This document shows, piece by piece, positions 1-64,000 of a DNA stretch of 64,000 bases (position 1 is its first letter; each line of letters opens with the position of its first letter). The position numbers and the translations under genes were made by a program. The notes below the pieces were generated by a model. It did no database searches and was not told where the DNA came from. It saw only the letters and a program-made list of their open reading frames with translations. This DNA is from Comamonadaceae bacterium ALPHA2B. Its GTDB lineage: Bacteria > Pseudomonadota > Gammaproteobacteria > Burkholderiales > Burkholderiaceae_C. The DNA lies in the NCBI GenBank assembly GCA_005503065.1, contig SCOE01000001.1, positions 124,001 through 188,000 of the forward strand, in the 5' to 3' direction.

Positions 1-1
1 C

Positions 2-1198
2 GCCGAGACCATCGAGCGCGGCCGGCAACTCGCCGCGCTCGGCGATTGCGTGGTGTGCCACACCGCGCCCGGCGGTGTGCCCAATGCCGGTGGCCGCGCG
101 ATGGAAACGCCCTTCGGCACCCTCCACACCACCAACCTCACGCCCGATGCCGAGACGGGCCTGGGCCGCTGGTCCTTCACGGCCTTCCAGCGCGCGATGC
201 GCGAGGGCATCTCGCGCGACGGCCGGCACCTCTACCCGGCCTTCCCGTACACCGCCTTCGCCAAGACCGGCGACGACGACCTGCAGGCGCTGTACGCCTA
301 CCTGCAGTCGCTGCCCGCGGTGAAGGCACCGACGCCGGACAACGACCTGCGCTTCCCCTTCAACCTGCGGCCGCTGATGGCGGGCTGGAACGCGCTGTTC
401 CACGACGCCACGCCCCACGTGCCCGTTGCGACGCAGAGCGCGGAGTGGAACCGGGGCGCCTACCTCGTCAACGGCCTGGGCCATTGCGGCGCCTGCCACA
501 CGCCCCGCAACGCGCTGGGGGCGGAGCAGGGCGGCAGCGCCTTCCTCGCCGGCGCCACCATCGACGGCTGGGACGCGCCTGCGCTCACGTCGCTGTCGAA
601 GTCGCCCGTTCCCTGGGATGCCGATGCGCTGTACGCCTACCTGCGCCACGGCCATTCGCCGCGGCACGGCGTTGCCGGCGGGCCGATGGCGGAGGTGGTG
701 CGCGAACTGCAGCAGGTGTCGGATGCCGACGTCCGCGCCATGGCCACGTACCTCGCGTCCTTCAACCCCGCGCCGGCGCCCGATCCGCAGCGGCAGGCGC
801 AGGCCATGGTGCAGGCCGCCGCGGCGCGGCAGGACCAGCTGCTCGGCGCGCCGCAGCGCATGTTCGAGATGGCCTGCGCCGCCTGCCACCACGACAAGAC
901 AGGCGCCGGCGGCCCGACGCTGCTGGGCGTGAACACGCCGCTCGCGCTCAACAGCCAGCTGTCCGGCGACCGGCCCGACAACCTCATCCGCACCATCCTC
1001 GACGGCGTGCGCGAGCCCGCGACGAAGGACCTCGGCTTCATGCCCGCCTTCCGCAACGCCCTGAGCGACGCGCAGATCGCCGAACTGGCCGGCTACATGC
1101 GCGCGCGCTTCGCGCCGCAGGCTGCACCGTGGACCGACCTGCCGGCGCAGGTCGCCCGCGTGCGCGCGGCGCCGGGCCACGGCGCGCCGGGGCGCTGA
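2..1198 (+). CDS. Three-haem cytochrome c, 5' end outside the window
   Basis: The frame is open from base 2, so the start and export signal lie upstream of the window. Three CXXCH haem-binding motifs are visible: CVVCH at bases 47-61, CGACH at 485-499 and CAACH at 875-889. Three c-type haems in about 400 residues is the layout of the membrane-bound cytochrome subunits of gluconate, alcohol and nicotinate/isoquinoline-type dehydrogenases. These accept electrons from a periplasmic dehydrogenase and pass them to the quinone or oxidase chain. The partner dehydrogenase would be expected just upstream, so the substrate cannot be told from this window. The C-terminus is Ala/Arg/Gly-rich and shows no clear membrane anchor. 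The family assignment is firm and the exact partner is inferred. Confidence 0.85.
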   Translation, partial: AETIERGRQLAALGDCVVCHTAPGGVPNAGGRAMETPFGTLHTTNLTPDAETGLGRWSFTAFQRAMREGISRDGRHLYPAFPYTAFAKTGDDDLQALYAYLQSLPAVKAPTPDNDLRFPFNLRPLMAGWNALFHDATPHVPVATQSAEWNRGAYLVNGLGHCGACHTPRNALGAEQGGSAFLAGATIDGWDAPALTSLSKSPVPWDADALYAYLRHGHSPRHGVAGGPMAEVVRELQQVSDADVRAMATYLASFNPAPAPDPQRQAQAMVQAAAARQDQLLGAPQRMFEMACAACHHDKTGAGGPTLLGVNTPLALNSQLSGDRPDNLIRTILDGVREPATKDLGFMPAFRNALSDAQIAELAGYMRARFAPQAAPWTDLPAQVARVRAAPGHGAPGR

Positions 1199-1213
1199 CG
1201 AAGTTCCAAGCCG

Positions 1214-1266
1214 AATCGGCCTCTTGCGCCCGTCCCGTCTGCGCAGGCAGCTATCGTTTCGATAGC
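1214..1266 (+). repeat. 53-bp dispersed repeat, copy 1
   Basis: This is an intergenic copy of a 53-bp element seen several times in the window. It begins AATCGG, has a GC-rich middle (GCGCCCGTCCCGTCTGCGCA) and ends in a small hairpin, GCTATCG-TTT-CGATAGC, with a perfect 7-bp stem. It lies between the cytochrome gene and the fumarylacetoacetase-family gene. Confidence 0.8.
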
Positions 1267-1322
1267 GTCATGCGCCGCCGAAGCTGCGGCGACACTCTGG
1301 CTTTCACGACATGGAGACACCG

Positions 1323-2516
1323 ATGACCGCGCCCACGCCTCTCGATCCCACCCGAAGCCTGCCGCAGGACGCCGAGCGCGCCACGCTCGTGGGCCGGCTC
1401 TGGCAGCCCGGCGTCGGCCCGGTGCTGGTCGCGGTGCGCGGCGATGCGCTGCACGACCTGTCGGCCCTGGCACCCACGGCCAGCGAGCTGTTCGAGCAGG
1501 ACGACCCGGCCGCGGCGGCCAAGCGCCTGCTCGATGCCGGCGGGGCGCCGCGCATCGCGTCGCTGGCCGAGGTGCTGCGCAACAGCGACGCCACCGCGCG
1601 CGACGACGCGCAGCCCTGGCTGCTCGCGCCCTGCGACCTGCAGGCCGTCAAGGCCAGCGGCGTCACCTTCGTGGCGAGCCTGCTCGAACGGGTGATCGAG
1701 GAGCAGGCGCGGGGCGACGCGACCAAGGCGGAGGCGATCCGCGCCGGCCTCTCGCAGGTGCTGGGCGACAACCTCGCGGGCATCGTGCCCGGCTCCCCGC
1801 AGGCGGCGAAGGTCAAGGAAGTGCTGATCGCGCAGAACGCGTGGTCGCAGTACCTCGAGGTCGGCATCGGACCGGATGCCGAGATCTTCACCAAGGCGCC
1901 GGTGCTCGCGGCGGTGGGGACGGGCGCCGACGTCGGCATCCTCGCCAAGTCGGTGTGGAACAACCCCGAGCCCGAGGTCGTGCTGGCCATCGACAGCCGC
2001 GGCCGCGTGGTCGGCGCTGCGCTGGGCAACGACGTCAACCTGCGCGACATCGAAGGCCGCAGCGCGCTGCTGCTGGGCAAGGCCAAGGACAACAACGCCT
2101 CCTGTGCCATCGGGCCCTTCGTGCGGCTGTTCGACGCGCACTTCGGCATCGACGACGTGCGCCGCATCACGGTGGCGTTGAAGGTCGAGGGGCCCGAGGG
2201 CTTCGTGATGGAGGGCAGCAGTTCGCTTGCGAAGATCAGCCGCGACCCGCTCGACCTCGCGGCCCAGGCCATCGGCCCGCACCATGCGTATCCCGACGGA
2301 CTGATGCTCTTCCTGGGCACCATGTTCGCACCCACGCAGGACCGCCACGGCCCCGGCCAGGGCTTCACGCACGTGGTGGGCGACCGCGTGACCATCGCTG
2401 CGCCGGAGCTTGGCGCGCTGGTCAACCGCGTCGTGCATGCGCACGAGGCGCCGCGCTGGGACTTCGGCATCGGCGCGCTGATGCGCAACCTCGCCGGGCG
2501 CGGCCTGCTGCGCTGA
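1323..2516 (+). CDS. Fumarylacetoacetate hydrolase (FAH) family protein
   Basis: The protein is about 397 residues with a C-terminal FAH-type domain. Relatives are metal-dependent enzymes that hydrolyse, decarboxylate or hydrate 2-keto acids. The region around EPEVVLAIDSRGRVVGAALGND carries the acidic residue plus Gly-Asn-Asp pattern typical of the fold, followed by a DLRDIEGRS-like stretch and a C-terminal TGxxF-like segment (LFLGTMFAPTQD). Some relatives are annotated as AraD1-like sugar-acid enzymes. An ATG at 1311 is possible, but GGAGAC sits just before the ATG at 1323 at normal spacing, and the same GGAGACACC leader precedes other genes here, so 1323 is chosen. The substrate is unknown. 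Confidence 0.8.
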   Translation: MTAPTPLDPTRSLPQDAERATLVGRLWQPGVGPVLVAVRGDALHDLSALAPTASELFEQDDPAAAAKRLLDAGGAPRIASLAEVLRNSDATARDDAQPWLLAPCDLQAVKASGVTFVASLLERVIEEQARGDATKAEAIRAGLSQVLGDNLAGIVPGSPQAAKVKEVLIAQNAWSQYLEVGIGPDAEIFTKAPVLAAVGTGADVGILAKSVWNNPEPEVVLAIDSRGRVVGAALGNDVNLRDIEGRSALLLGKAKDNNASCAIGPFVRLFDAHFGIDDVRRITVALKVEGPEGFVMEGSSSLAKISRDPLDLAAQAIGPHHAYPDGLMLFLGTMFAPTQDRHGPGQGFTHVVGDRVTIAAPELGALVNRVVHAHEAPRWDFGIGALMRNLAGRGLLR

Positions 2517-2547
2517 GCTCGGGCGCGCCCGCTCCTGCTGCCTGTTC

Positions 2548-3210
2548 CTACAGCGGCAGGCAGCGCAGCTCCACGCTGGGCGACTGCAGCCGGTCGGCGT
2601 ACCAGCCTTCGCGCGCGGGCGAGATCAGCGCGCCCAGCCCGTTCATGAGCGCGACGCGGTCGTCGGGCTTGGCCTCGCGGTAGCACTTGCCCAGGCTCTC
2701 GAGGCTGGCACGCAGGGCCTGCGCCTGCTGCGGGTTGCTCTTCTCGAGCGTGGCGGCATTGCCCTTGAGCCAGTCCTCGTAGGCCTGCAGCGTCTGCTCG
2801 GGCAGCTTGGCTGCCTCGTCCTTCGGCACCATGGTGGCGTAGAGCTTCTGCAGGCTCACGGCACCGGGCTGGCCCATCTTCAGGCTCACATCGTATTGCG
2901 CCTCGAAGGCGCCCTGGCGCCAGATCACGCGGCGGATCTTGTAGTCGAGCTGGCCCTTCTCGCCGCCCAGCACCTGGATCAGTTCGCGCGCCTTGGCGTT
3001 GTTCGGGTCTTCGCCGAAGTTGGCTTGCAGCGCCTGCGTGATCTGCGCATCGTCGGGGAAGCGGATGCCGCTGGCGCTGCTGCCGGCAGTGCCCGCGCCG
3101 TCCTTGCAGGCGGTCAGCACCAGTGCGCTGCTCAGGCCTGCCGCCAGCAGCGCCGTGCGCGCAACCCGCAACGAAGACAAGGCGAAGGAAGAGCGGTGGT
3201 GGAAGCGCAT
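2548..3210 (-). CDS. Predicted lipoprotein of unknown function
   Basis: The protein is about 220 residues. It starts with a basic, hydrophobic signal sequence and a lipobox (LTAC, Cys35), so it is predicted to be a lipid-anchored envelope protein. The mature part is soluble and mostly helical, with two further cysteines near the C-terminus (KCYRE and ELRCLPL) that could pair. I recognise no domain. An upstream extension of the frame exists, but the ATG at 3210 places the signal peptide correctly. It is divergent from the repeat-protein cluster that starts at 3713, so it may share the control region or belong with that system, but the sequence does not show this directly. Confidence 0.75.
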   Translation of the reverse strand: MRFHHRSSFALSSLRVARTALLAAGLSSALVLTACKDGAGTAGSSASGIRFPDDAQITQALQANFGEDPNNAKARELIQVLGGEKGQLDYKIRRVIWRQGAFEAQYDVSLKMGQPGAVSLQKLYATMVPKDEAAKLPEQTLQAYEDWLKGNAATLEKSNPQQAQALRASLESLGKCYREAKPDDRVALMNGLGALISPAREGWYADRLQSPSVELRCLPL

Positions 3211-3712
3211 GAATGGGTCGTGGAAGCTGAAAGGGACCCGAGTGTCTGCGAGTGAGTGCGTGCACCTTGTCGGACCAGTCCGACGAGGATCGCGGGGATG
3301 AAGCCGTGTTTGTGAATCGATGTTTCGACACGTCGCGCGCAAGGCCTTGCCTTCGGTTGCATGTGCGACGAGTGGCCTTGACAGCCCAGGTGCGCATCGG
3401 CTTGTGCGATCAATCCCACATGACGCGCTCGACAAGCGGCCTTTGCACACCTTCCTCTTAAAAATGAGGTCCCGAGCTCACGTTGAATGTTGTGTGAGCG
3501 CTCGCTGAAAGTTCCTCCACCTGCATCAGGAAGTGCGAGAAATTTCACGCATCGCTGCAAAGCACGCACGATTTCGTAAGCAGGCGTGACGTCAACAGCG
3601 ACTTACAAATAAGGCAGGGCATGTCACTTTGCATCGGTAGATTGCGCCCCGTGGTCCGCACCGGACCGCGCTTCAACACCTTCCATCTTTCGCATCTACC
3701 AGGAGTGAACAC
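3211..3712. other. Long divergent intergenic region
   Basis: About 500 bp without a convincing gene separates the lipoprotein and the repeat-protein cluster. It is visibly richer in A and T than the genes around it, for example near 3466-3475 and 3600-3612, as expected for a regulatory region. A GAGCGCTC palindrome lies at 3496-3503. I cannot assign a promoter with confidence. The short frames here have no gene-like features. Confidence 0.5.
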
Positions 3713-4081
3713 ATGAAGAAAATCGTTGCAGCCGGCGCCGTTGCGCTCGTCGCCGCCTTCTCGACCGCCGCCTTCGCACAGAGCGGTGCCATCAGCATCC
3801 CGGGCGTGGGCAAGGCCAACGGCTCGCTGGGTTCGGAAGTGACCAACACCCGCATCACGGTGAGCAACAACAAGGCGCGCGACGTGCTGGCCGGCGGCGG
3901 CGAAGCGGGCGTGCTGAAGGTGGGCGCCAACGTCAGCATGACCGGCATGGCCAACGTCAACACCGTGAACATCACCGGCTCGAAGGTCAAGGACAGCGAC
4001 ATCACCATCAGCGGCAACGAGGCGACCAACGTCAAGGCCATCGGCGGGACGGCCAACGTCAACAGCGTCAACATCAACTGA
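3713..4081 (+). CDS. Small exported repeat protein, first gene of the CsgG-like cluster
   Basis: The protein is 122 residues with a clear Sec signal peptide (MKK, hydrophobic core, AFA-Q cleavage). The mature chain is Asn/Gly/Val-rich and contains two copies of a motif of the type ITxSxNxAxxVxAxGG followed by ANVNxVNI. The same motif builds the 1166-residue protein encoded next and the small protein at 10388-10768. Alternating hydrophobic residues with Asn turns suggest stacked beta-strands, as in curlin-like fibres or beta-helices. By analogy with CsgA/CsgB it could be a fibre subunit or nucleator, but this is inference: no curlin repeat (SxxNxxQxG) is present. An AGGAG ribosome site precedes the ATG. 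Confidence 0.8.
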   Translation: MKKIVAAGAVALVAAFSTAAFAQSGAISIPGVGKANGSLGSEVTNTRITVSNNKARDVLAGGGEAGVLKVGANVSMTGMANVNTVNITGSKVKDSDITISGNEATNVKAIGGTANVNSVNIN

Positions 4082-4209
4082 GCGCGCCCGGCCAGCGGCG
4101 GCCCGCACCCTGCGCGGCCGCACGCATCGCCCGGGGCCGGCGCCGCGTGCGCGCCGGCCGCTGTGGACGCGGTGAGCCTCATCACCCGTCCTGACCCACG
4201 GAGACCGCT

Positions 4210-7200
4210 GTGACCCAGTCCCTTCGACGAAAGAACACCGTTGCCCTCATCGCCGCGCTGTGCGGCGGCAGTTCGCTGCTCATGGCGCCGCCTGCGGGTG
4301 CGCAGGAGAGCGTGCTGCATGGCCTGGGCTGGGTCACGCAGCGCCCCGGCACCGAGCTCAAGGGCAACAGTGCCGCGCGCGCGACCGGCAACAAGGCGAA
4401 TGCCGAAGTGACGGCCGGCGGCGGCAAGGCCACGGCGGGCGCCGGGCTCGGCGCCTCGGTCGACCTCATTGCGACGGCGCAGGCCAACACCGTGGGCCTG
4501 TCGGCCCTGGACGTGAACAACACGCAGCTGAACGTGCTGCAGAACCAGGTCACCGGCTTCGTCACCGCCATCGGCGGCGCGGCCACGGCCAACACGGCAC
4601 TCGTCTCCGGCGGCGCGGGTCGCCGGCCGCTCACGGACAGCGTCGTCAACATCCAGAACAACCAGGCCGCGCGCATCGAGGCGCACGGCGCCAAGGCGTC
4701 CGTGCTGCTCGGTGCCGGCTCGCTGCAGCTGCCCGGCCGCGCCACGGCCAACGGCCTGCTCAGCGACGAGACCGACGTGCGTCGTGCGCGCATCGACGTC
4801 ATGAACAACACCGCCGAGGGCATCGCCTCGCTCGGCGGCGCGGCCATTGCCAACGGCACCACGCTGGCGCGCAGCAACGTCGAGGACCTGCAGACGCAGC
4901 AGGTCCGCAACACGGCGCGCAACGTGCGCGCCGGCGGCGGATCGGGCGGCGCGGGCTGGGGCGCCGTCGCCCAGGCCGACCTCACCGGCGTCGCCGCGGC
5001 CAATGCGGTCACCGCCGCCGGCAGCCAGCTCAAGGGCGCGCGCATCACGCAGCAGGGCAACCAGGTCGACGGCATGTCCGCGCTGGGCGGCAGTGCGTTG
5101 GCCAACACCTTGAACCTGGCCGACTACCAGGGCGGCGACCTGCGCCAGTACCAGGCGCAGCTGTCGAACAACAAGGCCGGCCGCGTCGAGGCCAGCGGCG
5201 GCAGCGGCTCGGTGCTCAAGGGCGCGCTGGCCGACGTGCAGATGTCGGCGGCGGCGCTGGCCAATAGCATCTCGGTGCAGGGCGGGCAACTGCAGGGCGC
5301 GACGCGCCACACGCTGTCGGGCAACCAGGCCGATCAGGTGCAGGCGGTGGGCGGTGCCGCTGCGGCCAACAGCATCTGGCTGCAGAACGCGAGCTCGCGA
5401 AGCAGCAACATCACCCTGACCGACAACCGGGCCGCCGACGTCAACACGGCCGGCGGCCGTGCCACCATCGGTGGCGGCTTCGTCGGCGAGTTCGAGCGCA
5501 ACGGCCGCGCGCTGGCCAACAGCGTGGCGCTGGACCGCCAGGCCACGCTGGACAACACACCGGTCACCATCGACAACAACACCGCGCGCGGCGTGCAGGG
5601 CTCGGGGGGCCTGGCGGCCGCCAACAGCGCGCTGGTGAGCGAAGGCACGGTGCGCAACGGGCGCATCGACCTCGGCGGCAACACGGCCGAGAACGTACGT
5701 GCGAACGGCTTCTCGGGAAGTGCCGCCGGCGGCCTGCTCTTCTCGTCGAAGCAGAACGCGATGGCCCTGGCCAACAGCCTGGGCGTGTTCGGCTCCACCG
5801 TCGATGCGGGCGGCGTGAGCCTGCGCGACAACACCGCGCGCGAGCTGTCGGCGCAGGGCGGCAAGCTGGTCGCCAACAGCGTGAGCGTCGAGAAAGGCGA
5901 GGGCGCCGCCTCGCGCCTGTCGGCCACCACGCAGCTGTCGGGCAACACCGCATCCCAGGTGTCCACCGGTGCCAGTTCCATGGCAGGGCCGGGCAACGCC
6001 TTCAGCGAACGCAGCGTGGCGCGCGCCGCCACCAACGCGGTCGTGCTGTACGAGAACACGCGCGTCGACAGCGGCTCGGCCCTCACGCTGCGCGACAACC
6101 GTGCCACGCAGGTGGCGGCCATCGGCGGCACGGCGCTGGTCAACGCGCTGGCGGGCTATCGCGATGCGAGCCTCTCCGGCAGCCCGGTGACGATCACCGA
6201 CAACACGGCCAGCGACGTGCGCACCGGCGGCGGCTACGGCCAGGTCGCCGGCATCGGCGATGCGAAGAACGGCATCCTCGTGGCCAACGGCGTGTACCTC
6301 GAGGGCGAGAACGGCGTGCGGGTGTCGGGCTCGCCGGTCACGGTGCGGGGCAACCGTGCACAGGCGCTCAATGCCGACGGTGGCCGCATCAACGCCAACG
6401 CGCTGGCGGTCAACGGCCAGGGCGATGTGCAGGGCAGCCCCGTCACGCTGGCCGACAACCGTGCCAGCAACATCAAGAGCGAAGGCAAGGAAGGCACGAT
6501 CGCGGGCCACGCCGTCATCGGCAAGGGCGTGGGTGCGGCGAGCGCCAACGCGGTGCAGGTGCTCGGCGCGCTGCGGGCGAGCAGCATGCAGCTGCTGGGC
6601 AACACCGCCGACAACGTGCGGGCCGAGAAGGGCATCGCGCTGGCCAACAGCGCGATGGTCGGCGAGGGTGCCAGCACCGAAGGCAGCCCCACCACCATCA
6701 GCGGCAACACCGCCAACGACGTGAGCACGCGCGACGGCAAGACGGCCGTGGCCAACAGCGTGTTCAACGAGGGCCGCACCAGCGGCTCGCAGGTCGCCAT
6801 CACCGGCAACCAGCGCAGCGGTGCGCAAGCCGACGGCGAAGACGCGAGCGCCGCCAGCCTGCGCAACCGCAGCAGCGGCCGCATCGCCGGCTCGCAGGTG
6901 GCGATCACGGGCAACCAGGGCAGCGCGCACAAGGGCACGATCAATTCGGTGGACAACAGCGGCAACCTCGGCGGCAGCCGCATCGCCATCCTGGGCAACC
7001 GCGGCAGCGTGCAGGGCGGCGGGGTGGCCAACAGCGTGATCAACGGCGGCACCATCGCCGGCGGGCAGATCACGGTGCTGGGCAACCAGGGCAGCACGCA
7101 GGGCGGCGGCACCGTCAACAGCGTGATCAATCAGGGCCGCATCGGTGCCGGCAGCATCACCATCGCAGGCAACACCGGGTCCGCGCGCGGCGGTGGCATG

Positions 7201-7710
7201 GTCAACAGCGTGCACAACCGCAGCAGCGGCAACCTGATGAACGCCAACATCGCGATCGTTGGCAACCATGGCGAGGCCCGCGGCGGCGGAACGGTGAACA
7301 GCGTCGACAACCGCGGCACGCTCACCGGTCGCGTGGCGATCATGGGCAACCAAGGCTCCAGCCTACAGGGCGGTACGGTCAACTCCGTCGTCAACCACGG
7401 GTTGATGGCCGGCAACATCGTGATCGCCGGCAACCGCGGTTCCGCGATGGCGGGAGGCACGAGCAATTCCGTCATCAACCGCGGCGTCATCACGGGGACG
7501 GTGGCCATCGTGGGCAACCAGTCCGCGGCGGGCGTCGGCATGACCACGGGCAGCGTGCGCACCACCGGTGGCGTGCTGGCCGGTGCGGCCGGGGTTGCGG
7601 GCAACACGCCCTGGGCAGCGAACGCGGGCTACACCGTGACGCTGCCGTCGACCGGCGTGGTCAACCGCAGCGTGACCGTCGGGCCGGCGGTGACGGTGCT
7701 GAACATGTGA
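4210..7710 (+). CDS. Giant exported Asn/Gly/Ala-rich repeat protein (putative adhesin or fibre subunit)
   Basis: The protein is 1166 residues and starts at a GTG preceded by GGAGA. An N-terminal signal peptide ends near PAGA-QE (about residue 31). Nearly the whole mature chain is repeats. From about residue 40 to 855 there are long irregular units built on [VI]xIxxNxAxxVxAxGGxA with an ANS/ANA triplet. From about 858 to 1105 they become compact units of 28-29 residues based on ITGNxGSxxGGxxNSV. There are no cysteines beyond the signal region, no predicted internal membrane span and no C-terminal beta-barrel domain, so it is not an autotransporter. The chain ends with a short beta-rich segment (AVTVLNM). 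A repetitive beta-solenoid or amyloid-like surface polymer is likely. The neighbouring CsgG-like lipoprotein is the obvious candidate exporter. Confidence 0.8.
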   Translation: MTQSLRRKNTVALIAALCGGSSLLMAPPAGAQESVLHGLGWVTQRPGTELKGNSAARATGNKANAEVTAGGGKATAGAGLGASVDLIATAQANTVGLSALDVNNTQLNVLQNQVTGFVTAIGGAATANTALVSGGAGRRPLTDSVVNIQNNQAARIEAHGAKASVLLGAGSLQLPGRATANGLLSDETDVRRARIDVMNNTAEGIASLGGAAIANGTTLARSNVEDLQTQQVRNTARNVRAGGGSGGAGWGAVAQADLTGVAAANAVTAAGSQLKGARITQQGNQVDGMSALGGSALANTLNLADYQGGDLRQYQAQLSNNKAGRVEASGGSGSVLKGALADVQMSAAALANSISVQGGQLQGATRHTLSGNQADQVQAVGGAAAANSIWLQNASSRSSNITLTDNRAADVNTAGGRATIGGGFVGEFERNGRALANSVALDRQATLDNTPVTIDNNTARGVQGSGGLAAANSALVSEGTVRNGRIDLGGNTAENVRANGFSGSAAGGLLFSSKQNAMALANSLGVFGSTVDAGGVSLRDNTARELSAQGGKLVANSVSVEKGEGAASRLSATTQLSGNTASQVSTGASSMAGPGNAFSERSVARAATNAVVLYENTRVDSGSALTLRDNRATQVAAIGGTALVNALAGYRDASLSGSPVTITDNTASDVRTGGGYGQVAGIGDAKNGILVANGVYLEGENGVRVSGSPVTVRGNRAQALNADGGRINANALAVNGQGDVQGSPVTLADNRASNIKSEGKEGTIAGHAVIGKGVGAASANAVQVLGALRASSMQLLGNTADNVRAEKGIALANSAMVGEGASTEGSPTTISGNTANDVSTRDGKTAVANSVFNEGRTSGSQVAITGNQRSGAQADGEDASAASLRNRSSGRIAGSQVAITGNQGSAHKGTINSVDNSGNLGGSRIAILGNRGSVQGGGVANSVINGGTIAGGQITVLGNQGSTQGGGTVNSVINQGRIGAGSITIAGNTGSARGGGMVNSVHNRSSGNLMNANIAIVGNHGEARGGGTVNSVDNRGTLTGRVAIMGNQGSSLQGGTVNSVVNHGLMAGNIVIAGNRGSAMAGGTSNSVINRGVITGTVAIVGNQSAAGVGMTTGSVRTTGGVLAGAAGVAGNTPWAANAGYTVTLPSTGVVNRSVTVGPAVTVLNM
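6781..7530 (+). repeat. Compact 28-29-residue coding repeats in the giant protein
   Basis: In-frame tandem repeats of roughly 84-87 bp encode about nine units of the pattern [IV]xGNxGSxxGGGxxNSVxN. The period and the invariant NSV are much more regular than in the N-terminal two thirds of the same protein. This suggests more recent expansion of this part, or stronger structural constraint on it. Confidence 0.75.
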
Positions 7711-7743
7711 GGGCGGCTGGCGGCCGCGTGGAAGGAGCGAATC

Positions 7744-8175
7744 ATGACGAGGGCAAACCACTGCATCGGTGCGCTGGCGGGCACCCTGGCCCTGCTCGTG
7801 TCGGGCGCGGCATCGGCCCAGCTCATCAACTACGGCGAGGCCCTCGGGGCCTACAAGGACAACAAGGACGCGGGCGTCAAGCTGATCGACGGCGTGACCC
7901 CGGGCGTCACGGCCCGTGCGCGCGTGGCGCGCGCGCTCGAGCAGAACAAGGTGGTGGAGCAGCAGGCGCTCGTGCAGCCGGACGGCACGCTCAAGCTGCC
8001 CGCCAACCAGACCAACCTGGTCATCCGCACGGACTACAGCAATGTGCAGCAGGGGGCCGACGGCCAGCTGCGCATTGCCAGCCCGACCATTCAGGGCAAT
8101 GTGAGTGGCAACGTGACGCTGTTCGTCGACGGCAAGGGGGTGGAGAACATCACGGTCCTGAACAACGGCAAGTGA
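7744..8175 (+). CDS. Small exported protein of the CsgG-like cluster
   Basis: The protein is 143 residues. It has a signal peptide ending ASA-Q and an AAGGAG ribosome site. The mature part begins with a helical stretch (YKDNKDAGVKLIDG, ARALEQNKVVEQQAL) and ends in a beta-rich stretch, GNVSGNVTLFVDGKGVENIT, close to the C-terminus. It lacks the GN-A-V-GG repeats of its neighbours. The short length, the position directly before the CsgG-like gene and the Asn/Val-rich tail recall the holdfast-anchor protein HfaA, which is encoded beside the CsgG-like HfaB in Caulobacter. I make that comparison from memory and it is weak. It could instead be a chaperone or a minor subunit. Confidence 0.7.
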   Translation: MTRANHCIGALAGTLALLVSGAASAQLINYGEALGAYKDNKDAGVKLIDGVTPGVTARARVARALEQNKVVEQQALVQPDGTLKLPANQTNLVIRTDYSNVQQGADGQLRIASPTIQGNVSGNVTLFVDGKGVENITVLNNGK

Positions 8176-8263
8176 CCGTGCTGCGCTGCGCGGCAGCGTC
8201 CGGCGAACCGGGGCCGAGTGATGCGGCCCCGCATGAACAACAACTCCCTGTCCGGTTGACCGA

Positions 8264-9442
8264 ATGACATCGCACACCTCTTCACGCGTGCGGCGCGGGG
8301 CGCTCGCCCTGGCCGCCACGGCCGCCCTCCTGGCCGGCTGCGCCACCACCGAGAACGCCCTGAACGACGCCGACAAGCTGCTGGCCGAACGCGAGGCCGC
8401 CAAGCAGCTGCCCACGGCCAACCTCAGCAGCTATGCCGTCTCGCTCGGGCGCTTCGGCCACATGCTCGACATCTACAAGGATGGCGACCCGGTGGTCTAC
8501 ATGCAGACGCGCAACATCCTCGACGCCACCAACCTGTCGAACCCGCTGGTGGGTTCGGAGATCCCGGGCGACATCACCGAGATGGTCCGCACCGCGGTCA
8601 ACCGCATCGGCGCGCGCATCGTGTACGTGCCCTACCACCCCGACTACCTGATCTCGCAGGCACAGCTGGGCGCGAAGTTCGGCGTCACCATGCCCGACTT
8701 CCTGATCACCGGCGCGCTCACCGAGTTCGACCGTGCGCTCTCGGGCGCGGGCCGCTCCAACTCGGCCAGCGTCGATTTCGGCAAGGGCAAGGGCGAGACC
8801 AACATCGGCGCCGACTTCAAGCGCACCGCCATCCTCTCGGCGCTGGCACTCGACCTCAACCTGGTGAGCTTCAGCACGCAGCAGATGGTGCCGCGCATCC
8901 AGGCCTCGAACGTCATCAAGGTGCTGAACTTCAGCTCCGAAGACAACGCCAGCCTGGGCTTCTATGGCGATTCGTTCGGCTTCAAGCTCGAGGGCAAGTA
9001 CCTGCAGGGCCGCCACTCGGCCATCCGCACGCTGGTGGACCTGAGCGTGCTCGAGTTGATGGGCAAGGCCACCAACACCCCGTACTGGCGCTGCATTCCC
9101 AACGGCGTGCCCGACCCGGTGGTGGTCGAGAACATGCAGCGCTCCTTCGAGGGCCTGACGCCGCAGCTCAAGGTGGGCCTGATCCAGGTCATGCTGCGCA
9201 AGTACGGCGAGAACGTCACCGTCAACCAGCAGCTCGACGAGCCCACCAAGGAGGCGCTGCGCCGCGTGTATTCCACCCGCTACCCGCAGATGGGCGACAC
9301 GGTCGACGTGCTGAGCTGGAAGGGCTTCGAGCCGCTGTTCTTCGGCGTGCCGATGCCGTGGGACCCGCCGCCGCAGACCGCGGGGACCGCTGCGCCGGCC
9401 GCGCCCGGCACGCCGGCCGCACCTGCGAAGGTGGGCACCTGA
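8264..9442 (+). CDS. CsgG-like outer-membrane secretion lipoprotein
   Basis: The protein is 392 residues with a lipobox (LAGC, Cys26) after an Arg-rich signal peptide. Residues 50-270 follow the CsgG/HfaB plan: a nucleotide-hydrolase-like start, then PDFLITGALTEFD, a Gly/Ser-rich stretch, IGADFKRTAILSALALDLNL, VSF(S)T and a helix ending LELMGK. CsgG itself has the comparable series YIVEGSIIGYE...IGADTQYQLDQIAVNLRVV. CsgG forms a nonameric outer-membrane channel that exports curli subunits unfolded. Residues 300-350 (IQVMLRKYG... LDEPTKEALRRV) look like a peptidoglycan-binding-type helical module, which CsgG lacks. The tail is Ala/Pro-rich. The stop codon overlaps the next start by one base. 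The CsgG-like call is from pattern and should be checked by profile search. Confidence 0.75.
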   Translation: MTSHTSSRVRRGALALAATAALLAGCATTENALNDADKLLAEREAAKQLPTANLSSYAVSLGRFGHMLDIYKDGDPVVYMQTRNILDATNLSNPLVGSEIPGDITEMVRTAVNRIGARIVYVPYHPDYLISQAQLGAKFGVTMPDFLITGALTEFDRALSGAGRSNSASVDFGKGKGETNIGADFKRTAILSALALDLNLVSFSTQQMVPRIQASNVIKVLNFSSEDNASLGFYGDSFGFKLEGKYLQGRHSAIRTLVDLSVLELMGKATNTPYWRCIPNGVPDPVVVENMQRSFEGLTPQLKVGLIQVMLRKYGENVTVNQQLDEPTKEALRRVYSTRYPQMGDTVDVLSWKGFEPLFFGVPMPWDPPPQTAGTAAPAAPGTPAAPAKVGT

Positions 9443-10377
9443 TGCCACGGCTTCGTTCGCCGGATCCCTGGCGCGCCCAGCTTCGCGTCGGCGCTGCCGC
9501 GGTAGCGCTTGCGGCCTGCACACTGGGGCCGGCCACATCGACGGCCTGGGCGCAGGCCGCGGCCAGCACGGGGGCTGCAGCACCTTCGGCGGCTGCACGC
9601 GCGACCGTCACCGTGGGTGGCGGCACGGGCGCTCCGGCCTCCGCCGCCGCCACCCCGATCGCGCCGGCGGGCGCCACCGCGGCACCGGGTGGCGATACCG
9701 GCGCGCGCTATGTCGAATCGTGCCAGCAGGCCATCGAGCGCGGCATCGTCAATCCCGGATGCCAGGGCCCGCTCTACGCGAGCGAGATCGCGCGGCTGAA
9801 GGAAGACGCGCTGCGCACCAACAACCCCAACCTGCTCACGCTGCTGGGCGATGCCTACCAGAGCAACCGCAGCGGGGTCTCCGACATCGGACAGGCCTAC
9901 CGCTGGTACCTGCTGGGCGCGGTGCGCGGCGACCCGCGCGCGATGCAGCGTCTGAGCGAGCTCTACAAGAGCGGCCGCGGCGCGCCGCAGGACAACATCA
10001 AGGCGCTGGGCTATGCGCGGCTCGCGCAACGCCTGGCCGTGCCGGGCAGTGCCAGCGCCAAGCAGGCGACCGACACCATCAACAGCCTCGGCAACGACAT
10101 GGCGGCCGAGGAAGTCGTGCTGGCGGACCGCTTCGCCAGCGAACTCGAAAGCAAGCTGCGCGGCCAGAGCGCTGCGCCGGGCACGGCCTCGGCCGGCGCG
10201 CCGGCGATGGTGCCTGCACCGGCGGGTGGCCCCGCACCACGCGGCGGCGCGAACATCTCGCGCCTGCCCGGCATGGGTGCCGTGCAGGCGCAGAGTGCGC
10301 CGCCAGCGCCCGCTGCGGCGTCGCCGCTGGGCGGCCTGCCGGGCCAGGAGAGCCTGGCGCCGCGCAGCACGCCTTGA
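9442..10377 (+). CDS. Exported Sel1-repeat protein
   Basis: The protein is 311 residues starting at 9442, where ATG overlaps the previous TGA. A signal sequence (AVALAACT... AWA-QA) is followed by a low-complexity Ala/Pro/Gly linker. About residues 105-190 contain Sel1/TPR-like helical repeats (LLTLLGDAYQ, AYRWYLLGAVRGDPRAM, LSELYKSGRGAPQDNIKALG). The C-terminus is again Ala/Pro-rich. Sel1 proteins act as scaffolds for envelope complexes. In this translationally coupled position it is probably an adaptor or periplasmic partner of the CsgG-like channel. The LAAC stretch in the signal region could serve as a lipobox, so lipidation is possible. Confidence 0.75.
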   Translation: MPRLRSPDPWRAQLRVGAAAVALAACTLGPATSTAWAQAAASTGAAAPSAAARATVTVGGGTGAPASAAATPIAPAGATAAPGGDTGARYVESCQQAIERGIVNPGCQGPLYASEIARLKEDALRTNNPNLLTLLGDAYQSNRSGVSDIGQAYRWYLLGAVRGDPRAMQRLSELYKSGRGAPQDNIKALGYARLAQRLAVPGSASAKQATDTINSLGNDMAAEEVVLADRFASELESKLRGQSAAPGTASAGAPAMVPAPAGGPAPRGGANISRLPGMGAVQAQSAPPAPAAASPLGGLPGQESLAPRSTP

Positions 10378-10387
10378 GGACCCTTCC

Positions 10388-10768
10388 ATGCAACGAACCT
10401 CTCCTTTCCCTCGCCCCGTGCGCCGTGCCTCGTTCGCGGGCCTGGCGCTGGCCGCGCTGGGCGGCCTGCTCGGCGCGGCGCCCGCGTGGGCCGACGACCG
10501 CACCGTCATCGACAACCCGGGCCGCGGCACCAACCGCATCGAGATCACCGGCAACACCGCGACCAACGTGCAGGTGCGCTGCGGTGACGGGCGAGCGGCA
10601 GCCGCGGGCCAGGGTGCCAACGTGAACAGCGTCAATGTCGACAAGCGGGCGCTCGAGGGCCGCACGGTCATCGTGACCGGCCGCAACACGCGCGACGTCA
10701 AGGCCGACGCCGACTGCGCCCATGGCCAGCCGGGCGCGGCCAACGTGAACAGCATCAACATCCGATGA
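10388..10768 (+). CDS. Second small exported repeat protein with paired cysteines
   Basis: The protein is 126 residues. It has an Arg-rich signal peptide ending AWA-DD. The mature part holds two units of the motif found in the gene at 3713 and in the giant protein: IEITGNTATNVQV with ANVNSVNV, then VIVTGRNTRDVKA with ANVNSINI. Each unit carries one cysteine (RCGDG and DCAHG) where the other family members have Gly/Ala, so an intramolecular disulfide is plausible. It is probably a minor subunit or cap of the same polymer. Its stop codon overlaps the start of the next gene (ATGA), which supports an operon. Confidence 0.75.
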   Translation: MQRTSPFPRPVRRASFAGLALAALGGLLGAAPAWADDRTVIDNPGRGTNRIEITGNTATNVQVRCGDGRAAAAGQGANVNSVNVDKRALEGRTVIVTGRNTRDVKADADCAHGQPGAANVNSINIR

Positions 10769-11364
10769 CGATGGCTTCCAAGACTTCCTCCCGTGCAGCG
10801 GCTGCGATGGCCGTGGCTGCGACCCTCTTCGCTGCCGGCTGCTCCGACCGCGCGACCGATGCGACGCCGCCCGCGGTGACACCGGCGCCGGCACCGGTGG
10901 CGGCGGCGCCCACGCCTGCACCGCCGGCCGTGGCGGCTGCACCGGCGGCCCCTGCACCCGCGCCGGCCCCCGCCGCCGAACGGCAACTGCCGCTGTCCGT
11001 GCAGGGGGTGGCCAGCGCCGGGCTCACCGTGCGCGTCAAGGGCATCGAGCTGGGCCCCGATGCCACCGTGCTCACCGTGAGTGCCTCCTTCGCCAGCCAG
11101 CTCACCAACTGGACGCAGATGGCCTCGGGCGACACCTACCTGCAGGACGCCGATGGCAACAAGCTGATGCTCAAGCGCGTCGAGGACAACCGCTACCTCA
11201 AGATCAAGAACGGCGACACGATGGAAGGCCGCCTGGTCTTCCTCGGCGCCGTGCCGCCTTCGGCCGCGCAGGTCAAGCTGGTGCTCAACGAAGGCAGCCC
11301 GCAGGACGACCCCAACAGCCCCGGCCTGACGATCGACCTGCCGCTCAAGCCGGCCGGTTCATGA
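10765..11364 (+). CDS. Lipoprotein with Ala/Pro linker and C-terminal beta domain
   Basis: The protein is 199 residues with a lipobox (FAAGC, Cys26), then about 45 residues of Ala/Pro-rich linker that could span the periplasm. A C-terminal domain of roughly 125 residues has alternating beta-strands (LTVRVKGIELGPDATVLTVS, LVFLGAVPPSAAQVKLVL). The shape resembles small immunoglobulin-like accessory domains, but I recognise no specific family. It overlaps both neighbours by four bases (ATGA), so it is translated together with the repeat protein before it and the OmpA-domain protein after it. It may be an accessory factor for fibre assembly. The function is inferred only from context. Confidence 0.75.
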   Translation: MTMASKTSSRAAAAMAVAATLFAAGCSDRATDATPPAVTPAPAPVAAAPTPAPPAVAAAPAAPAPAPAPAAERQLPLSVQGVASAGLTVRVKGIELGPDATVLTVSASFASQLTNWTQMASGDTYLQDADGNKLMLKRVEDNRYLKIKNGDTMEGRLVFLGAVPPSAAQVKLVLNEGSPQDDPNSPGLTIDLPLKPAGS

Positions 11365-12074
11365 GCGGCCGGCGCGCGGCCGCCGCCGCGGGGCTGCTGG
11401 CGCTGTGCGCACTCGGCACCGCCGCCAGCGCGAGCGCCGAGTACCGCGTGCAGCGCAGCGCCGCCCCGCTCGCCGACACGCCCAGCCGCTTCGTGCCGCA
11501 GGCCGATGCGCCGGGCAGCGAGATGCGCCCCGCCGGCACGCCCAGCCGCTTCGGGCCCGCCGGTGCCGCGTCGACCTTCGCGCCGGCGGCCGGGCCCGCC
11601 ACGCGCTTTCGCCTGGCCGAGGTGCCGCCCGCGCGCCTGGAGCGCACGTGCGAGCTGCTCGACACCCTGCAGGCCCGCGAGACGCCGCAGCAGGCCATCG
11701 TCATCGACCTGCGGGCCGACGTGCTGTTCGACTTCGACAAGGCCGAGCTGCGGCCCGATGCGCAGGCCTCGCTGGCGAAGGCGGCCGAATTGCTGCAAAG
11801 CTACGCGAATGCGCCGATCGCCGTGCGCGGCCACACCGACGCGAAGGGCAGCGACGCCTACAACGACGCGCTGTCGCTGCGCCGCGCGCAGGCGGTGGCC
11901 GAGCGCCTGCGCGCGTCGGCAGGCGGCCGCACCATCGCCACCGAGGGGCTGGGCAAGCTCCGCCCGGTGGCGCCGAACCAGCACGCCGACGGCAGCGACG
12001 ACCCCGAAGGCCGCCAGCGCAACCGCCGCGTCGAGATCGTCATCGAGGCGCCGGGCACGCGGCCGGCGTCCTGA
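11361..12074 (+). CDS. OmpA-domain (peptidoglycan-associated) exported protein
   Basis: The protein is 237 residues. It has a signal peptide ending ASA-EY, then a linker with degenerate TPSRF repeats (residues 39-83). The OmpA-like domain spans about residues 112-230: VLFDFDKAELRPDA, VRGHTDAKGSDAYNDALSLRRAQAV and NRRVEIVI. The RGHTD and LSLRRA segments form the diaminopimelate-binding pocket in this family, so it should bind peptidoglycan non-covalently. There is no N-terminal beta-barrel. As the next-to-last gene of the cluster it probably ties the export complex or the surface polymer to the cell wall. Confidence 0.85.
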   Translation: MSGRRAAAAAGLLALCALGTAASASAEYRVQRSAAPLADTPSRFVPQADAPGSEMRPAGTPSRFGPAGAASTFAPAAGPATRFRLAEVPPARLERTCELLDTLQARETPQQAIVIDLRADVLFDFDKAELRPDAQASLAKAAELLQSYANAPIAVRGHTDAKGSDAYNDALSLRRAQAVAERLRASAGGRTIATEGLGKLRPVAPNQHADGSDDPEGRQRNRRVEIVIEAPGTRPAS

Positions 12075-12101
12075 CCGGCGGCCCCATCCCACGGAGACAC
12101 C

Positions 12102-12356
12102 ATGGCCCTCATCGCCTGCCCCGAATGCGGCCACCAGGTCTCGACCCTGGCCAAGAGCTGCCCCTCCTGCGGCGCGCCGGTCTCGGCGGCGCCGGCCGAT
12201 GCGCCGCCGCGTCGCGAGCCGGTCGTCACCGCCGGCCTGCTGGGCAAGGTGGTCGCGGCCATCGCCGCCTGGCTGGTCGTGCCCTGGGTGGTCCGCATGG
12301 TCGCCTTCGTCGCCGGCATCGTGATGCTGATCGTGATGTTCGCGACGGCCCGTTGA
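12102..12356 (+). CDS. Small zinc-ribbon membrane protein
   Basis: The protein is 84 residues. An N-terminal zinc ribbon uses Cys6, Cys9, Cys20 and Cys23 (CPECG and CPSCG). A short Ala/Pro linker leads to one or two C-terminal hydrophobic segments (about residues 46-82), so it should sit in the inner membrane with the ribbon in the cytoplasm. GGAGACACC precedes the ATG. It lies 27 bp after the OmpA-domain gene on the same strand. Similar double-zinc-ribbon membrane proteins are common and uncharacterised, and a role in the cluster is not shown. Confidence 0.7.
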   Translation: MALIACPECGHQVSTLAKSCPSCGAPVSAAPADAPPRREPVVTAGLLGKVVAAIAAWLVVPWVVRMVAFVAGIVMLIVMFATAR

Positions 12357-12373
12357 GCGTTGGATCGAAACAT

Positions 12374-12436
12374 CCATTCGGGCTGAGTTTGTTGTCGAAG
12401 CCTCGCGCGGCGCTTCGACGCGCTCGGCGTGAACGG
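12374..12436. repeat. Degenerate GAGCCTGTCGAAG-type palindrome, copy 1
   Basis: This is an imperfect inverted repeat. The left side reads CCATTCGGGCTGAG...GTCGAAGC and the right side GCTTCGACG...GAACGG. It is a decayed member of the family seen intact at 36811-36850 and 59661-59720. It sits between the convergent ends of the zinc-ribbon and MFS genes. Confidence 0.6.
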
Positions 12437-12462
12437 TCTCCAGGGAATTGCCGGCTCAATCA

Positions 12463-12515
12463 AATCGGCCTGCAGCGCGCGTCGGTCCTGCGCAAGGCGC
12501 TACGAATTCGATAGC
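12463..12515 (+). repeat. 53-bp dispersed repeat, copy 2 (overlaps the MFS stop codon)
   Basis: It has the same length and layout as the copy at 1214-1266: AATCGGCCTGCAGCGC at the start and GCTACGAATTCGATAGC at the end. The hairpin end runs into the 3' end of the MFS gene on the opposite strand and provides its last residues and stop codon at 12500-12502. Confidence 0.75.
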
Positions 12516-13714
12516 GATCGCGGTCGTCGGCTCATCCGCTGCGCCAGCACCAGCGCCACCACCGCCGCCACGCTGGCCACCAGCAGCACCCACAGACCCG
12601 CCGTGTAGCCCCCGGCCGGCTGCCACAGCACGCCCAGCAGCCAGGGCGCGATGGCACGCGCCACGGCGGTCGGCAGGCCCAGTGCGCCGTTGAGCGTGGC
12701 CACGTGCGCACGGCTCACGTACTGCGCGATGGCCGTGCCCTTCACGATCGTCAGCATGCCGTTGCCCATGCCGTAGAAGGCCACGAAGAGCAGGGCGGTC
12801 CAGGCGTGGCCCGCGCCGGCGAGCAGCGCCGCCAGGCCGATCGGGATCAGGCAGGGAATCAGCCGGTTGGCCAGGTGCAGGTCGAAGCGGTGCTCGAAGA
12901 CGTAAAGCAGCGCGCGCCCCAGCACCTGCACGGCACCGATGCTCGCCGGCACCGCGATCGCCCACGACTCGGCCAGCCCCGCGCCGCGCAGCAGGCTCAC
13001 CATGTGCGGCGGCAGCGCCGCCGTCACTGCCATCAGCAGCACCACGAACACGCCGATGAGCAAAAAGGGGGCGCTGCGCAGGTGGGTGTGCAGGCCCGGG
13101 TCGGCTGCGGCTTCGGCCGGCCCCGCGGCAGCCAGCGCCGCGGGCGGCGCGCCCCGCAGCCAGTGGAAGTGCAGCGGCGCGCATACCAGCAGATGCATCA
13201 CGGCCAGACCCAGCACCGTGATCCGCCAGCCGGCGTGCGCCACGCCCCAGGCGACGAGCGGGATGAACACCGTGCTCGCCAGCCCACCGAGGAAGGTCAG
13301 CGTGATGATGGCGCGCCTGAAGTCGAGCGGAAAGCGCCGCGTGACCACGGCAAAGGCCGAGTTGTACAGCGTGCCGGCCAGCCCCAGGCCCAGCACCGTC
13401 CATGCTGCGTAGAAGCTCCACAGGCCGCTCGCCACGCTGTGCAGCAGCAACCCGGCCACCAGCAGCAGCGAGCCGCCCGTCATCACGGCGCGCTCGTGCC
13501 CGCGGTCGATCCATCGGCCCACCGGCCAGGCCATCACGCCCTCGGCCAGCAGCGCCAGGCTGAAGGCCAGCGAGGACTGCGCGCGTGTGAGGCCGAGCGA
13601 CTGCTCCACCGGTTCGAGCAGCACGCCGAAGCCGTAGAAGATGCTGCCCCAGCTGATGAGCTGGCCCACCGACAGCCAGGCGACGAGGCGGCGGTCGTAG
13701 GGGGATGAGGTCAT
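12500..13714 (-). CDS. MFS transporter
   Basis: The protein is 404 residues with about twelve hydrophobic segments and a cytoplasmic break near residues 185-215, the usual 6+6 arrangement. The loop between segments 2 and 3 carries GRWIDRGHERAVM, a form of the MFS signature. It begins SSPYDRRLVAWLSVGQLISWGSIFYGFGVLLEP, typical of small-molecule or organic-acid permeases in this superfamily. No substrate can be deduced. The last residues (LSNS) and the stop come from an inserted 53-bp repeat, so the original C-terminus may have been slightly different. Confidence 0.85.
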   Translation of the reverse strand: MTSSPYDRRLVAWLSVGQLISWGSIFYGFGVLLEPVEQSLGLTRAQSSLAFSLALLAEGVMAWPVGRWIDRGHERAVMTGGSLLLVAGLLLHSVASGLWSFYAAWTVLGLGLAGTLYNSAFAVVTRRFPLDFRRAIITLTFLGGLASTVFIPLVAWGVAHAGWRITVLGLAVMHLLVCAPLHFHWLRGAPPAALAAAGPAEAAADPGLHTHLRSAPFLLIGVFVVLLMAVTAALPPHMVSLLRGAGLAESWAIAVPASIGAVQVLGRALLYVFEHRFDLHLANRLIPCLIPIGLAALLAGAGHAWTALLFVAFYGMGNGMLTIVKGTAIAQYVSRAHVATLNGALGLPTAVARAIAPWLLGVLWQPAGGYTAGLWVLLVASVAAVVALVLAQRMSRRPRSLSNS

Positions 13715-13738
13715 GGCCAGGGCGCGGGGTTGTGAACG

Positions 13739-13792
13739 AATCGGTCTGCAGCGCGTTTTGGGGTGCGTGCAATTGGCTATGCCTTCATAGGC
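13739..13792 (+). repeat. 53-bp dispersed repeat, copy 3 (degenerate)
   Basis: It begins AATCGGTCTGCAGCGCG and ends GCTATGCCTTCATAGGC, keeping both ends of the family while the middle has diverged. It lies directly upstream of the MFS start codon, between that gene and the foreign-looking gene at 13879-14934. Confidence 0.65.
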
Positions 13793-13878
13793 GAGCCTAC
13801 TTTCAGGTCATTGCTGTGCTAGTGCGGGAGCTGGATCCGTCGCCCACCACTTGCGCCAGCCTCGGGTAGATAGCGTCT

Positions 13879-14934
13879 TCAGCCGCTTGCCGGTCTCACA
13901 CCGATCGCATTCATCAACTGATCCACTGTAGAGAACAGGTCCATCCTCATCTGCGTTGCCTCTTCTAGCATTCGTTCTTCGTCGGCGTCGAGCCCGAGCT
14001 CAATGCGAAGGCGGGCCAGGACTTTGATCGCTTGATCGGCAAGCTCAGACAAATGCTGGCGCATGAAAAGCTCGTAGTCGGCACGCGCCTTGGCGCTACG
14101 TCCGAATGCTGTTGAAGCGTCGGCCCACGCTTTTGCGATCAGGCCCGTCAGCCTCTGAACTTCCAGCCTTTGCGCGGTCCACTCATCAGATGTTTTTGAA
14201 AGCTGCGCTCTGTCCGTCTCTTGGAGTTCGTCGAGTTTGAGTTGCAGTGCCTTGGCGCGCGCCTCATGGGATTTCGCCGTCGCGTTCAGTCCAAATGCGT
14301 TTGTGGCGAGGGGAGTCGCCAGGATCGCAAGCCGGGCATACATCATCGATAGGCGCTGTGCGTCGATGCCGGTCTCCTGATCCGCCACAACCTGCAGCTT
14401 TGCGCTTGCTGCGGCGAAACCATTCAATCCGTCGAGGGCGTCAGGATTCTCAAGATCTCGCTTAAACATACTGCCCACGAAAGCATTTGCCTTGACAATC
14501 TCGGCGGCGCTTTCTAGATAGACCTCACGACGCATATCGGCTTCGCGTTCTACCTGGGCCTCCTCTGCTGCACGATCAAGCTGAACTGCGAGCCGGTCCG
14601 CATCGTGCAGCAGTTGCTTATCCGACTTCTCCTGATCCGCAGCGATCTGCGCAGAAGCTCGTCGGTCGTGGCTCTGGTTGGTAAGCAGTACGCCGTAGAA
14701 AGTCAGCGGGCCGACGATCAGCGCTGCCCAAAATGTGCCGGGTACGGACTGAACAAGAGTCCAATCGATGCGATGCCAAGACGCTGCCACTGCAAGGGCT
14801 GCGCCAGCAAGGGACGATGCAACACAAAGCCCGATCGTGTTTAGCGATATACCCTCGCGCACTGCAGTAGGTGGCGGTCCTTGCTCGTCGAGACGCTGCT
14901 GTAATCTTGTGGAGGTCGGCTCAGTCTGTGACAT
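13879..14934 (-). CDS. Coiled-coil membrane protein of unknown function, likely acquired
   Basis: The protein is 351 residues. The N-terminus is polar, followed by two hydrophobic spans at about residues 30-52 and 66-86 (LCVASSLAGAALAVAASW and FWAALIVGPLTFYGVLL). The rest is a long, highly charged helical region rich in Ala/Glu/Arg/Lys/Gln with heptad character (about 90-320). This predicts an inner-membrane hairpin with a cytoplasmic coiled coil. Base composition is clearly lower in G+C than the flanking genes, with codons such as TTG, GAT, CAT and AAT that the neighbours avoid. I recognise no family. The foreign composition and the repeat next to it suggest horizontal transfer. A defence or stress role is possible but unsupported. 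Confidence 0.7.
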   Translation of the reverse strand: MSQTEPTSTRLQQRLDEQGPPPTAVREGISLNTIGLCVASSLAGAALAVAASWHRIDWTLVQSVPGTFWAALIVGPLTFYGVLLTNQSHDRRASAQIAADQEKSDKQLLHDADRLAVQLDRAAEEAQVEREADMRREVYLESAAEIVKANAFVGSMFKRDLENPDALDGLNGFAAASAKLQVVADQETGIDAQRLSMMYARLAILATPLATNAFGLNATAKSHEARAKALQLKLDELQETDRAQLSKTSDEWTAQRLEVQRLTGLIAKAWADASTAFGRSAKARADYELFMRQHLSELADQAIKVLARLRIELGLDADEERMLEEATQMRMDLFSTVDQLMNAIGVRPASG

Positions 14935-15081
14935 ATCACGCTCACGTCATTGAACGCGGCAGATGATAAGTAGGGCTGCGGCTGAATAGTCGGCCCAGAC
15001 GCTGGAGCGCTGTGTGCGAGCGTACCCACGCTGTACATGGCCGGCGCTTGGTGCCCGAGTGTCAGCGGCTCTATTTGAGGC

Positions 15082-15144
15082 TCACCCCACGATGGCAAGG
15101 GCGGGGGCTAGGTCGGCCGCGGCCATCGATGTTTTCTTCTTCAC
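15082..15144 (-). other. Possible remnant of a gene downstream of comM
   Basis: A 20-codon frame begins at a GTG that overlaps the comM stop (GTGA), with GGAGG at good spacing inside the end of comM. It starts VKKKTSMAAADLA and stops at 15082. Overlapping stop-start with a strong ribosome site is typical of a real operon gene, but the frame is cut short just where the compositionally foreign segment begins. It may be the stump of a gene lost when that segment arrived, or a chance frame. Confidence 0.35.
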
Positions 15145-16697
15145 GCCTTTCCTCCTTCGTTGAGCACACGCCGGTACTGCATCGCCTCCGCCACATGCGC
15201 CACCGCGATCGCCTCGGCGCCGGCCAGGTCGGCGATGGTGCGCGCGACCTTGAGCCCACGGTGGGTGGCCCGCGCGCTCCAGCCCAGGCGCGCCGCGGCG
15301 TTGCGCAGGAAAGCGAGGGCGGCGGCGTCGAGCGCGGCATGGCTGTCGATGTCCGCGCCCTGCAGCGCCTGGTTGGCGCAGCCCTGGCGGGCCAGGGCGC
15401 GCTCGCGCGCCGCGACCACGCGCGTGCGCACCGCCGCGCTGGGCTCGCCGGCGGGCGCGGCCAGCAGTTCGTCGGGCGCGACGGCGGGCACCTCGATGTG
15501 CAGGTCGATGCGGTCGAGCAGCGGGCCACTCAGGCGGCCCTGGTAGCGGGCCACCTGGTCGGGCGTGCAGCGGCAGGCCTTCTGCGACGAACCGCGGAAG
15601 CCGCAGGGGCAGGGGTTCATGGCCGCGACGAGCTGGAAACGGGCGGGGAACTCGGCGCGACGTGCGGCGCGTGCGATGGTGATGTGGCCGGTCTCGAGCG
15701 GTTCGCGCAGCGCCTCCAGTGCGCTGCGCGGGAATTCGGGCAGCTCGTCGAGGAAGAGCACGCCGTGGTGCGCCAGCGAGATCTCGCCGGGGCGGGGCGG
15801 CGAGCCGCCGCCGACCAGGGCCACGGCGCTGGCCGAGTGGTGCGGTGCCGCCAGCGGGCGCTGCAGGAAGCGGCCCAGGTCGAAGCGCCCGGCCAGGCTG
15901 GCGATGGCGGCGGTCTCCAGTGCCTCGTCCACCGACAGCGGCGGCAGCAGGCCGACGAAGCGCTGGGCCAGCATCGACTTGCCGGCGCCGGGCGGCCCGA
16001 CCATGAGCAGGCTGTGTCCGCCTGCGGCCGCGATCTCCAGCACGCGGCGGGCGGCGGCGTGGCCCTTCACGTCCAGCAGGTCCGGGCCGGCCGGTGCCTC
16101 GGCGGCCGCGGGCTCGGGCATGCGCGACCAGCCGTCGGTGCCACCCCTGGCCAGGGCCTCCTGTGCGGCGGCCCCATCGGGCGGCAGGAAGCGCTGGACC
16201 ACGTCGAGCAGGTGGCGCGCGCCGTACACCTCGATCGATGGCACCAGCGCCGCCTCGCGGGCGCTGTCCATCGGCAGCACCAGGCGCGTCGCGGCGTCCT
16301 GCCCGTGCACCGTCAGCGCCATGGCCAGTGCGCCGCGCACCGGCCGCAGCTCGCCCGACAGCGAGAGCTCGCCCGCGAACTCGTGGCCGGCCAGCCGGTC
16401 GGCATCGATCTGGCCGCTGGCCGCCAGGATGCCCAGCGCGATCGGCAGGTCGAAACGGCCGGAGTCCTTGGGCAGGTCGGCCGGCGCCAGGTTCACGGTG
16501 ATGCGGCGGTTGTGCGGAAACTCCAGGCCGGCGTTCTGCAACGCCGAGCGCACCCGCTCCCGGGCCTCCTTGACCTCCACATCCGCCAGGCCGACCAGCG
16601 TGAAGCTGGGCAGGCCATTGGCGAGATGCACCTCCACGGTGACTGGGGCAGCCAAAAGCCCCAACAGCGCACGGCTGCGCACCAAAGACAGACTCAT
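15141..16697 (-). CDS. comM: ComM/YifB-type Mg-chelatase-like AAA+ ATPase
   Basis: The protein is 518 residues. Residues 1-170 form the Lon-protease-like N domain (MSLSLVRSRALLGL, VGLADVEVKEARERVRSAL). The AAA+ core has a Walker A GPPGAGKS at 234-241 and a Walker B VLFLDELPEF. A cysteine cluster CPCGFRGSSQKACRC follows, then the helical C-terminus. ComM is a hexameric helicase that promotes branch migration when single-stranded DNA is integrated during natural transformation. The ATG at 16697 follows GGGAGAAAAGAAC and matches the family N-terminus. It is divergent from the nitrogen operon. Confidence 0.9.
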   Translation of the reverse strand: MSLSLVRSRALLGLLAAPVTVEVHLANGLPSFTLVGLADVEVKEARERVRSALQNAGLEFPHNRRITVNLAPADLPKDSGRFDLPIALGILAASGQIDADRLAGHEFAGELSLSGELRPVRGALAMALTVHGQDAATRLVLPMDSAREAALVPSIEVYGARHLLDVVQRFLPPDGAAAQEALARGGTDGWSRMPEPAAAEAPAGPDLLDVKGHAAARRVLEIAAAGGHSLLMVGPPGAGKSMLAQRFVGLLPPLSVDEALETAAIASLAGRFDLGRFLQRPLAAPHHSASAVALVGGGSPPRPGEISLAHHGVLFLDELPEFPRSALEALREPLETGHITIARAARRAEFPARFQLVAAMNPCPCGFRGSSQKACRCTPDQVARYQGRLSGPLLDRIDLHIEVPAVAPDELLAAPAGEPSAAVRTRVVAARERALARQGCANQALQGADIDSHAALDAAALAFLRNAAARLGWSARATHRGLKVARTIADLAGAEAIAVAHVAEAMQYRRVLNEGGKA

Positions 16698-16858
16698 TTG
16701 TTCTTTTCTCCCTGATTTGGTGCATTCACCGCCCACCGCCGTGGATCCGCTCATGCACCTGCCGGCATGCCGTCCGACGTTCGATGATGATTTATAGCGA
16801 TTGCGCCGCGCGCGACGACGATGCCGTCCTGTCACACAAGTTCCCCGGCGCTTGCAAT

Positions 16859-16875
16859 TTGGCACGCTCCCTGCT
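16859..16875 (+). promoter_or_regulatory. Predicted sigma-54 promoter of the porin-glnK-amtB operon
   Basis: TTGGCACGCTCCCTGCT matches the sigma-54 consensus YTGGCACG-N4-TTGCW with one mismatch (C for the first T of TTGC). The invariant GG (16861-16862) and GC (16873-16874) are ten bases apart, as required. Transcription would start near 16886, about 35 bp before the first start codon. GGTGCA (16719) and TGCACC (16754) further upstream resemble NtrC half-sites at a normal enhancer distance, but neither is a complete site. Confidence 0.75.
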
Positions 16876-16920
16876 TTGCGGTGCTTCGATCCCCATCCAC
16901 CCTTGCGAGGAGTTCTCCCG

Positions 16921-17811
16921 ATGATGCACCGTTCCGCCCCGACGCTGGCCTTCGTGGCAGCCGCCCTGACCACATCCGGCGCTGCCCTGGCCCAGACCGC
17001 GCCGGCCGACGCTCCTGCGGCAGCGCCGCTGACCGCCAACATCACGCTGACCACCAACTACAAGTTCCGCGGGCAGGACCAGGACCAGATCGGCCACAAC
17101 GGCTTCTACAAGACGCGCGGCGTCAAGCCGGCCATCCAGGGCGGCTTCGACTACGCCTTCGGCGACAGCGGGTTCTATGTCGGCAACTGGAACTCCAGCG
17201 TCAACTGGCTCTCGGGCAACAGCATCGAGATGGACTTCTACGGCGGCTACAAATTCAAGGGCGGCCCGATCGACTGGGACGTGGGCGTGCTGACCTACGT
17301 CTACCCCGGCAACAAGAACGGCAACACGACCGAGCTCTACGGCGCCGGCACGTACACCAACGACGTCTTCGGCTCCATCACCGTGAAGTACTCGCACACG
17401 GTGTCGAAGGACTACTTCGGCTACGCCGGTGCCAACACCTGGGTCTGGTACGACAACCCCTTCAGCTCGCGTCCCTCCGGCCGCAACACGGGCTACCTCA
17501 ACGTCGCCTACAGCAAGGAAATCATTCCGAAGCTGACGCTCAAGGCCTCGGTAGGCTACACCCGCATGAGCAGCGACATCCGCGCTGCAGGCTACAAGAG
17601 CTACGTCGACTACAACGTCGGCGCCACCTACGACTTCGGCGGCGGCCTGAGCCTGACGGGCGCCGTGGTGGGCGCCAACAAGAAGGACAGCTACCGCCTG
17701 GCCACCGGCGACGGCATCGACCTCTTCGGCGACGGCTCCTTCGTGTACGGTGCGACCTCGCAGTCGGTCAACAAGGCCCGCTTCATCGTCTCGCTGACCA
17801 AGACCTTCTGA
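16921..17811 (+). CDS. TorF-like putative porin (TIGR02001 family)
   Basis: The protein is 296 residues. A signal peptide ends ALA-QT and an Ala/Pro stretch follows. The rest is amphipathic beta-strand with many aromatic residues (ANITLTTNYKFRG, GFDYAFGDSGFYVGNWNSS, YGGYKFKGG) and a C-terminal Phe (SLTKTF), the hallmark of outer-membrane beta-barrels recognised by the Bam complex. The TNYKFRGQDQ start is characteristic of this porin family. It is first in an operon with glnK and amtB, so it probably lets small nitrogen compounds cross the outer membrane. GAGGAG lies eight bases before the ATG at 16921. A second ATG follows directly. Confidence 0.85.
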   Translation: MMHRSAPTLAFVAAALTTSGAALAQTAPADAPAAAPLTANITLTTNYKFRGQDQDQIGHNGFYKTRGVKPAIQGGFDYAFGDSGFYVGNWNSSVNWLSGNSIEMDFYGGYKFKGGPIDWDVGVLTYVYPGNKNGNTTELYGAGTYTNDVFGSITVKYSHTVSKDYFGYAGANTWVWYDNPFSSRPSGRNTGYLNVAYSKEIIPKLTLKASVGYTRMSSDIRAAGYKSYVDYNVGATYDFGGGLSLTGAVVGANKKDSYRLATGDGIDLFGDGSFVYGATSQSVNKARFIVSLTKTF

Positions 17812-18216
<405 letters not shown>

Positions 18217-18250
18217 CAACAAAGAAGAAGGCACAAGAGAGCACATCGAC

Positions 18251-19666
18251 ATGAAAAAACTGCTTGTATCCCTCGCGCTCGGCCTGAGCGTGCTCACTGC
18301 CGGCGTGACCGGTTTCGCGCAGACCGCCGCGCCCGCCGCCGAGGCACCGGCCGCTGCCGCGCCCGCGCCGGCCGCCGCTCCTGCGGCCGCTGCCCCTGCT
18401 GCTGCCGCGCCCGCTGCGGCCCCGGCCGCCGCGCCGGCACCCAAGGTCGATTCCGGCGACACCGCCTGGATGCTGACCTCCACGCTGCTGGTCATCCTGA
18501 TGACCATCCCCGGCCTGGCGCTGTTCTACGGCGGCCTGGGTCGCTCGAAGAACATGCTGTCGGTGCTGATGCAGGTCTTCGTGATCTTCTCGCTCATCAG
18601 CGTGCTGTGGGCCATCTACGGCTACACCATCGCGTTCACCGGTGAGGGCAGCTTCTTCGGCACGCTCGACAAGATCTTCCTCAAGGGCGTGACCCAGGAG
18701 ACCTTCGGTGCGCTGACGACCATCCCCGAGTACGTCTTCATCGCCTTCCAGGGCACCTTCGCCGCCATCACCGTGGCGCTGATCGTCGGCGCCTTCGCCG
18801 AGCGCGCCAAGTTCTCCGGCGTGCTGGTGTTCTCGGTGCTGTGGTTCACCTTCAGCTACCTGCCGATGGCCCACATCGTGTGGGGCGGCGGCCTGCTGGC
18901 CAAGGACGGCGCGCTCGACTTCGCGGGCGGCACCGTGGTGCACATCAACGCCGGTATCGCCGGCCTGGTGGGCGCCTACATGGTGGGCAAGCGCATCGGC
19001 TTCGGCAAGGAAGCCTTCACGCCGCACTCGCTGACGCTGACCATGGTCGGTGCCTCGCTGCTGTGGGTGGGCTGGTTCGGCTTCAACGCCGGTTCCGCCG
19101 GCGCCGCCAATGCACAGGCCGGCCTGGCCTTCGTGAACACCGTGCTGGCCACCGCCGCCGCGGCCCTCGCCTGGATCCTGGGCGAAGCGATGCACAAGGG
19201 CAAGGCCTCGATGCTGGGTGCCGCCTCGGGCGCCGTTGCCGGCCTCGTGGCCGTCACCCCCGCCGCCGGCTTCGTCGGCCCGATGGGTTCGATCGTGCTG
19301 GGCATCATCGCCGGCTTCGTCTGCCTGTGGGGCGTGGGTGGCCTCAAGCGCATGCTCAAGGCCGACGACGCCTTCGACGTGTTCGGCGTCCACGGCGTGG
19401 GCGGCATCGTCGGTGCCATCCTGACCGGCGTGTTCGCGGCGCAAAGCCTGGGCGGCACGGGCGGCCCCACCCCCGACACCTTCAGCATGGGCGGCCAGGT
19501 CTGGATCCAGGTCAAGAGCGTGCTGTTCACCATCGTGTGGTCGGGCGTCGTGGCCTTCATCGCCTACAAGATCGCCGACCTGACCGTGGGTCTGCGTGTG
19601 ACGGAGGAAGAGGAGCGCGAAGGCCTCGACATCACGTCCCACGGCGAAACCGCCTACAACCGCTGA
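18251..19666 (+). CDS. amtB: Ammonium transporter
   Basis: The protein is 471 residues. A signal peptide ends at about residue 24 (GFA-QT), followed by a 40-residue Ala/Pro linker, then eleven membrane helices of the Amt/Rh fold starting at about residue 70. The twin pore histidines are in GTVVHINAG and VFGVHGVGG, and the signature DFAGGTVVHINAG is intact. AmtB trimers conduct ammonium or ammonia into the cell and are blocked by GlnK, encoded 34 bp upstream. The Ala/Pro linker is much longer than the short N-terminus of E. coli AmtB and would lie in the periplasm. Confidence 0.93.
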   Translation: MKKLLVSLALGLSVLTAGVTGFAQTAAPAAEAPAAAAPAPAAAPAAAAPAAAAPAAAPAAAPAPKVDSGDTAWMLTSTLLVILMTIPGLALFYGGLGRSKNMLSVLMQVFVIFSLISVLWAIYGYTIAFTGEGSFFGTLDKIFLKGVTQETFGALTTIPEYVFIAFQGTFAAITVALIVGAFAERAKFSGVLVFSVLWFTFSYLPMAHIVWGGGLLAKDGALDFAGGTVVHINAGIAGLVGAYMVGKRIGFGKEAFTPHSLTLTMVGASLLWVGWFGFNAGSAGAANAQAGLAFVNTVLATAAAALAWILGEAMHKGKASMLGAASGAVAGLVAVTPAAGFVGPMGSIVLGIIAGFVCLWGVGGLKRMLKADDAFDVFGVHGVGGIVGAILTGVFAAQSLGGTGGPTPDTFSMGGQVWIQVKSVLFTIVWSGVVAFIAYKIADLTVGLRVTEEEEREGLDITSHGETAYNR

Positions 19667-19766
19667 TCGCCACCGGGCGGGCCGCCTCGGCAGGCCCGCC
19701 GGTTGCTTGCAACGTACAGAGAACAGATCACCAAAGAGTTTTAGCGAGAGTCTCCTTTGGATGTTC

Positions 19767-19801
19767 GGCCCGCCAGCGCTTGCGCCAGCGGGCCTTTTTT
19801 T
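19767..19801 (+). terminator. Rho-independent terminator after amtB
   Basis: GGCCCGC (19767-19773) pairs with GCGGGCC (19788-19794), with further pairing of CAGCGC and GCG inside the loop, and a run of seven Ts follows directly. It lies 100 bp after the amtB stop and closes the nitrogen operon. Confidence 0.85.
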
Positions 19802-19864
19802 GTCCTGGGGTGCCGTGGGCGTCGCGCGCGCCCGTGACCCGCGCCTGGGGCCACAATAGCCCGC

Positions 19865-20776
19865 ATGTGGACCGCCCTCGACAACAGCACCTGCGAGCTC
19901 GGCGAATCGCCGTTCTGGCATCCCCGCGAACAGTCGCTCTACTGGGTCGACATCGCCGGCAAGGCTGTCCTGCGCACCCGCGGCGCCATCGGGCCGGGCG
20001 TCGACGTGGAGCGCTGGGCGATGCCGCAGGAGCCGGGCTGCATCGCCCCTGCCCGCAGCGGCGGCCTGGTCGTCGCGCTGCGTGATGGCGTCTACCGGGC
20101 ACGCGAATGGGGCGGCGCTCTCACCTTGATGGCGCCCGCGCTGCACGATCCTGCGGCACTGCGCTTCAACGACGGCAAGTGCGACCCGCTCGGGCGCTTC
20201 TGGGCCGGCACGTTGCACGAGCCCAAGACCGAGCGCATCGCCACCCTGTACTGCCTCGACCCGCGGGGGCCGCAGCCCGGCGCCCTGCAGCCCATGGCCA
20301 ACCACGCCCTCACGGCCAACGGCCTGGCCTTCGACGGCGGCACGCTCTACTGGGCCGACACGCCGTCGCACGCGATCCGCGCCTGGGACTGGGATGTCGT
20401 GGACAACCGGCTCGGCGCCTCGCGCGTGTGGCGCCGCTTCGAGGACAAGGCCGAAGCGGCGGCCGCGCAAGCGCCCTACGGCGGCCGGCCCGATGGCGCC
20501 ACGCTCGACGCCACCGGCGGCTATTGGGCCGCCATGTACGAAGGCGCCCAGCTGCAGCAACTCGATCCGCAGGGCCGCACCGTGCAGTCCTGGCCGCTGC
20601 CGGTGCAGTGCCCCACCATGCCCTGCTTCGGCGGCGAGGACCTGCGCACCCTCTTCGTCACCAGCGCGCGCAAGGGCCGCCCGGCCGACGAGCTGGCGCG
20701 CATGCCCGCTTCCGGCCTGGTGCTCTTCACCCGCACCGAAGCGGGCGGCCGGCCGGTCGACTTCTTCGACGACTGA
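19865..20776 (+). CDS. SMP-30/gluconolactonase family protein
   Basis: The protein is 303 residues with the six-bladed propeller signatures of the family: LGESPFWHP with metal-ligand Glu14, RFNDGKCDPLGRFWAGTL, LTANGLAF with LYWADTPSHAIRAWDWD, and RPDGATLDATGGYWAAMYEG with the ligand Asp. LFVTSARKG closes the last blade. Members hydrolyse sugar lactones such as gluconolactone using a divalent cation. The LysR gene follows 29 bp downstream on the same strand and may control it. The substrate is not determined. Confidence 0.87.
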   Translation: MWTALDNSTCELGESPFWHPREQSLYWVDIAGKAVLRTRGAIGPGVDVERWAMPQEPGCIAPARSGGLVVALRDGVYRAREWGGALTLMAPALHDPAALRFNDGKCDPLGRFWAGTLHEPKTERIATLYCLDPRGPQPGALQPMANHALTANGLAFDGGTLYWADTPSHAIRAWDWDVVDNRLGASRVWRRFEDKAEAAAAQAPYGGRPDGATLDATGGYWAAMYEGAQLQQLDPQGRTVQSWPLPVQCPTMPCFGGEDLRTLFVTSARKGRPADELARMPASGLVLFTRTEAGGRPVDFFDD

Positions 20777-20805
20777 GCCGGCGCGAAACGAACCGCCGGC
20801 CGCGC

Positions 20806-21720
20806 ATGTCCTTCCGCTCCATCCCGCCGATCCAGTGCCTCGTCACCTTCGAGGCCCTGGCGCGCCTGCGCAGCGCCAGCCGCACGGCCGACGAGCTGTG
20901 CGTCACCGTCAGTGCCGTGAGCCATCGCGTGCGCCAGCTCGAGGCGCACGTCGGCTTCAAGCTTTTCGCGCGTGGCGATTTCACGCTCACCGCCGAGGGC
21001 GTCGCGTACCTGGCCAACGTGCGGGCCGGGCTGGCCGCCTTCCAGCGCCTGCCCGCGCGCGATGCGGCGCAGCCCCTCACCCGGCTGCGGGTGGCGGTCA
21101 CGCCCACCTTCGCGCGCACCTATGTCATGCCGCGGCTGGAGACCTTCCGTACCGCCTACCCCGAGGTGGAGCTCACGCTGCAGGTGTCCATCCCGCTGAT
21201 GGACGTGACGGCCGAGGAGACCGACCTCGAGGTGCGATACGGCACCGGCAACTACACCGACCGCGAGTGGCGCGTCGTCAACCCCGACGAGGTCACGCCC
21301 GCCTGCAGCCCTGGCTACCTCAGCGAGCACGGTCCCTTCGCCAACTTCGACACCGAAGCCGAACTGGCCGAGGCGCGCCTGATCCGCAGCCCGCTGGAGC
21401 CCTGGAGCACCTGGTTCGCCGCCTGCGGCGTGGCGCTGCCCGAGCCGCAGCGCGGCGCCCAGTTCAACGACCTGGGGCTGGTCTACGACGCCGCGGCCAG
21501 CGGCTTCGGCGTCGCGCTCGTGCGCACGGAGATGGCCGCGGCCTGGTTCGACAGCGGCCGCCTGGTGCGCCTGAGCTCGCGCACCGCCCCGTCGCCCCAC
21601 GCCAACTACATCTGCTGGCGGCCCGGCACCCTCGAGCGCTGGGAATGCGCGGCCTTCGTCGACTGGCTGCTGCATCGGGATGTCCCGCCCGGCCGCGAAA
21701 AAATCTCAAACCCGCGCTGA
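20806..21720 (+). CDS. LysR-family regulator (GcvA-like)
   Basis: The protein is 304 residues. It has an N-terminal winged helix-turn-helix (about 5-65: IQCLVTFEALARLRSASRTADELCVTVSAVSHRVRQLEAHVG) and a C-terminal periplasmic-binding-like effector domain (90-295). The SAVSHRVRQLE recognition helix and the PRLETFRTAYPEVELTLQ segment match the GcvA/AmpR branch. It is likely to sense a small carboxylate. It lies between a sugar-lactonase-like gene and the lldP-glc operon on the same strand, so either could be its target. LysR binding sites were not identified. Confidence 0.87.
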   Translation: MSFRSIPPIQCLVTFEALARLRSASRTADELCVTVSAVSHRVRQLEAHVGFKLFARGDFTLTAEGVAYLANVRAGLAAFQRLPARDAAQPLTRLRVAVTPTFARTYVMPRLETFRTAYPEVELTLQVSIPLMDVTAEETDLEVRYGTGNYTDREWRVVNPDEVTPACSPGYLSEHGPFANFDTEAELAEARLIRSPLEPWSTWFAACGVALPEPQRGAQFNDLGLVYDAAASGFGVALVRTEMAAAWFDSGRLVRLSSRTAPSPHANYICWRPGTLERWECAAFVDWLLHRDVPPGREKISNPR

Positions 21721-21868
21721 AGAAACTTCAAATGCCCGGCTTGGCGGCACGCCTACAGTGCGGACGGGCCGCGCGGGCTTGCAGCGCGCGGCGGCGCGCG
21801 CCACAGTGCGGCACACGGGTGCGCGGGGCACCCCATAACGATCCACAACAACCACCGGAGACACGGCC

Positions 21869-23530
<1,662 letters not shown>

Positions 23531-23583
23531 GCGTTCACCTGAAGCCGGCGCGCCGCGCGCGCCGGCGCCCGAGAGGTTCCACG

Positions 23584-25086
23584 ATGAATGCCCCCCTCAC
23601 CGCGCCCGAGCAGCGCGTGCTACAGAAATCGGAGCGCCAGTCGCAGGTGGTGCGAGCGCTGCAGGCCCATTTGCCTTCGCATGCGCTGCTCTGGCAGTCC
23701 GAGGACACGGTGCCCTACGAGTGCGACGGGCTCACCGCTTACCGCCAGCGCCCGCTGGTGGTGGCCCTGCCCGAGACCGAGGCGCAGGTCGCCGCGGTGC
23801 TCAAGGCCTGCCACGGCCTGGGCGTGCCGGTGGTGGCGCGCGGCGCGGGCACGGGGCTGTCGGGCGGCGCCATGCCCCATGCCGAGGGCGTGACGCTGTC
23901 GCTCGCGAAGTTCAACCGCATCCTGGCCATCGACCCGGTGAGCCGCACGGCCACCGTGCAGTGCGGCGTGCGCAACCTCGCCATCAGCGAGGCGGCCGCG
24001 CCCTTCAACCTCTACTACGCGCCCGACCCGTCGAGCCAGATCGCCTGCACCATCGGCGGCAACGTGGCCGAGAACTCGGGCGGCGTGCACTGCCTGAAGT
24101 ACGGCCTCACGCTGCACAACGTGCTGCGCGTGCGCGGCTTCACGGCCGAGGGGGAGGCCGTCGAGTTCGGCAGCGGTGCGCTGGACTGCCCCGGGCTGGA
24201 CCTGCTGCCCCTCGTGGTCGGCAGCGAGGGCATGCTGGCCGTCACCACCGAAGTCACCGTCAAGCTCGTGCCCAAGCCGCAGCTCGCGCGCTGCATCATG
24301 GCCAGCTTCGACGACGTGCGGAAGGCCGGCGATGCGGTGGCCGCCGTCATCGCGGCCGGCATCATCCCCGCGGGGCTGGAGATGATGGACAAGCCCATGA
24401 CGGCCGCCGTCGAGGACTTCGTCCATGCCGGCTACGACCTCGATGCGGCGGCCATCCTGCTGTGCGAATCCGACGGCACGCCCGAGGAGGTCGAGGAAGA
24501 GATCGGCCGCATGACCGAGGTGCTGCGCGCCGCCGGCGCCACCGCCATCCAGTGCAGCGAGAGCGAGGAAGAGCGCCTGAAGTTCTGGAGCGGGCGCAAG
24601 AACGCGTTTCCCGCCTCGGGCCGCATCAGCCCCGACTACATGTGCCTCGATTCGACCATCCCGCGCAAGCGGCTGGCCGACATCCTGCTTGCCATCCAGG
24701 AGATGGAGAAGAAATACAACCTGCGCTGCTGCAACGTCTTCCATGCGGGCGACGGCAACCTGCACCCGCTGGTGCTCTTCGACGCCAACGATCCCGACGA
24801 GCTGCACCGCTGCGAGCTCTTCGGCGCCGACATCCTCGAGACCAGCGTCGCCATGGGCGGCACCGTCTCGGGCGAGCACGGCGTGGGCGTCGAGAAGCTC
24901 AACAGCATGTGCGTGCAGTTCACTGCCGAGGAGAATGCGCAGATGCTCGCCATCAAGGCCGCCTTCGATCCCGCGGGCACGCTCAACCCGGGCAAGGTGA
25001 TCCCCAGCCTGTCGCGCTGCGCCGAATACGGCAAGCAGGTGGTGCGCGGCGGCGTGCTGCCGCATCCCGAGCTGCCGAGGTTCTGA
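23584..25086 (+). CDS. glcD: Glycolate/D-lactate oxidase FAD subunit
   Basis: The protein is 500 residues. The FAD-binding PCMH domain covers about 55-235 (RGAGTGLSGGAMP, YYAPDPSSQIACTIGGNVAENSGG, KYGLTLHNVLRVRG). The C-terminal FAD-linked oxidase domain ends with NVFHAGDGNLHPLVLFD and GGTVSGEHGVGVEK. GlcD oxidises glycolate (or D-lactate) to the keto acid and needs GlcE and GlcF to deliver electrons to the respiratory chain. It is followed five bases later by glcE. The GHGDGN-type metal and substrate motif is present as HAGDGN. Confidence 0.92.
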   Translation: MNAPLTAPEQRVLQKSERQSQVVRALQAHLPSHALLWQSEDTVPYECDGLTAYRQRPLVVALPETEAQVAAVLKACHGLGVPVVARGAGTGLSGGAMPHAEGVTLSLAKFNRILAIDPVSRTATVQCGVRNLAISEAAAPFNLYYAPDPSSQIACTIGGNVAENSGGVHCLKYGLTLHNVLRVRGFTAEGEAVEFGSGALDCPGLDLLPLVVGSEGMLAVTTEVTVKLVPKPQLARCIMASFDDVRKAGDAVAAVIAAGIIPAGLEMMDKPMTAAVEDFVHAGYDLDAAAILLCESDGTPEEVEEEIGRMTEVLRAAGATAIQCSESEEERLKFWSGRKNAFPASGRISPDYMCLDSTIPRKRLADILLAIQEMEKKYNLRCCNVFHAGDGNLHPLVLFDANDPDELHRCELFGADILETSVAMGGTVSGEHGVGVEKLNSMCVQFTAEENAQMLAIKAAFDPAGTLNPGKVIPSLSRCAEYGKQVVRGGVLPHPELPRF

Positions 25087-25091
25087 ACCGC

Positions 25092-26228
25092 ATGCAGCTC
25101 CAGCCCTTCATCGAACGCATCCGCCGCGCTGCCGAGGCGCGTGCGCCGCTGGTCATCCGCGGCGGCGGCAGCAAGGACTTCTACGGCACGCCCGGCACGG
25201 GCGAGGTGCTCGACACCGCACCGCTGGCCGGCATCCTGAACTACGAGCCCAGCGAGCTGGTCGTCACCGTCGGCGCCGGTACGCCGCTGGCCGAGCTGGA
25301 GGCCGTGCTGGCCGAACAGCGCCAGTGCCTGCCCTTCGAGCCGCCGCATTTCGCGCACGCGGGCACGGGCGTCCGTGCGACGGTCGGTGGCATGGTCGCG
25401 GCCGGGCTGTCCGGGCCCTCGCGCGCCAGCGTCGGCTGCGTGCGCGACTACGTGCTGGGCGCCGCCATGGTCAACGGTCGGGGCGAGCATCTGCGCTTCG
25501 GTGGCACGGTGATGAAGAACGTCGCCGGCTACGACGTCTCGCGCGTGCTGGCCGGCGCCATGGGGCAGCTCGGGCTGATCACCGAGGTGAGCCTGAAGGT
25601 GCTGCCGGTGCCGCCGGCCGAAGCCACGCTCGAGTTCGCCTGCACCCAGGACGAGGCGCTCACGCTGCTGCACGGCTGGGGCGGGCAGCCCTGGCCGCTC
25701 AACGCCAGCGCCTGGCAGGCGCGGGGCGAGGGGCCGGGCGGCGTGCTGTGGCTGCGCCTGCGCGGGGCGGAGGCTGCCGTCGAGTCGGCCTGCCGGCATC
25801 TCGGCGGCGAGCGCCGCGCGCATGCCCATGCCGCCGAGGACTGGGCAGCCCTGCGCGACCAGCGCCTGCCCTTCTTCGCGCAGGCCGTGGCGCAGGGCCT
25901 CGCGCTGTGGCGCGTGTCGGTGCCGCAGACTGCGCCGGTGCTGGCCTTGCCGGGTCAGCCGCTGGTCGAGTGGCACGGCGGCCAGCGCTGGTACACGCTG
26001 CCCGTCGACGCGGCCGGCACGGTGCGCGAGGCGGCACGCGCCGCCGGTGGCCATGCTACGCTTTTCATAGCGCCTCGCGCAGACGGGACGGGCGATGCAG
26101 CCCGATTCGATGCAGAAAATCTGCCCCGCTTCGACACCCCGAGCCCGGCGCTGCTGCGCATCCAGCAGCAGCTGCGCGAGCGCTTCGACCCGGCCGGCAT
26201 CTTCAACCCCGGCCGCCTGCTGGCCTGA
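25092..26228 (+). CDS. glcE: Glycolate oxidase FAD-binding subunit
   Basis: The protein is 378 residues, close to GlcE but with an unusual insert. It keeps LVIRGGGSKDFYG, the EPPHFAHAGTGVRATVGGMVAAGLSGP segment, LRFGGTVMKNVAGYDVSR and FDPAGIFNPGRL at the end. Compared with E. coli GlcE as I remember it, the stretch between GGHATLF and the final helix is about 16 residues longer. That is where a 53-bp dispersed repeat (26055-26107) lies in frame. The start is ATG at 25092, right after glcD. It acts with GlcD and GlcF in 2-hydroxyacid oxidation at the inner membrane. Confidence 0.9.
   Translation: MQLQPFIERIRRAAEARAPLVIRGGGSKDFYGTPGTGEVLDTAPLAGILNYEPSELVVTVGAGTPLAELEAVLAEQRQCLPFEPPHFAHAGTGVRATVGGMVAAGLSGPSRASVGCVRDYVLGAAMVNGRGEHLRFGGTVMKNVAGYDVSRVLAGAMGQLGLITEVSLKVLPVPPAEATLEFACTQDEALTLLHGWGGQPWPLNASAWQARGEGPGGVLWLRLRGAEAAVESACRHLGGERRAHAHAAEDWAALRDQRLPFFAQAVAQGLALWRVSVPQTAPVLALPGQPLVEWHGGQRWYTLPVDAAGTVREAARAAGGHATLFIAPRADGTGDAARFDAENLPRFDTPSPALLRIQQQLRERFDPAGIFNPGRLLA
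26055..26107 (-). repeat. 53-bp dispersed repeat, copy 4, inside glcE
   Basis: Read on the minus strand it begins AATCGGGCTGCATCGCCCGT and ends GCTATGAAAAGCGTAGC. The middle (GCCCGTCCCGTCTGCGC) is almost the same as in the copy at 1214-1266. It lies wholly within the glcE coding region and keeps the frame. Confidence 0.8.
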
Positions 26229-26241
26229 GTCCGGGCACCCC

Positions 26242-27072
26242 GTGCGACGCCTGCGCCACCTCACCGGCCGCCACCGCGCCCCGTCCACCAACCGGATGCT
26301 GGGGCTGCTGCTCGCCTTCAATGCGGGCGCGATGAATGCGGGCGGCTTCCTGGTGCTGCACATGTACACCTCGCACATGACCGGCTTCGCCTCGCAGATC
26401 GCCGACGCCATCGTGCTGGGCCACACCACGCTGCTGCTCAATGCGCTGGGCGCGATCCTGGCCTTCGTCTGCGGCGCCGCGGTGGCGGCCATCCAGATCA
26501 ACTGGGGCCGCCAGCACCGGCTGCGCCATCCCTACGCGCTGCCGCTGCTGCTGGAAGCGGCGCTGCTGCTGCCCTTCGGCCTCATGGGCGCGCTCACGCT
26601 GACCTGGCACACGCCCTTCGCGGTGCCGCTGACGGTGCTGCTGCTGTCCTTCACCATGGGGCTGCAGAACGCGCTGGCTGCCAAGACCTCCGCCGGCAAG
26701 GTGCGCACCACGCACATGACCGGCAACCTCACCGACCTGGGCATCGAGCTGGGCAAGATGCTCTACTGGAACCGGCGCGACCGCGCGGACGGCGAGCGCG
26801 TGCGTCACGACAGCCCGCGCCTGCGCTTCTTCGGCGGGTTGGTGCTGATGTTCATCGCCGGCGGGCTGGCGGGCGCCGCCGGCTTCAAGTACTTGGGCTT
26901 CATCTGCGTGCTGCCGCTGGCCGCGCTGCTGCTGTCGCTGTCGCTGCCGCCCTTCCTGGAGGACGTGCGGCGCTCGCGCGAACTGCGCCAGGCCCTGCAG
27001 GCCGTGTCGGACGTGCTGCGCCTGCGCCGCCGCCGCCCGCCGCCGGGCGACGCACCGCGTCCCCCCGCGTAG
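26242..27072 (+). CDS. DUF1275 (YoaK-type) membrane protein
   Basis: The protein is about 276 residues with six or seven hydrophobic segments. It begins LGLLLAFNAGAMNAGGFLVLHMYTSHMTG and contains FTMGLQNALAAKTSAGKVRTTHMTGNLTDLGIELG, the two halves that define DUF1275. The family has no established function, but transport is assumed. The GTG at 26242 gives the usual short N-terminal extension, and an ATG at 26296 is the alternative. It sits between glcE and glcF in the same direction, which splits the usual glcDEF order, so it may help move the substrate or product of this pathway. Confidence 0.8.
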   Translation: MRRLRHLTGRHRAPSTNRMLGLLLAFNAGAMNAGGFLVLHMYTSHMTGFASQIADAIVLGHTTLLLNALGAILAFVCGAAVAAIQINWGRQHRLRHPYALPLLLEAALLLPFGLMGALTLTWHTPFAVPLTVLLLSFTMGLQNALAAKTSAGKVRTTHMTGNLTDLGIELGKMLYWNRRDRADGERVRHDSPRLRFFGGLVLMFIAGGLAGAAGFKYLGFICVLPLAALLLSLSLPPFLEDVRRSRELRQALQAVSDVLRLRRRRPPPGDAPRPPA

Positions 27073-27105
27073 GCCTGCCGCTCCCGACGACCCCACGAGA
27101 CATCC

Positions 27106-28335
27106 ATGCAAACCGAACTCGCCCCCGAATTCCAGGGCACGGCCGAAGGCCAGGAGGCCGAAGCCATCCTGCGCAAGTGCGTCCACTGCGGCTTCTGCAC
27201 CGCCACCTGTCCCACCTACCAGCTGCTGGGCGACGAGCTCGACGGCCCGCGCGGGCGCATCTACCTCATCAAGCAGGTGCTCGAGGGCGAGCAGCCCACC
27301 CGTGCCACGCAGCTGCACCTGGACCGCTGCCTGACCTGCCGCAACTGCGAATCCACCTGCCCCAGCGGCGTGCAGTATGGCCACCTGGTCGACATCGGCC
27401 GCAGGATCGTCGACGAGAAGGTGCCGCGGCCGGCGATGGAGAAGGCCGTGCGCTGGACCCTCAAGGAGGGCCTGCCCTCACCGCTCTTCGCGCCGGCGAT
27501 GAAGCTCGGCCAGTCGGTGCGCGGCCTGCTGCCCGCATCGCTCAGGGCCAAGGTGCCCGAGCCGCAGGACCCTGGCCTGTGGCCCGCGCGCGAGCATGCG
27601 CGCAAGGTGCTGCTGCTGGCCGGCTGCGTGCAGCCCGCCATGGCGCCCAACATCAATGCCGCCACGGCGCGCGTGCTCGATGCCGCGGGCATCCAGTGCA
27701 TCGTGCCGCCCGCGGCCGGCTGCTGCGGCGCGGTGAAGTTCCACCTCAATGACCAGGACGGCGGCAGGGCGCAGATGCGCGCCAACATCGATGCCTGGTG
27801 GCCGCACGTCGACGCTGGCGAGGTCGAGGCGATCGTCATGAACGCCTCCGGCTGCGGCGTGACCGTGCGCGAGTACGGCCACACGCTGGCGCATGACCCG
27901 GCCTATGCCGAGAAGGCGCGCCGCATCAGCGCGCTCACGCGCGACCTGAGCGAACTGCTGCCCGATCTGGTGCCGCAGTTGAAGGCCCGCGTGCGGGCGC
28001 CCGAAGGCGTCATCGCCTACCACCCGCCCTGCACCCTGCAGCACGGGCAGAAGCTGCGCGGCGGGGTGGAGACGCACCTGCGCCAGCTCGGCTTCGACGT
28101 GCAGGTGGCGCGCAACGAATCGCACCTGTGCTGCGGCTCGGCCGGCACCTACTCGGTCCTGCAGCCCGAGCTGTCGTACCGGCTGCGCGATCGCAAGCTC
28201 GAACACCTCGTGCAGTTGCAGCCGCGCGCCGTGGCATCGGCGAACATCGGCTGCATCACGCACCTGCAGAGCGGCACCGGCCTGCCGGTGCGGCACTGGG
28301 TGGAGTGGCTCGACGCGGCGCTGCAGCCGGCCTGA
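27106..28335 (+). CDS. glcF: Glycolate oxidase iron-sulfur subunit
   Basis: The protein is 409 residues. Two [4Fe-4S] ferredoxin motifs are present: Cys25, 28, 31, 35 (CVHCGFCTATCP) and Cys75, 78, 81, 85 (CLTCRNCESTCP). Two CCG domains follow, with AAGCCGAVKFHL and CCGSAGTYS. This is the heterodisulfide-reductase-like layout of GlcF, which takes electrons from GlcD/GlcE to the quinone pool. A poor GAGACATCC leader precedes the ATG. It is the last gene of the 2-hydroxyacid set. Confidence 0.92.
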   Translation: MQTELAPEFQGTAEGQEAEAILRKCVHCGFCTATCPTYQLLGDELDGPRGRIYLIKQVLEGEQPTRATQLHLDRCLTCRNCESTCPSGVQYGHLVDIGRRIVDEKVPRPAMEKAVRWTLKEGLPSPLFAPAMKLGQSVRGLLPASLRAKVPEPQDPGLWPAREHARKVLLLAGCVQPAMAPNINAATARVLDAAGIQCIVPPAAGCCGAVKFHLNDQDGGRAQMRANIDAWWPHVDAGEVEAIVMNASGCGVTVREYGHTLAHDPAYAEKARRISALTRDLSELLPDLVPQLKARVRAPEGVIAYHPPCTLQHGQKLRGGVETHLRQLGFDVQVARNESHLCCGSAGTYSVLQPELSYRLRDRKLEHLVQLQPRAVASANIGCITHLQSGTGLPVRHWVEWLDAALQPA

Positions 28336-28456
28336 GCGCGGCGGCGGCTCGTCCGGCGCCGGCGTCGGACGCCGGCCATCGGCACGGTCCGACCCCGCGG
28401 CGCCGGCCTGCGTGCCACGATGCAGCGCATATCCAGAACTCCCAGGAGAACGCGCC

Positions 28457-28945
28457 ATGCGCCGCACCTCTTCCCTCCGCTTGTCGTCCATCGCCGCCGC
28501 CCTGGCACTGAGCACCGCCTGCCTCGCGCAGGCCCAGACCATGACGGCGCCGGCGCCGGTGATGCCGGCGCAGCCCGCCGTCGCGCCCGGCGCACCTGCA
28601 GCACCGATGGCCGCCACCGGCCTGCCGCGCATGCGTGGCGAGGGCAATGCACGCTACGTCTGCGGTGGCATCGGCTCCGACGAATCGACGGCCATGCGCG
28701 CCGCCATGAAGGACCACCCGCTCTCGCTGCTCTTCGCGCGGCCCGACGGCGCCTACCTGGCCAACGTCGATGTCGACATCAAGGGCGAGGGCGGCTCGGC
28801 GCTGCGCCTGCGCGCCGATGGTCCGGTGTGCCTGGTCGACCTGCCGGCCGGCAAGTACACGATCGACGCCAGCACCGAGGGCCGCAGCAAGAGCCAGTCG
28901 GTCACCCTCGGCGGCGGCCCGCGCACCGTCGATTTCCGCTTCTGA
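28457..28945 (+). CDS. Small exported protein, carboxypeptidase-regulatory-like
   Basis: The protein is 162 residues. A signal peptide ends ALA-QA/AQA-QT, followed by an Ala/Pro linker (to about residue 58). A C-terminal beta domain carries YVCGGIGSDESTAMRAAMKDHPL, GAYLANVDVDIKG and LPAGKYTIDASTEGRSKSQSVTLGGG. The last part follows the prealbumin-like, peptidase-regulatory pattern of a short sandwich domain. Two cysteines (CGG and VCLVD) could form a disulfide. CAGGAGA precedes the ATG. It is convergent with the CHASE2 gene, 10 bp away. The function is unknown. Confidence 0.7.
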   Translation: MRRTSSLRLSSIAAALALSTACLAQAQTMTAPAPVMPAQPAVAPGAPAAPMAATGLPRMRGEGNARYVCGGIGSDESTAMRAAMKDHPLSLLFARPDGAYLANVDVDIKGEGGSALRLRADGPVCLVDLPAGKYTIDASTEGRSKSQSVTLGGGPRTVDFRF

Positions 28946-28955
28946 GCGGACGCGT

Positions 28956-30104
28956 TCAGGGCCGGGGGTGACGCAGCGCGTCCACCGCCCGGCGCCAGCT
29001 CCACAGCAGGCCAGCCAGGCTGATGCCCAGCAGGGGCGCGGCAGGCGGGAGCCAGAGGGCGCCCCAAGCCAGGAGCGCGGCGCAGGCGGCGAGGCTGCCC
29101 GCCGACATGGCGACGACCCAGACGGCCGCCGAACGGGGCCACCACGCGCACATCAGCAGCACCAGCCAGATCGGCAAGGCCGTCCACAAGGCGCGCGCCG
29201 CGCCTTCCGGAAAACCGATGGTGCGGCCTGCGCGCAGCGCATGGATCGCGTTGGCATGCACCTCCACGCCTGGCATCGGTGCCGCGAAGCGCCGGGCGGG
29301 CACGTTGAGGTCATCACCGAGCAGCGAATCCGTCAGCGTGCCCACGAGGAGGATCCGATCGCGCAACTGCTCTGTCGGCACCTCGCCCCGCAGCACGTCG
29401 ACGAAGGAGAGCACCGGGTACGAGGCGGCGGTACCCGCGAAGCGGAAGCCGAAGCGTCCCTGCATGCGCCAGCCGTCGTCGCCGCGCTCGGCCGGCCGGC
29501 CGCGGGTGGCGGGCAGGTCCAGGCCGCCGCGCGCCGCGACCAGCATGCCGAGGTAGGGGACCTGCTGCCGGCCATCGCCCTCGAAGCGGTTGATCTCGCG
29601 CACCGCGCCGTCGCTGTCCACGAGCAGATTCACGTGGCCGACGCCCGCCGCCGCGCGTGCCAGCACCGGCACCGGCTGCAGGAAGCGCGATTGCGGCCGC
29701 GCGGCGGTGGCGGGATCGAAGCGCACCGTCAGGAACACCGGAACCCGCGCCATCGCTGCGGCCAGCCGGGCGTCGTCCTCGGCGCGCGGCGCGGGCTGCG
29801 TCATGAACAGGTCGAACATCACCGCGCGCGGCGCCGCCGGCGCCAGGCGGTCGAGCAGGTCAGCCTCCAGTCCCCGCGGCCAGGGCCAGGGGCCGAGGGC
29901 GGCGAGGCTCTTCGCGTCGATGCCGATGATCGCAATGCCCGGGTCCACCGCCGGCCGCCGCAGGTGCAGCAGCCGGTCGTAGAGGAAGAGGTTGGCCTCC
30001 TGCAGACCCGGGCGCTGCGCCAGCCAGCCAAGCAAGGCCGGCAGCAGCAGCGCGATCAGCAGGCACTCGACCCGCAGGCGGGTACTGCGGACCGCTGGGG
30101 GCAT
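28956..30104 (-). CDS. CHASE2-domain membrane protein without an output domain
   Basis: The protein is 382 residues. An N-terminal membrane helix (about 10-27) is followed by a large periplasmic CHASE2 domain (about 40-300): IAIIGIDAKSLAALGPWPWPR, VMFDLFM, GHVNLLVDSDGAVREI, RDRILLVGTLTDSLLGDD and PGVEVHANAIHALR. Three C-terminal membrane helices come next, and the protein stops after a short basic tail. CHASE2 normally sits in front of a histidine kinase, adenylate/guanylate cyclase or GGDEF domain, and none is present here. It may signal through a separate partner or be a truncated receptor. It lies 20 bp downstream of the glutathione peroxidase gene on the same strand. Confidence 0.83.
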   Translation of the reverse strand: MPPAVRSTRLRVECLLIALLLPALLGWLAQRPGLQEANLFLYDRLLHLRRPAVDPGIAIIGIDAKSLAALGPWPWPRGLEADLLDRLAPAAPRAVMFDLFMTQPAPRAEDDARLAAAMARVPVFLTVRFDPATAARPQSRFLQPVPVLARAAAGVGHVNLLVDSDGAVREINRFEGDGRQQVPYLGMLVAARGGLDLPATRGRPAERGDDGWRMQGRFGFRFAGTAASYPVLSFVDVLRGEVPTEQLRDRILLVGTLTDSLLGDDLNVPARRFAAPMPGVEVHANAIHALRAGRTIGFPEGAARALWTALPIWLVLLMCAWWPRSAAVWVVAMSAGSLAACAALLAWGALWLPPAAPLLGISLAGLLWSWRRAVDALRHPRP

Positions 30105-30124
30105 CGGGCGCGGGGTCCGACGAC

Positions 30125-30613
30125 TCAGGCGGCGGCCAGCGCCGCCTCGACGTCGCGGGCGAGCGACTCGGGCTTGTCCAGCGGCGCGTAGCGCTGCAGC
30201 ACGCGGCCGTCGCGGCCGACGAGGAACTTGGTGAAGTTCCACTTGATGGCGGTGCTGCCCAGCAGGCCCGGCCTTTCCTTCACCAGCCACTGGTAGAGGG
30301 GGATGGCGCCGCTGCCGTTGACGTCCGCCTTCGACATCATCGGGAAGCTCACGCCGTAGTTCTTCGTGCAGAAGGCACCGATCTCGTCGTCGGTGCCCGG
30401 GTCCTGGTTGGCGAACTGGTTGCTGGGGAAGCCCAGCACGGTGAAGCCGCGGTCTCGGTACTGTTCATAGAGCTTTTCGAGCCCGCCGAACTGCGGCGTG
30501 AAGCCGCAGTGGCTGGCCGTGTTCACGATCAGCAGCACCTGTCCCTTGAAGCGCGAGAGCGGCACCTGCGCGCCGTCGATCTGCCGGACCTCGAAATCGT
30601 AGATGTCGGTCAT
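30125..30613 (-). CDS. Cysteine-type glutathione peroxidase
   Basis: The protein is 162 residues, full length for the bacterial family. The catalytic Cys36 is in NTASHCGFTPQ. Gln66 is in GFPSNQFANQ and Trp125-Asn126 in IKWNFTKF, completing the Cys-Gln-Trp-Asn set. The enzyme reduces hydrogen peroxide and organic hydroperoxides. Bacterial members often use thioredoxin rather than glutathione, so the electron donor is uncertain. There is no signal peptide, so it is cytoplasmic. Confidence 0.92.
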   Translation of the reverse strand: MTDIYDFEVRQIDGAQVPLSRFKGQVLLIVNTASHCGFTPQFGGLEKLYEQYRDRGFTVLGFPSNQFANQDPGTDDEIGAFCTKNYGVSFPMMSKADVNGSGAIPLYQWLVKERPGLLGSTAIKWNFTKFLVGRDGRVLQRYAPLDKPESLARDVEAALAAA

Positions 30614-30658
30614 GGGGCCTCCTGAGTGCGGTGCGGGATTGTGCGCCTGGCGCCCGTG

Positions 30659-31963
30659 TCAGTGGTGCTTGTCGCTGCGCGCGATCTGCAGCAGGTGCTC
30701 GACCTCTTCCGGGTACTTGCGCAGGTTGCTGCGGTGCCAGGCGCGAATGATCCACATGAAGCCCGCGACCACGATGCCGAAGGCCGTGATGGCGCCGAAG
30801 GCCGACAGGCCCAGGCCCGTGCAGGCGCTGTAGAAGGCGCCCAGCAGCAGGATACAGGCCTGCTCGTTGAAATTCTGCACGGCGATGGAGCGGCCCGCGC
30901 CCATGAGGTTGTGGCCGCGGTGCTGCAGCAGCGCGTTCATCGGCACCACCAGGAAGCCGCCCAGGCCGCCCAGCAGGATCAGGAAGGGAATGGCGACCCA
31001 CACGTTGTCGATGAAGTTCATCGCGATCACCAGCAGGCCCATGCCGATGCCCATCGGGATCACCTGCGTGGCCATGTCCAGCCGCATGCGCACCGAGGCA
31101 ACCACCGCGCCGACGGCGGTGCCGATGGCGACGACGCCGGTCAGCGCCGACGCCTGGGCCGTGTTGTAGTTCAGCGCCAGCGAGGCCCAGGCCAGCACGA
31201 TGTACTTGAGGTTGCCGCCCGCGCCCCAGAAGAGCGTGGTGGTGGCCAGCGAGATCTGGCCCAGCTTGTCGCGCCACAGCCTCGCGTTGCACGACCAGAA
31301 GTCGGGCAGCAGCGCGACGAGGTTGCGCACGAAGCCGTGGTTCGGGTTGCTGCGCAGCGGCCGCATCTCCACGCCGGTGTGCGGGATGCGGGTGTTGAAC
31401 CAGGCCGCCAGCATGTACACGCCGATCAGCACCGAGATGGCGGCCGCGGGCGGGGTGTCGACGCCGGTGTCGATGAACGGGAAGTCGAAGGCCAGGAGGT
31501 GGCTCGACACCGTGTGGCCCACGAGTTGGCCGCCCAGCACGATGCCCAGGATGATCGAGGCGATGGTGAGCCCCTCGATCCAGCCGTTGGCCTTGACCAG
31601 CTGCGAGGCCGGCAGCAGTTCGGTGAGGATGCCGTACTTGGCCGGCGAGTACGCCGCGGCGCCCAGGCCCACGATCGCGTAGGCCATCAGCGGGTGGCCG
31701 CCGAAGAGCATCATCAGGCAGCCCACGACCTTGATCGCGTTGCTGATGAACATCACCTTGCCCTTGGGCAGGGCGTCGGCGAAGGCGCCCACCAGCGGCG
31801 CCAGGGCGACGTAGAAGATGGCGAAGATGGGCACCAATGCCGCGCGCTGCCACTCCGGTGCCCCTGCGGTGCGCAGCAGTTCCACGGCAGCAACGAAAAG
31901 CGCTTGGTCGGCCAGCGACGAAAAGAACTGCGCCGACATGATGGTGTAGAAACCGCGCTTCAT
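30659..31963 (-). CDS. lplT: Lysophospholipid transporter, LplT family
   Basis: The protein is 434 residues with twelve membrane segments. The start MKRGFYTIMSAQFFSSLADQALFVAAVELL is characteristic of LplT, followed by FADALPKGKVMFISNAIKVVGC. LplT flips 2-acyl-lysophospholipids across the inner membrane for reacylation. In E. coli it is paired with aas, which is not next to it here. An upstream extension in the same frame exists, but the ATG at 31963 fits the family N-terminus. It is divergent from alr across about 160 bp, a common arrangement in related genomes as I recall. Confidence 0.88.
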   Translation of the reverse strand: MKRGFYTIMSAQFFSSLADQALFVAAVELLRTAGAPEWQRAALVPIFAIFYVALAPLVGAFADALPKGKVMFISNAIKVVGCLMMLFGGHPLMAYAIVGLGAAAYSPAKYGILTELLPASQLVKANGWIEGLTIASIILGIVLGGQLVGHTVSSHLLAFDFPFIDTGVDTPPAAAISVLIGVYMLAAWFNTRIPHTGVEMRPLRSNPNHGFVRNLVALLPDFWSCNARLWRDKLGQISLATTTLFWGAGGNLKYIVLAWASLALNYNTAQASALTGVVAIGTAVGAVVASVRMRLDMATQVIPMGIGMGLLVIAMNFIDNVWVAIPFLILLGGLGGFLVVPMNALLQHRGHNLMGAGRSIAVQNFNEQACILLLGAFYSACTGLGLSAFGAITAFGIVVAGFMWIIRAWHRSNLRKYPEEVEHLLQIARSDKHH

Positions 31964-32122
31964 CGATAGGCTGGCTGGCCGGGCAGGCTGGGGGCTGGCG
32001 GTGGTAACAGTGGTTGCGCCCGTGAACGGGTCCGTGGTTATAGCATGGGGGTACGGTGCCAAAATGACCCGTGGCCCCATCCCACCGGTGGGTGTTTTCC
32101 CCCCTCAACCCGTGCCGTTTCC

Positions 32123-33238
32123 GTGCCCCGTCCGATCCTCGCCACCATCCATCCACAGGCCCTGCGCCACAACCTCGAGCGGGTGCGCCGCTCGGCCCTG
32201 CAGTCGCGCGTCTGGGCGGTGGTCAAGGCCAACGCCTACGGCCACGGCATCGAGCGCGTGTTCGACGCCCTGCGCGGCGCCGACGGCTTTGCGCTGATCG
32301 ACCTGGCCGAGGCCGAGCGCGTGCGCGCGCTGGGCTGGCGCGGCCCGGTGCTGCTGCTCGAGGGCGTCTTCGAGCCGCGCGACCTGGAACTGTGCTCGCG
32401 CCTGAACCTCTGGCACGCCGTCCACTGCGACGAGCAGATCGACTGGCTGGCGGCCCACAAGACGCAGGTGCCGCACCGCGTCTTCTTGAAGATGAACTCC
32501 GGCATGAACCGCCTGGGCTTCACGCCCGATCGCCTGCGCACCGCCTGGACGCGCCTGTCGGCGCTGCCGCAGGTGGACGAGGTGTCGCTGATGATGCATT
32601 TCAGCGATGCCGACGGCGCCAAGGGCATCGAGGCGGCGATGCGCGACTTCGAGCGCGTCACGCAGGACCTGCCGGGCGAGCGCAGCCTGGCCAACAGCGC
32701 GGCCACCCTGCGCCATGCCGACGCGACGCGCGCCGACTGGGTGCGTGCCGGCATCGTGCTGTACGGCGGCGCGCCCGACTTCCCTGAACACGACAGTGCG
32801 CATTGGCAGCTGCAGCCGACCATGACGCTGTCCACCCGCCTCATCGGCATCCAGCACCTGCAGCCCGGCGACACCGTGGGCTACGGCTCGCGTTTCACGG
32901 CCGAGGCACCGATGCGCATCGGCGTGGCCGCCGTGGGCTATGCCGACGGCTACCCGCGCCATGCGCCCAACGGCACGCCGGTGCTGGTGGACGGGGTGCG
33001 CACCTGCGTGGTCGGCCGCGTCAGCATGGACATGGTCACGGTCGACCTCACCCCCGTGCCGGGCGCCGGTTTCGGCAGCGAGGTCACGCTCTGGGGCCGT
33101 GCCGGCAACGGCGCCGTGCTGCCCGTCGACGAGGTCGCGCATCCGGCCGGCACCATCGGCTACGAGCTGATGTGCGCGGTGGCTCCGCGCGTGCCGGTGG
33201 TGGTCGAGGGCGCGCCCGGTGCGCCCGGGGGCGCGTGA
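32123..33238 (+). CDS. alr: Alanine racemase
   Basis: The protein is 371 residues from a GTG start, giving the family N-terminus (V)[17 protein letters not shown]. Lys35 in [11 protein letters not shown] holds pyridoxal phosphate, and Tyr254 in VGYGSRFTA is the second catalytic base. [12 protein letters not shown] and [14 protein letters not shown] are also conserved. It makes D-alanine for peptidoglycan. The stop overlaps the next start (GTGA), so it is translated with the membrane protein that follows. Confidence 0.93.
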
Positions 33239-34005
33239 AGGTCCTCTCCAACTGGCGCTCCGTGCGTCTGTGGGAGACGCAGCTCGAGCGCGACCTGCAC
33301 CGCCGCTACAGCCTGCGCACGCACGGCCTGTTGATCGGCAGCGTCACTCTGCTGCTCATGTGGGCGATCTCGGCGGCGCAGATGTGGATGGGCGTCGGGT
33401 CGCTGGCGCTGCGTTACCTGGTCACGCTGGGCGCGGGCTATGCGCTGTACCTGCTGGTGCTGCGCTGGTGGGCGCAGCGGCTGGTGGAAGACCGCGCCGA
33501 CATCGATCCCGATGCCGGCGACGTGGTCGACGTGGCGGACCTGGCCGGCAACTTCGTGCCGTCGTACCAGGCGCCGCTGCGCTCTGGCGCGCGCGTGGCG
33601 GGTGAAAGCAGCAGCAGCGCCTCGGGCAGTGGCGTCGGCGACGCGGCAGGCGGCGTGCTGGACGCGCTGTCCGGTGCCGACGAGGGGGCCGTCATCGTCG
33701 TGCCCGTGCTTGCCATCTTCCTCATCGGTGCTGCGGTCGTGACCGGCGCCGGCGCGCTCGCGCTGCTGTACTTCGGCTGGGACGCACTGCTGGCCGTGGC
33801 CATCGAGGTGGCCTTCTCGTACGTGGCGGCGCGCGCCGCGGTGCGCGTCACCCGCGAGGGCTGGCTCACCGCCGCCGTGCGCCTGACCTGGAAGCCGCTG
33901 CTCGGTGCCTTGCTGTGCGCCGTGCTGCTGGGCTGGAGCATCGACCACTTCATCCCGCAGGCGAATTCGCTGCCGGATGCGGTGCGGGCGATCCTGAAGC
34001 GCTAG
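33235..34005 (+). CDS. Predicted membrane protein of unknown function
   Basis: The protein is 256 residues starting at a GTG that overlaps the alr stop by four bases. It has two N-terminal membrane spans (about 34-50 and 61-78), a polar Ser/Gly-rich cytoplasmic or periplasmic loop (about 85-145) and three C-terminal spans. I recognise no family. The coupling to alr may be a matter of shared expression only. Its stop codon and that of the opposing gene share the palindrome CTAG at 34002-34005. Confidence 0.75.
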
Positions 34006-34910
34006 CGTTTTCGCAGGCCCAGCACCATCACCGCGCCCACCACGAGCAGCGCGCCCAGCACCTGCACCGGCGCCACGGCCTGGTCGAGCAGCAGCCAGGC
34101 CAGCACCAGTGCGAACACCGGCTCCACGTTCATGATCGCGGAGTTGCCCACCACGCCCAGTCGCGGCAGCACCGTGAACATGATGGTGAAGGCCGTGCCG
34201 TAGAGGAAGGTGAGCACGGCCAGCCCCCACCAGCCGGGCGCGGCGGTCGGGAAGTGGAAGCCGCCGCGCGTGGCCACCATGGCGAGCGCCACGACGCCCG
34301 CGATCGCCATGGTGGTGGCGGTGCGCACGCGGCCGTCCACGTCGCCCGCCTCGTGCTGCGTGACCACCAGCGCCAGGCCGAAGGTGGCGGCCGCCGCCAG
34401 CGCGAAGCCCACGCCCGCGCCGATGCGCGCCCACTGGCCCGAGGCACCCAGCCCCGAGGCGGCGCCGAACACGTCGAGCGCCAGCGCCAGCCCGACCAGG
34501 ATCACCGGCATGGCGTAGAGCAGCGCGCGCTCGGGCCGCTGGCGGTACAGCAGGCGCGCCCACAGCGCGGTCCAGATCGGGTAGGTGTTGAAGGCCAGCA
34601 GCGCCAGCGCCACCGGCAGGCGCGCCACGGCCGAGTACAGGCACAGGCTCTGCACCCCGATCAAGCCGCCGATGACCGGCAGCACGCGGCGGTGGTGCGC
34701 GGTGAAGCGCGGCCGCACGCCCGAAAGCAGCACGATCGCGCTGACCACCGCCGCCGTCACCACGCTGCGGATCACCACCGCCGTGGCCACGTCGGCGCCG
34801 TGGTTGAAGGCGAAGCGCGCCGATACGTGGTTGGCACCCATCATCAGGGCGATGAGCAGCAGCGTCGCGAAGGCGCCGCCGCTGAGGGCGCGCGTGCGGG
34901 CGTCTTTCAC
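34002..34910 (-). CDS. EamA/DMT-family transporter
   Basis: The protein is 302 residues with ten hydrophobic segments in two five-helix halves, the EamA repeat layout. Landmarks are LLLIALMMGANHVSARFAF in helix 1, LPVALALLAFNTYPIWTALWARLL at the end of the first half, and MNVEPVFALVLAWLLLDQAVAPVQVLGALLVVGAVM at the end. The start used is GTG at 34910, with no strong ribosome site. Such proteins export metabolites or amino acids. It is the last gene of the long minus-strand catabolic run, 6 bp after the PanE-like gene. Confidence 0.85.
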   Translation of the reverse strand: MKDARTRALSGGAFATLLLIALMMGANHVSARFAFNHGADVATAVVIRSVVTAAVVSAIVLLSGVRPRFTAHHRRVLPVIGGLIGVQSLCLYSAVARLPVALALLAFNTYPIWTALWARLLYRQRPERALLYAMPVILVGLALALDVFGAASGLGASGQWARIGAGVGFALAAAATFGLALVVTQHEAGDVDGRVRTATTMAIAGVVALAMVATRGGFHFPTAAPGWWGLAVLTFLYGTAFTIMFTVLPRLGVVGNSAIMNVEPVFALVLAWLLLDQAVAPVQVLGALLVVGAVMVLGLRKR

Positions 34911-34916
34911 GCGCGC

Positions 34917-35906
34917 TCAGTACAGCCCGAGCTCGCGGGCCTGCAGGCGCGCGAGCCCCAGCAGCGCGTCGGTGAAGGGCGTCGGCAGGCCCACGCCCTG
35001 GCCCAGCTCGCGCACCGCACCCACCAGGGCGTCGAGTTCGACCGGGCGGCCGGCCTCCACGTCCTGCAGCATCGAGGTCTTGAAGGCACCGAGCTTGCGC
35101 GTGACGGCATGGCGGTCCTCCGGGCTGTCGGCGATCGGCACGCCGATGCGCGCGCCGATCTCCCTGGCTTCGAGCATCACGGTGGAGATGAACCCGCGCA
35201 CCAGGTCGTCGCCCAGGATCCTGTCGGTGGTGGCCCCGGTCAACGCGCTGATGGGGTTCACGGTCATGTTGCCCCAGAGCTTGTACCAGACGTCCTTCTG
35301 GATCTGCGGCGACACGGTGGCCTGGATGCCGCCCTGCACCAGCATGGCGGCCAGCTTCTGCACGCGGGGGGTCGCCTCGCCCGAGGGCTCGCCCAGGATC
35401 AGGCCGTGGCCGAAGTGGTGGCGCACGATGCCCGGGCCATCGAGCGAGCAGCTCGCATGCACCACGCCGCCGATGACGTGGCGCGCGGGGATGGCGGCGG
35501 CGATGCGCCCGTCCGGGTCGACGGCCGTCAGGCGCCGCCCGGCCAGCGGGCCGCCGAAGCCGCCCTCCAGGAACCACCAGGGCACGCCGTTCATGGCCGT
35601 CAGCACGACGGTGTCGGGGCCGAGCAGCGGGCCGATGCGCTCGGCCACCGCGGCCAGCGCCGGCGCCTTCACCGCGACGACGACCAGGTCCTGCGGGCCG
35701 AGCGCGGCCGGGTCGTCCACCGCATGCACCGGCACGTGCGTGCGCGTCTCGCCCCCCTCGGCCTTGCGCACGATGGCCAGGCCGTCCCGTTGCAGCGCCG
35801 CCAGCGTCGCGCCGCGTGCCACCGCGTTCACGCGGGCGCCGGCCTGTGCCAGCCCGGCGGCGATCCAGCCGCCGATGGCGCCCGCGCCGTAGATACAGAT
35901 CTTCAT
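34917..35906 (-). CDS. PanE/ApbA-type 2-dehydropantoate reductase family protein
   Basis: The protein is 329 residues. It has an N-terminal NADP-binding fold (MKICIYGAGAIGGWIAAGLAQ) and the catalytic-lysine segment VVAVKAPAL. The C-terminal ApbA domain contains DVWYKLWGNMTVNPISALTG, which carries the lysine and asparagine of the active site. Family members reduce ketopantoate, but many catabolic paralogues reduce other 2-keto acids. Its place among a dehydratase, an aldolase and a binding protein suggests a catabolic role rather than coenzyme A synthesis. Confidence 0.85.
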   Translation of the reverse strand: MKICIYGAGAIGGWIAAGLAQAGARVNAVARGATLAALQRDGLAIVRKAEGGETRTHVPVHAVDDPAALGPQDLVVVAVKAPALAAVAERIGPLLGPDTVVLTAMNGVPWWFLEGGFGGPLAGRRLTAVDPDGRIAAAIPARHVIGGVVHASCSLDGPGIVRHHFGHGLILGEPSGEATPRVQKLAAMLVQGGIQATVSPQIQKDVWYKLWGNMTVNPISALTGATTDRILGDDLVRGFISTVMLEAREIGARIGVPIADSPEDRHAVTRKLGAFKTSMLQDVEAGRPVELDALVGAVRELGQGVGLPTPFTDALLGLARLQARELGLY

Positions 35907-35911
35907 AGGAA

Positions 35912-35964
35912 AAAGTGGCTGCAGCGCCCGCGCAGCAAGCGCGAGCAGCTATGAAAAACGTAGC
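35912..35964 (+). repeat. 53-bp dispersed repeat, copy 5
   Basis: This is an intergenic copy between the PanE-like and class II aldolase genes. It begins AAAGTGGCTGCAGCGCCCGC and ends with the hairpin GCTATGAAAAACGTAGC. Confidence 0.75.
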
Positions 35965-35979
35965 AAAACGATGGGGCGC

Positions 35980-36774
35980 TCAGGCCCGGTACCCGGTGTC
36001 GATCCGGTCCACCTGGCGCACCAGCGCGTCGAACACGTCCTGGCCGGCGCCGTGGTTGGGGTTGAACTGCAGCGCGTCGCGCGTGCAGCGCTCGGCGATC
36101 GCCTCGCTCACGGGGATGGGACGGCCCATCGACAGCGTGGCCATCTGGATCTCGCAGGCGCGCTGCAGCGTCCAGAGGATGGCGAAGGTCTGCGGCAGCG
36201 TGTGGCCCCAGGCCAGCAGGCCGTGGTTGCGCAGGATCACCGCGTTGCGGTTCCCGATGCTCTTGAGCAGGCGCGGCCCTTCGTCGGCATGGATCGTGAT
36301 GCCCTCGAAGTCGTGGTACGCCACCATGCCGTGCAGCTGCGCGGTGTAGAAGTTGGTCTGTTGCAGCCCGCCCTCGAGGCAGGCCACGGCCACGCCGGCG
36401 GTGGTGTGGGTGTGCATCACGCAGTGCGCGCCCTCCAGCCCGTCGTGGATGGCGGCATGCACCGTGAAACCGGCCGGGTTGACGGGGTGCGTGGAGCCGT
36501 CGAGCACCCGGCCTGCGAGGTCGATCTTGACCAGGTTGCTGGCCGTGACCTCGCTGTAGTGCAGCCCGAAGGGGTTGATGAGGAACTGCTTCTCGCCACC
36601 CGTCACGCTGTCGGGCAGCCGCACCGTGATGTGGTTGTAGATCATCTCCGTCCAGCCCAGCATCGCGAAGATGCGGTAGCAGGCCGCCAGCTGCACGCGG
36701 GCCGCGCGCTCGTCGGGGTGGATGGACGGATGGACCAGCGCCGCGGACGATGCTGGGGTGGCGAGGGGGTTCAT
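35980..36774 (-). CDS. Class II aldolase/adducin family protein
   Basis: The protein is 264 residues from the ATG at 36774, which has AAAGGA upstream. An ATG at 36798 would add eight residues but lacks a ribosome site. It shows the zinc-site histidines of the family in CVMHTHTTAG (His121, His123) and a later His in RNHGLLAWG, plus MIYNHITVRLP and FLINPFG near the N-terminus. Members are fuculose-phosphate-type aldolases or decarboxylase-like enzymes. Its neighbours point to degradation of a hydroxylated acid, but the substrate is unknown. Confidence 0.87.
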   Translation of the reverse strand: MNPLATPASSAALVHPSIHPDERAARVQLAACYRIFAMLGWTEMIYNHITVRLPDSVTGGEKQFLINPFGLHYSEVTASNLVKIDLAGRVLDGSTHPVNPAGFTVHAAIHDGLEGAHCVMHTHTTAGVAVACLEGGLQQTNFYTAQLHGMVAYHDFEGITIHADEGPRLLKSIGNRNAVILRNHGLLAWGHTLPQTFAILWTLQRACEIQMATLSMGRPIPVSEAIAERCTRDALQFNPNHGAGQDVFDALVRQVDRIDTGYRA

Positions 36775-36810
36775 GGCGATGGAGTTCCTTTGTTGCATCT
36801 GCCGCTCGCC

Positions 36811-36850
36811 CTGAGCCTGTCGAAGGGCTTCGACAGGCTCAGCCCGAACG
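36811..36850. repeat. GAGCCTGTCGAAG palindrome, intact copy
   Basis: CTGAGCCTGTCGAAG and its exact reverse complement CTTCGACAGGCTCAG are separated by GG (36811-36842), followed by CCCGAACGG. The two 15-bp arms form a very stable hairpin. It lies between the Bug-type binding protein gene and the aldolase gene on the same strand, where it could act as a transcript stabiliser or attenuator. Confidence 0.85.
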
Positions 36851-36858
36851 GACGGGGG

Positions 36859-37845
36859 TCAGCCCTCCGCCGTGAAGCCGACCTGTTTCACGATCGGCGC
36901 CCACTTGGCGGTGTCTTTCTTGATCAGCTCGGCCAGCTCGCCCGGCGTGGACGACATGGCCTCCAGGCCGAAGGTGCCCAGGCCGTCGATGACGTCCTTC
37001 TGCGCCAGCGCGTTCTTCATCGCGTTGTTCACGCGCAGCACCACGTCCGAAGACGCCTTGGCCGGCAGGAAGAAGGCGAACCATTCGCTGTGCGCCATGT
37101 CGATGCCCTGCTCCTTGAGCGTGGGCACGTCCGGCGCAAAGCGGCTGCGCTTCTCGCCCGAAACGCTGAGGATGCGCACCTTGCCGGTCGAGAGGTGTTG
37201 CGTGATGTCGCCGATCGGGCCCGAGACGGCCGAGATGTTGCCGCCGAGCAGGTCCAGCATCGCCGGCTGGGTGCCGCGGTAGGCGGCATGCTTGAGTTCG
37301 ACGTCCCCGCTCTTGCCGATCAGCGCGCCGACGAAGTGCGGCGTGGAGCCGGCCGCGGGCGAGCCGAAGTTGGCGCCCGCCGGGTTGGCCTTGGCCCAGG
37401 CGAGGAACTCCTTGATCGACTTCACGCTGGCCGGGACCGCAGGGCCGACGGCGAAGCCGAAGTCGAACACGCAGCCGACGGTCACCGGCGTCAGGTCGGC
37501 CACCGGGTCGTACGGCAGCTTCTTGTAGATGTGGGGGTAGATCGTGAGCATCGACGTCGGCGTCTGCAGGATCGTCGCCCCGTCGGCGGGCCGGCCCTTG
37601 ACGTAGCCGATGGCGATCTGGCCTCCGGCGCCGGTGCGGTTTTCCACCACCACCGCCTTGGCGTAGTCGGGCTGCATCTTCTGCGCCACCCGGCGGCAGA
37701 TGGTGTCGGAGGTGCCGCCGGCCGCGAAGCCGGTGACGATGGTGGCGGTCTCGATGCCGGCCTGGGCGAAGGCCTGCTGGCCGAGGCCGGCGAGCAGGGC
37801 GGATGCGCCCGTGGTCTGCAGCAGTTGGCGGCGGTTGAAGTTCAT
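36859..37845 (-). CDS. Bug-family (tripartite tricarboxylate) substrate-binding protein
   Basis: The protein is 328 residues. An RRQLL-type signal sequence (MNFNRRQLLQTTGASALLAG) ends AFA-QA and looks twin-arginine-like. The mature part has the Bug pattern: TIVTGFAAGGTSDTICR, VVVENRTGAGGQIAIGYV, PYDPVADLTPVT, PAAGSTPHFVGALI and VPTLKEQG. Bug proteins bind organic acids in the periplasm and usually feed a TctAB membrane pair, which is not encoded nearby. It probably serves the sugar-acid-like pathway encoded around it. Confidence 0.9.
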   Translation of the reverse strand: MNFNRRQLLQTTGASALLAGLGQQAFAQAGIETATIVTGFAAGGTSDTICRRVAQKMQPDYAKAVVVENRTGAGGQIAIGYVKGRPADGATILQTPTSMLTIYPHIYKKLPYDPVADLTPVTVGCVFDFGFAVGPAVPASVKSIKEFLAWAKANPAGANFGSPAAGSTPHFVGALIGKSGDVELKHAAYRGTQPAMLDLLGGNISAVSGPIGDITQHLSTGKVRILSVSGEKRSRFAPDVPTLKEQGIDMAHSEWFAFFLPAKASSDVVLRVNNAMKNALAQKDVIDGLGTFGLEAMSSTPGELAELIKKDTAKWAPIVKQVGFTAEG

Positions 37846-37873
37846 GGCGGACGCTCCTCGGGAGTGTTCTGAA

Positions 37874-39628
37874 TCAGGATTCGTCCCGCAGCCAGGTCAC
37901 GGCGCCCGAGTGGGTCACCGCGCCCTGGTGCGCCGGACGGACGGAGAGCGCGTATTTTTCCAGCAGCCCACCGTGCGGCACCCCCGCGTTTACACCGCCT
38001 TTTTCGTTCAATCGCATCACTATCTGCTCGGCCGTCAGGTCCACCGAGATCGACCGGGCGCCCGCCGTGGCGTCGATCGACACCATGTCGCCGTCGCGCA
38101 GCGCCGCGATCGGCCCGCCGGCCGCCGCTTCGGGCCCGGCATAGCCGATGCACAGGCCGCGCGTGGCGCCCGAGAAGCGCCCGTCGGTCAGCAGCGCCAC
38201 CTTGTCGCCCATGCCCTGGCCGTAGAGCAGGGCGGTGATGCCCAGCATCTCGCGCATGCCAGGGCTGCCCTTGGGCCCCTCGTTGCGGATCACGATCACG
38301 TCGCCGGCCTGGTAGCGCATGGCCTGCACGGCCGCCTGCGCCTCTTCCTCCGACTCGAACACCCGCGCCGGCCCGCGGTGCACCAGCGTCTTCAGGCCCG
38401 CCGTCTTGAGCAGCGCGCCCTCGGGGCACAGGTTGCCCTTGAGCACGGCCAGCCCGCCGTCGCGCGTGATCGGCTCGCCGGCGCGGCGCACCACGCGGCC
38501 GTCCGGGTCGTTGGCGCCGGCCACTTCCTCGGCCAGCGTGCGGCCGGTGAAGGTGAGCGCATCGCCGTGCAGGAAGCCCTGCGCCAGCAACGTGCGCAGG
38601 ATCACGCCCGCCCCGCCGATGTAGTACACGTCACGCGCCAGGTACTTGCCGCCGGGGCGCAGGTCGGCGATGAGCGGCGTGCGCGCGAAGACCTCCGCCA
38701 CGTCGTCGAGGTGGAACTTCACCCCCGCCTCGTGTGCGATGGCCGGCAGGTGCAGCGCGGCGTTGGTCGAGCCGCCCGTGGCCGACACCACGGCGCAGGC
38801 GTTTTCCAGTGCCTTGCGGGTGACGATGTCGCGCGGCAGCGGGCCGCCGCCGGTCGCGCTGGCGAACACCGCCTGCATGAGCTGCTTGGCGGCGCGGCGC
38901 ATCAGCGGCGCCCGCTCGCTGAACACGGCCGGCACCATGCTCGAGCCGATCGGCGCCAGGCCCAGCGCCTCGCTCACCATGCCCATGGTGTTGGCGGTGA
39001 ACTGGCCGGCGCAGGCCCCTGCGGTGGGCAGGCAGGCCTGGCTCATCGCCTCCAGGTCGCGCTCGGTGGCGGTGCCGGCCAGCACCTGGCCGATGGTCTC
39101 GTAGGTGTCGACCACGTTCAGGTCGCGCCCGTCGGGGCCCGGCATCTGCCCCGGCAGCGCCGAGCCGCCGTGCACGAACACCGAGGGCACATTGCAGCGC
39201 ACCATGCCCATCATCAGGCCCGGCAGGTTCTTGTCGCAGGCGCCGATGGCGAAGATGCCGTCCCACTGGTGGCCACGCACCGACGCCTCGACGCTGTCCG
39301 CGATCAGCTCGCGCGAGATGAGCGAGAAGCGCATGCCCGAATGCGCCATCGTGAGGCCGTCGCTCACCGACACCACCGGGCACTCGTGCGGCGTGCCGCC
39401 GCCGGCGTAGATGCCGGTCTTGGCGTGCTGCGCCTGGTCGCGCAGGTTGAGGTTGCACGGGCTCATTTCGCCGCCGGTATGGAACACGCCGATGTGCGGG
39501 CGCGCAATGTCTTCGTCGTCCTGGCCCAGCGCGTGCAGGAAGCTGCGCGTGGTCGCGCGGATGGTGCCGCGGCGGATGATTTCGGAGCGGAAGCCCGGGG
39601 CGGCGGGATCGGTGAGGCGCGTGGTCAT
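37874..39628 (-). CDS. IlvD/Edd-family dehydratase
   Basis: The protein is 584 residues, full length for the family. Three cysteines fit a [2Fe-2S] cluster: Cys58 (MSPCNLNL), Cys131 (GACDKNLPG) and Cys206 (GACAGQFTANTM). GGSTNAALHLPAIAHE and RNEGPKGSPGM are further signatures. The family includes dihydroxy-acid dehydratase (isoleucine/valine synthesis) and sugar-acid dehydratases. The context (aldolase, PanE-like reductase, Bug protein, exporter) suggests a catabolic paralogue rather than the biosynthetic ilvD, but the sequence alone does not settle it. Confidence 0.85.
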   Translation of the reverse strand: MTTRLTDPAAPGFRSEIIRRGTIRATTRSFLHALGQDDEDIARPHIGVFHTGGEMSPCNLNLRDQAQHAKTGIYAGGGTPHECPVVSVSDGLTMAHSGMRFSLISRELIADSVEASVRGHQWDGIFAIGACDKNLPGLMMGMVRCNVPSVFVHGGSALPGQMPGPDGRDLNVVDTYETIGQVLAGTATERDLEAMSQACLPTAGACAGQFTANTMGMVSEALGLAPIGSSMVPAVFSERAPLMRRAAKQLMQAVFASATGGGPLPRDIVTRKALENACAVVSATGGSTNAALHLPAIAHEAGVKFHLDDVAEVFARTPLIADLRPGGKYLARDVYYIGGAGVILRTLLAQGFLHGDALTFTGRTLAEEVAGANDPDGRVVRRAGEPITRDGGLAVLKGNLCPEGALLKTAGLKTLVHRGPARVFESEEEAQAAVQAMRYQAGDVIVIRNEGPKGSPGMREMLGITALLYGQGMGDKVALLTDGRFSGATRGLCIGYAGPEAAAGGPIAALRDGDMVSIDATAGARSISVDLTAEQIVMRLNEKGGVNAGVPHGGLLEKYALSVRPAHQGAVTHSGAVTWLRDES

Positions 39629-39685
39629 CGGGCTGGCGTATCGGCTGGCGAGAAAGGTGGGGGGGAATGAAGGAAGGCGTCGGGC

Positions 39686-40156
39686 TCAGAACATGGTGTT
39701 GGTGTTGGCGGCCTTCTCCGGGATCGGCTGGACGACGTCCCAGTGCTCGACGATCTTGCCGTTCTCGAGCCGGAAGATGTCCACGATGGCGTTGCCCCGC
39801 GTGCCGGGCTCGCGCACGGCATGCACGTGCAGGATCACGTGGTCGCCGTCGACGAAGCTGCGCTTGATCTCGCTGTGCGACTTCGGAAACTTCTCGCGCA
39901 GGAAGTTGACGAACTGGCGAAAGCCCTCGGGCCCGTCCGGCGCCGTGGGGTTGTGCTGCACGTAGCGCGTGCCGAGGTATTGCAGGGCCGCGTCGGCGTC
40001 CTTCTGGTTCAGGCCCTTCTCGTAGAAGGCCAGCACCGCCTGGCGGTTGGCTTCCTGCTGCGTGCTGCCCGTGGGGCGTGCGGACCCCATCGGCGCGCAG
40101 GCCGCGAGGGCCAAGGCGGCGGTGGCGAGAAGGGCGGCGAGGCGTGTGCGTGCCAT
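39686..40156 (-). CDS. SnoaL-like lipoprotein
   Basis: The protein is 156 residues with a lipobox (LAAC, Cys20) and then a single SnoaL/NTF2-like domain: NRQAVLAFYEKGLNQKDADAAL, YVQHNPTAPDGPEGFRQFV, DGDHVILHVHAV and IVDIFRLENGKIVEHWDVVQPIP. Such domains bind small hydrophobic or aromatic molecules, and some are cyclases or isomerases. The start at 40156 follows CGGAGAT, and an ATG at 40174 would place the lipobox too deep. It directly follows hpaI, so it may handle a pathway intermediate in the periplasm. Confidence 0.83.
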   Translation of the reverse strand: MARTRLAALLATAALALAACAPMGSARPTGSTQQEANRQAVLAFYEKGLNQKDADAALQYLGTRYVQHNPTAPDGPEGFRQFVNFLREKFPKSHSEIKRSFVDGDHVILHVHAVREPGTRGNAIVDIFRLENGKIVEHWDVVQPIPEKAANTNTMF

Positions 40157-40173
40157 GGGGAGATCTCCGTGCA

Positions 40174-40995
40174 TCAGTAGCTGTTCGGCCCGGCAGCGGG
40201 CGCGGTCTTGTATTTGGCCAGCAGTTGCCTGGCCGCGGCCGTCAGCAGGATGGTGTCGACGCCCACGGCGACGAACAGCGCCCCGGCATCGAGCCATTTG
40301 CGCGCCTGCTCCTCGGTGGTGGACAGGATGCCTGGCGCCTTGCCGGCCTTCAGGATGCGGGCGATGCCGTCGGCGATCGCGGCCTGCACCTCCGGGTGGC
40401 CAGGGTTGCCCACGTGGCCCATCGAGGCCGACAGGTCGGCCGGGCCGATGAACACGCCGTCCACGCCGGGCGTGGCGGCGATGGCGTCGAGGTTCTTCAT
40501 CGCTTCCACCGTCTCGGCCTGCACCAGCAGGCAGGTCTGGGCGTTGGCCTCGTGCAGGTACTGCGGGTAGGCCTGCCAGCGCGAGGCGCGCGCGAGCGCA
40601 CTGCCCATGCCGCGGATGCCTTCGGGCGGGTAGCGCATGGCCTGCACCAGCTGCGCGGCCTGCGCGGCGGTGTCGACCATCGGGACCAGGATCGTCTGCG
40701 CGCCGACGTCGAGCACCTGCTTGATGAGCACCGTCTCGCCGACCGGCACGCGCACGATGGGGTGCGAGCGCGTCGCGTCGGGCGGCAGCGCGGATGTCGC
40801 GCTGGCGATGCCCTGGAGCTGCGCCAGTATCGAGCGCACGTCGTTGGGTGCATGCTCGCCGTCGACCAGCAGCCAGTCGTAGCCGGTCCCGGCCAGCATC
40901 TCGGTCGCGTAGCCGTCGGCCAGGCCGACCCACAGGCCGATCTGGGGCTGCCGGGCGGCGATGGCTTGCTTGAAGGTGTTGGTGGGGGTCTTCAT
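40174..40995 (-). CDS. hpaI: 4-hydroxy-2-oxoheptanedioate aldolase
   Basis: The protein is 273 residues of the HpcH/HpaI class II aldolase family. It has [34 protein letters not shown], the metal-ligand Glu in [18 protein letters not shown] and the Asp in [17 protein letters not shown]. It cleaves 4-hydroxy-2-oxoheptanedioate to pyruvate and succinate semialdehyde, the last step of homoprotocatechuate degradation. Its neighbour hpaH produces the substrate. A divalent metal is required in the family. Confidence 0.9.
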
Positions 40996-41009
40996 GCGGC
41001 TCTGTTGTT

Positions 41010-41810
41010 TCAGACGAACTTGAACTCGAAGCGTCCGAGCCGTCCGTAATCGGCATCGAACACGTCGCCGCGCTTCGCGGCCACGGGCCGTGTGAAGGAC
41101 CCCGCCAGCACCACCTGCCCAGGCAGCAGGGCCTCGCCCCAGGGCGCGAGCTTGCGCGCGAGCCATGCGACGCCGATGGCCGGGTGCCCCTGCACGCCGG
41201 CGGCCAGGCCGGTCTCTTCGACGGCGCCGTTCTGGCGCAGGATGGCGCCGCACCAGGGCAGGTCGACCTCGCCGGGCCGCACGCGCTCGCCACCCAGCAC
41301 GATGCCGGCGTTGGCGGCGTTGTCGGAGATGGTGTCGAACACTTTGCGCATGACCTTGGTGTGGCGGTCGAACTGCTCGATGCGCGCGTCGATGATCTCG
41401 ATGGCAGGCTGCACGTATTCGGTGGCGGCGAGCACATCGTCCACGGTGACGGCCTCGCCCTCGAGGCGAGACCTCAGGATGAAGGCGAGTTCCACCTCCA
41501 CGCGCGGCGCGATGAAGCGCTCGGTGGGAATGTCGCCGGGCGCGAAGAACATGTCGTCCAGCAGCGTGCCGTAGTCGGGCTCGTCGATCTGGCTGGCGAT
41601 CTGCATGGCGCGCGACGTGAGCCCGATCTTGTGGCCCTTCACGGTGCGGCCCTCGGCCAGCTTGGTCGTCACCCAGGCGCGCGAGATGGCGTAACCGTCT
41701 TCCACGGTCATGCCGGGGAAGCGCTTGGAGAAGTGCTCGACCTGCACGCGCGACCGCTCGCTGGCGTGGAGTTCGGCCGCAAGTTGTTCGATGACGTCGG
41801 ACGGGAGCAT
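41010..41810 (-). CDS. hpaH: 2-oxo-hept-4-ene-1,7-dioate hydratase
   Basis: The protein is 266 residues. It matches the MhpD/HpaH hydratase pattern: [56 protein letters not shown] with the metal-ligand glutamates, and [10 protein letters not shown]. It adds water to the dienoate formed after decarboxylation by HpaG, giving the HpaI substrate. It lies between hpaF (6 bp) and hpaI (14 bp), so the three are co-transcribed. Confidence 0.92.
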
Positions 41811-41816
41811 CGGGGG

Positions 41817-42224
41817 TCAGGCCTTGTTGAAAAGGGGATGCAGGTTACTGTGCTTGCCGTCGTAGACCTGTCCCAGGCTTTCGTCGATCTGCAGGGTGCA
41901 GCCCATGAGCTGCGTGTCGAATATCGGGTCGAAATGGGCTTTCACGCCCGCCAGCAGGGCGTCTCCAGCTCTCTTTTTGATAGCGTCGGAGCGGCCTGCG
42001 CCCATGCGCAGGTTCAGGTACACGAAGGCGTAGTCGGCCTTGCCGTCGGCCACCGCATGGTGCGCGGCCGGAAAGGCCAGCACCCGGGTGCCCCCGGTCG
42101 GGAAGACCTGGCGGCCGTCCTCGTCGCGCTGTTCGAGCATCGTGTCGGCCAGCCGGCGGCACAGCGCCGTCATGTCGGTGCGGGCGTCGAGGTTGGGGGT
42201 GTAGAGGATGACGAGGTGGGGCAT
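41817..42224 (-). CDS. hpaF: 5-carboxymethyl-2-hydroxymuconate delta-isomerase
   Basis: The protein is 135 residues, close to the usual 125-130. It begins [12 protein letters not shown], so Pro2 (the catalytic base of the tautomerase-like CHMI family) is in place after Met removal. [17 protein letters not shown], followed by KAHFDPIF and a C-terminal LHPLFNK, follows the family pattern. It isomerises 5-carboxymethyl-2-hydroxymuconate to the keto form for HpaG. A pair of long palindromes separates it from hpaD upstream. Confidence 0.9.
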
Positions 42225-42252
42225 GACTGCTTACCGTCCGGGCGCGCGCGCC

Positions 42253-42490
42253 GTGGATGGGGGCCTGGGGCGCGGGCTCATGGTGGGGCGGTCGGCTGCG
42301 CCGACTTCCTTGCGGTGCTCGCGAAGCCGGGCCGCGGCAGAACTCGCTGCGTTCACTCCGTTCACTCCGCTCAGACAGCTGCCGCGAGTCAGTTCACGAA
42401 GCGTGCCCTGTCCTTCGGCAGGGCACGCGCCCGGCTTCGCTGCGCTCCTCAGCGCCCCACAAATCGCCCGCGCCCCAGGCCCCCATCCAC
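42253..42490. repeat. Long palindromic element A between hpaF and hpaD
   Basis: A 24-bp arm at 42253-42276 is exactly complementary to 42467-42490. The 190-bp core contains a second hairpin at about 42402-42426 (GTGCCCTGTCC... GGCAGGGCAC) and a duplicated TTCACTCCG. About 180 bp of the core is repeated in inverted orientation in element B. No coding capacity or transposase is present. Confidence 0.85.
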
Positions 42491-42560
42491 GACGCGTGGA
42501 AAGGCTGGTGGTGCATCGTTGACCGTGGGGGATCGACGGCGGTCGTTCAACCCGAGCGCA

Positions 42561-42798
42561 GGACCGGGCCCCGGCATGGGGGCGGTGGCGCGCCTGTGGA
42601 GCGCCGAGAAGCGCAGGGTGGCCGGGCTGCATGCCTGCCGAAGGACAGGCATGCTTCGTGATCTGACTCGGCGCAGCTGTCTGAGCGGAGTGAACGCAGC
42701 GAGTTCTGCGCCGGCCCGGCCATCCGAGCATCGCAGGGCAGTCGGCGCAGCCGACCGCTCCACCGAAGCGCCGCCGCCCCCATGCCGGGGCCCGGTCC
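42561..42798. repeat. Long palindromic element B between hpaF and hpaD
   Basis: A 25-bp arm at 42561-42585 is exactly complementary to 42774-42798. Read on the minus strand, the core follows element A in the same order: GGTCGGCTGCGCCGAC, CAGAACTCGCTGCGTTCACT, CTCAGACAGCTG, then a CCTGTCCTTCGGCAGG hairpin. The different terminal arms show that A and B have separate ends but share a core. Together they fill most of the 600-bp gap, in which I see no gene. Confidence 0.85.
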
Positions 42799-42823
42799 GG
42801 ACCAACAGAAACGGCAGCAACTT

Positions 42824-43747
42824 TCACAACCGCGACACCGCCTGAAACCCATCAGCACTCGACGCCTGCGCTTTCGGCACAGCCCGCCCATCCTGCGGCG
42901 TCACCGGCAGCACCACGTTGATCTGCCCCGTCCCCGACGAGCCGAAGTACGGCGTCACCACCTCCGCCCGACCGTCGTAGGCCGACCAGCCCAGCGCCCC
43001 CAGCAGCATGGCCGTGTCGTGCATGAAGCCTTCGCCGTGCCCCTTCACCGCGTACTCTGGCAGCATGGCGCAGAAGTCGGCCCACTCGCCGTCCTCCCAC
43101 ATCTTCACCACATCATGGTCCATGCGTTCGAGCAGCGGGCTCCAGATGCGGTCGGCGAACTGCGGCGCCAGGCCGTTCTGCGCGAAGCGGTGCGACATCG
43201 ACCCGCTGGCGAAGAAGGCCACCGTGCCGTCGTAGTGGTCTTCCACCGCGCGGCGCATCGCCCAGCCCAGGCGCGCGCTGTCGTTGAGGTAGTGGCTCGT
43301 GCACAGGGCCGACACGCAGATCGCCTTGAAGTGCAGGTCCTCGTTCATGTAGCGCATCGGCACCAGCGTGCCGTACTCCGGGCCCAGCGTCGTCGCGTCG
43401 TGCGCCAGCGTCTCCACGCCCCATTCGTTGCACGCCTGCGCCAGCAGCTTGCCCAGCCGCGGGTTGCCCGGGATCTCGTAGGGCATGTTGCTGATGAAGT
43501 GCGGCAGCTCGTTGCTGGAGTACACGCCCTTGAAGTGCGGCGCGCAGTTCAAGTGGTAGCTGGCGTTGACCAGCCAGTGCGTGTCGAACACCACGATGGT
43601 GTCCACGCCCAGTTCGCGGCAACGGCGGCCGATCTCCTTGAGCCCGTCGATGGCGGCCTGCCGGCTGCCCTTGCGCGGGCCGTCGAGCTCGCTCAGGTAC
43701 AGCGACGGCACGTGGGTGATCTTGGCGGCGAGTGCGAGCCTACCCAT
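42824..43747 (-). CDS. hpaD: 3,4-dihydroxyphenylacetate 2,3-dioxygenase
   Basis: The protein is 307 residues. It is a class III (LigB-type) extradiol dioxygenase: the start GRLALAAKITHVPSLYLSE has His12 in the iron-ligand position, and DTHWLVNASYHLNC, GTLVPMRYMN and ASGSMSHRFAQNG follow the family. It opens the ring of homoprotocatechuate next to the hydroxyls, giving the semialdehyde that HpaE oxidises. GAGGAGG lies eight bases before the ATG at 43747, so that start is preferred over 43756. Confidence 0.92.
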   Translation of the reverse strand: MGRLALAAKITHVPSLYLSELDGPRKGSRQAAIDGLKEIGRRCRELGVDTIVVFDTHWLVNASYHLNCAPHFKGVYSSNELPHFISNMPYEIPGNPRLGKLLAQACNEWGVETLAHDATTLGPEYGTLVPMRYMNEDLHFKAICVSALCTSHYLNDSARLGWAMRRAVEDHYDGTVAFFASGSMSHRFAQNGLAPQFADRIWSPLLERMDHDVVKMWEDGEWADFCAMLPEYAVKGHGEGFMHDTAMLLGALGWSAYDGRAEVVTPYFGSSGTGQINVVLPVTPQDGRAVPKAQASSADGFQAVSRL

Positions 43748-43784
43748 GGCGAGCACCTCCTCGGTTTGCGAGCTTGCCCATCGG

Positions 43785-44765
43785 TCAGCCCTCCAGCGTG
43801 ATGTTGCCCTTGCGGATCACCTCGGCGTACTTGGCGATCTCGCTGCGGATGAAGGCCGTGAACTGCTCCGGCGTGCCCGAGAGCGAGGCGATGCCACCCT
43901 TCTCGAAGGCCGCCGTCACCGCCGGCGCGGCCAGCGCGCGGTTCACGGCCGTGTTCATGGCCTGCACCACCGCGTCGGGTGTGGACGCGGGCGTGAGCAG
44001 GCCGTTCCAGGAATTCGATTCCACCGCCACGCCCTGTTCGGCCAGCGTGGGAATGTCGGGCGCGTAGACCGAGCGCTGCTTCGTCGCCATGCCCAGTGCG
44101 ACCAGCTTGCCCGACTGCACATGGCCGCGAAACTCGGGCCAGTTGCCGAACATGACCGTCACCTGCCCGCCCAGCAGGTCGGTCAACGCCGGCCCCTGCC
44201 CCTTGTAAGGCACGTGGACGAGCTCGATGCCCATCTGCTGCGCGAGCAGCGCGCCCGACAGGTGCGCCGAGGTGCCGCTGCCGAAGGAGGCATAGCTGAC
44301 CGAACCCGGCCGGGCCCTCGCGGCCGCGCGCAGGTCGGCAATCGTCTTCAGCCCGCTGCCGGGGTGCGTGGCGAGCACGTGCTCCGACATGCCCATCAGC
44401 GCCACGGGGCGCAGGTCTTTCAGCGTGTCGTAGGGCAGCTTCTTCACCAGCGTGGCGTTGGCGCAGAAGCTGTTGGCCACCGTTACGAAGTGGCTGCCGT
44501 CGGGCGCCGACTTGGCGACGTAGTCGACGCCGATCACCGTGCCCGCGCCGGGCTTGTTGTCGATGATCACGGGCTGGCCGAGCGACTTGCCGAGTTCGGT
44601 GCCGACCAGGCGCGTCACGTAGTCGGTGGTGCCGCCGGGCGGGAAGGGCACGACCAGGTGCACGGGCTTGCCGGGCCAGGCGCCCTGGGCATGCGCGAAC
44701 AGCGGCCAGGCGCCGATCGCGGCACCGGCCTGCAGCAGCGCGCGGCGGGAAAAGGATGGCGGCAT
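43785..44765 (-). CDS. Bug-family substrate-binding protein in the hpa cluster
   Basis: The protein is 326 residues. A signal peptide (FSRRALLQAGAAIGAWPLFAHA-QG) looks twin-arginine-like. The mature part shows the Bug pattern: VHLVVPFPPGGTTDYVTR, PVIIDNKPGAGTVIG, YGTS-like FGSGTSAHLSGALL, HVPYKGQGPALTDLLGG and IPTLAEQG. GGAGACACG precedes the ATG at 44765. It sits between hpaE and hpaD on the same strand, so it probably binds hydroxyphenylacetate or a related aromatic acid. No membrane subunits are nearby. Confidence 0.9.
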   Translation of the reverse strand: MPPSFSRRALLQAGAAIGAWPLFAHAQGAWPGKPVHLVVPFPPGGTTDYVTRLVGTELGKSLGQPVIIDNKPGAGTVIGVDYVAKSAPDGSHFVTVANSFCANATLVKKLPYDTLKDLRPVALMGMSEHVLATHPGSGLKTIADLRAAARARPGSVSYASFGSGTSAHLSGALLAQQMGIELVHVPYKGQGPALTDLLGGQVTVMFGNWPEFRGHVQSGKLVALGMATKQRSVYAPDIPTLAEQGVAVESNSWNGLLTPASTPDAVVQAMNTAVNRALAAPAVTAAFEKGGIASLSGTPEQFTAFIRSEIAKYAEVIRKGNITLEG

Positions 44766-44808
44766 CGGCGTGTCTCCGTCGTTGTTCTCTTGCGTCCGGG
44801 CCGCGTCG

Positions 44809-46269
44809 TCAGACACCCCAACGGGGAATATGGTGCGAGCCCAGCGACACCGCCACGTTCTTCGGCTCGCAGAACACCTCGTAGCTCCAGGTGCCGCCTT
44901 CGCGCCCCGTGCCGCTGGCCTTGGTGCCGCCGAAGGGCTGGCGCAGGTCCCGCACGTTCTGGCTGTTCACGAAGCACATCCCCGCTTCGATGGCGGCGGC
45001 CACGCGGTGTGCGCGGCCGATGTTCTCGGTCCACACATAGCTCGACAGGCCATACTGGATGTCGTTGGCCAGCTCGATCGCATGCGCCTCGTCCCGGAAG
45101 GGGATCAGGCAGGCCACGGGCCCGAAGATCTCGTCCTGCGCGATCTTCATGCGGTTGTCGACGTCGGCGAACACGGTGGGCGCCACGTAGTTGCCCTTCT
45201 TCACCCGATCGGGCAGGCCGGCCGGCGCGTCCAGGCCGCCGCACAACAGCGTCGCGCCCTCCTTGGGCCCCAGTTCGATGTAGCTGCGCACCTTGGCCAG
45301 GTGGCCCTGGCTGATCATCGGGCCGACGATGGTCTTCTCGTCGAGCGGGTCACCGACGGTGATCTTCTTTGCACGCTCGACGAACTTCGCCACGAAGTCG
45401 GCGTAGATCGACTGCTGCACCAGGATGCGGCTGCCCGCCGTGCAGCGCTCGCCGTTGTTGCTGAAGATCATGAACACGGCCGCATCGAGCGCACGCGCCA
45501 GGTCGGCATCGTCGAAGACCACGAAGGGCGACTTGCCGCCCAGTTCCATGCTGAACTTCTTCAGGCCTGCCGTCTTCACGATGCGGTTGCCCGTCGCCGT
45601 GGAGCCGGTGAAGCTGATGGCGCGCACGTCCGGATGCGCCACCAGCGGCTCGCCGGCCTCCTTGCCGTAGCCGTGCACCAGGTTCAGCACGCCGGCGGGA
45701 ATGCCCGCCTCGAGCGCCAGCTCGCCCAGGCGCGCGGCGGTCATCGGCGACAGTTCGCTCATCTTCAGCACGGCGGTGTTGCCGAAGGCCAGGCAGGGCG
45801 CGACCTTCCACGTCGCCGTCATGAAGGGGACGTTCCACGGGCTGATGAGCGCGCACACGCCCACGGGGTGGAACAGCGTGTAGTTGAGGTGCGTGGGCGT
45901 GGGGTAGGTATGGCCATCCACCCGCGTGCACATTTCGGCGAAGTAGTAGAAGTTGTCGGCCGCGCGCGGCACCAGCTGCTTGCCGGTCTGCGCGATGACC
46001 TGGCCGCAGTCGTTGGTCTCGGTCTGCGCGATCTCGGGCACGTGCTTCGCGATCAAGTCGCCCAGCTTGCGGATCAGCTTGGCCCGCTCGGGCGCGGGCG
46101 TGTTGGCCCACTTCGGGAAGGCTTCCTTGGCCGCAGCCACGGCCGCGTTCACCTCGGCCTCGCCGCCCTGCGCCACTTCGGCCAGTACCTCCTGCGTGGC
46201 GGGGTTGACGGTCTGGAAGTAATCGCTGCCGGCGACGGCCTTGCCGGCGATGAGGTGGTCGATGCGCAT
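44809..46269 (-). CDS. hpaE: 5-carboxymethyl-2-hydroxymuconate semialdehyde dehydrogenase
   Basis: The protein is 486 residues of the aldehyde dehydrogenase superfamily. The catalytic Cys276 is in NNGERCTAGSR and Glu242 in MELGGKSPFVVF. The NAD-binding FTGSTATGNRIV and the start MRIDHLIAGKAVAGSDYFQTVNP fit HpaE. It oxidises the ring-cleavage semialdehyde to the diacid. Its ATG shares one base with the stop of hpaG2 (46269), showing translational coupling. Confidence 0.92.
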   Translation of the reverse strand: MRIDHLIAGKAVAGSDYFQTVNPATQEVLAEVAQGGEAEVNAAVAAAKEAFPKWANTPAPERAKLIRKLGDLIAKHVPEIAQTETNDCGQVIAQTGKQLVPRAADNFYYFAEMCTRVDGHTYPTPTHLNYTLFHPVGVCALISPWNVPFMTATWKVAPCLAFGNTAVLKMSELSPMTAARLGELALEAGIPAGVLNLVHGYGKEAGEPLVAHPDVRAISFTGSTATGNRIVKTAGLKKFSMELGGKSPFVVFDDADLARALDAAVFMIFSNNGERCTAGSRILVQQSIYADFVAKFVERAKKITVGDPLDEKTIVGPMISQGHLAKVRSYIELGPKEGATLLCGGLDAPAGLPDRVKKGNYVAPTVFADVDNRMKIAQDEIFGPVACLIPFRDEAHAIELANDIQYGLSSYVWTENIGRAHRVAAAIEAGMCFVNSQNVRDLRQPFGGTKASGTGREGGTWSYEVFCEPKNVAVSLGSHHIPRWGV

Positions 46270-47021
46270 CAGGACTCCTGAATGATGTTCGTGAGCGCGC
46301 CGATGCGCTCGATCTCGGTGACGACGACGTCGCCGTGCCTGCAGTCCACCACGCCGTCGGGCGTGCCGGTCAGGATCAGGTCGCCGGGCTGCAGCGTCAT
46401 GAAGGCGCTGAAGTACTCGATGAGGAAGGGCGCGTCGAAGATCATGTCCTTCGTGCTGCCGCGCTGCGTGACCGTGCCGTTGACGGTGGTCGAGAGCGCC
46501 AGGTTCATCGGGTCCGGCACATCCGCCGCGTCCACCAGCCAGGGCCCGATCGGCGTGCAGGTGTCGCGGTTCTTCACGCGCAGGTTGGGGCGATACCAGT
46601 TTTCGAGGTAGTCGCGGATCGCGTAGTCGTTGGCGACGGTGTAGCCGCCGATGAAGTCGTAGGCATCGTCCCGGCGCACCTTGCGTGCGGTGCGGCCGAC
46701 GACGATCGCGAGCTCGCATTCGTAGTGCATGAACTGCACGCCGGCCGGGCGCCGCGTGACCTGCCGGTGGCCGATCAGCGTGCCTTCGCCCTTGACGAAG
46801 ACCAGCGGCTCCTCGGGCGCCTTGAACTCGAGTTCCTTGGCATGGTCGGCGTAATTCAGGCCCAGCGCGAGGATGGTGCGCGGGCGTGGCGTGGGGGCCA
46901 GCGGCGGCAGCCAGGTCACGGCGTCGAAGCCGGCGGTGCGGCCGTCGGCGAGCAGCAACCGGCCGTCGCGTTCGGTGGCATCGTGCACCTCGCCGTTGAG
47001 CATGACGCGTGCGTGCTTCAT
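46269..47021 (-). CDS. hpaG2: HpaG C-terminal-type isomerase/decarboxylase subunit
   Basis: The protein is 250 residues of the FAH fold. It has ILALGLNYADHAKELEFKAPEEPLVFVKGEG, the metal-ligand glutamates in QFMHYECELAIVVGR, an Asp-containing FIGGYTVANDYAIRDY, and a TGTPDGVVDC turn near the end. HpaG decarboxylates 5-oxopent-3-ene-1,2,5-tricarboxylate and isomerises the product. In E. coli one fused protein carries both halves. Here they are two genes overlapping by four bases. Confidence 0.9.
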   Translation of the reverse strand: MKHARVMLNGEVHDATERDGRLLLADGRTAGFDAVTWLPPLAPTPRPRTILALGLNYADHAKELEFKAPEEPLVFVKGEGTLIGHRQVTRRPAGVQFMHYECELAIVVGRTARKVRRDDAYDFIGGYTVANDYAIRDYLENWYRPNLRVKNRDTCTPIGPWLVDAADVPDPMNLALSTTVNGTVTQRGSTKDMIFDAPFLIEYFSAFMTLQPGDLILTGTPDGVVDCRHGDVVVTEIERIGALTNIIQES

Positions 47022-47632
47022 GCGGCCTCCTTTACCAGCGTGTTTACCAGCGGCTCGAACCCTGGCGCGCTGATCTCGATGCGCTCGCCCACCTTGGCCA
47101 GCGGCCGCCCTGCGTTGCAGCCGAGCATGAGCACGTCGCCCGCGCGCAGCGTCATGAACTCGCCCACGTCGGCCAGCAGGCGCGTGGCGGGACGGACCAA
47201 CCGGGAGAAGTCGGCCGTGTGCCGCAGCTCGCCGTCGATGCGCACTTCCAGCGTGAACGTGTCCGGGTCGCCGTCCGTGCGCAGCGCCCCGCCGATGCCC
47301 AGGAAGCCGTCGAGGCACTTGAACTTGACCGGCGGGCGGAAGAAGCTCGCATGCGGCACCGAGAGGTCGTTCATCAGCACATAGCCGGCCACCGAGCCGC
47401 GCTCGCCCATCACGAGGCCGACGGTGGCGCCGACTTCCACCTCGGGCGCGCGCGCCGGCATGGGCACGGTGCCGCCATTGGGCGTCCAGGTGTTGGCCGT
47501 CTTCACGTACAGCACGGGGGCCTTGGGCGGCGCCTTGTAGGGCGGCTGGTCCATCTGCGGTGCGAGCGCTTCGACTTCCGCGCGGAAGTTCAGCAGCACG
47601 CCGTACACCGTGCCCGTCGGCAGGTAGCTCAT
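47018..47632 (-). CDS. hpaG1: HpaG N-terminal-type subunit
   Basis: The protein is 204 residues of the FAH fold. It begins SYLPTGTVYGVLLNFRAEVEAL, with VLYVKTANTWTPNGG, a glutamate in EVEVGATVGLVMGER and FMTLRAGDVLMLGCNAGRPLAKVGERIEI. It corresponds to the first half of fused HpaG proteins. Its stop overlaps the start of hpaG2 (ATGA) and its start overlaps the end of hpaR. With hpaG2 it should form the decarboxylase/isomerase of the pathway. Confidence 0.88.
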   Translation of the reverse strand: MSYLPTGTVYGVLLNFRAEVEALAPQMDQPPYKAPPKAPVLYVKTANTWTPNGGTVPMPARAPEVEVGATVGLVMGERGSVAGYVLMNDLSVPHASFFRPPVKFKCLDGFLGIGGALRTDGDPDTFTLEVRIDGELRHTADFSRLVRPATRLLADVGEFMTLRAGDVLMLGCNAGRPLAKVGERIEISAPGFEPLVNTLVKEAA

Positions 47633-48099
47633 GGGTCTTCCTCTTCGGTCTGCACAGCGGTGGCCGGCGCCGGTTGTTCCAGCGCGATCAGGTCGTCAAG
47701 CAATGCATAGAGCTGCATCAGCTTGGCCTTGCCGAGCGAGCGCTCCATCCACTGGTAGTGGGCCTCGATGCTGGTCGACAGGCGCTTGACCAGGCGCTTG
47801 CCCTTGGGCGTGGCCTCGATCACGGTGCGGCGCTGGTCCTCGGGGTCGCGGTAGCGCGTGATGAGCTCGTCGCGCTCCATGCGCGCCAGCACGCCGGTCA
47901 GGCTGGGCCCCAGGATGAAGGCCTCGCGCGCCACGCGGCCGGTTTCCACCGCACCATGTTCGCCCAGCACCCGAAGCACGCGCCACTGCTGGTCCGACAG
48001 CGCGTGCTCGCGCAGGCTGGGCCGCGTGTGTGCCATCACGGCTTCGCGCGCCTGCAGGAGCAGGCGCGGCAGGTTGCGGTGCGCGAAGGTGGTGGCCAC
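47629..48099 (-). CDS. hpaR: MarR-family repressor of homoprotocatechuate catabolism
   Basis: The protein is 156 residues starting at GTG. It aligns along its whole length with E. coli HpaR as I recall it: LLLQAREAVMAHTRPSLREHALSDQQWRVLRVL and ACILRPSLTG-like FILGPSLTGVLARMERDELI, the winged-helix recognition region. HpaR represses the meta-cleavage operon and is relieved by hydroxyphenylacetates. It is first in the hpa operon and overlaps hpaG1 by four bases. A palindromic operator lies 25 bp upstream. Confidence 0.9.
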   Translation of the reverse strand: MATTFAHRNLPRLLLQAREAVMAHTRPSLREHALSDQQWRVLRVLGEHGAVETGRVAREAFILGPSLTGVLARMERDELITRYRDPEDQRRTVIEATPKGKRLVKRLSTSIEAHYQWMERSLGKAKLMQLYALLDDLIALEQPAPATAVQTEEEDP

Positions 48100-48123
48100 G
48101 TTACGGTCTGTCTCGCTCGAGTT

Positions 48124-48139
48124 ATTTAATATGTTAAAT
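48124..48139. promoter_or_regulatory. Predicted HpaR operator
   Basis: ATTTAATATGTTAAAT is a 16-bp palindrome with seven of eight pairs matched, in the AT-rich gap between hpaR and radA. MarR-family operators have this size and composition. It lies just upstream of hpaR, so the repressor probably controls its own operon from here. It is also 55 bp from the radA start, so an effect on radA cannot be excluded. Confidence 0.7.
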
Positions 48140-48193
48140 GAATGAGGCAGCCGGCGCCCCCTCGGGTTTACCCGTGCTCCCTACACTCGCCCG

Positions 48194-49582
<1,389 letters not shown>

Positions 49583-49593
49583 GGGCTGGTGAA

Positions 49594-49802
49594 ATCGGGC
49601 AGCCGAACGCAGAGGGCGCGAAGGGTTCGCAGAGGGCGCAGAGAAAACCCAGAAAGGAATTCCAAGCCGCGCTGATCGTCGACGCGCGGGCGGGCTCTAC
49701 CGACCCCGGGAATTCGCGCGTCCTCGGGCGCAGCAACCCTTTTCGGCTGTTCTTCTGCGCCCTCCGCGAATCCTCTGCGCCCTCTGCGTTCGGCTGCCCG
49801 AT
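49594..49802. repeat. Long inverted repeat after radA
   Basis: A 26-bp arm at 49594-49619 is exactly complementary to 49777-49802 (the right arm contains CCCTCTGCGTTCGGCTGCCC). Weaker pairing continues inward, with repeated CGCAGAGGGCGC units. It fills the gap between radA and the next gene, and I see no coding sequence or transposase in it. It is a different sequence from the palindromes near hpaD. Confidence 0.85.
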
Positions 49803-49838
49803 CCCGTATTGCCGGCCGCCACGGCGACAATCGCCGCC

Positions 49839-50279
49839 ATGACCCTTCAGAAGATCCTCGCGCCGCTGGTCGGCATCGGGCTGCTCATCGCGGCCTGGCG
49901 CTCCTACGGGTGGCTGGGCGTGGCGTTCGTGGCCACCGGCATCGTCATGTTCCTGCTGCTGCATTTCAACCGCACGATGACGGTGCTCAAGCGGGCGGCC
50001 GACCGGCCGATGGGCTACGTGGGCAGCGCGGTGATGCTCAACGCCAAGCTCAAGCCGAAGATGACGCTGCTGCACGTGGTGGCCATGACCCGTTCGCTCG
50101 GCCTGCAGCGCACGCCCAAGGACGAGCAGCCCGAGGTCTACCGCTGGACCGACGGCGGCGGCTCGTACGTCGACGCCACCTTCGCCAGCGGCAAGCTGGT
50201 GCAATGGCAGCTCACGCGCCCGCCGCAGGACGCGGCCGACGCACCCGCGACTTCGATGGGCGAACTGCCGCCGGCCTGA
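49839..50279 (+). CDS. Small membrane-anchored protein of unknown function
   Basis: The protein is 146 residues. Two N-terminal membrane spans (about 4-17 and 23-40: LAPLVGIGLLIAAW, LGVAFVATGIVMFLLLHF) are followed by a soluble domain with VLKRAADRPMGYVGSAVMLNAKLKPKMTLLHVVAMTRSLG and YRWTDGGGSYVDATFASGKLVQW. The second part recurs in relatives from the same bacterial family, where, as far as I recall, it is often mislabelled as glycerate kinase. Nothing here supports that activity. The start at 49839 is chosen because the membrane span begins there. Confidence 0.75.
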   Translation: MTLQKILAPLVGIGLLIAAWRSYGWLGVAFVATGIVMFLLLHFNRTMTVLKRAADRPMGYVGSAVMLNAKLKPKMTLLHVVAMTRSLGLQRTPKDEQPEVYRWTDGGGSYVDATFASGKLVQWQLTRPPQDAADAPATSMGELPPA

Positions 50280-50295
50280 GCGGCTTCGCCTTCGC

Positions 50296-51279
50296 TCAGA
50301 ACGGTGCGTCTTCCGTCGCCGTTTCGGTGGCCGGCGCGGCTTCGGCGCGCGGGGCCGCGGGCGCGGCACCGAAGGCCATCTCGCCGCCCAGCGCCTCGAC
50401 CAGCGCCGGCAGCAACTGGCCCAGCTCGCCGGTCACGATGGCCGCGTCGGTGTCGAAGTTCTCGTCGCTGCCCTTGCCGCCCCTGGATTCGCCGCCCTCG
50501 AACACGCCCTCGAGGAAGGCCAGCTTGCGCAGCTGGCCGCCTTCGGTGAGCTCGAAGGACACGCGGTCCTCCCAGGTCATGGCCAGGCGCGTGGGCCGCT
50601 TGCCGGCGGCGATGTGCTCGCGCACCTCGTCGATGTCCAGCGGGTGCTTGGCATAGCGCACCACGGCCTTGGAATCGTCGGTGGCCTTGAGCTCGCAGTC
50701 GCGGGCGATCGTGAAGCCGGCGGGCGGCTCCTGCGTGGCCAGCCAGCCGGCCATGGCGCTGGCGGGCTCCACCTGGGTGTTCACGGCGCCGACGGCAAAG
50801 CCGGGGATCGCCTGCACCAGCGCGGTGACGACCGAGTCGGCCCGGGCCATGTTCGAGGTGTCGAGCGTGAGGCGGCGCTTGTCGGGATCGATCCACACCG
50901 CGGTGCGCGCATGGCGCGTGAAGGCCAGCGGCAACAGCTCGTGGGTGATGTCCTCCTTGAGCTGCTTCTTCTCCTTCTTGCCGGGGGCGCGGCCGGTGGT
51001 GGCCTCGATCTGCGCCGCGCGCTCGTCCACCTTGCGGCGGATGACCGAGGCGGGCAGGGCCTTGCTCTCCATCATGTATTCGAGCAGCCACTGGCCGCCG
51101 ACGGATTCGAGGAGCAGGCCATGTTCCTGACCGCGCGGCGGCACCCAGCCGGCGGACGATTCCTGCGAGGGGCCGCAGGGCACGAAGGCGGCGGCGTTGA
51201 GCTGTTCTTGTGCGGCGTCGAAGGCGGGCGTCCAGCTCGGTTCGATGCGGAAACTGATGACGTTCTTGAAACGGGGCAC
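50296..51279 (-). CDS. rdgC: Recombination-associated protein RdgC
   Basis: The protein is 327 residues from a GTG that gives (V)PRFKNVISFRIEPSW, matching the FKNxxxYRI start of RdgC. The middle (KALPASVIRRKVDERAAQIEATTGRAPGKKEKKQLKEDITHELLPLAFTRH) carries the family's conserved charged region. RdgC forms a ring-shaped dimer on DNA and limits RecA activity. The C-terminus is extended with an Ala/Pro/Glu tail compared with E. coli. An upstream extension in frame is not supported by any family similarity. The ribosome site is weak. Confidence 0.9.
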   Translation of the reverse strand: MPRFKNVISFRIEPSWTPAFDAAQEQLNAAAFVPCGPSQESSAGWVPPRGQEHGLLLESVGGQWLLEYMMESKALPASVIRRKVDERAAQIEATTGRAPGKKEKKQLKEDITHELLPLAFTRHARTAVWIDPDKRRLTLDTSNMARADSVVTALVQAIPGFAVGAVNTQVEPASAMAGWLATQEPPAGFTIARDCELKATDDSKAVVRYAKHPLDIDEVREHIAAGKRPTRLAMTWEDRVSFELTEGGQLRKLAFLEGVFEGGESRGGKGSDENFDTDAAIVTGELGQLLPALVEALGGEMAFGAAPAAPRAEAAPATETATEDAPF

Positions 51280-51433
51280 GGAAAGGGGGTCTCGGTGTCG
51301 GTGAAAAGCCGCCGATTGTGCGTCGGCGTGGCGCCGTGCCGCGGCCGCGCGGCATGTAATTCCGAGTAAAGGTGCCGGAAGTCGGGCGCCGTAAAATCGC
51401 CGGCTTCCCCGCATTCCCCCTCAAGGACAACAC

Positions 51434-52369
51434 ATGAGCGCGCTCCCCTCGCTGGCCGACCGTGACGGCAAGATCTGGATGGACGGTGAACTCGTGGACT
51501 GGCGCGACGCCAAGATCCACGTGCTCACCCACACGCTGCACTACGGCTGCGGCGTCTTCGAGGGCGTGCGCGCATACAAGACCGTCGACGGCACGGCCAT
51601 CTTCCGCCTGGAAGAGCACACCGAGCGTCTCTTCAACAGCGCCAAGATCCTGCGCATGAAGCTGCCCTTCAGCAAGGAGCAGATCAACGAGGCGCAGAAG
51701 CAGGTCGTGCGCGAGAACAATCTCGAGAGCTGCTACCTGCGCCCCCTGGTGTGGATCGGCTCCGAGAAGCTGGGCGTCTCGCCCAAGGGCAACACCATCC
51801 ACACCATGGTCGCGGCCTGGGCCTGGGGCGCCTACCTGGGCGAGGAAGGCCTCAAGCGCGGCATCCGCGTCAAGACCAGCAGCTACACCCGCCACCACGT
51901 CAACATCACCATGACGCAGGCCAAGGCGGTGAGCAACTACAGCAACTCGATCCTCGCCAACATGGAGGCGCTGGACGACGGCTACGACGAGGCGCTGCTG
52001 CTCGACTCGGCCGGTTTCGTGTCCGAGGGCGCGGGCGAGAACATCTTCGTCGTCAAGAACGGCGTGATCTACACGCCCGACCTGTCGGCCGGCGCGCTCA
52101 ACGGCATCACGCGCAACACCATCCTGCACATCGCCAAGGACCTCGGCATCGAAGTCGTGCAGAAGCGCATCACGCGCGACGAGGTCTACATCGCCGACGA
52201 GGCCTTCTTCACCGGCACCGCCGCCGAAGTGACGCCCATCCGCGAGCTCGACCGCATCGAGATCGGCATCGGCTCGCGCGGCCCGGTCACCGAGAAGGTC
52301 CAGTCGGCCTTCTTCGACATCGTGAACGGCAAGAACCCCAAGTACGCGCACTGGCTCGCCAAGGTCTGA
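51434..52369 (+). CDS. ilvE: Branched-chain amino acid aminotransferase
   Basis: The protein is 311 residues of the fold-type IV PLP family. Lys164 (QAKAVSNYSNS) is in the position of the PLP lysine, and EALLLDSAGFVSEGAGENIFVVKNG is the class IV signature. The N-terminus (WMDGELVDWRDAKIHVLTHTLHYGCGVFEGVRAY) fits IlvE. It makes valine, leucine and isoleucine from their keto acids. A small zinc-finger gene follows after 5 bp. Confidence 0.94.
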   Translation: MSALPSLADRDGKIWMDGELVDWRDAKIHVLTHTLHYGCGVFEGVRAYKTVDGTAIFRLEEHTERLFNSAKILRMKLPFSKEQINEAQKQVVRENNLESCYLRPLVWIGSEKLGVSPKGNTIHTMVAAWAWGAYLGEEGLKRGIRVKTSSYTRHHVNITMTQAKAVSNYSNSILANMEALDDGYDEALLLDSAGFVSEGAGENIFVVKNGVIYTPDLSAGALNGITRNTILHIAKDLGIEVVQKRITRDEVYIADEAFFTGTAAEVTPIRELDRIEIGIGSRGPVTEKVQSAFFDIVNGKNPKYAHWLAKV

Positions 52370-52374
52370 ACACC

Positions 52375-52626
52375 ATGTCCAACCACAACAGCACGCTCGT
52401 CGACCAGGTCCAGTCCGCCGACCGCCGCTCGCTGGTCGAGCTGGCCGCCAAGGACCTCAACCACCAGGGCGGCATCTTCTGCCCCAGCCCCAAGGCCGAC
52501 ATGAAGCTCTGGAACAGCCACCCCAAGGTCTACCTGGACGTGGCGCGCACCGGCGAGGCCAAGTGCCCGTATTGCGGCACGGTATACCGCCTCAAGGCGG
52601 GCGAGCACTTCGGCGGGGGGCACTGA
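52375..52626 (+). CDS. Small zinc-finger domain protein
   Basis: The protein is 83 residues. FCPSPKADMKLWNSHPKVYLDV and AKCPYCGTVYRL provide Cys, His, Cys, Cys for a zinc site, as in the C-terminal zinc domain of the mitochondrial complex I subunit NDUFS6. Proteins of this kind are common in proteobacteria and uncharacterised. It starts five bases after ilvE and should be co-transcribed with it. The roughly 200 bp that follow hold no gene that I can support. Confidence 0.85.
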   Translation: MSNHNSTLVDQVQSADRRSLVELAAKDLNHQGGIFCPSPKADMKLWNSHPKVYLDVARTGEAKCPYCGTVYRLKAGEHFGGGH

Positions 52627-52825
52627 CCGGCCTGCGTCTCGGCGCTCCGACGCTCTCGGCGGCTGCGCTCCGGGTTCGCGAGAACCGGGGGCCAGCCGTT
52701 TTGCTTTGCAGGGGATCGCTCTTCGGGCCGCTCGGGCGAGCAGGAATGCCCGGGCCCGCCTGTCGCATGCGCGTCCGGAGGGAGTGGGGTTAACGCGGTG
52801 CAGCGCACCGCGGCGCGAGGCAAGA

Positions 52826-53812
52826 ATGGCTGCCGTGGAAAAGCTCGCCGTCGACACCCGCCGCATTCCGGAGCGTGAACGCATCGACGCCTGGCAGCAG
52901 ATCCTTTGCGACATCGGCGGGCCGATCCAGGTCGACCCGATCGCCGGCGAGCCGTTCATGGGCGAGCTGAAGCTGGTGCGCCGCGGGGCCATCGCCTTCT
53001 ACGACATGTGCTACAGCGGCATGCGCCTGTGGCGGCGGCCGGTGGACGTGGCCAGGATGGACAAGGAGATGTTCGCCCTCTCGCTGACGCAGCCCTTCTG
53101 CAGCCTGCGCGTGGAGCGCGGCGGCCAGGCGCTCGAGTTGCAGGGCGGCCGGTCCTACCTGTTCGATCACGCCGCTCCCTACCGCACCGAACCGCCGAGC
53201 GCCTACAAGACACGCAGCATCGCCTTCCCGAGCAGCCTGCTGCGGCGGCGCGTGCGCGGATTGCGGCCCTTCTACGCGTTGACCGACTGCGTGGCGAGCA
53301 CCGGCGGCCTGGAACTGGTCAACGTCTTCGCGCAGCACCTCGCGCAGGGTGCCGCCACCTGGTCGGACGACGAGGTCGACACGCTCTCCGGCCAGCTCCT
53401 GGACCTGCTGGCGCTGTTCCTGGGCACCGGCGACCGGGCGGTCGCCGGGTCCGAGCCTCCGATGCGGGCGGCCCACCGGCAGCGCGCGCTCGAACACATC
53501 CGCCGGCATGCGCGTGATCCAGAGCTGACCCCTGCCCGGGTGGCGCAGGCCTGCGGCATTTCGCTGGGTTACCTGAACGAAGTCTTCCGCGGCCACGGCG
53601 CGGGTGTGGAAGACACCATCTTCGACGAGCGCCTCGAGGCCGCGAGCCGCCTGCTGAGCGATGCGCGCCGCCGGCGGGTGGCGATCCAGACGCTGGCGTA
53701 TGAAGCCGGCTTCAACGATCCCTCGCACTTCTCGCGTCGCTTTAAGCGCCGCTTCGGTGTCACGCCGGGCGAATGGCGCGCCGAGGCCTCGAGCGCGAAG
53801 GCCACGCACTGA
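52826..53812 (+). CDS. AraC-family regulator with FeaR-like sensor domain
   Basis: The protein is 328 residues from the ATG at 52826, preceded by GCGAGGC. The N-terminal about 200 residues resemble the AraC-binding-like domain of FeaR/NphR-type regulators (MDKEMFALSLTQPFCSLRVERGGQALEL, GRSYLFDHAAPYRTE). The C-terminal two helix-turn-helix units end with YEAGFNDPSHFSRRFKRRFGVTPGEWR, the AraC signature. It is convergent with the ligase gene, 24 bp away. It likely activates the neighbouring uptake and activation genes in response to an aromatic or organic acid, by inference. Confidence 0.87.
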   Translation: MAAVEKLAVDTRRIPERERIDAWQQILCDIGGPIQVDPIAGEPFMGELKLVRRGAIAFYDMCYSGMRLWRRPVDVARMDKEMFALSLTQPFCSLRVERGGQALELQGGRSYLFDHAAPYRTEPPSAYKTRSIAFPSSLLRRRVRGLRPFYALTDCVASTGGLELVNVFAQHLAQGAATWSDDEVDTLSGQLLDLLALFLGTGDRAVAGSEPPMRAAHRQRALEHIRRHARDPELTPARVAQACGISLGYLNEVFRGHGAGVEDTIFDERLEAASRLLSDARRRRVAIQTLAYEAGFNDPSHFSRRFKRRFGVTPGEWRAEASSAKATH

Positions 53813-53836
53813 AGGCCACGCGGTCGGCCGCGCGAT

Positions 53837-55540
53837 TCAGCCGGCGGCCGCCGCGCCCGCGGCCGCTGCCACTTCCGCGTGCAGCTCCTTCTTCGACAGC
53901 TTGCCCACCGGCGTCTTGGGCAGGGCGTCGCGCAGTTCGAGGGCCGTGGGCATCTCGTGCCTGCCGAGCCGCTCGTGCAGGAAGGCCCGAAGCGCCTCCA
54001 GCGACAGCGGTGCAGCGCCGGCCTTGAGCTTGACGTAGGCCTTGGGCGTCTGGCCGCGGTAGGCGTCGGGCAGGCCGATCACGATGACCTCCTCCACCGC
54101 GGGATGCTGGTAGATCGCCTCCTCGATGTGGCGCGGGTACACGTTGAAGCCGCTGCAGATCATCATGTCCTTGGTGCGGTCGACCAGGTAGACCCGGCCC
54201 TGCGCCGTCATGTAGCCGACGTCGCCGGTGCGCAGGTAGCCGTCGCCGTGGAAACTCTGCGCCGTCGCCTCCGGGCGCTGCCAGTAGCCAGCCATCACGT
54301 TGGGGCCGCGGATGCACAGCTCACCCCTCTCGCCCAGCGGCAACTCGCGGCCGGTCTGGGTGTCGAGGAAGAGCAGGTCGACACCGGCCACCGGCACGCC
54401 CGCCGAGCCGGTGACGTGCTCGCCGGCACCCGTCGACAGCGTGCCCACCCCGCAGGTCTCGGTCATGCCCCAGCCTTCCAGGAGGCGGCATCGCGCCTTG
54501 TCGACGAAGTGGCGATGGCTTTCCAGCGACAGCGGCGCACCGCCCGAGTTGCACAGCTTCAGCGAGCTCAGCTGTACGTGCGTCACGGCCTCGTGCGTGG
54601 CAAGCGCGACGAAGAGGGTCGGCACGCCGAAGAACACCGTGATGCGTTCGCGCTCGATCGCATCCGCGGCGCCCTGCGTGTCGAAGCGCTGGTGCAGGGT
54701 CAGTTCGGCGCCCACGCTCAGCCCGAACAGCATGTTGGCCACGAGCGAGTAGATGTGGAACAGCGGCAGCACCACGAGGAAGCGTTCCTCGCCCTCGGCC
54801 ACGAGCCCCCCGTCGAGCCACATGCCTCGCAACTGGCCCAGGGCGCTGCTCAGGTTGGCGTGCGTGAGCATCGCGCCCTTGGGGTGGCCGGTGGTGCCGC
54901 CGGTGTACTGCAGCACGGCCAGCGCCTGCAGGTCGTGGCCGGACGGTGGGCGTGTCTGCTGTACGCCGCCGCGTCCCTCGGCTGCGGCTTCGGCCGCGAG
55001 CAGGTCCGTGAAGCGGACGCACCGCGCATCGCCGCCGGCCGCGGGCGGCTGCCGGGCCGCTGCGTCGAGCCGGAAGTCGTCCACGCTGCCCAGCACCAGC
55101 GTCGACAGCCGCGTGCTGTCCAGGAAGCCTCGCATCCGGTCGGCCAGTTCGGGCACGTCCAGCGTCAGGATGAGGTCGGTGCGGCTGTCCTCGATCTTGT
55201 GGGCGAGCACGGGACCGGCGTCCAGCGGCGAGTAGTTGACCACCGTGGCGCCGGCACGCAGCACCGCGAAGAAGCCGATCACGTAGTGCGGCGTGTTGGG
55301 CAGGTACAGGCCGACGTGCGATCCGGGCCGCACGCCCAGCCGCGTGAGGGCCCGGGCGAAACGGTGGCAGGCCTCGTCGAGCTCGGCGTAGCTCAGCGCG
55401 GTGCCTTCGAAGCGCAGCGCCGTGCGCCGTGGCCACCGCGCCGACGCCCGGTCCAGCACCTCGGGGAGGACGCAGGTGGGCAGGGGCGCGTCCCAGCGGG
55501 TGCCGGGCGGGTAGGCGCCGATCCAGGGGCGTGCAGTCAT
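53837..55540 (-). CDS. AMP-dependent acyl-CoA ligase
   Basis: The protein is 567 residues. The phosphate-binding motif is LQYTGGTTGHPKGAMLTH, followed by GWGMTETCGVGTLS and YLRTGDVGYMTAQGRVYLVDRTKDMMICSGFNVYPRHIEEAI, which form the A5 and A7-A8 motifs of the adenylate-forming family. The catalytic Lys lies near the end (KTPVGKLSKKEL). It activates a carboxylic acid with ATP and coenzyme A. The layout fits medium or long-chain fatty-acid or aryl-acid ligases. It follows a LivJ-type binding protein gene by 9 bp, so the acid may be taken up by that system. Confidence 0.9.
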   Translation of the reverse strand: MTARPWIGAYPPGTRWDAPLPTCVLPEVLDRASARWPRRTALRFEGTALSYAELDEACHRFARALTRLGVRPGSHVGLYLPNTPHYVIGFFAVLRAGATVVNYSPLDAGPVLAHKIEDSRTDLILTLDVPELADRMRGFLDSTRLSTLVLGSVDDFRLDAAARQPPAAGGDARCVRFTDLLAAEAAAEGRGGVQQTRPPSGHDLQALAVLQYTGGTTGHPKGAMLTHANLSSALGQLRGMWLDGGLVAEGEERFLVVLPLFHIYSLVANMLFGLSVGAELTLHQRFDTQGAADAIERERITVFFGVPTLFVALATHEAVTHVQLSSLKLCNSGGAPLSLESHRHFVDKARCRLLEGWGMTETCGVGTLSTGAGEHVTGSAGVPVAGVDLLFLDTQTGRELPLGERGELCIRGPNVMAGYWQRPEATAQSFHGDGYLRTGDVGYMTAQGRVYLVDRTKDMMICSGFNVYPRHIEEAIYQHPAVEEVIVIGLPDAYRGQTPKAYVKLKAGAAPLSLEALRAFLHERLGRHEMPTALELRDALPKTPVGKLSKKELHAEVAAAAGAAAAG

Positions 55541-55549
55541 GGTGCGTCC

Positions 55550-56803
55550 TCAGGCCGGCGGGCGCTCCATCTGGCAGGTGGTGGGCTGCATGCTCTCGGC
55601 CGGGCTCCAGACCTTTTCGGAGCGGAAGCCGTAGCCGGTGCGTTCGGCCTCGTACTTCACGCCCGGGCTGCCCTTCTTCGCCCAGATGCCCAGGTACAGC
55701 GGCGCCTGCAGCTGGTGGTCGTCCCTGCGCATCTCGACCTCGCCCATGGGGCTCCTGTACTTCATGCCCTCCAGCGCGAAGGCGACCTTCCTGGGGTCCG
55801 TGGACTTCGCCTTGCGCATCGCCTCGCGCAGCATGTGCATGCTGTTCCAGTGCGCGGCGTAGATGAAGTCCTCGCCGTGCTTGTCCTTGTACGCCACCGC
55901 GATCTTCTCCAGCTCGGGGGTGGGCGCGTTGGAACCCCAGTTCCAGATCACGCCGACCTTGTCCGCGCCCCACGATCCCATCTGGGTCGGAATGCCCGGG
56001 TTGTTGGCGTTCATGGTGTAGAAGTTGATGTTCAGTCCGTAGTCGCGCGCCGCCTTGAGCAGCAGCCCCAGGTCGCTGCCCCAGTTGGAGGTGATGACCG
56101 TGTCGGCGCCCGACGACGCGATGCTGGCGACATAGGGCGCGAAGTCGCGCACGGTGGCGATCGGTACGTACTGCTCGCCCACGATCTCGACGTCGGGCCG
56201 CTTCCTCGCCAGGTACGCACGCGCGGCCTTCGCGGTCTGCTGGCCGTGGGTGTAGTTCTGGTTCAGCAGGAAGACTTTCTTCACCTCGGGCTTGCCCTGC
56301 AGATAGGACGTGAGCGCTTCGATCTTCATCTCGCTCGACGGGTAGAAGCGGAAGTGCCAGAAGTTGCACTTGTCGTTGGTCAGCCCCGGGTCCATGGCCG
56401 AATAGTTGAGGTAGACCATGGCGCTGTTGGGATCGCGTTTGGTCTGCTTGTTGATGGCGTCGACCAGCGCGAAGGCCACGCCCGAGCCCCCGCCCTGCGT
56501 CACGTAGTGGATGTTCTGGTCGTAGGCCGCGCGCAGCACGTTGGTGCTTTCCTGCGGCGTGCCCTTGCCGTCGAAGGGGACGACCTCGAACTTCGGATCC
56601 TGCGGGCCGGACGACGCGTTGAGCTGGCTCACGACGTCACGCAACTGGGCGAGCGAGCCCATCCCGGTCTGCGCGAAGGGGCCCGACAGCACTTCGACGA
56701 AGGCGATCTTGACGGTCTCGGCGGCCCCGGCGAGCGAACCGGCGGCCAGGGCCGCGACGCACAGGGCCGCGCGGGCCGTGCGAGCGATGACGAAACGAGG
56801 CAT
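55550..56803 (-). CDS. LivJ-type ABC transporter substrate-binding protein
   Basis: The protein is 417 residues. The signal peptide ends LAGA-AE (about 27). The mature part follows the branched-chain amino acid/amide-binding (Peripla_BP_6) fold: VKIAFVEVLSGPFAQTGMGSLAQLRDVVSQLN, KVFLLNQNYTHGQQTAKAARAYLARKRPDVEIVG, FAPYVASIASSGADTVITSNWGSDLGLLLKAARDYG. Relatives bind aromatic or other carboxylic acids as well as amino acids. The permease and ATPase genes are not in this window. It is first of a two-gene unit with the acyl-CoA ligase. Confidence 0.9.
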   Translation of the reverse strand: MPRFVIARTARAALCVAALAAGSLAGAAETVKIAFVEVLSGPFAQTGMGSLAQLRDVVSQLNASSGPQDPKFEVVPFDGKGTPQESTNVLRAAYDQNIHYVTQGGGSGVAFALVDAINKQTKRDPNSAMVYLNYSAMDPGLTNDKCNFWHFRFYPSSEMKIEALTSYLQGKPEVKKVFLLNQNYTHGQQTAKAARAYLARKRPDVEIVGEQYVPIATVRDFAPYVASIASSGADTVITSNWGSDLGLLLKAARDYGLNINFYTMNANNPGIPTQMGSWGADKVGVIWNWGSNAPTPELEKIAVAYKDKHGEDFIYAAHWNSMHMLREAMRKAKSTDPRKVAFALEGMKYRSPMGEVEMRRDDHQLQAPLYLGIWAKKGSPGVKYEAERTGYGFRSEKVWSPAESMQPTTCQMERPPA

Positions 56804-57023
56804 GTCTGTCTCCACGCGCCGGCGCGGGCCGGCGCACGTTGGTCGATGAAGGAAGCCGCTTCTTCGTGGGCGGCCGGCCTTCATCCTAGGGACAGTCGGG
56901 CCGATGCCGTTGACCCAGCGGCTGCCATCTCTTGACCCAGCCGCAGGCGGTGGCGGCAACGATGTCGCAGGCGACGCGATGGATGGATGCCGGCGGGCGC
57001 CGCCGCCGGCCCGGGGCGCGTGC

Positions 57024-58283
57024 TCAGGCCGCCCGCTGCCAGCGCCGCGGCGGCACCTCGCGCCACGGCTCGCCGGATTCGACCGGCTCGCGCGCCAGCC
57101 GCAGGCAGACCATCGCGATCCACAGCAGCGACAGGCCGATCTGCGCATCGCGCAGCGCCGAGTTCACGCTCGTGGCCATCAGGAGGATGAGCATGGCCGC
57201 GAAGGCGATGCGGCCGGTCAGGTCGGGCCGCTTCCAGCCCTGCCAGACCCCCGTGAGCACGATCGCCAGCAGCGCCAGCAGGCCCGGAAAGCCGGTCTGC
57301 GAGCCCATCCACAGGTAATCGTTGTGCGGCATGTTGTAGTCGGCCAGCAGGGCCGGGCCGCGCAGGCGCCATTCGCTGTTCCAGGCACCGATGCCCCAGC
57401 CGGCCAGCGGCTTCTCCAGGATCATGCGCGCCGTTTCGGTGTACATGTAGTAGCGCACCACCCAGCTGCCTTCGGACACCGCGCCCGCCTTGGCGGCTTC
57501 GATCTCCTGCACGCCGGTGGCCAGCTTCTGCTCGATGAAGGGCGGCGCGTTCCAGGCCGCCGCGCCCACGAGCACGCCGCCCACGGCCAGGGCGATGAGC
57601 AGCGCGCGCCATTGGCGACGCCACTGGTGCACGCAGACGGCAGGCAGCACCACCAGCAACGCCAGCAGCGAGGTGCGCGACATGAGGTTGAAATTGATGA
57701 TGACCACCGTGACGGCCGTCACGCCGAAGGCCAGCAGCGCCGCGCCCGGTCGATGCCGGGTCATCCACAGCAGCCCGCAGGCCGCGGCGCCCGCGCCCAG
57801 CACCGTGAAGAGCAGCGCGTTGTTGATCGACTTGTTGCCGACCAGGAAGATCACGCTGCGGAACAGGTTGGGCGGCACCGAGGGCGTGTGGCCGCTGAAG
57901 ACGATGCCGTAGAACACCACGATGTAGGCGATGTTCACCACCGCGATGCCCAGGAAGCCGCGGATCGCCCACACCGCCTCTTCGCGCGTGAGCGCCAGCG
58001 CCATCAGCATCGTGGCCGTGAGCCGCAGGCCGTGCCAGAGGTTGACCGGCGTCTCGTCGTAGTGGGGGCCGAAGGCCAGCACCGCCAGCTGCCACGCCAG
58101 GAAGGCCATCACCGGCCACCACAGCGGATGCTGACGCACGCGCGCCGCGCGCTCGCGCCAGTCGCCGGCCGCCAGCATGGCCAGCAGCAGCAGGAAGAAG
58201 CCAAGGTAGTTCACGCCGACCGGCATGAAGACCACCGCGCCCCACAGGCACGCTGCGGCGCGGGGGAGGAGAAGTCTGCGCAT
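57024..58283 (-). CDS. O-antigen ligase/polymerase family membrane protein
   Basis: The protein is 419 residues with about ten to twelve membrane spans. The large periplasmic loop contains ARMILEKPLAGWGIGAWNSEWR and NMPHNDYLWMGSQTGFPGLLALLAIVL, the Wzy_C signature (GxG, HNxY/D). Such proteins join polysaccharide units to lipid A core or to proteins (WaaL, PglL) or polymerise them. Which one is not clear, because no other polysaccharide genes are here. The C-terminus is short and cytoplasmic. Confidence 0.85.
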   Translation of the reverse strand: MRRLLLPRAAACLWGAVVFMPVGVNYLGFFLLLLAMLAAGDWRERAARVRQHPLWWPVMAFLAWQLAVLAFGPHYDETPVNLWHGLRLTATMLMALALTREEAVWAIRGFLGIAVVNIAYIVVFYGIVFSGHTPSVPPNLFRSVIFLVGNKSINNALLFTVLGAGAAACGLLWMTRHRPGAALLAFGVTAVTVVIINFNLMSRTSLLALLVVLPAVCVHQWRRQWRALLIALAVGGVLVGAAAWNAPPFIEQKLATGVQEIEAAKAGAVSEGSWVVRYYMYTETARMILEKPLAGWGIGAWNSEWRLRGPALLADYNMPHNDYLWMGSQTGFPGLLALLAIVLTGVWQGWKRPDLTGRIAFAAMLILLMATSVNSALRDAQIGLSLLWIAMVCLRLAREPVESGEPWREVPPRRWQRAA

Positions 58284-58320
58284 GTTGGCCGCGATTCTAG
58301 GCGGTGCCCCTCTCGGGTCT

Positions 58321-58373
58321 GCTATCGAAAACGTAGCTGACCCGCCAGTCAGCGCGGGCGCTGGCGGCCGATT
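58321..58373 (-). repeat. 53-bp dispersed repeat, copy 6
   Basis: Read on the minus strand it begins AATCGGCCGCCAGCGCCCGC and ends GCTACGTTTTCGATAGC. It lies in the gap between the histidine kinase and the O-antigen-ligase-like gene, and an internal CCGCCAG/CTGGCGG stem could act as a transcript 3' structure. Confidence 0.8.
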
Positions 58374-58410
58374 CGATGCATGAGGTTTCGGGCGCGTGCC
58401 GGCCCGCGCC

Positions 58411-59601
58411 TCAGCCGCCCCTCGGCAGTTCGATGACGAAGCTCGCGCCGCCGCCGGGGCGGTCTTCGCAGCGCACCTGGCCGCCGTGGCGTTCCACGAT
58501 CGACTTGACCAGCGCCAGCCCCAGCCCCACGCCGCCCTCGCGCTCGCTGGCGCCCGGCAGGCGGTAGAAGGGCTCGAAGATGCGCTCGCGCAGCGCGGCC
58601 GGCACGCCGGGACCGCGGTCGTTCACGCGCACCACGGCGCGCGTGCCGTCGGCGCTGGCGGCCAGTTGCGCCTCGATCGGCGTGCCGTCGCCGTAGCGGC
58701 GCGCGTTCTCCAGCAGGTTGCGCACCGCGCGGCGCAGCAGGCGCGGCACGCCCCGCACCGTGAGCGCGGCCACGTCGGTGCCCTCGGCGATGTCCAGGTC
58801 GGCCTCGACGCGGGCGCATTCCTCCGCGGCCAGTCCCATCAGGTCGACGGTCTCGACGGTCCCCATGTCGGCCTCGCGCGCATCGAGGCGGCTGGACAGC
58901 AGGATCTCGTCGATCAGCTGGTCCAGCTCGGCGATGTTGCGCGAGATCTCGGCCTTGGCCGTGGGGCTCGGGGTCTCGCCCATCAGTTCGAGGCCCATGC
59001 GGATGCGGGTCAGCGGCGAACGCAGCTCGTGCGAGGCGTTGGCCAGCAGCGACTTGTGCGAGCGGATCAGCTGCTCGACGCGCGTCGCCGCGTCGTTGAA
59101 GCGCCGCGCCAGGTCGGCCACCTCGTCCTCGCCGTCGTCGCGCGCGCGGGCGCTCAGGTCGCCCTCGCCGAAGCGCTGCACGCTGCGCTGCACGCTCTCC
59201 AGCCGCTGCGTGAGGCGGCGCACGATCGGGAACAGGCCCAGTGCCGTCGCCAGCCCCACCATGCCCAGCAGCCAGAAGATGCCGGTGCGCGGGTCCAGCC
59301 AGGGCGGCGGCGAGGGGCGCCGGTCGCCGCGCGGGCCCAGCTCCATCACGAACTGCTGGCCGTTGTTGAGCGTGATGGTGAACTCCAGCGGCTCGCCCGG
59401 CCGGCTGGTGCGCAGCGATTTGCCGGTGCCGATGAGCTGGTCCTGCGTGTCTCGCAGCGTCACGTCGCGCGGCAACGGCTGCGTGCGCTGCTCGTCGGCC
59501 TCGCGCCAGGCCCACCCCGCCGCGATCACGACCACGGCCACCCCGGCCAGCACGGCCAGCCAGATGCGCACGTAGAGGTGGCGGGTGAAAAGCTTGATCA
59601 T
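58411..59601 (-). CDS. EnvZ-type sensor histidine kinase
   Basis: The protein is 396 residues. Membrane spans at about 13-30 and 107-125 flank a short periplasmic domain (31-106, QQFVMELGPRGDRRP). A HAMP domain follows (126-180), then the phospho-acceptor His191 in NASHELRSPLTRIRM, an N box NLLENARRYGDG, G1 NDRGPGVP and G2 GGVGLGLALV. It should phosphorylate the OmpR-type regulator encoded upstream (59745-60464) on the same strand. The 143-bp gap between them contains a strong hairpin. The stimulus is unknown. Confidence 0.92.
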   Translation of the reverse strand: MIKLFTRHLYVRIWLAVLAGVAVVVIAAGWAWREADEQRTQPLPRDVTLRDTQDQLIGTGKSLRTSRPGEPLEFTITLNNGQQFVMELGPRGDRRPSPPPWLDPRTGIFWLLGMVGLATALGLFPIVRRLTQRLESVQRSVQRFGEGDLSARARDDGEDEVADLARRFNDAATRVEQLIRSHKSLLANASHELRSPLTRIRMGLELMGETPSPTAKAEISRNIAELDQLIDEILLSSRLDAREADMGTVETVDLMGLAAEECARVEADLDIAEGTDVAALTVRGVPRLLRRAVRNLLENARRYGDGTPIEAQLAASADGTRAVVRVNDRGPGVPAALRERIFEPFYRLPGASEREGGVGLGLALVKSIVERHGGQVRCEDRPGGGASFVIELPRGG

Positions 59602-59660
59602 CGGATGCGAGGCGGGCGGAGACGGAAGGTGGGGTACGAGCGTGACGATGTGTTGACGAA

Positions 59661-59720
59661 CCGTTCGGCCTGAGCCTGTCGAAGGCGGGACCGGGGCTTC
59701 GACAGGCTCAGCCCGAACGG
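59661..59720. repeat. GAGCCTGTCGAAG palindrome between regulator and kinase genes
   Basis: The arms at 59661-59684 and 59697-59720 are complementary over 24 bp with one mismatch, around a 12-bp loop. They contain TGAGCCTGTCGAAG and CTTCGACAGGCTCA as at 36811-36850. The element lies inside the regulator-kinase transcription unit, where the hairpin could lower kinase expression relative to the regulator or stabilise the upstream message. Confidence 0.85.
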
Positions 59721-59744
59721 GCGGGGTGTGGCGCTGGGTCTGAA

Positions 59745-60464
59745 TCAATCCTGCTGCTTGGCGAACACGTAGCCCACGCCGCGCACCGTCAGGATGCGCT
59801 TGGGGTTCTTGGGGTCGGCCTCGATGGCGGCGCGGATGCGGCCCATGTGCACGTCGATGCTGCGGTCGAAGGCCTCCAGCTCGCGGCCGCGCACGGCCTC
59901 CATGATCTGGTCGCGCGTGAGCACGCGGCCGGCGCGCTCGGCCATGGTCACCAGCAGGTCGAACTGGTAGGACGTGAGTTCGGCCTGCTGGCCGGCCACC
60001 GTCACGGTGCGGGCGTCGCGGTCGATCTCGAGCGAGCCGAAGCGGATCAGCGTCGCCGGCGCCGCCGCGGCGGCCTGCGCGCCTTCGCCCCGGCGGCGCA
60101 GCACGGCGCGGATGCGCGCCAGCAGCTCGCGCGGCTCGAAGGGCTTGGGCAGGTAGTCGTCGGCGCCCAGCTCCAGGCCGATGATGCGGTCCATCGGGTC
60201 GCCCTTGGCCGTCAGCATCAGCACGGGCACCTTGGCCTGCGCACCGGGCAGCGCGCGGATGCGGCGGCACACGTCCAGCCCGTCGGTGTCGGGCAGCATG
60301 AGGTCGAGGATCACCAGATCGGGCGTGCGGGCCTGCAACTGTTCGAGGCCCTTGGCGCCGTCGCCGGCGTGCACCACCTCGAAGCCCGACTGCGTGAGGT
60401 ATTCGCTCACCATCTGCGCCAGGCGCGCGTCGTCTTCGATCATCAGGAGTTGAGGCGTCGTCAT
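59745..60464 (-). CDS. OmpR-family response regulator
   Basis: The protein is 239 residues. The receiver domain has Asp10-Asp12 (MIEDDAR), the phospho-acceptor Asp54 (ILDLMLPDTDG) and Lys107 (YLPKPFEPREL). The winged-helix output domain follows (RFGSLEIDRDARTVTV, LTSYQFDLLVTMAERAGRVLTRDQIME, VDVHMGRIR, RGVGYVF). It resembles the OmpR/RstA branch. The ATG at 60464 gives the canonical start. It pairs with the histidine kinase downstream. Confidence 0.93.
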   Translation of the reverse strand: MTTPQLLMIEDDARLAQMVSEYLTQSGFEVVHAGDGAKGLEQLQARTPDLVILDLMLPDTDGLDVCRRIRALPGAQAKVPVLMLTAKGDPMDRIIGLELGADDYLPKPFEPRELLARIRAVLRRRGEGAQAAAAAPATLIRFGSLEIDRDARTVTVAGQQAELTSYQFDLLVTMAERAGRVLTRDQIMEAVRGRELEAFDRSIDVHMGRIRAAIEADPKNPKRILTVRGVGYVFAKQQD

Positions 60465-60578
60465 GCGGTCTCTTCTTTCTTCGCGGCCTGCTTTGCCAGG
60501 CCGAATGCACTCATGCTGCCTGCGTGCGGGCAAGCGGGCTTGAATGCCCTGTAAAGCTGCCGTAAAGCGCAGCGGCGT

Positions 60579-62219
60579 TCAGGCCCGGCTTGCTTCGAAA
60601 AGCATAGCGCCCTGCGCCCGATCCACGGGCGTTGCGGGCATGTTCTGCTCGAGAAGTGCATCGAGCGCCGCATCCTGCAGCTGCGGATGGGCGCGCTGTG
60701 CCTCGTCGCGGATCTGCGCCGCCAGCGTGCGCAGCTGCGCCACGCAGCCGCGCACCCGGGCCTGGAACTCGCGGCTGTCGGTGCAGGGCCGGCGCAGGCT
60801 GGCATTGAGCTCGGCGAACCACGGCAGCGAGGCCTGGTCCAGCATCGCCGGCGGGTTGGCGCGCTCGCTCACCGCCGACCAGGCCCGCAGGAAGGCCTGC
60901 ATCGCGATGTTCAGCTGCTGACAGTGCTGCAGTTCCTCGCGCAGGTTGCCCAGCGACGCGAGGTCGGTGAGCCGTTCCTGGAAAAACAGCTGCGACAGCA
61001 CGCCCCAGTAGTAGGTGTAGTCCCAGATCACCTTCACCGGCAGCACCTCCGGGTCGCCGAAGAGCGGGTACTGGTCCTGGTAGAGCGCCAGCGTGCTTTC
61101 GTAGAAGGAGTGGTAGATCTGGTCGTACAGCTGCGCCCGTGCATCCACCGAGCGCCCCGCGCGGTCGTGCCCGATCAGGTCGCAGATGAAGGTGTTGCTC
61201 ATCGCGATGAAGTCGCTGCCCGGCGAATAGAACGGGTCGAGGAAGAGCCCCGCCTCGCCCGTCAGCGCCCAGCGATCGCCGCTGAAGACCTGCTTGCAGC
61301 CGTACGAGAACTTGCGGAAGAACATGAAGTCCTGCAGCAGGTGGCGCTTGCCGTCGAGCGCGTCGAACAGGCGCGGCTGGTAGGTGCGGAACCAGTCCAT
61401 CGCCTTGTCGAAGCTGTCCATCGTGTCCAGCGGATGCAGCTTGGGATCGGCCACGATGCCCACCGAGTGCGAGCCCGAGGCCAGCGGGATCAGCCACACC
61501 CAGTAGCCGGCTCCGCACAGGTGGTTGGTCGACAGCCAGCGCCGGCCCTCGGGCTCGCAGCGGGCGCGCCAGTCCGGGTCGTCGCTCCAGTCGTCGATGG
61601 CGATGCGCTCGCCGATGCGGAACCACACCGCGTTGGCGTCGTGCGCGTTCGGCTCGGCCAGGCCCAGCTTGCGCTTGAGCAGCCCGGCGCGCCCGCAGGC
61701 GTCGATGAGCCAGCGGCACTCGGCCTCGTGCGCTTCGCCGTTCTCGGTCCAGCCGATGCGGTGCCCGCCCGCGGCGGCATCGAGCGAGATGCTGCGCACC
61801 AGCGCGTTGTCGACGAAGCGCACGCCGCGCGCGGCGGCCTCCTCGCCGAGGTAGTTCTCGAAGATGCCGCGGTCGATCTGGTAGCTGGGCGTGGCCAGCA
61901 CGCGGCTGGCGCCGATCTCCGTCACGCGGTCGATGTCGCGCCGGCCCTCGCTGAAGAAGAAGCGGAAGCCGAACTTGCGCAGCTGCGCGCTGTCCAGGTG
62001 GTCCTTCAGGCCCAGCACCGTGTCGAAATAGTGCGCGCCGATCTCCACCGACGACTCGCCCACCTTGTGCGCCGCGTGCGGCACCGGGTGCGCCCGGCGC
62101 TCCAGCACCAGCACGTCGATGCCCTCGAAGCGCTGCTTGAGCTGCAGCGCGAGCGTGAGGCCCGCCAGCCCGCCGCCCATGATGATCACGTCGTGGTGGT
62201 CGAGGGCGGCATCGGTCAT
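60579..62219 (-). CDS. Tryptophan-halogenase-like flavoprotein
   Basis: The protein is 546 residues. The FAD motif GGGLAG is at 15-20, Lys52 is in HKVGESSVE, and WVWLIP at 240-245 fits the WxWxIP motif of flavin-dependent halogenases. FLDPFYSPGSDFIAMSN continues the family pattern. Halogenase-like proteins of this kind occur in aryl-polyene, xanthomonadin and flexirubin gene clusters, where most have not been shown to halogenate. It is followed upstream by two ketosynthase-family genes on the same strand, which supports a pigment pathway. The last codons lie in a 53-bp repeat. Confidence 0.8.
   Translation of the reverse strand: MTDAALDHHDVIIMGGGLAGLTLALQLKQRFEGIDVLVLERRAHPVPHAAHKVGESSVEIGAHYFDTVLGLKDHLDSAQLRKFGFRFFFSEGRRDIDRVTEIGASRVLATPSYQIDRGIFENYLGEEAAARGVRFVDNALVRSISLDAAAGGHRIGWTENGEAHEAECRWLIDACGRAGLLKRKLGLAEPNAHDANAVWFRIGERIAIDDWSDDPDWRARCEPEGRRWLSTNHLCGAGYWVWLIPLASGSHSVGIVADPKLHPLDTMDSFDKAMDWFRTYQPRLFDALDGKRHLLQDFMFFRKFSYGCKQVFSGDRWALTGEAGLFLDPFYSPGSDFIAMSNTFICDLIGHDRAGRSVDARAQLYDQIYHSFYESTLALYQDQYPLFGDPEVLPVKVIWDYTYYWGVLSQLFFQERLTDLASLGNLREELQHCQQLNIAMQAFLRAWSAVSERANPPAMLDQASLPWFAELNASLRRPCTDSREFQARVRGCVAQLRTLAAQIRDEAQRAHPQLQDAALDALLEQNMPATPVDRAQGAMLFEASRA
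60592..60644 (-). repeat. 53-bp dispersed repeat, degenerate copy 7 in a coding end
   Basis: The hairpin end GCTATGCTTTTCGAAGC and part of the GC-rich middle (CGCCCGTGGATCGGGCGCA) are recognisable, while the far end is not. It overlaps the C-terminal codons of the halogenase-like gene. Confidence 0.5.
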
Positions 62220-62228
62220 GGGCGAGTC

Positions 62229-63035
62229 CTAGGCGGGTCGGAGGGTCAGTTCGAGCGCGAGCTGCGGCGACAGCGGCATGCGCAGCGGCGGGCTGTCGGG
62301 CCCCAGCGTGGCCAGGGCCTCGAAGAGCGGCAGCAGGTCGGAGATCGCGTTGGGCGGCAGCGCCTGCGCCGCGGCCGATTGCAGCGGAGCGCGGGCGGCG
62401 GGGCCGTGCACCAGCGTCCAGTCGACGGCCGCCACCGTGCGCTCGGTGCGCTCCGGCGCGAGCACGAAGCCGCCGGCCAGCAGGCCTTCGCTCACGTGCA
62501 CCTGCTTGAGCGGGCCTACCGCCTCGGCGTCGAAGCCCACCACCAGCAGCGGCTGCGCGTCGGCCGCGCACTGGGCAGCAGCCTCCAGCAGCGCGGCGGC
62601 GAAGGTGTTGTCGAAGGCGCTGAGCGAGTTGCTGGCCTGCTGGCAGCCGGTGCCGATGGTCCAGTAGCCCACCGCGGCGTTGTGCACCGAGTTGTGGAAC
62701 TTGATCGGCGACAACTGCGTGGGCGCCGTGGCCAGCGTGGCGCACATGTAGTCGTTGATGGCCAGGTCGCCATGCGCCGACGCGAAGACGCAGGGCAGGT
62801 CGGCCGCCGCGCGGCCCGAGGCCGCAACGCTGGCGCCGGCCACTTCGAGCGCCAGCGCCACCGTGTCGGGCGCCCGCCGGCGTTCGGCCGGGGCCAGCAC
62901 CTGCGGCGACGGGCGCTTGGCCGGCGGGTCGGCCGGCGCGCCTTCGCCGCGGAAGGCGGCGCGGGCGACGTCCCAGCCGGGCAGGGTGGGGGCCCAGAAC
63001 GCCAGCCCTTCGATATACAGCGTCGGCGCGCTCAT
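62229..63035 (-). CDS. Ketosynthase-like chain-length-factor-type protein
   Basis: The protein is 268 residues. It resembles the beta-ketoacyl synthase N-terminal-like domain found as a short partner protein in aryl-polyene clusters: LPCVFASAHGDLAINDYMCATLA, PTQLSPIKFHNSVHNAAVGYWTIGTGCQQASNSLSAFDNTFAAALLEA. The usual active-site Cys region is TGCQQASNS, but the second catalytic half of a full ketosynthase is missing, so it probably acts as a chain-length or scaffold partner. Its start overlaps the end of the ketosynthase gene upstream (ATGA). Confidence 0.8.
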   Translation of the reverse strand: MSAPTLYIEGLAFWAPTLPGWDVARAAFRGEGAPADPPAKRPSPQVLAPAERRRAPDTVALALEVAGASVAASGRAAADLPCVFASAHGDLAINDYMCATLATAPTQLSPIKFHNSVHNAAVGYWTIGTGCQQASNSLSAFDNTFAAALLEAAAQCAADAQPLLVVGFDAEAVGPLKQVHVSEGLLAGGFVLAPERTERTVAAVDWTLVHGPAARAPLQSAAAQALPPNAISDLLPLFEALATLGPDSPPLRMPLSPQLALELTLRPA

Positions 63036-64000
63036 GCCGCCGCTCCCTTGCCGAAGATCAGCGCGCAGTTGTTGCCGCCGAATCCGAAGGAGTTCGACAG
63101 CGCATAGCGCACCTCGCCCTTGGCCGGCTTCAACCGGATCTGCGGCCCGCACACCGGGTCGGGCGTCACGCTGTTCACGGTGCCGGGCATCAGGCCCGTC
63201 TCCAGCGCCAGCAGGCTGATCACCGCCTCGACGATGCCGGCCGCGCCCAGCGTGTGGCCGGTGAAGCCCTTGGTCGAGCTGGCATGCGTGCGCGCCGGGA
63301 AGCGGCGCGCCACCAGCGCGGCCTCGACCTCGTCGTTCTTCGCGCTCGCCGTGCCGTGCATGTTGATGTAGTCGATCGCGTCGGGCGCGAGGCCCGCACG
63401 GGCGAGCGCATCGTTGAGCGCGCGCTCGGCGCCGGCGCCTTCGGGGTGCGGCGTCGACATGTGGTGCGCGTCGCTCGCCTCGCCGTAGCCCAGCAGTTCG
63501 AGGGGGCCCGTGCCACGTTCCAACAGCGCGAAGCCGGCGGCCTCGCCCAGCGAGATGCCGCCGCGTTCCACGTCGAAGGGCTGGCAGGGCTTGTTCGACA
63601 CCAGCTCCAGCGAGTTGAAGCCGAAAAGCACGCTGCCGCACAGCGTATCGACGCCGCCGACCACGGCCGCATCGATCAGGCCCAGGCGCATCAGCCGTTC
63701 GGCCGAGGCGAAGACCTTGGCGCTGGACGAGCAGGCCGTCGACAGCGTTTCGTTTGGGCCTTCCAGGCCCAGCGCCGCGGCCACGAACAGGCCCAGCGAG
63801 TGCGTGGTGTGCAGCTCGCTGTGGCGCATGCGTTCGGGAAAGCGCCCCTCGGCGTCCATCTGCGTGTAGGCCAGCTCGGTGTCGCCGATGCTGGAGGTGG
63901 AGGTGCCCACGATCACCGCCACGCGGTGCGCGCCGTAGCGTTCGCGCGCGGCGCGCGCCGCCTCGATGAAGCCGTCGGCGTTCAGCCCCTTCCAGGCCAG
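63032..64000 (-). CDS. Beta-ketoacyl synthase, 5' end outside the window
   Basis: The frame is open to the right edge of the window, so the N-terminus is missing and the 322 residues seen are C-terminal. The active-site Cys is in LSTACSSSAKV, His in NMHGTASAKNDEVE and a second His in KGFTGHTLGAAG, the Cys-His-His set of elongating ketosynthases. SNSFGFGGNNCALIF closes the fold. It extends acyl chains on an acyl carrier protein. With the short ketosynthase-like gene and the halogenase-like gene it suggests an aryl-polyene-type pigment cluster that continues to the right. Confidence 0.9.
   Translation of the reverse strand: MAWKGLNADGFIEAARAARERYGAHRVAVIVGTSTSSIGDTELAYTQMDAEGRFPERMRHSELHTTHSLGLFVAAALGLEGPNETLSTACSSSAKVFASAERLMRLGLIDAAVVGGVDTLCGSVLFGFNSLELVSNKPCQPFDVERGGISLGEAAGFALLERGTGPLELLGYGEASDAHHMSTPHPEGAGAERALNDALARAGLAPDAIDYINMHGTASAKNDEVEAALVARRFPARTHASSTKGFTGHTLGAAGIVEAVISLLALETGLMPGTVNSVTPDPVCGPQIRLKPAKGEVRYALSNSFGFGGNNCALIFGKGAAA

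Follow-up and report, generated by a model that had tools for sequence, protein, structure and literature searches.

Curli amyloid and the holdfast anchor of Caulobacter are the main systems for which CsgG-type pores are known, and curli (csgBAC-csgDEFG) constitutes type VIII secretion. In Caulobacter, HfaA and HfaD need HfaB for their targeting to the outer membrane and the surface, and HfaABD anchors a polysaccharide (PMC6707917). In Neisseria, MafA exports the MafB toxin, and its authors describe the properties of MafA as reminiscent of CsgG (PMC7738311).

Here we analysed a window of 64,000 nucleotides from Comamonadaceae bacterium ALPHA2B, in which a preliminary description had proposed a surface-fibre export system built around a CsgG-like lipoprotein. 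Comamonadaceae are bacteria of soil, water and plants, and some of them appear, from sequence comparisons, to carry a cluster that combines a CsgG/HfaB-type pore with unrelated, Asn-rich and probably rod-shaped repeat proteins. Our searches of open-licence PubMed Central texts brought up no description of this cluster. The nine colinear genes reported earlier were all recovered as open reading frames at the positions given, on one strand at 3713-12356, and the lengths of the three repeat proteins (122, 1166 and 126 residues) were correct. The left boundary had been set too far inward, as the conserved unit reaches one gene further, to a gene on the opposite strand at 2548-3210. The module is composed as follows.

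2548..3210, minus strand: U1, divergently encoded lipoprotein, 220 aa; without a Pfam match at E 0.1, the module's tenth member
3713..4081, plus strand: R1, small exported repeat protein, 122 aa; no Cys beyond residue 30
4210..7710, plus strand: R2, large exported repeat protein, 1166 aa from a GTG start; structure predicted as a continuous beta-solenoid
7744..8175, plus strand: S3, small exported protein, 143 aa; C-terminal half strongly conserved
8264..9442, plus strand: G4, CsgG/HfaB-family lipoprotein, 392 aa; additional helical C-terminal part
9442..10377, plus strand: Sel5, exported protein, 311 aa; single weak Sel1-type repeat
10388..10768, plus strand: R6, small exported repeat protein, 126 aa; exactly two Cys after residue 30
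10765..11364, plus strand: L7, lipoprotein, 199 aa; lipobox, without family match
11361..12074, plus strand: O8, exported protein with a C-terminal OmpA (peptidoglycan-binding) domain, 237 aa; Pfam OmpA
12102..12356, plus strand: Z9, zinc-ribbon protein with a hydrophobic C-terminal stretch, 84 aa; Pfam Zn_ribbon_3

Gene order and conservation of the module

The small overlaps noted earlier occur at three of the eight junctions (9442/9442, one base; 10768/10765 and 11364/11361, four bases each). A signal peptide or lipobox was recognised by eye in eight of the nine proteins, Z9 being the one without. In the genome-neighbourhood survey suggested by the preliminary description, 25 of the 29 loci, which almost without exception carry a Comamonadaceae label, keep the order of all nine genes, and the remaining four end at contig edges. 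One of the loci (L052) belongs to Xenophilus aerolatus DSM 19424. The count of 25 was made from gene starts; counting by automatic gene ends gives 24 of 29, because the O8 frame of one locus (L072) overruns the following gene. Given this conserved order, the nine-gene unit is more than chance. R1 and a G4 ortholog are present in the identical 12 of 220 genomes of the family, and among these 220 no genome had the repeat gene R1 but lacked the CsgG-like gene. U1 adjoins R1, divergently oriented, in 28 of the 29 loci with a readable R1 upstream flank (the window plus 28); of the 12 genomes with the cluster, 11 have U1, always beside R1, and 2 of the 208 others have it in partial or weak form.

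Among the accessory proteins, Pfam agreed with the OmpA domain proposed for O8 (E 3.8e-17) and the zinc ribbon proposed for Z9 (Zn_ribbon_3, E 1.5e-07). The Sel1 assignment of Sel5 stood in part, with a Sel1 match at E 9.9e-05 that lies under the Pfam cut-off, and L7 was assigned to no family by Pfam or NCBIfam. One locus from a different family of the same order (L040) harbors a minimal set comprising a repeat protein, an S3-like protein, G4 and an OmpA protein; its S3-like protein is a distant counterpart of S3 (64.2% probability, profile-profile).

Profile comparisons place G4 in the CsgG/HfaB family

The CsgG-like lipoprotein claimed at 8264-9442 holds at the profile level. Compared by hhalign with nine HfaB-type sequences, G4 gave 98.1% (E 1.1e-13), against 0.4-0.6% for three shuffled HfaB controls and 0.1-11.8% for four other proteins of the cluster. 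A profile built from G4 and related proteins, with no CsgG or HfaB sequence in it, returned solved CsgG structures from the PDB as the top 5 of 11 matches (best E 0.0007), and the combined profile matched curli CsgG at 95.8% (shuffled, 0.1-0.2%). The HfaB set held 9 of 10 loci and the CsgG set 19 of 20, L087 and L095 having been dropped for a wrongly picked frame; the G4 profile used against HfaB comprised the window and 28 of the 29 loci. The locus left out of this profile (L054) has an intact G4 gene; the end set for it automatically had overrun the stop codon of the gene. By eye, G4 also carries a lipobox (LLAGC, residues 22-26), whose Cys26 is invariant in 22 sequences. By these comparisons, G4 is a distant CsgG/HfaB-family lipoprotein.

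Other approaches gave less. The profile search proposed earlier succeeded for HfaB and CsgG by profile comparison and failed with the Pfam CsgG model, which at its curated cut-off matched neither G4 nor anything else in the genome. The NCBIfam HfaB model scored G4 at 17.4 bits (E 0.002), not reaching its equivalog cut-off of 300 bits, which sets G4 apart from HfaB. No PDB match was found by phmmer, the G4 alignment alone reached 8.1% against 19 curli-type CsgG sequences (hhalign), and AlphaFold2 produced a poor model (pLDDT 45.6, pTM 0.32); the structure-prediction alignments contained the window plus 21 of the 29 loci (A4) and the window plus 19 of 29 (A5). Because of the 8.1% value, the Pfam and phmmer misses and the poor model, support for the pore fold comes entirely from the profile comparisons. 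The Pfam miss, the 8.1% value and the poor model, together with the extra helical part at the G4 C-terminus, would suit a periplasmic or outer-membrane lipoprotein scaffold that forms no pore, with repeat proteins that stay in the periplasm or are exported otherwise. We consider this improbable, as the stretch of G4 that aligns with HfaB and CsgG covers the region of the two membrane hairpins of CsgG, and G4 strictly co-occurs with R1. The C-terminal part of G4 matched a peptidoglycan-binding domain at 95.4% with a shared PYWxC stretch and at 0.4% without it, which is only suggestive of such a domain.

The preliminary description was right about the CsgG-like member of this cluster and overlooked a wider set of CsgG-like proteins with DUF4384 in small clusters of their own. 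These unnamed Burkholderiales clusters (loci L041-L048), some with PG_binding_1, encode the homologs nearest to G4 beyond its own family (99.7%). In several of them, the neighbors are a tandem-repeat protein, an exported protein of ~140 residues and a Sel1-type protein of ~400 residues (Sel1 checked by Pfam in L042). Unlike G4, three of three tested CsgG-like proteins of this type contain DUF4384 and two of three PG_binding_1, and no kinship of the repeat and small proteins of these clusters with R1/R2 and S3 was detected by profile-profile comparison (0.1-5.7%).

Three related repeat proteins and a predicted beta-solenoid

The earlier proposal of one repeat common to three exported proteins was borne out by profile-profile comparison of R1 with R2 (97.8%) and of R1 with R6 (98.0%), with shuffled controls at 0.1-0.6%; R6 compared directly with R2 gave just 18.6%. 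On this evidence, R1, R2 and R6 are homologous. All 26 R6 sequences have exactly two Cys beyond residue 30; one row (L055) that was actually R1 had been removed from the set. The structure prediction proposed for the repeat proteins gave, for R2, a continuous beta-solenoid (AlphaFold2, pLDDT 78.7, pTM 0.79), a prediction in which R2 by itself makes up a rod. Its repeats are spaced at ~34-35, 50, 85 and 28-29 aa. In Foldseek searches with the R2 model, no PDB structure matched at E <= 0.001, the best being a weak and generic match to antigen 43 (E 0.015), and the three matches at E <= 0.001 in a viral set, all giant-virus collagen-type proteins, were weak and generic too. The nine proteins contain no Pfam FhaC-type or autotransporter beta-barrel domain, as sought for two-partner secretion or autotransport.

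An alternative, to which we give roughly one chance in three or a little less, is a curli-like amyloid fibre with R1 as the major subunit, R2 or R6 as the nucleator and G4 as the exporter. R1 is indeed small, encoded first in the operon, equipped with a signal peptide and made of N/G-rich strands, and R2 varies in length among species by repeat blocks. CsgA-type subunits elsewhere also differ widely in their number of repeats, reaching 22 repeats and 529 residues (PMC3521004). However, Pfam finds no curlin repeat in the genome, and R2 is predicted to fold as a single-chain solenoid rod for which polymerisation would be unnecessary.

Export of an interbacterial toxin by a CsgG-like lipoprotein, as MafA exports MafB, has a known precedent, and the Neisseria system combines an oligomeric, CsgG-reminiscent outer-membrane lipoprotein with a non-curli cargo (PMC7738311), a combination that this cluster may share. 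That cargo is a toxin; in the nine proteins here no toxin or immunity family scored above cut-off (Pfam, NCBIfam), and the C-terminus of R2 is conserved across species, not variable. We regard this route as very improbable.

Comparison with curli and the holdfast anchor

The cluster shares with curli a putative pore protein of the CsgG family and small exported repeat proteins, and differs in its 1166-residue putative cargo, predicted as a solenoid, and its OmpA, Sel1-type and extra lipoprotein genes. In agreement with the earlier claim, Pfam found no curlin repeat (PF07012) and no CsgE or CsgF (PF10614 and PF10627) anywhere in the genome, the E. coli control being found each time; CsgE was assessed through Pfam models only. 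Profile comparison did not support R1, R2 and R6 as curlins (0.1-1.7% against a small set of six curlin-type sequences) or S3 as CsgF (3.0% against a small set of 12), both sets having been chosen by motif. R1 gave 23.0% against CsgF, confined to residues 2-28, which are its signal peptide.

The cluster resembles HfaABD in that G4 is homologous to HfaB at the profile level and is accompanied by small and larger exported repeat proteins; it adds the conserved Sel5, L7, O8, Z9 and U1. R1 and R2 as counterparts of HfaA and HfaD found no backing in profile comparison. R1, R6 and S3 against HfaA and R1, R2 and R6 against HfaD gave 0.2-7.3% in six pairs, a comparison of low sensitivity because the sets held only 3 and 5 sequences, and no NCBIfam HfaA or HfaD family matched among the nine proteins. 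It is conceivable, at long odds, that a complex of G4 and the repeat proteins retains an exopolysaccharide without being itself an adhesin. HfaB is the nearest characterised relative of G4 that we found, and HfaABD tethers a polysaccharide (PMC6707917). Nevertheless, HfaA/HfaD kinship was not detected with these small sets, and the genes next to the module in the window resemble, by appearance, a fumarylacetoacetate-hydrolase-type protein and an MFS transporter.

Proposed secretion and assembly

We favour, as the probable reading, a system dedicated to secretion across the outer membrane and assembly at the surface, in which an HfaB/CsgG-type pore exports beta-solenoid surface proteins. R1, R2, R6 and S3 would reach the periplasm through the Sec signal peptides seen in their sequences, and G4, by analogy with CsgG, would oligomerise into an outer-membrane pore. 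Unfolded R1, R2 and R6 would then cross this pore and fold outside into Asn-rich beta-solenoids, of which that of R2 is predicted. With ~28 residues per turn and a rise of 0.48 nm, R2 would form a rod measuring about 15-20 nm. The short, open-ended R1 may extend or nucleate the R2 rod, and R6, with its constant Cys pair, may cap or lock it. S3 could serve as a cap, adaptor or plug of the pore, playing the part of CsgF or HfaA, to which no homology was detected. The OmpA domain of O8, perhaps with the C-terminal part of G4, would tether the machine to peptidoglycan, Sel5, L7 and U1 would act as periplasmic or outer-membrane assembly factors, and the product may serve surface attachment or cell-cell adhesion. 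The pore and the export are inferred, as would be any fibre, in place of a rod, as the product. The minimal set in L040 supports the model, because exactly the parts that it requires remain there.

More tentatively, and with somewhat less than even confidence, the cluster could represent a further class of CsgG-family secretion, whose pore exports giant (>1100 residues), non-amyloid beta-solenoid rods. These would fold once they are outside the cell, be lengthened or capped by small homologous subunits and come with an integral tether to peptidoglycan. Should the cluster work as proposed, the CsgG pore family would also handle large solenoid proteins with extracellular folding. This would bear on substrate recognition and on the need of CsgG for accessory plugs, and Comamonadaceae would possess a previously unrecognised surface appendage, a new variety of surface-appendage system.

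Finally, a candidate stem-loop in the R1-R2 intergenic region, which might raise R1 expression, had z below -2 in 3 of 11 loci, the window (-1.89) lying outside those three.

Organization of the gene cluster

Between 3713 and 12356, nine genes follow one another in the same orientation, and three of their junctions overlap, by 1, 4 and 4 bases; the colinear row and the overlaps of 1-4 bases had both been reported in the preliminary description. A tenth gene is divergent from the first.

Genes of the cluster and its divergent neighbor, with Pfam results
2548-3210, minus strand: U1, lipoprotein, 220 residues
Gene 1: R1, exported repeat protein, 122 residues; no Pfam family even at E 1
Gene 2: R2, exported repeat protein, 1166 residues; weak matches only, below cut-offs
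Gene 3: S3, small exported protein, 143 residues; no Pfam family even at E 1
Gene 4 (8264-9442): G4, CsgG/HfaB-family lipoprotein by profile comparison, 392 residues; weak matches only, below cut-offs
Gene 5: Sel5, Sel1-type protein, 311 residues; one Sel1 repeat, below cut-off
Gene 6: R6, exported repeat protein, 126 residues; no Pfam family even at E 1
Gene 7: L7, lipoprotein, 199 residues; weak matches only, below cut-offs
Gene 8: O8, 237 residues; OmpA
Gene 9: Z9, 84 residues; zinc ribbon

In the R1-R2 gap (4082-4209 in the window) and its counterparts at other loci, a strong RNA stem is present for certain species (z -5.32 in L073, z -3.45 in L058), and the remaining species have no strong stem there. 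In Diaphorobacter aerolatus (L072:13167-14438), the O8 reading frame overruns the next gene, and the other loci examined differ.

Conservation and distribution

The nine genes form a unit. When 84,980 species, each represented by a single genome, were scanned with G4, a search that picks up no more than close relatives, 29 loci emerged (L049 and L050 being two records of the same strain). The complete set of nine, in unchanged order, occurs at 25 of them; at the remaining four (L053, L055, L057 and L062), the cluster is truncated by a contig end. A second set of 14 loci, in which the same strains are partly repeated, has all nine genes at 12, the exceptions being L030, which stops at a contig edge, and L037, with no detectable Z9. 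Genus names accompany 26 of the 29 loci: Xenophilus, Pseudacidovorax, Variovorax, Acidovorax, Ottowia and Diaphorobacter, all Comamonadaceae, and Xylophilus, which we take to belong to the same family. The other three carry a label no finer than order or phylum.

Of 60 genomes, the source genome among them, 21 contain a relative of G4 (17 with strong matches of at least 47% identity, 4 with distant relatives only). In the family sample of 220 genomes, the R1 profile matches 12, strong G4 orthologs (E <1e-190) occur in the identical 12, and 30 others have a distant G4 relative only. Since R1 and strong G4 orthologs share the same genomes, repeat genes lacking the CsgG-like gene, a pattern named beforehand as counting against the proposed export system, occur in 0 of 220. 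With at most four candidates scored per genome, strong orthologs were found in 4 of 399 genomes sampled across the order, and the system therefore looks uncommon there.

U1 is the sole near-universal gene among the flanking genes compared. It is present at 28 of the 29 loci (the window and 28 others) with a readable R1 upstream flank; L067 has a different gene in its place, and L057 lacks a readable flank. In the family sample, 11 of the 12 genomes carrying the cluster have it beside R1, and it was not found in the twelfth (G479). Partial or weak matches occur in 2 of the 208 genomes without the cluster. One is a partial match (G474:C199:18555-18752) in a genome that yielded no R1 and no G4 ortholog and belongs to the same genus as the carrier G034; this fragment is perhaps the trace of a lost or unassembled cluster.

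G4 and the CsgG/HfaB family

Percentages not otherwise labeled are hhalign profile-profile probabilities. Database searches with G4 returned a single weak NCBIfam match (HfaB, a holdfast protein; E 0.002 and 17.4 bits against a cut-off of 300), no match to Pfam CsgG and, by phmmer, none in the PDB. By profile comparison, G4 is a CsgG/HfaB-family protein: it aligns with nine HfaB-type proteins at 98.1% (E 1.1e-13, 246 columns), against 0.4-0.6% for column-shuffled HfaB and 0.1-11.8% for four other cluster proteins, and with the CsgG-like part of DUF4384 proteins at 99.7%. G4 alone reaches only 8.1% with curli-type CsgG. A profile of G4 and DUF4384-type relatives, built with zero CsgG or HfaB sequences, placed solved CsgG chains as the top five of 11 PDB matches (best E 0.0007), and a similar combined profile reached 95.8% with curli CsgG (shuffled controls 0.1-0.2%). 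The CsgG-like identity first proposed for 8264-9442 fails by the Pfam CsgG model and stands by profile-profile comparison with HfaB. The AlphaFold model of G4 (pLDDT 45.6) is confident only at about residues 285-365. In its C-terminal part, G4 may retain a worn peptidoglycan-binding domain.

The repeat proteins

R1, R2 and R6 have in common the repeat ITISGNxAxNVxAxGGxAxVNSV (read off alignments), bearing out the single repeat attributed to them earlier: R1 matches R2 at 97.8% and R6 at 98.0% (shuffled controls at most 0.6%), and R6 against R2 directly gives only 18.6%. Motifs in R2 are spaced by about 34-35, 50 and 85-89 residues, and by 27-31 within residues 861-1120. Autocorrelation exceeded all shuffles at lags 34, 35, 85 and 87 in the N-terminal part and at lag 28 in the C-terminal part, and did not at lag 50. 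R2 length varies among species from 1046 to 1216 residues by blocks of repeats (automatic calls, one of 1235 residues being excluded for an implausible start). Structure prediction, which the preliminary description had called for, gives R2 as a continuous beta-solenoid (pLDDT 78.7, pTM 0.79), broken about every 85 residues by low-confidence loops; Foldseek returned weak, generic matches only. Past residue 30, every one of the 26 R6 sequences contains exactly two cysteines, and none occurs in any of 29 R1 or 30 S3 sequences.

The view that this repeat is not the curlin repeat, and that curlin repeats, CsgE and CsgF are missing, also held up. R1, R2, R6 and S3 scored 0.1-1.7% against curlins, and the Pfam models of curlin repeat, CsgE and CsgF had zero matches in the whole genome, the E. 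coli control being detected every time. Against CsgF, the four proteins gave 0.1-3.0%, apart from a signal-peptide match of R1 (23.0%). Kinship with HfaA or HfaD found no support either (0.2-7.3%, six pairs), a weak test because these sets hold 3 and 5 sequences.

Possible function

G4 would be the pore of an export system whose putative cargo, R1, R2 and R6, may reach the cell surface, and S3, R1, R6, Sel5, L7, U1 and Z9 presumably take part in it. In published work, targeting of HfaA and HfaD in Caulobacter needs HfaB (PMC6707917), passage of curli subunits in an unfolded state is suggested by the ~12 A opening of CsgG (PMC7304575), curli subunits in other bacteria have up to 529 residues (PMC3521004), and MafA is described as a lipoprotein reminiscent of CsgG that exports another cargo (PMC7738311). 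The pore family is already known, and no known relative was found for the cargo and most accessory genes. CsgG matches outside curli systems are likely paralogs within a larger family (PMC3521004), and CsgG-like pores are described across several bacterial phyla (PMC13397529). Within the open-licence PubMed Central literature searched, no prior description of the cluster was found.

Relatives outside the family

L040, from a different family of the same order, has a small version of the cluster comprising an OmpA protein (96.4% with O8), a repeat protein of 107 residues (95.9% with R1), an S3-like protein (64.2% with S3) and a G4 of ~47% identity. Neighbors of this minimal cluster are a two-partner-secretion pore of the FhaC/ShlB type (Pfam ShlB E 5.1e-30) and a protein with WD40 and caspase domains.

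Genes adjoining the minimal cluster
L040:15220-16857 and 11098-14052, minus strand: ShlB-type pore and WD40/caspase-domain protein

Eight further G4 relatives have 22-31% identity. DUF4384 is present in all three distant relatives tested and PG_binding_1 in two. Two of the three match Pfam CsgG below its cut-off, at 13.6 and 12.9 bits. At several loci, distant relatives adjoin a tandem-repeat protein, an exported protein of ~140 residues and one of ~400 residues, a Sel1 protein in the one case tested; profile comparison detected no kinship of these repeat and small proteins to R1, R2 or S3. L041-L048 (Burkholderiales, CsgG-like with DUF4384, some with PG_binding_1) apparently represent another unnamed CsgG-type system. 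A protein annotated DUF4384 on an Azospirillum ramasamyi plasmid is 27.7% identical.
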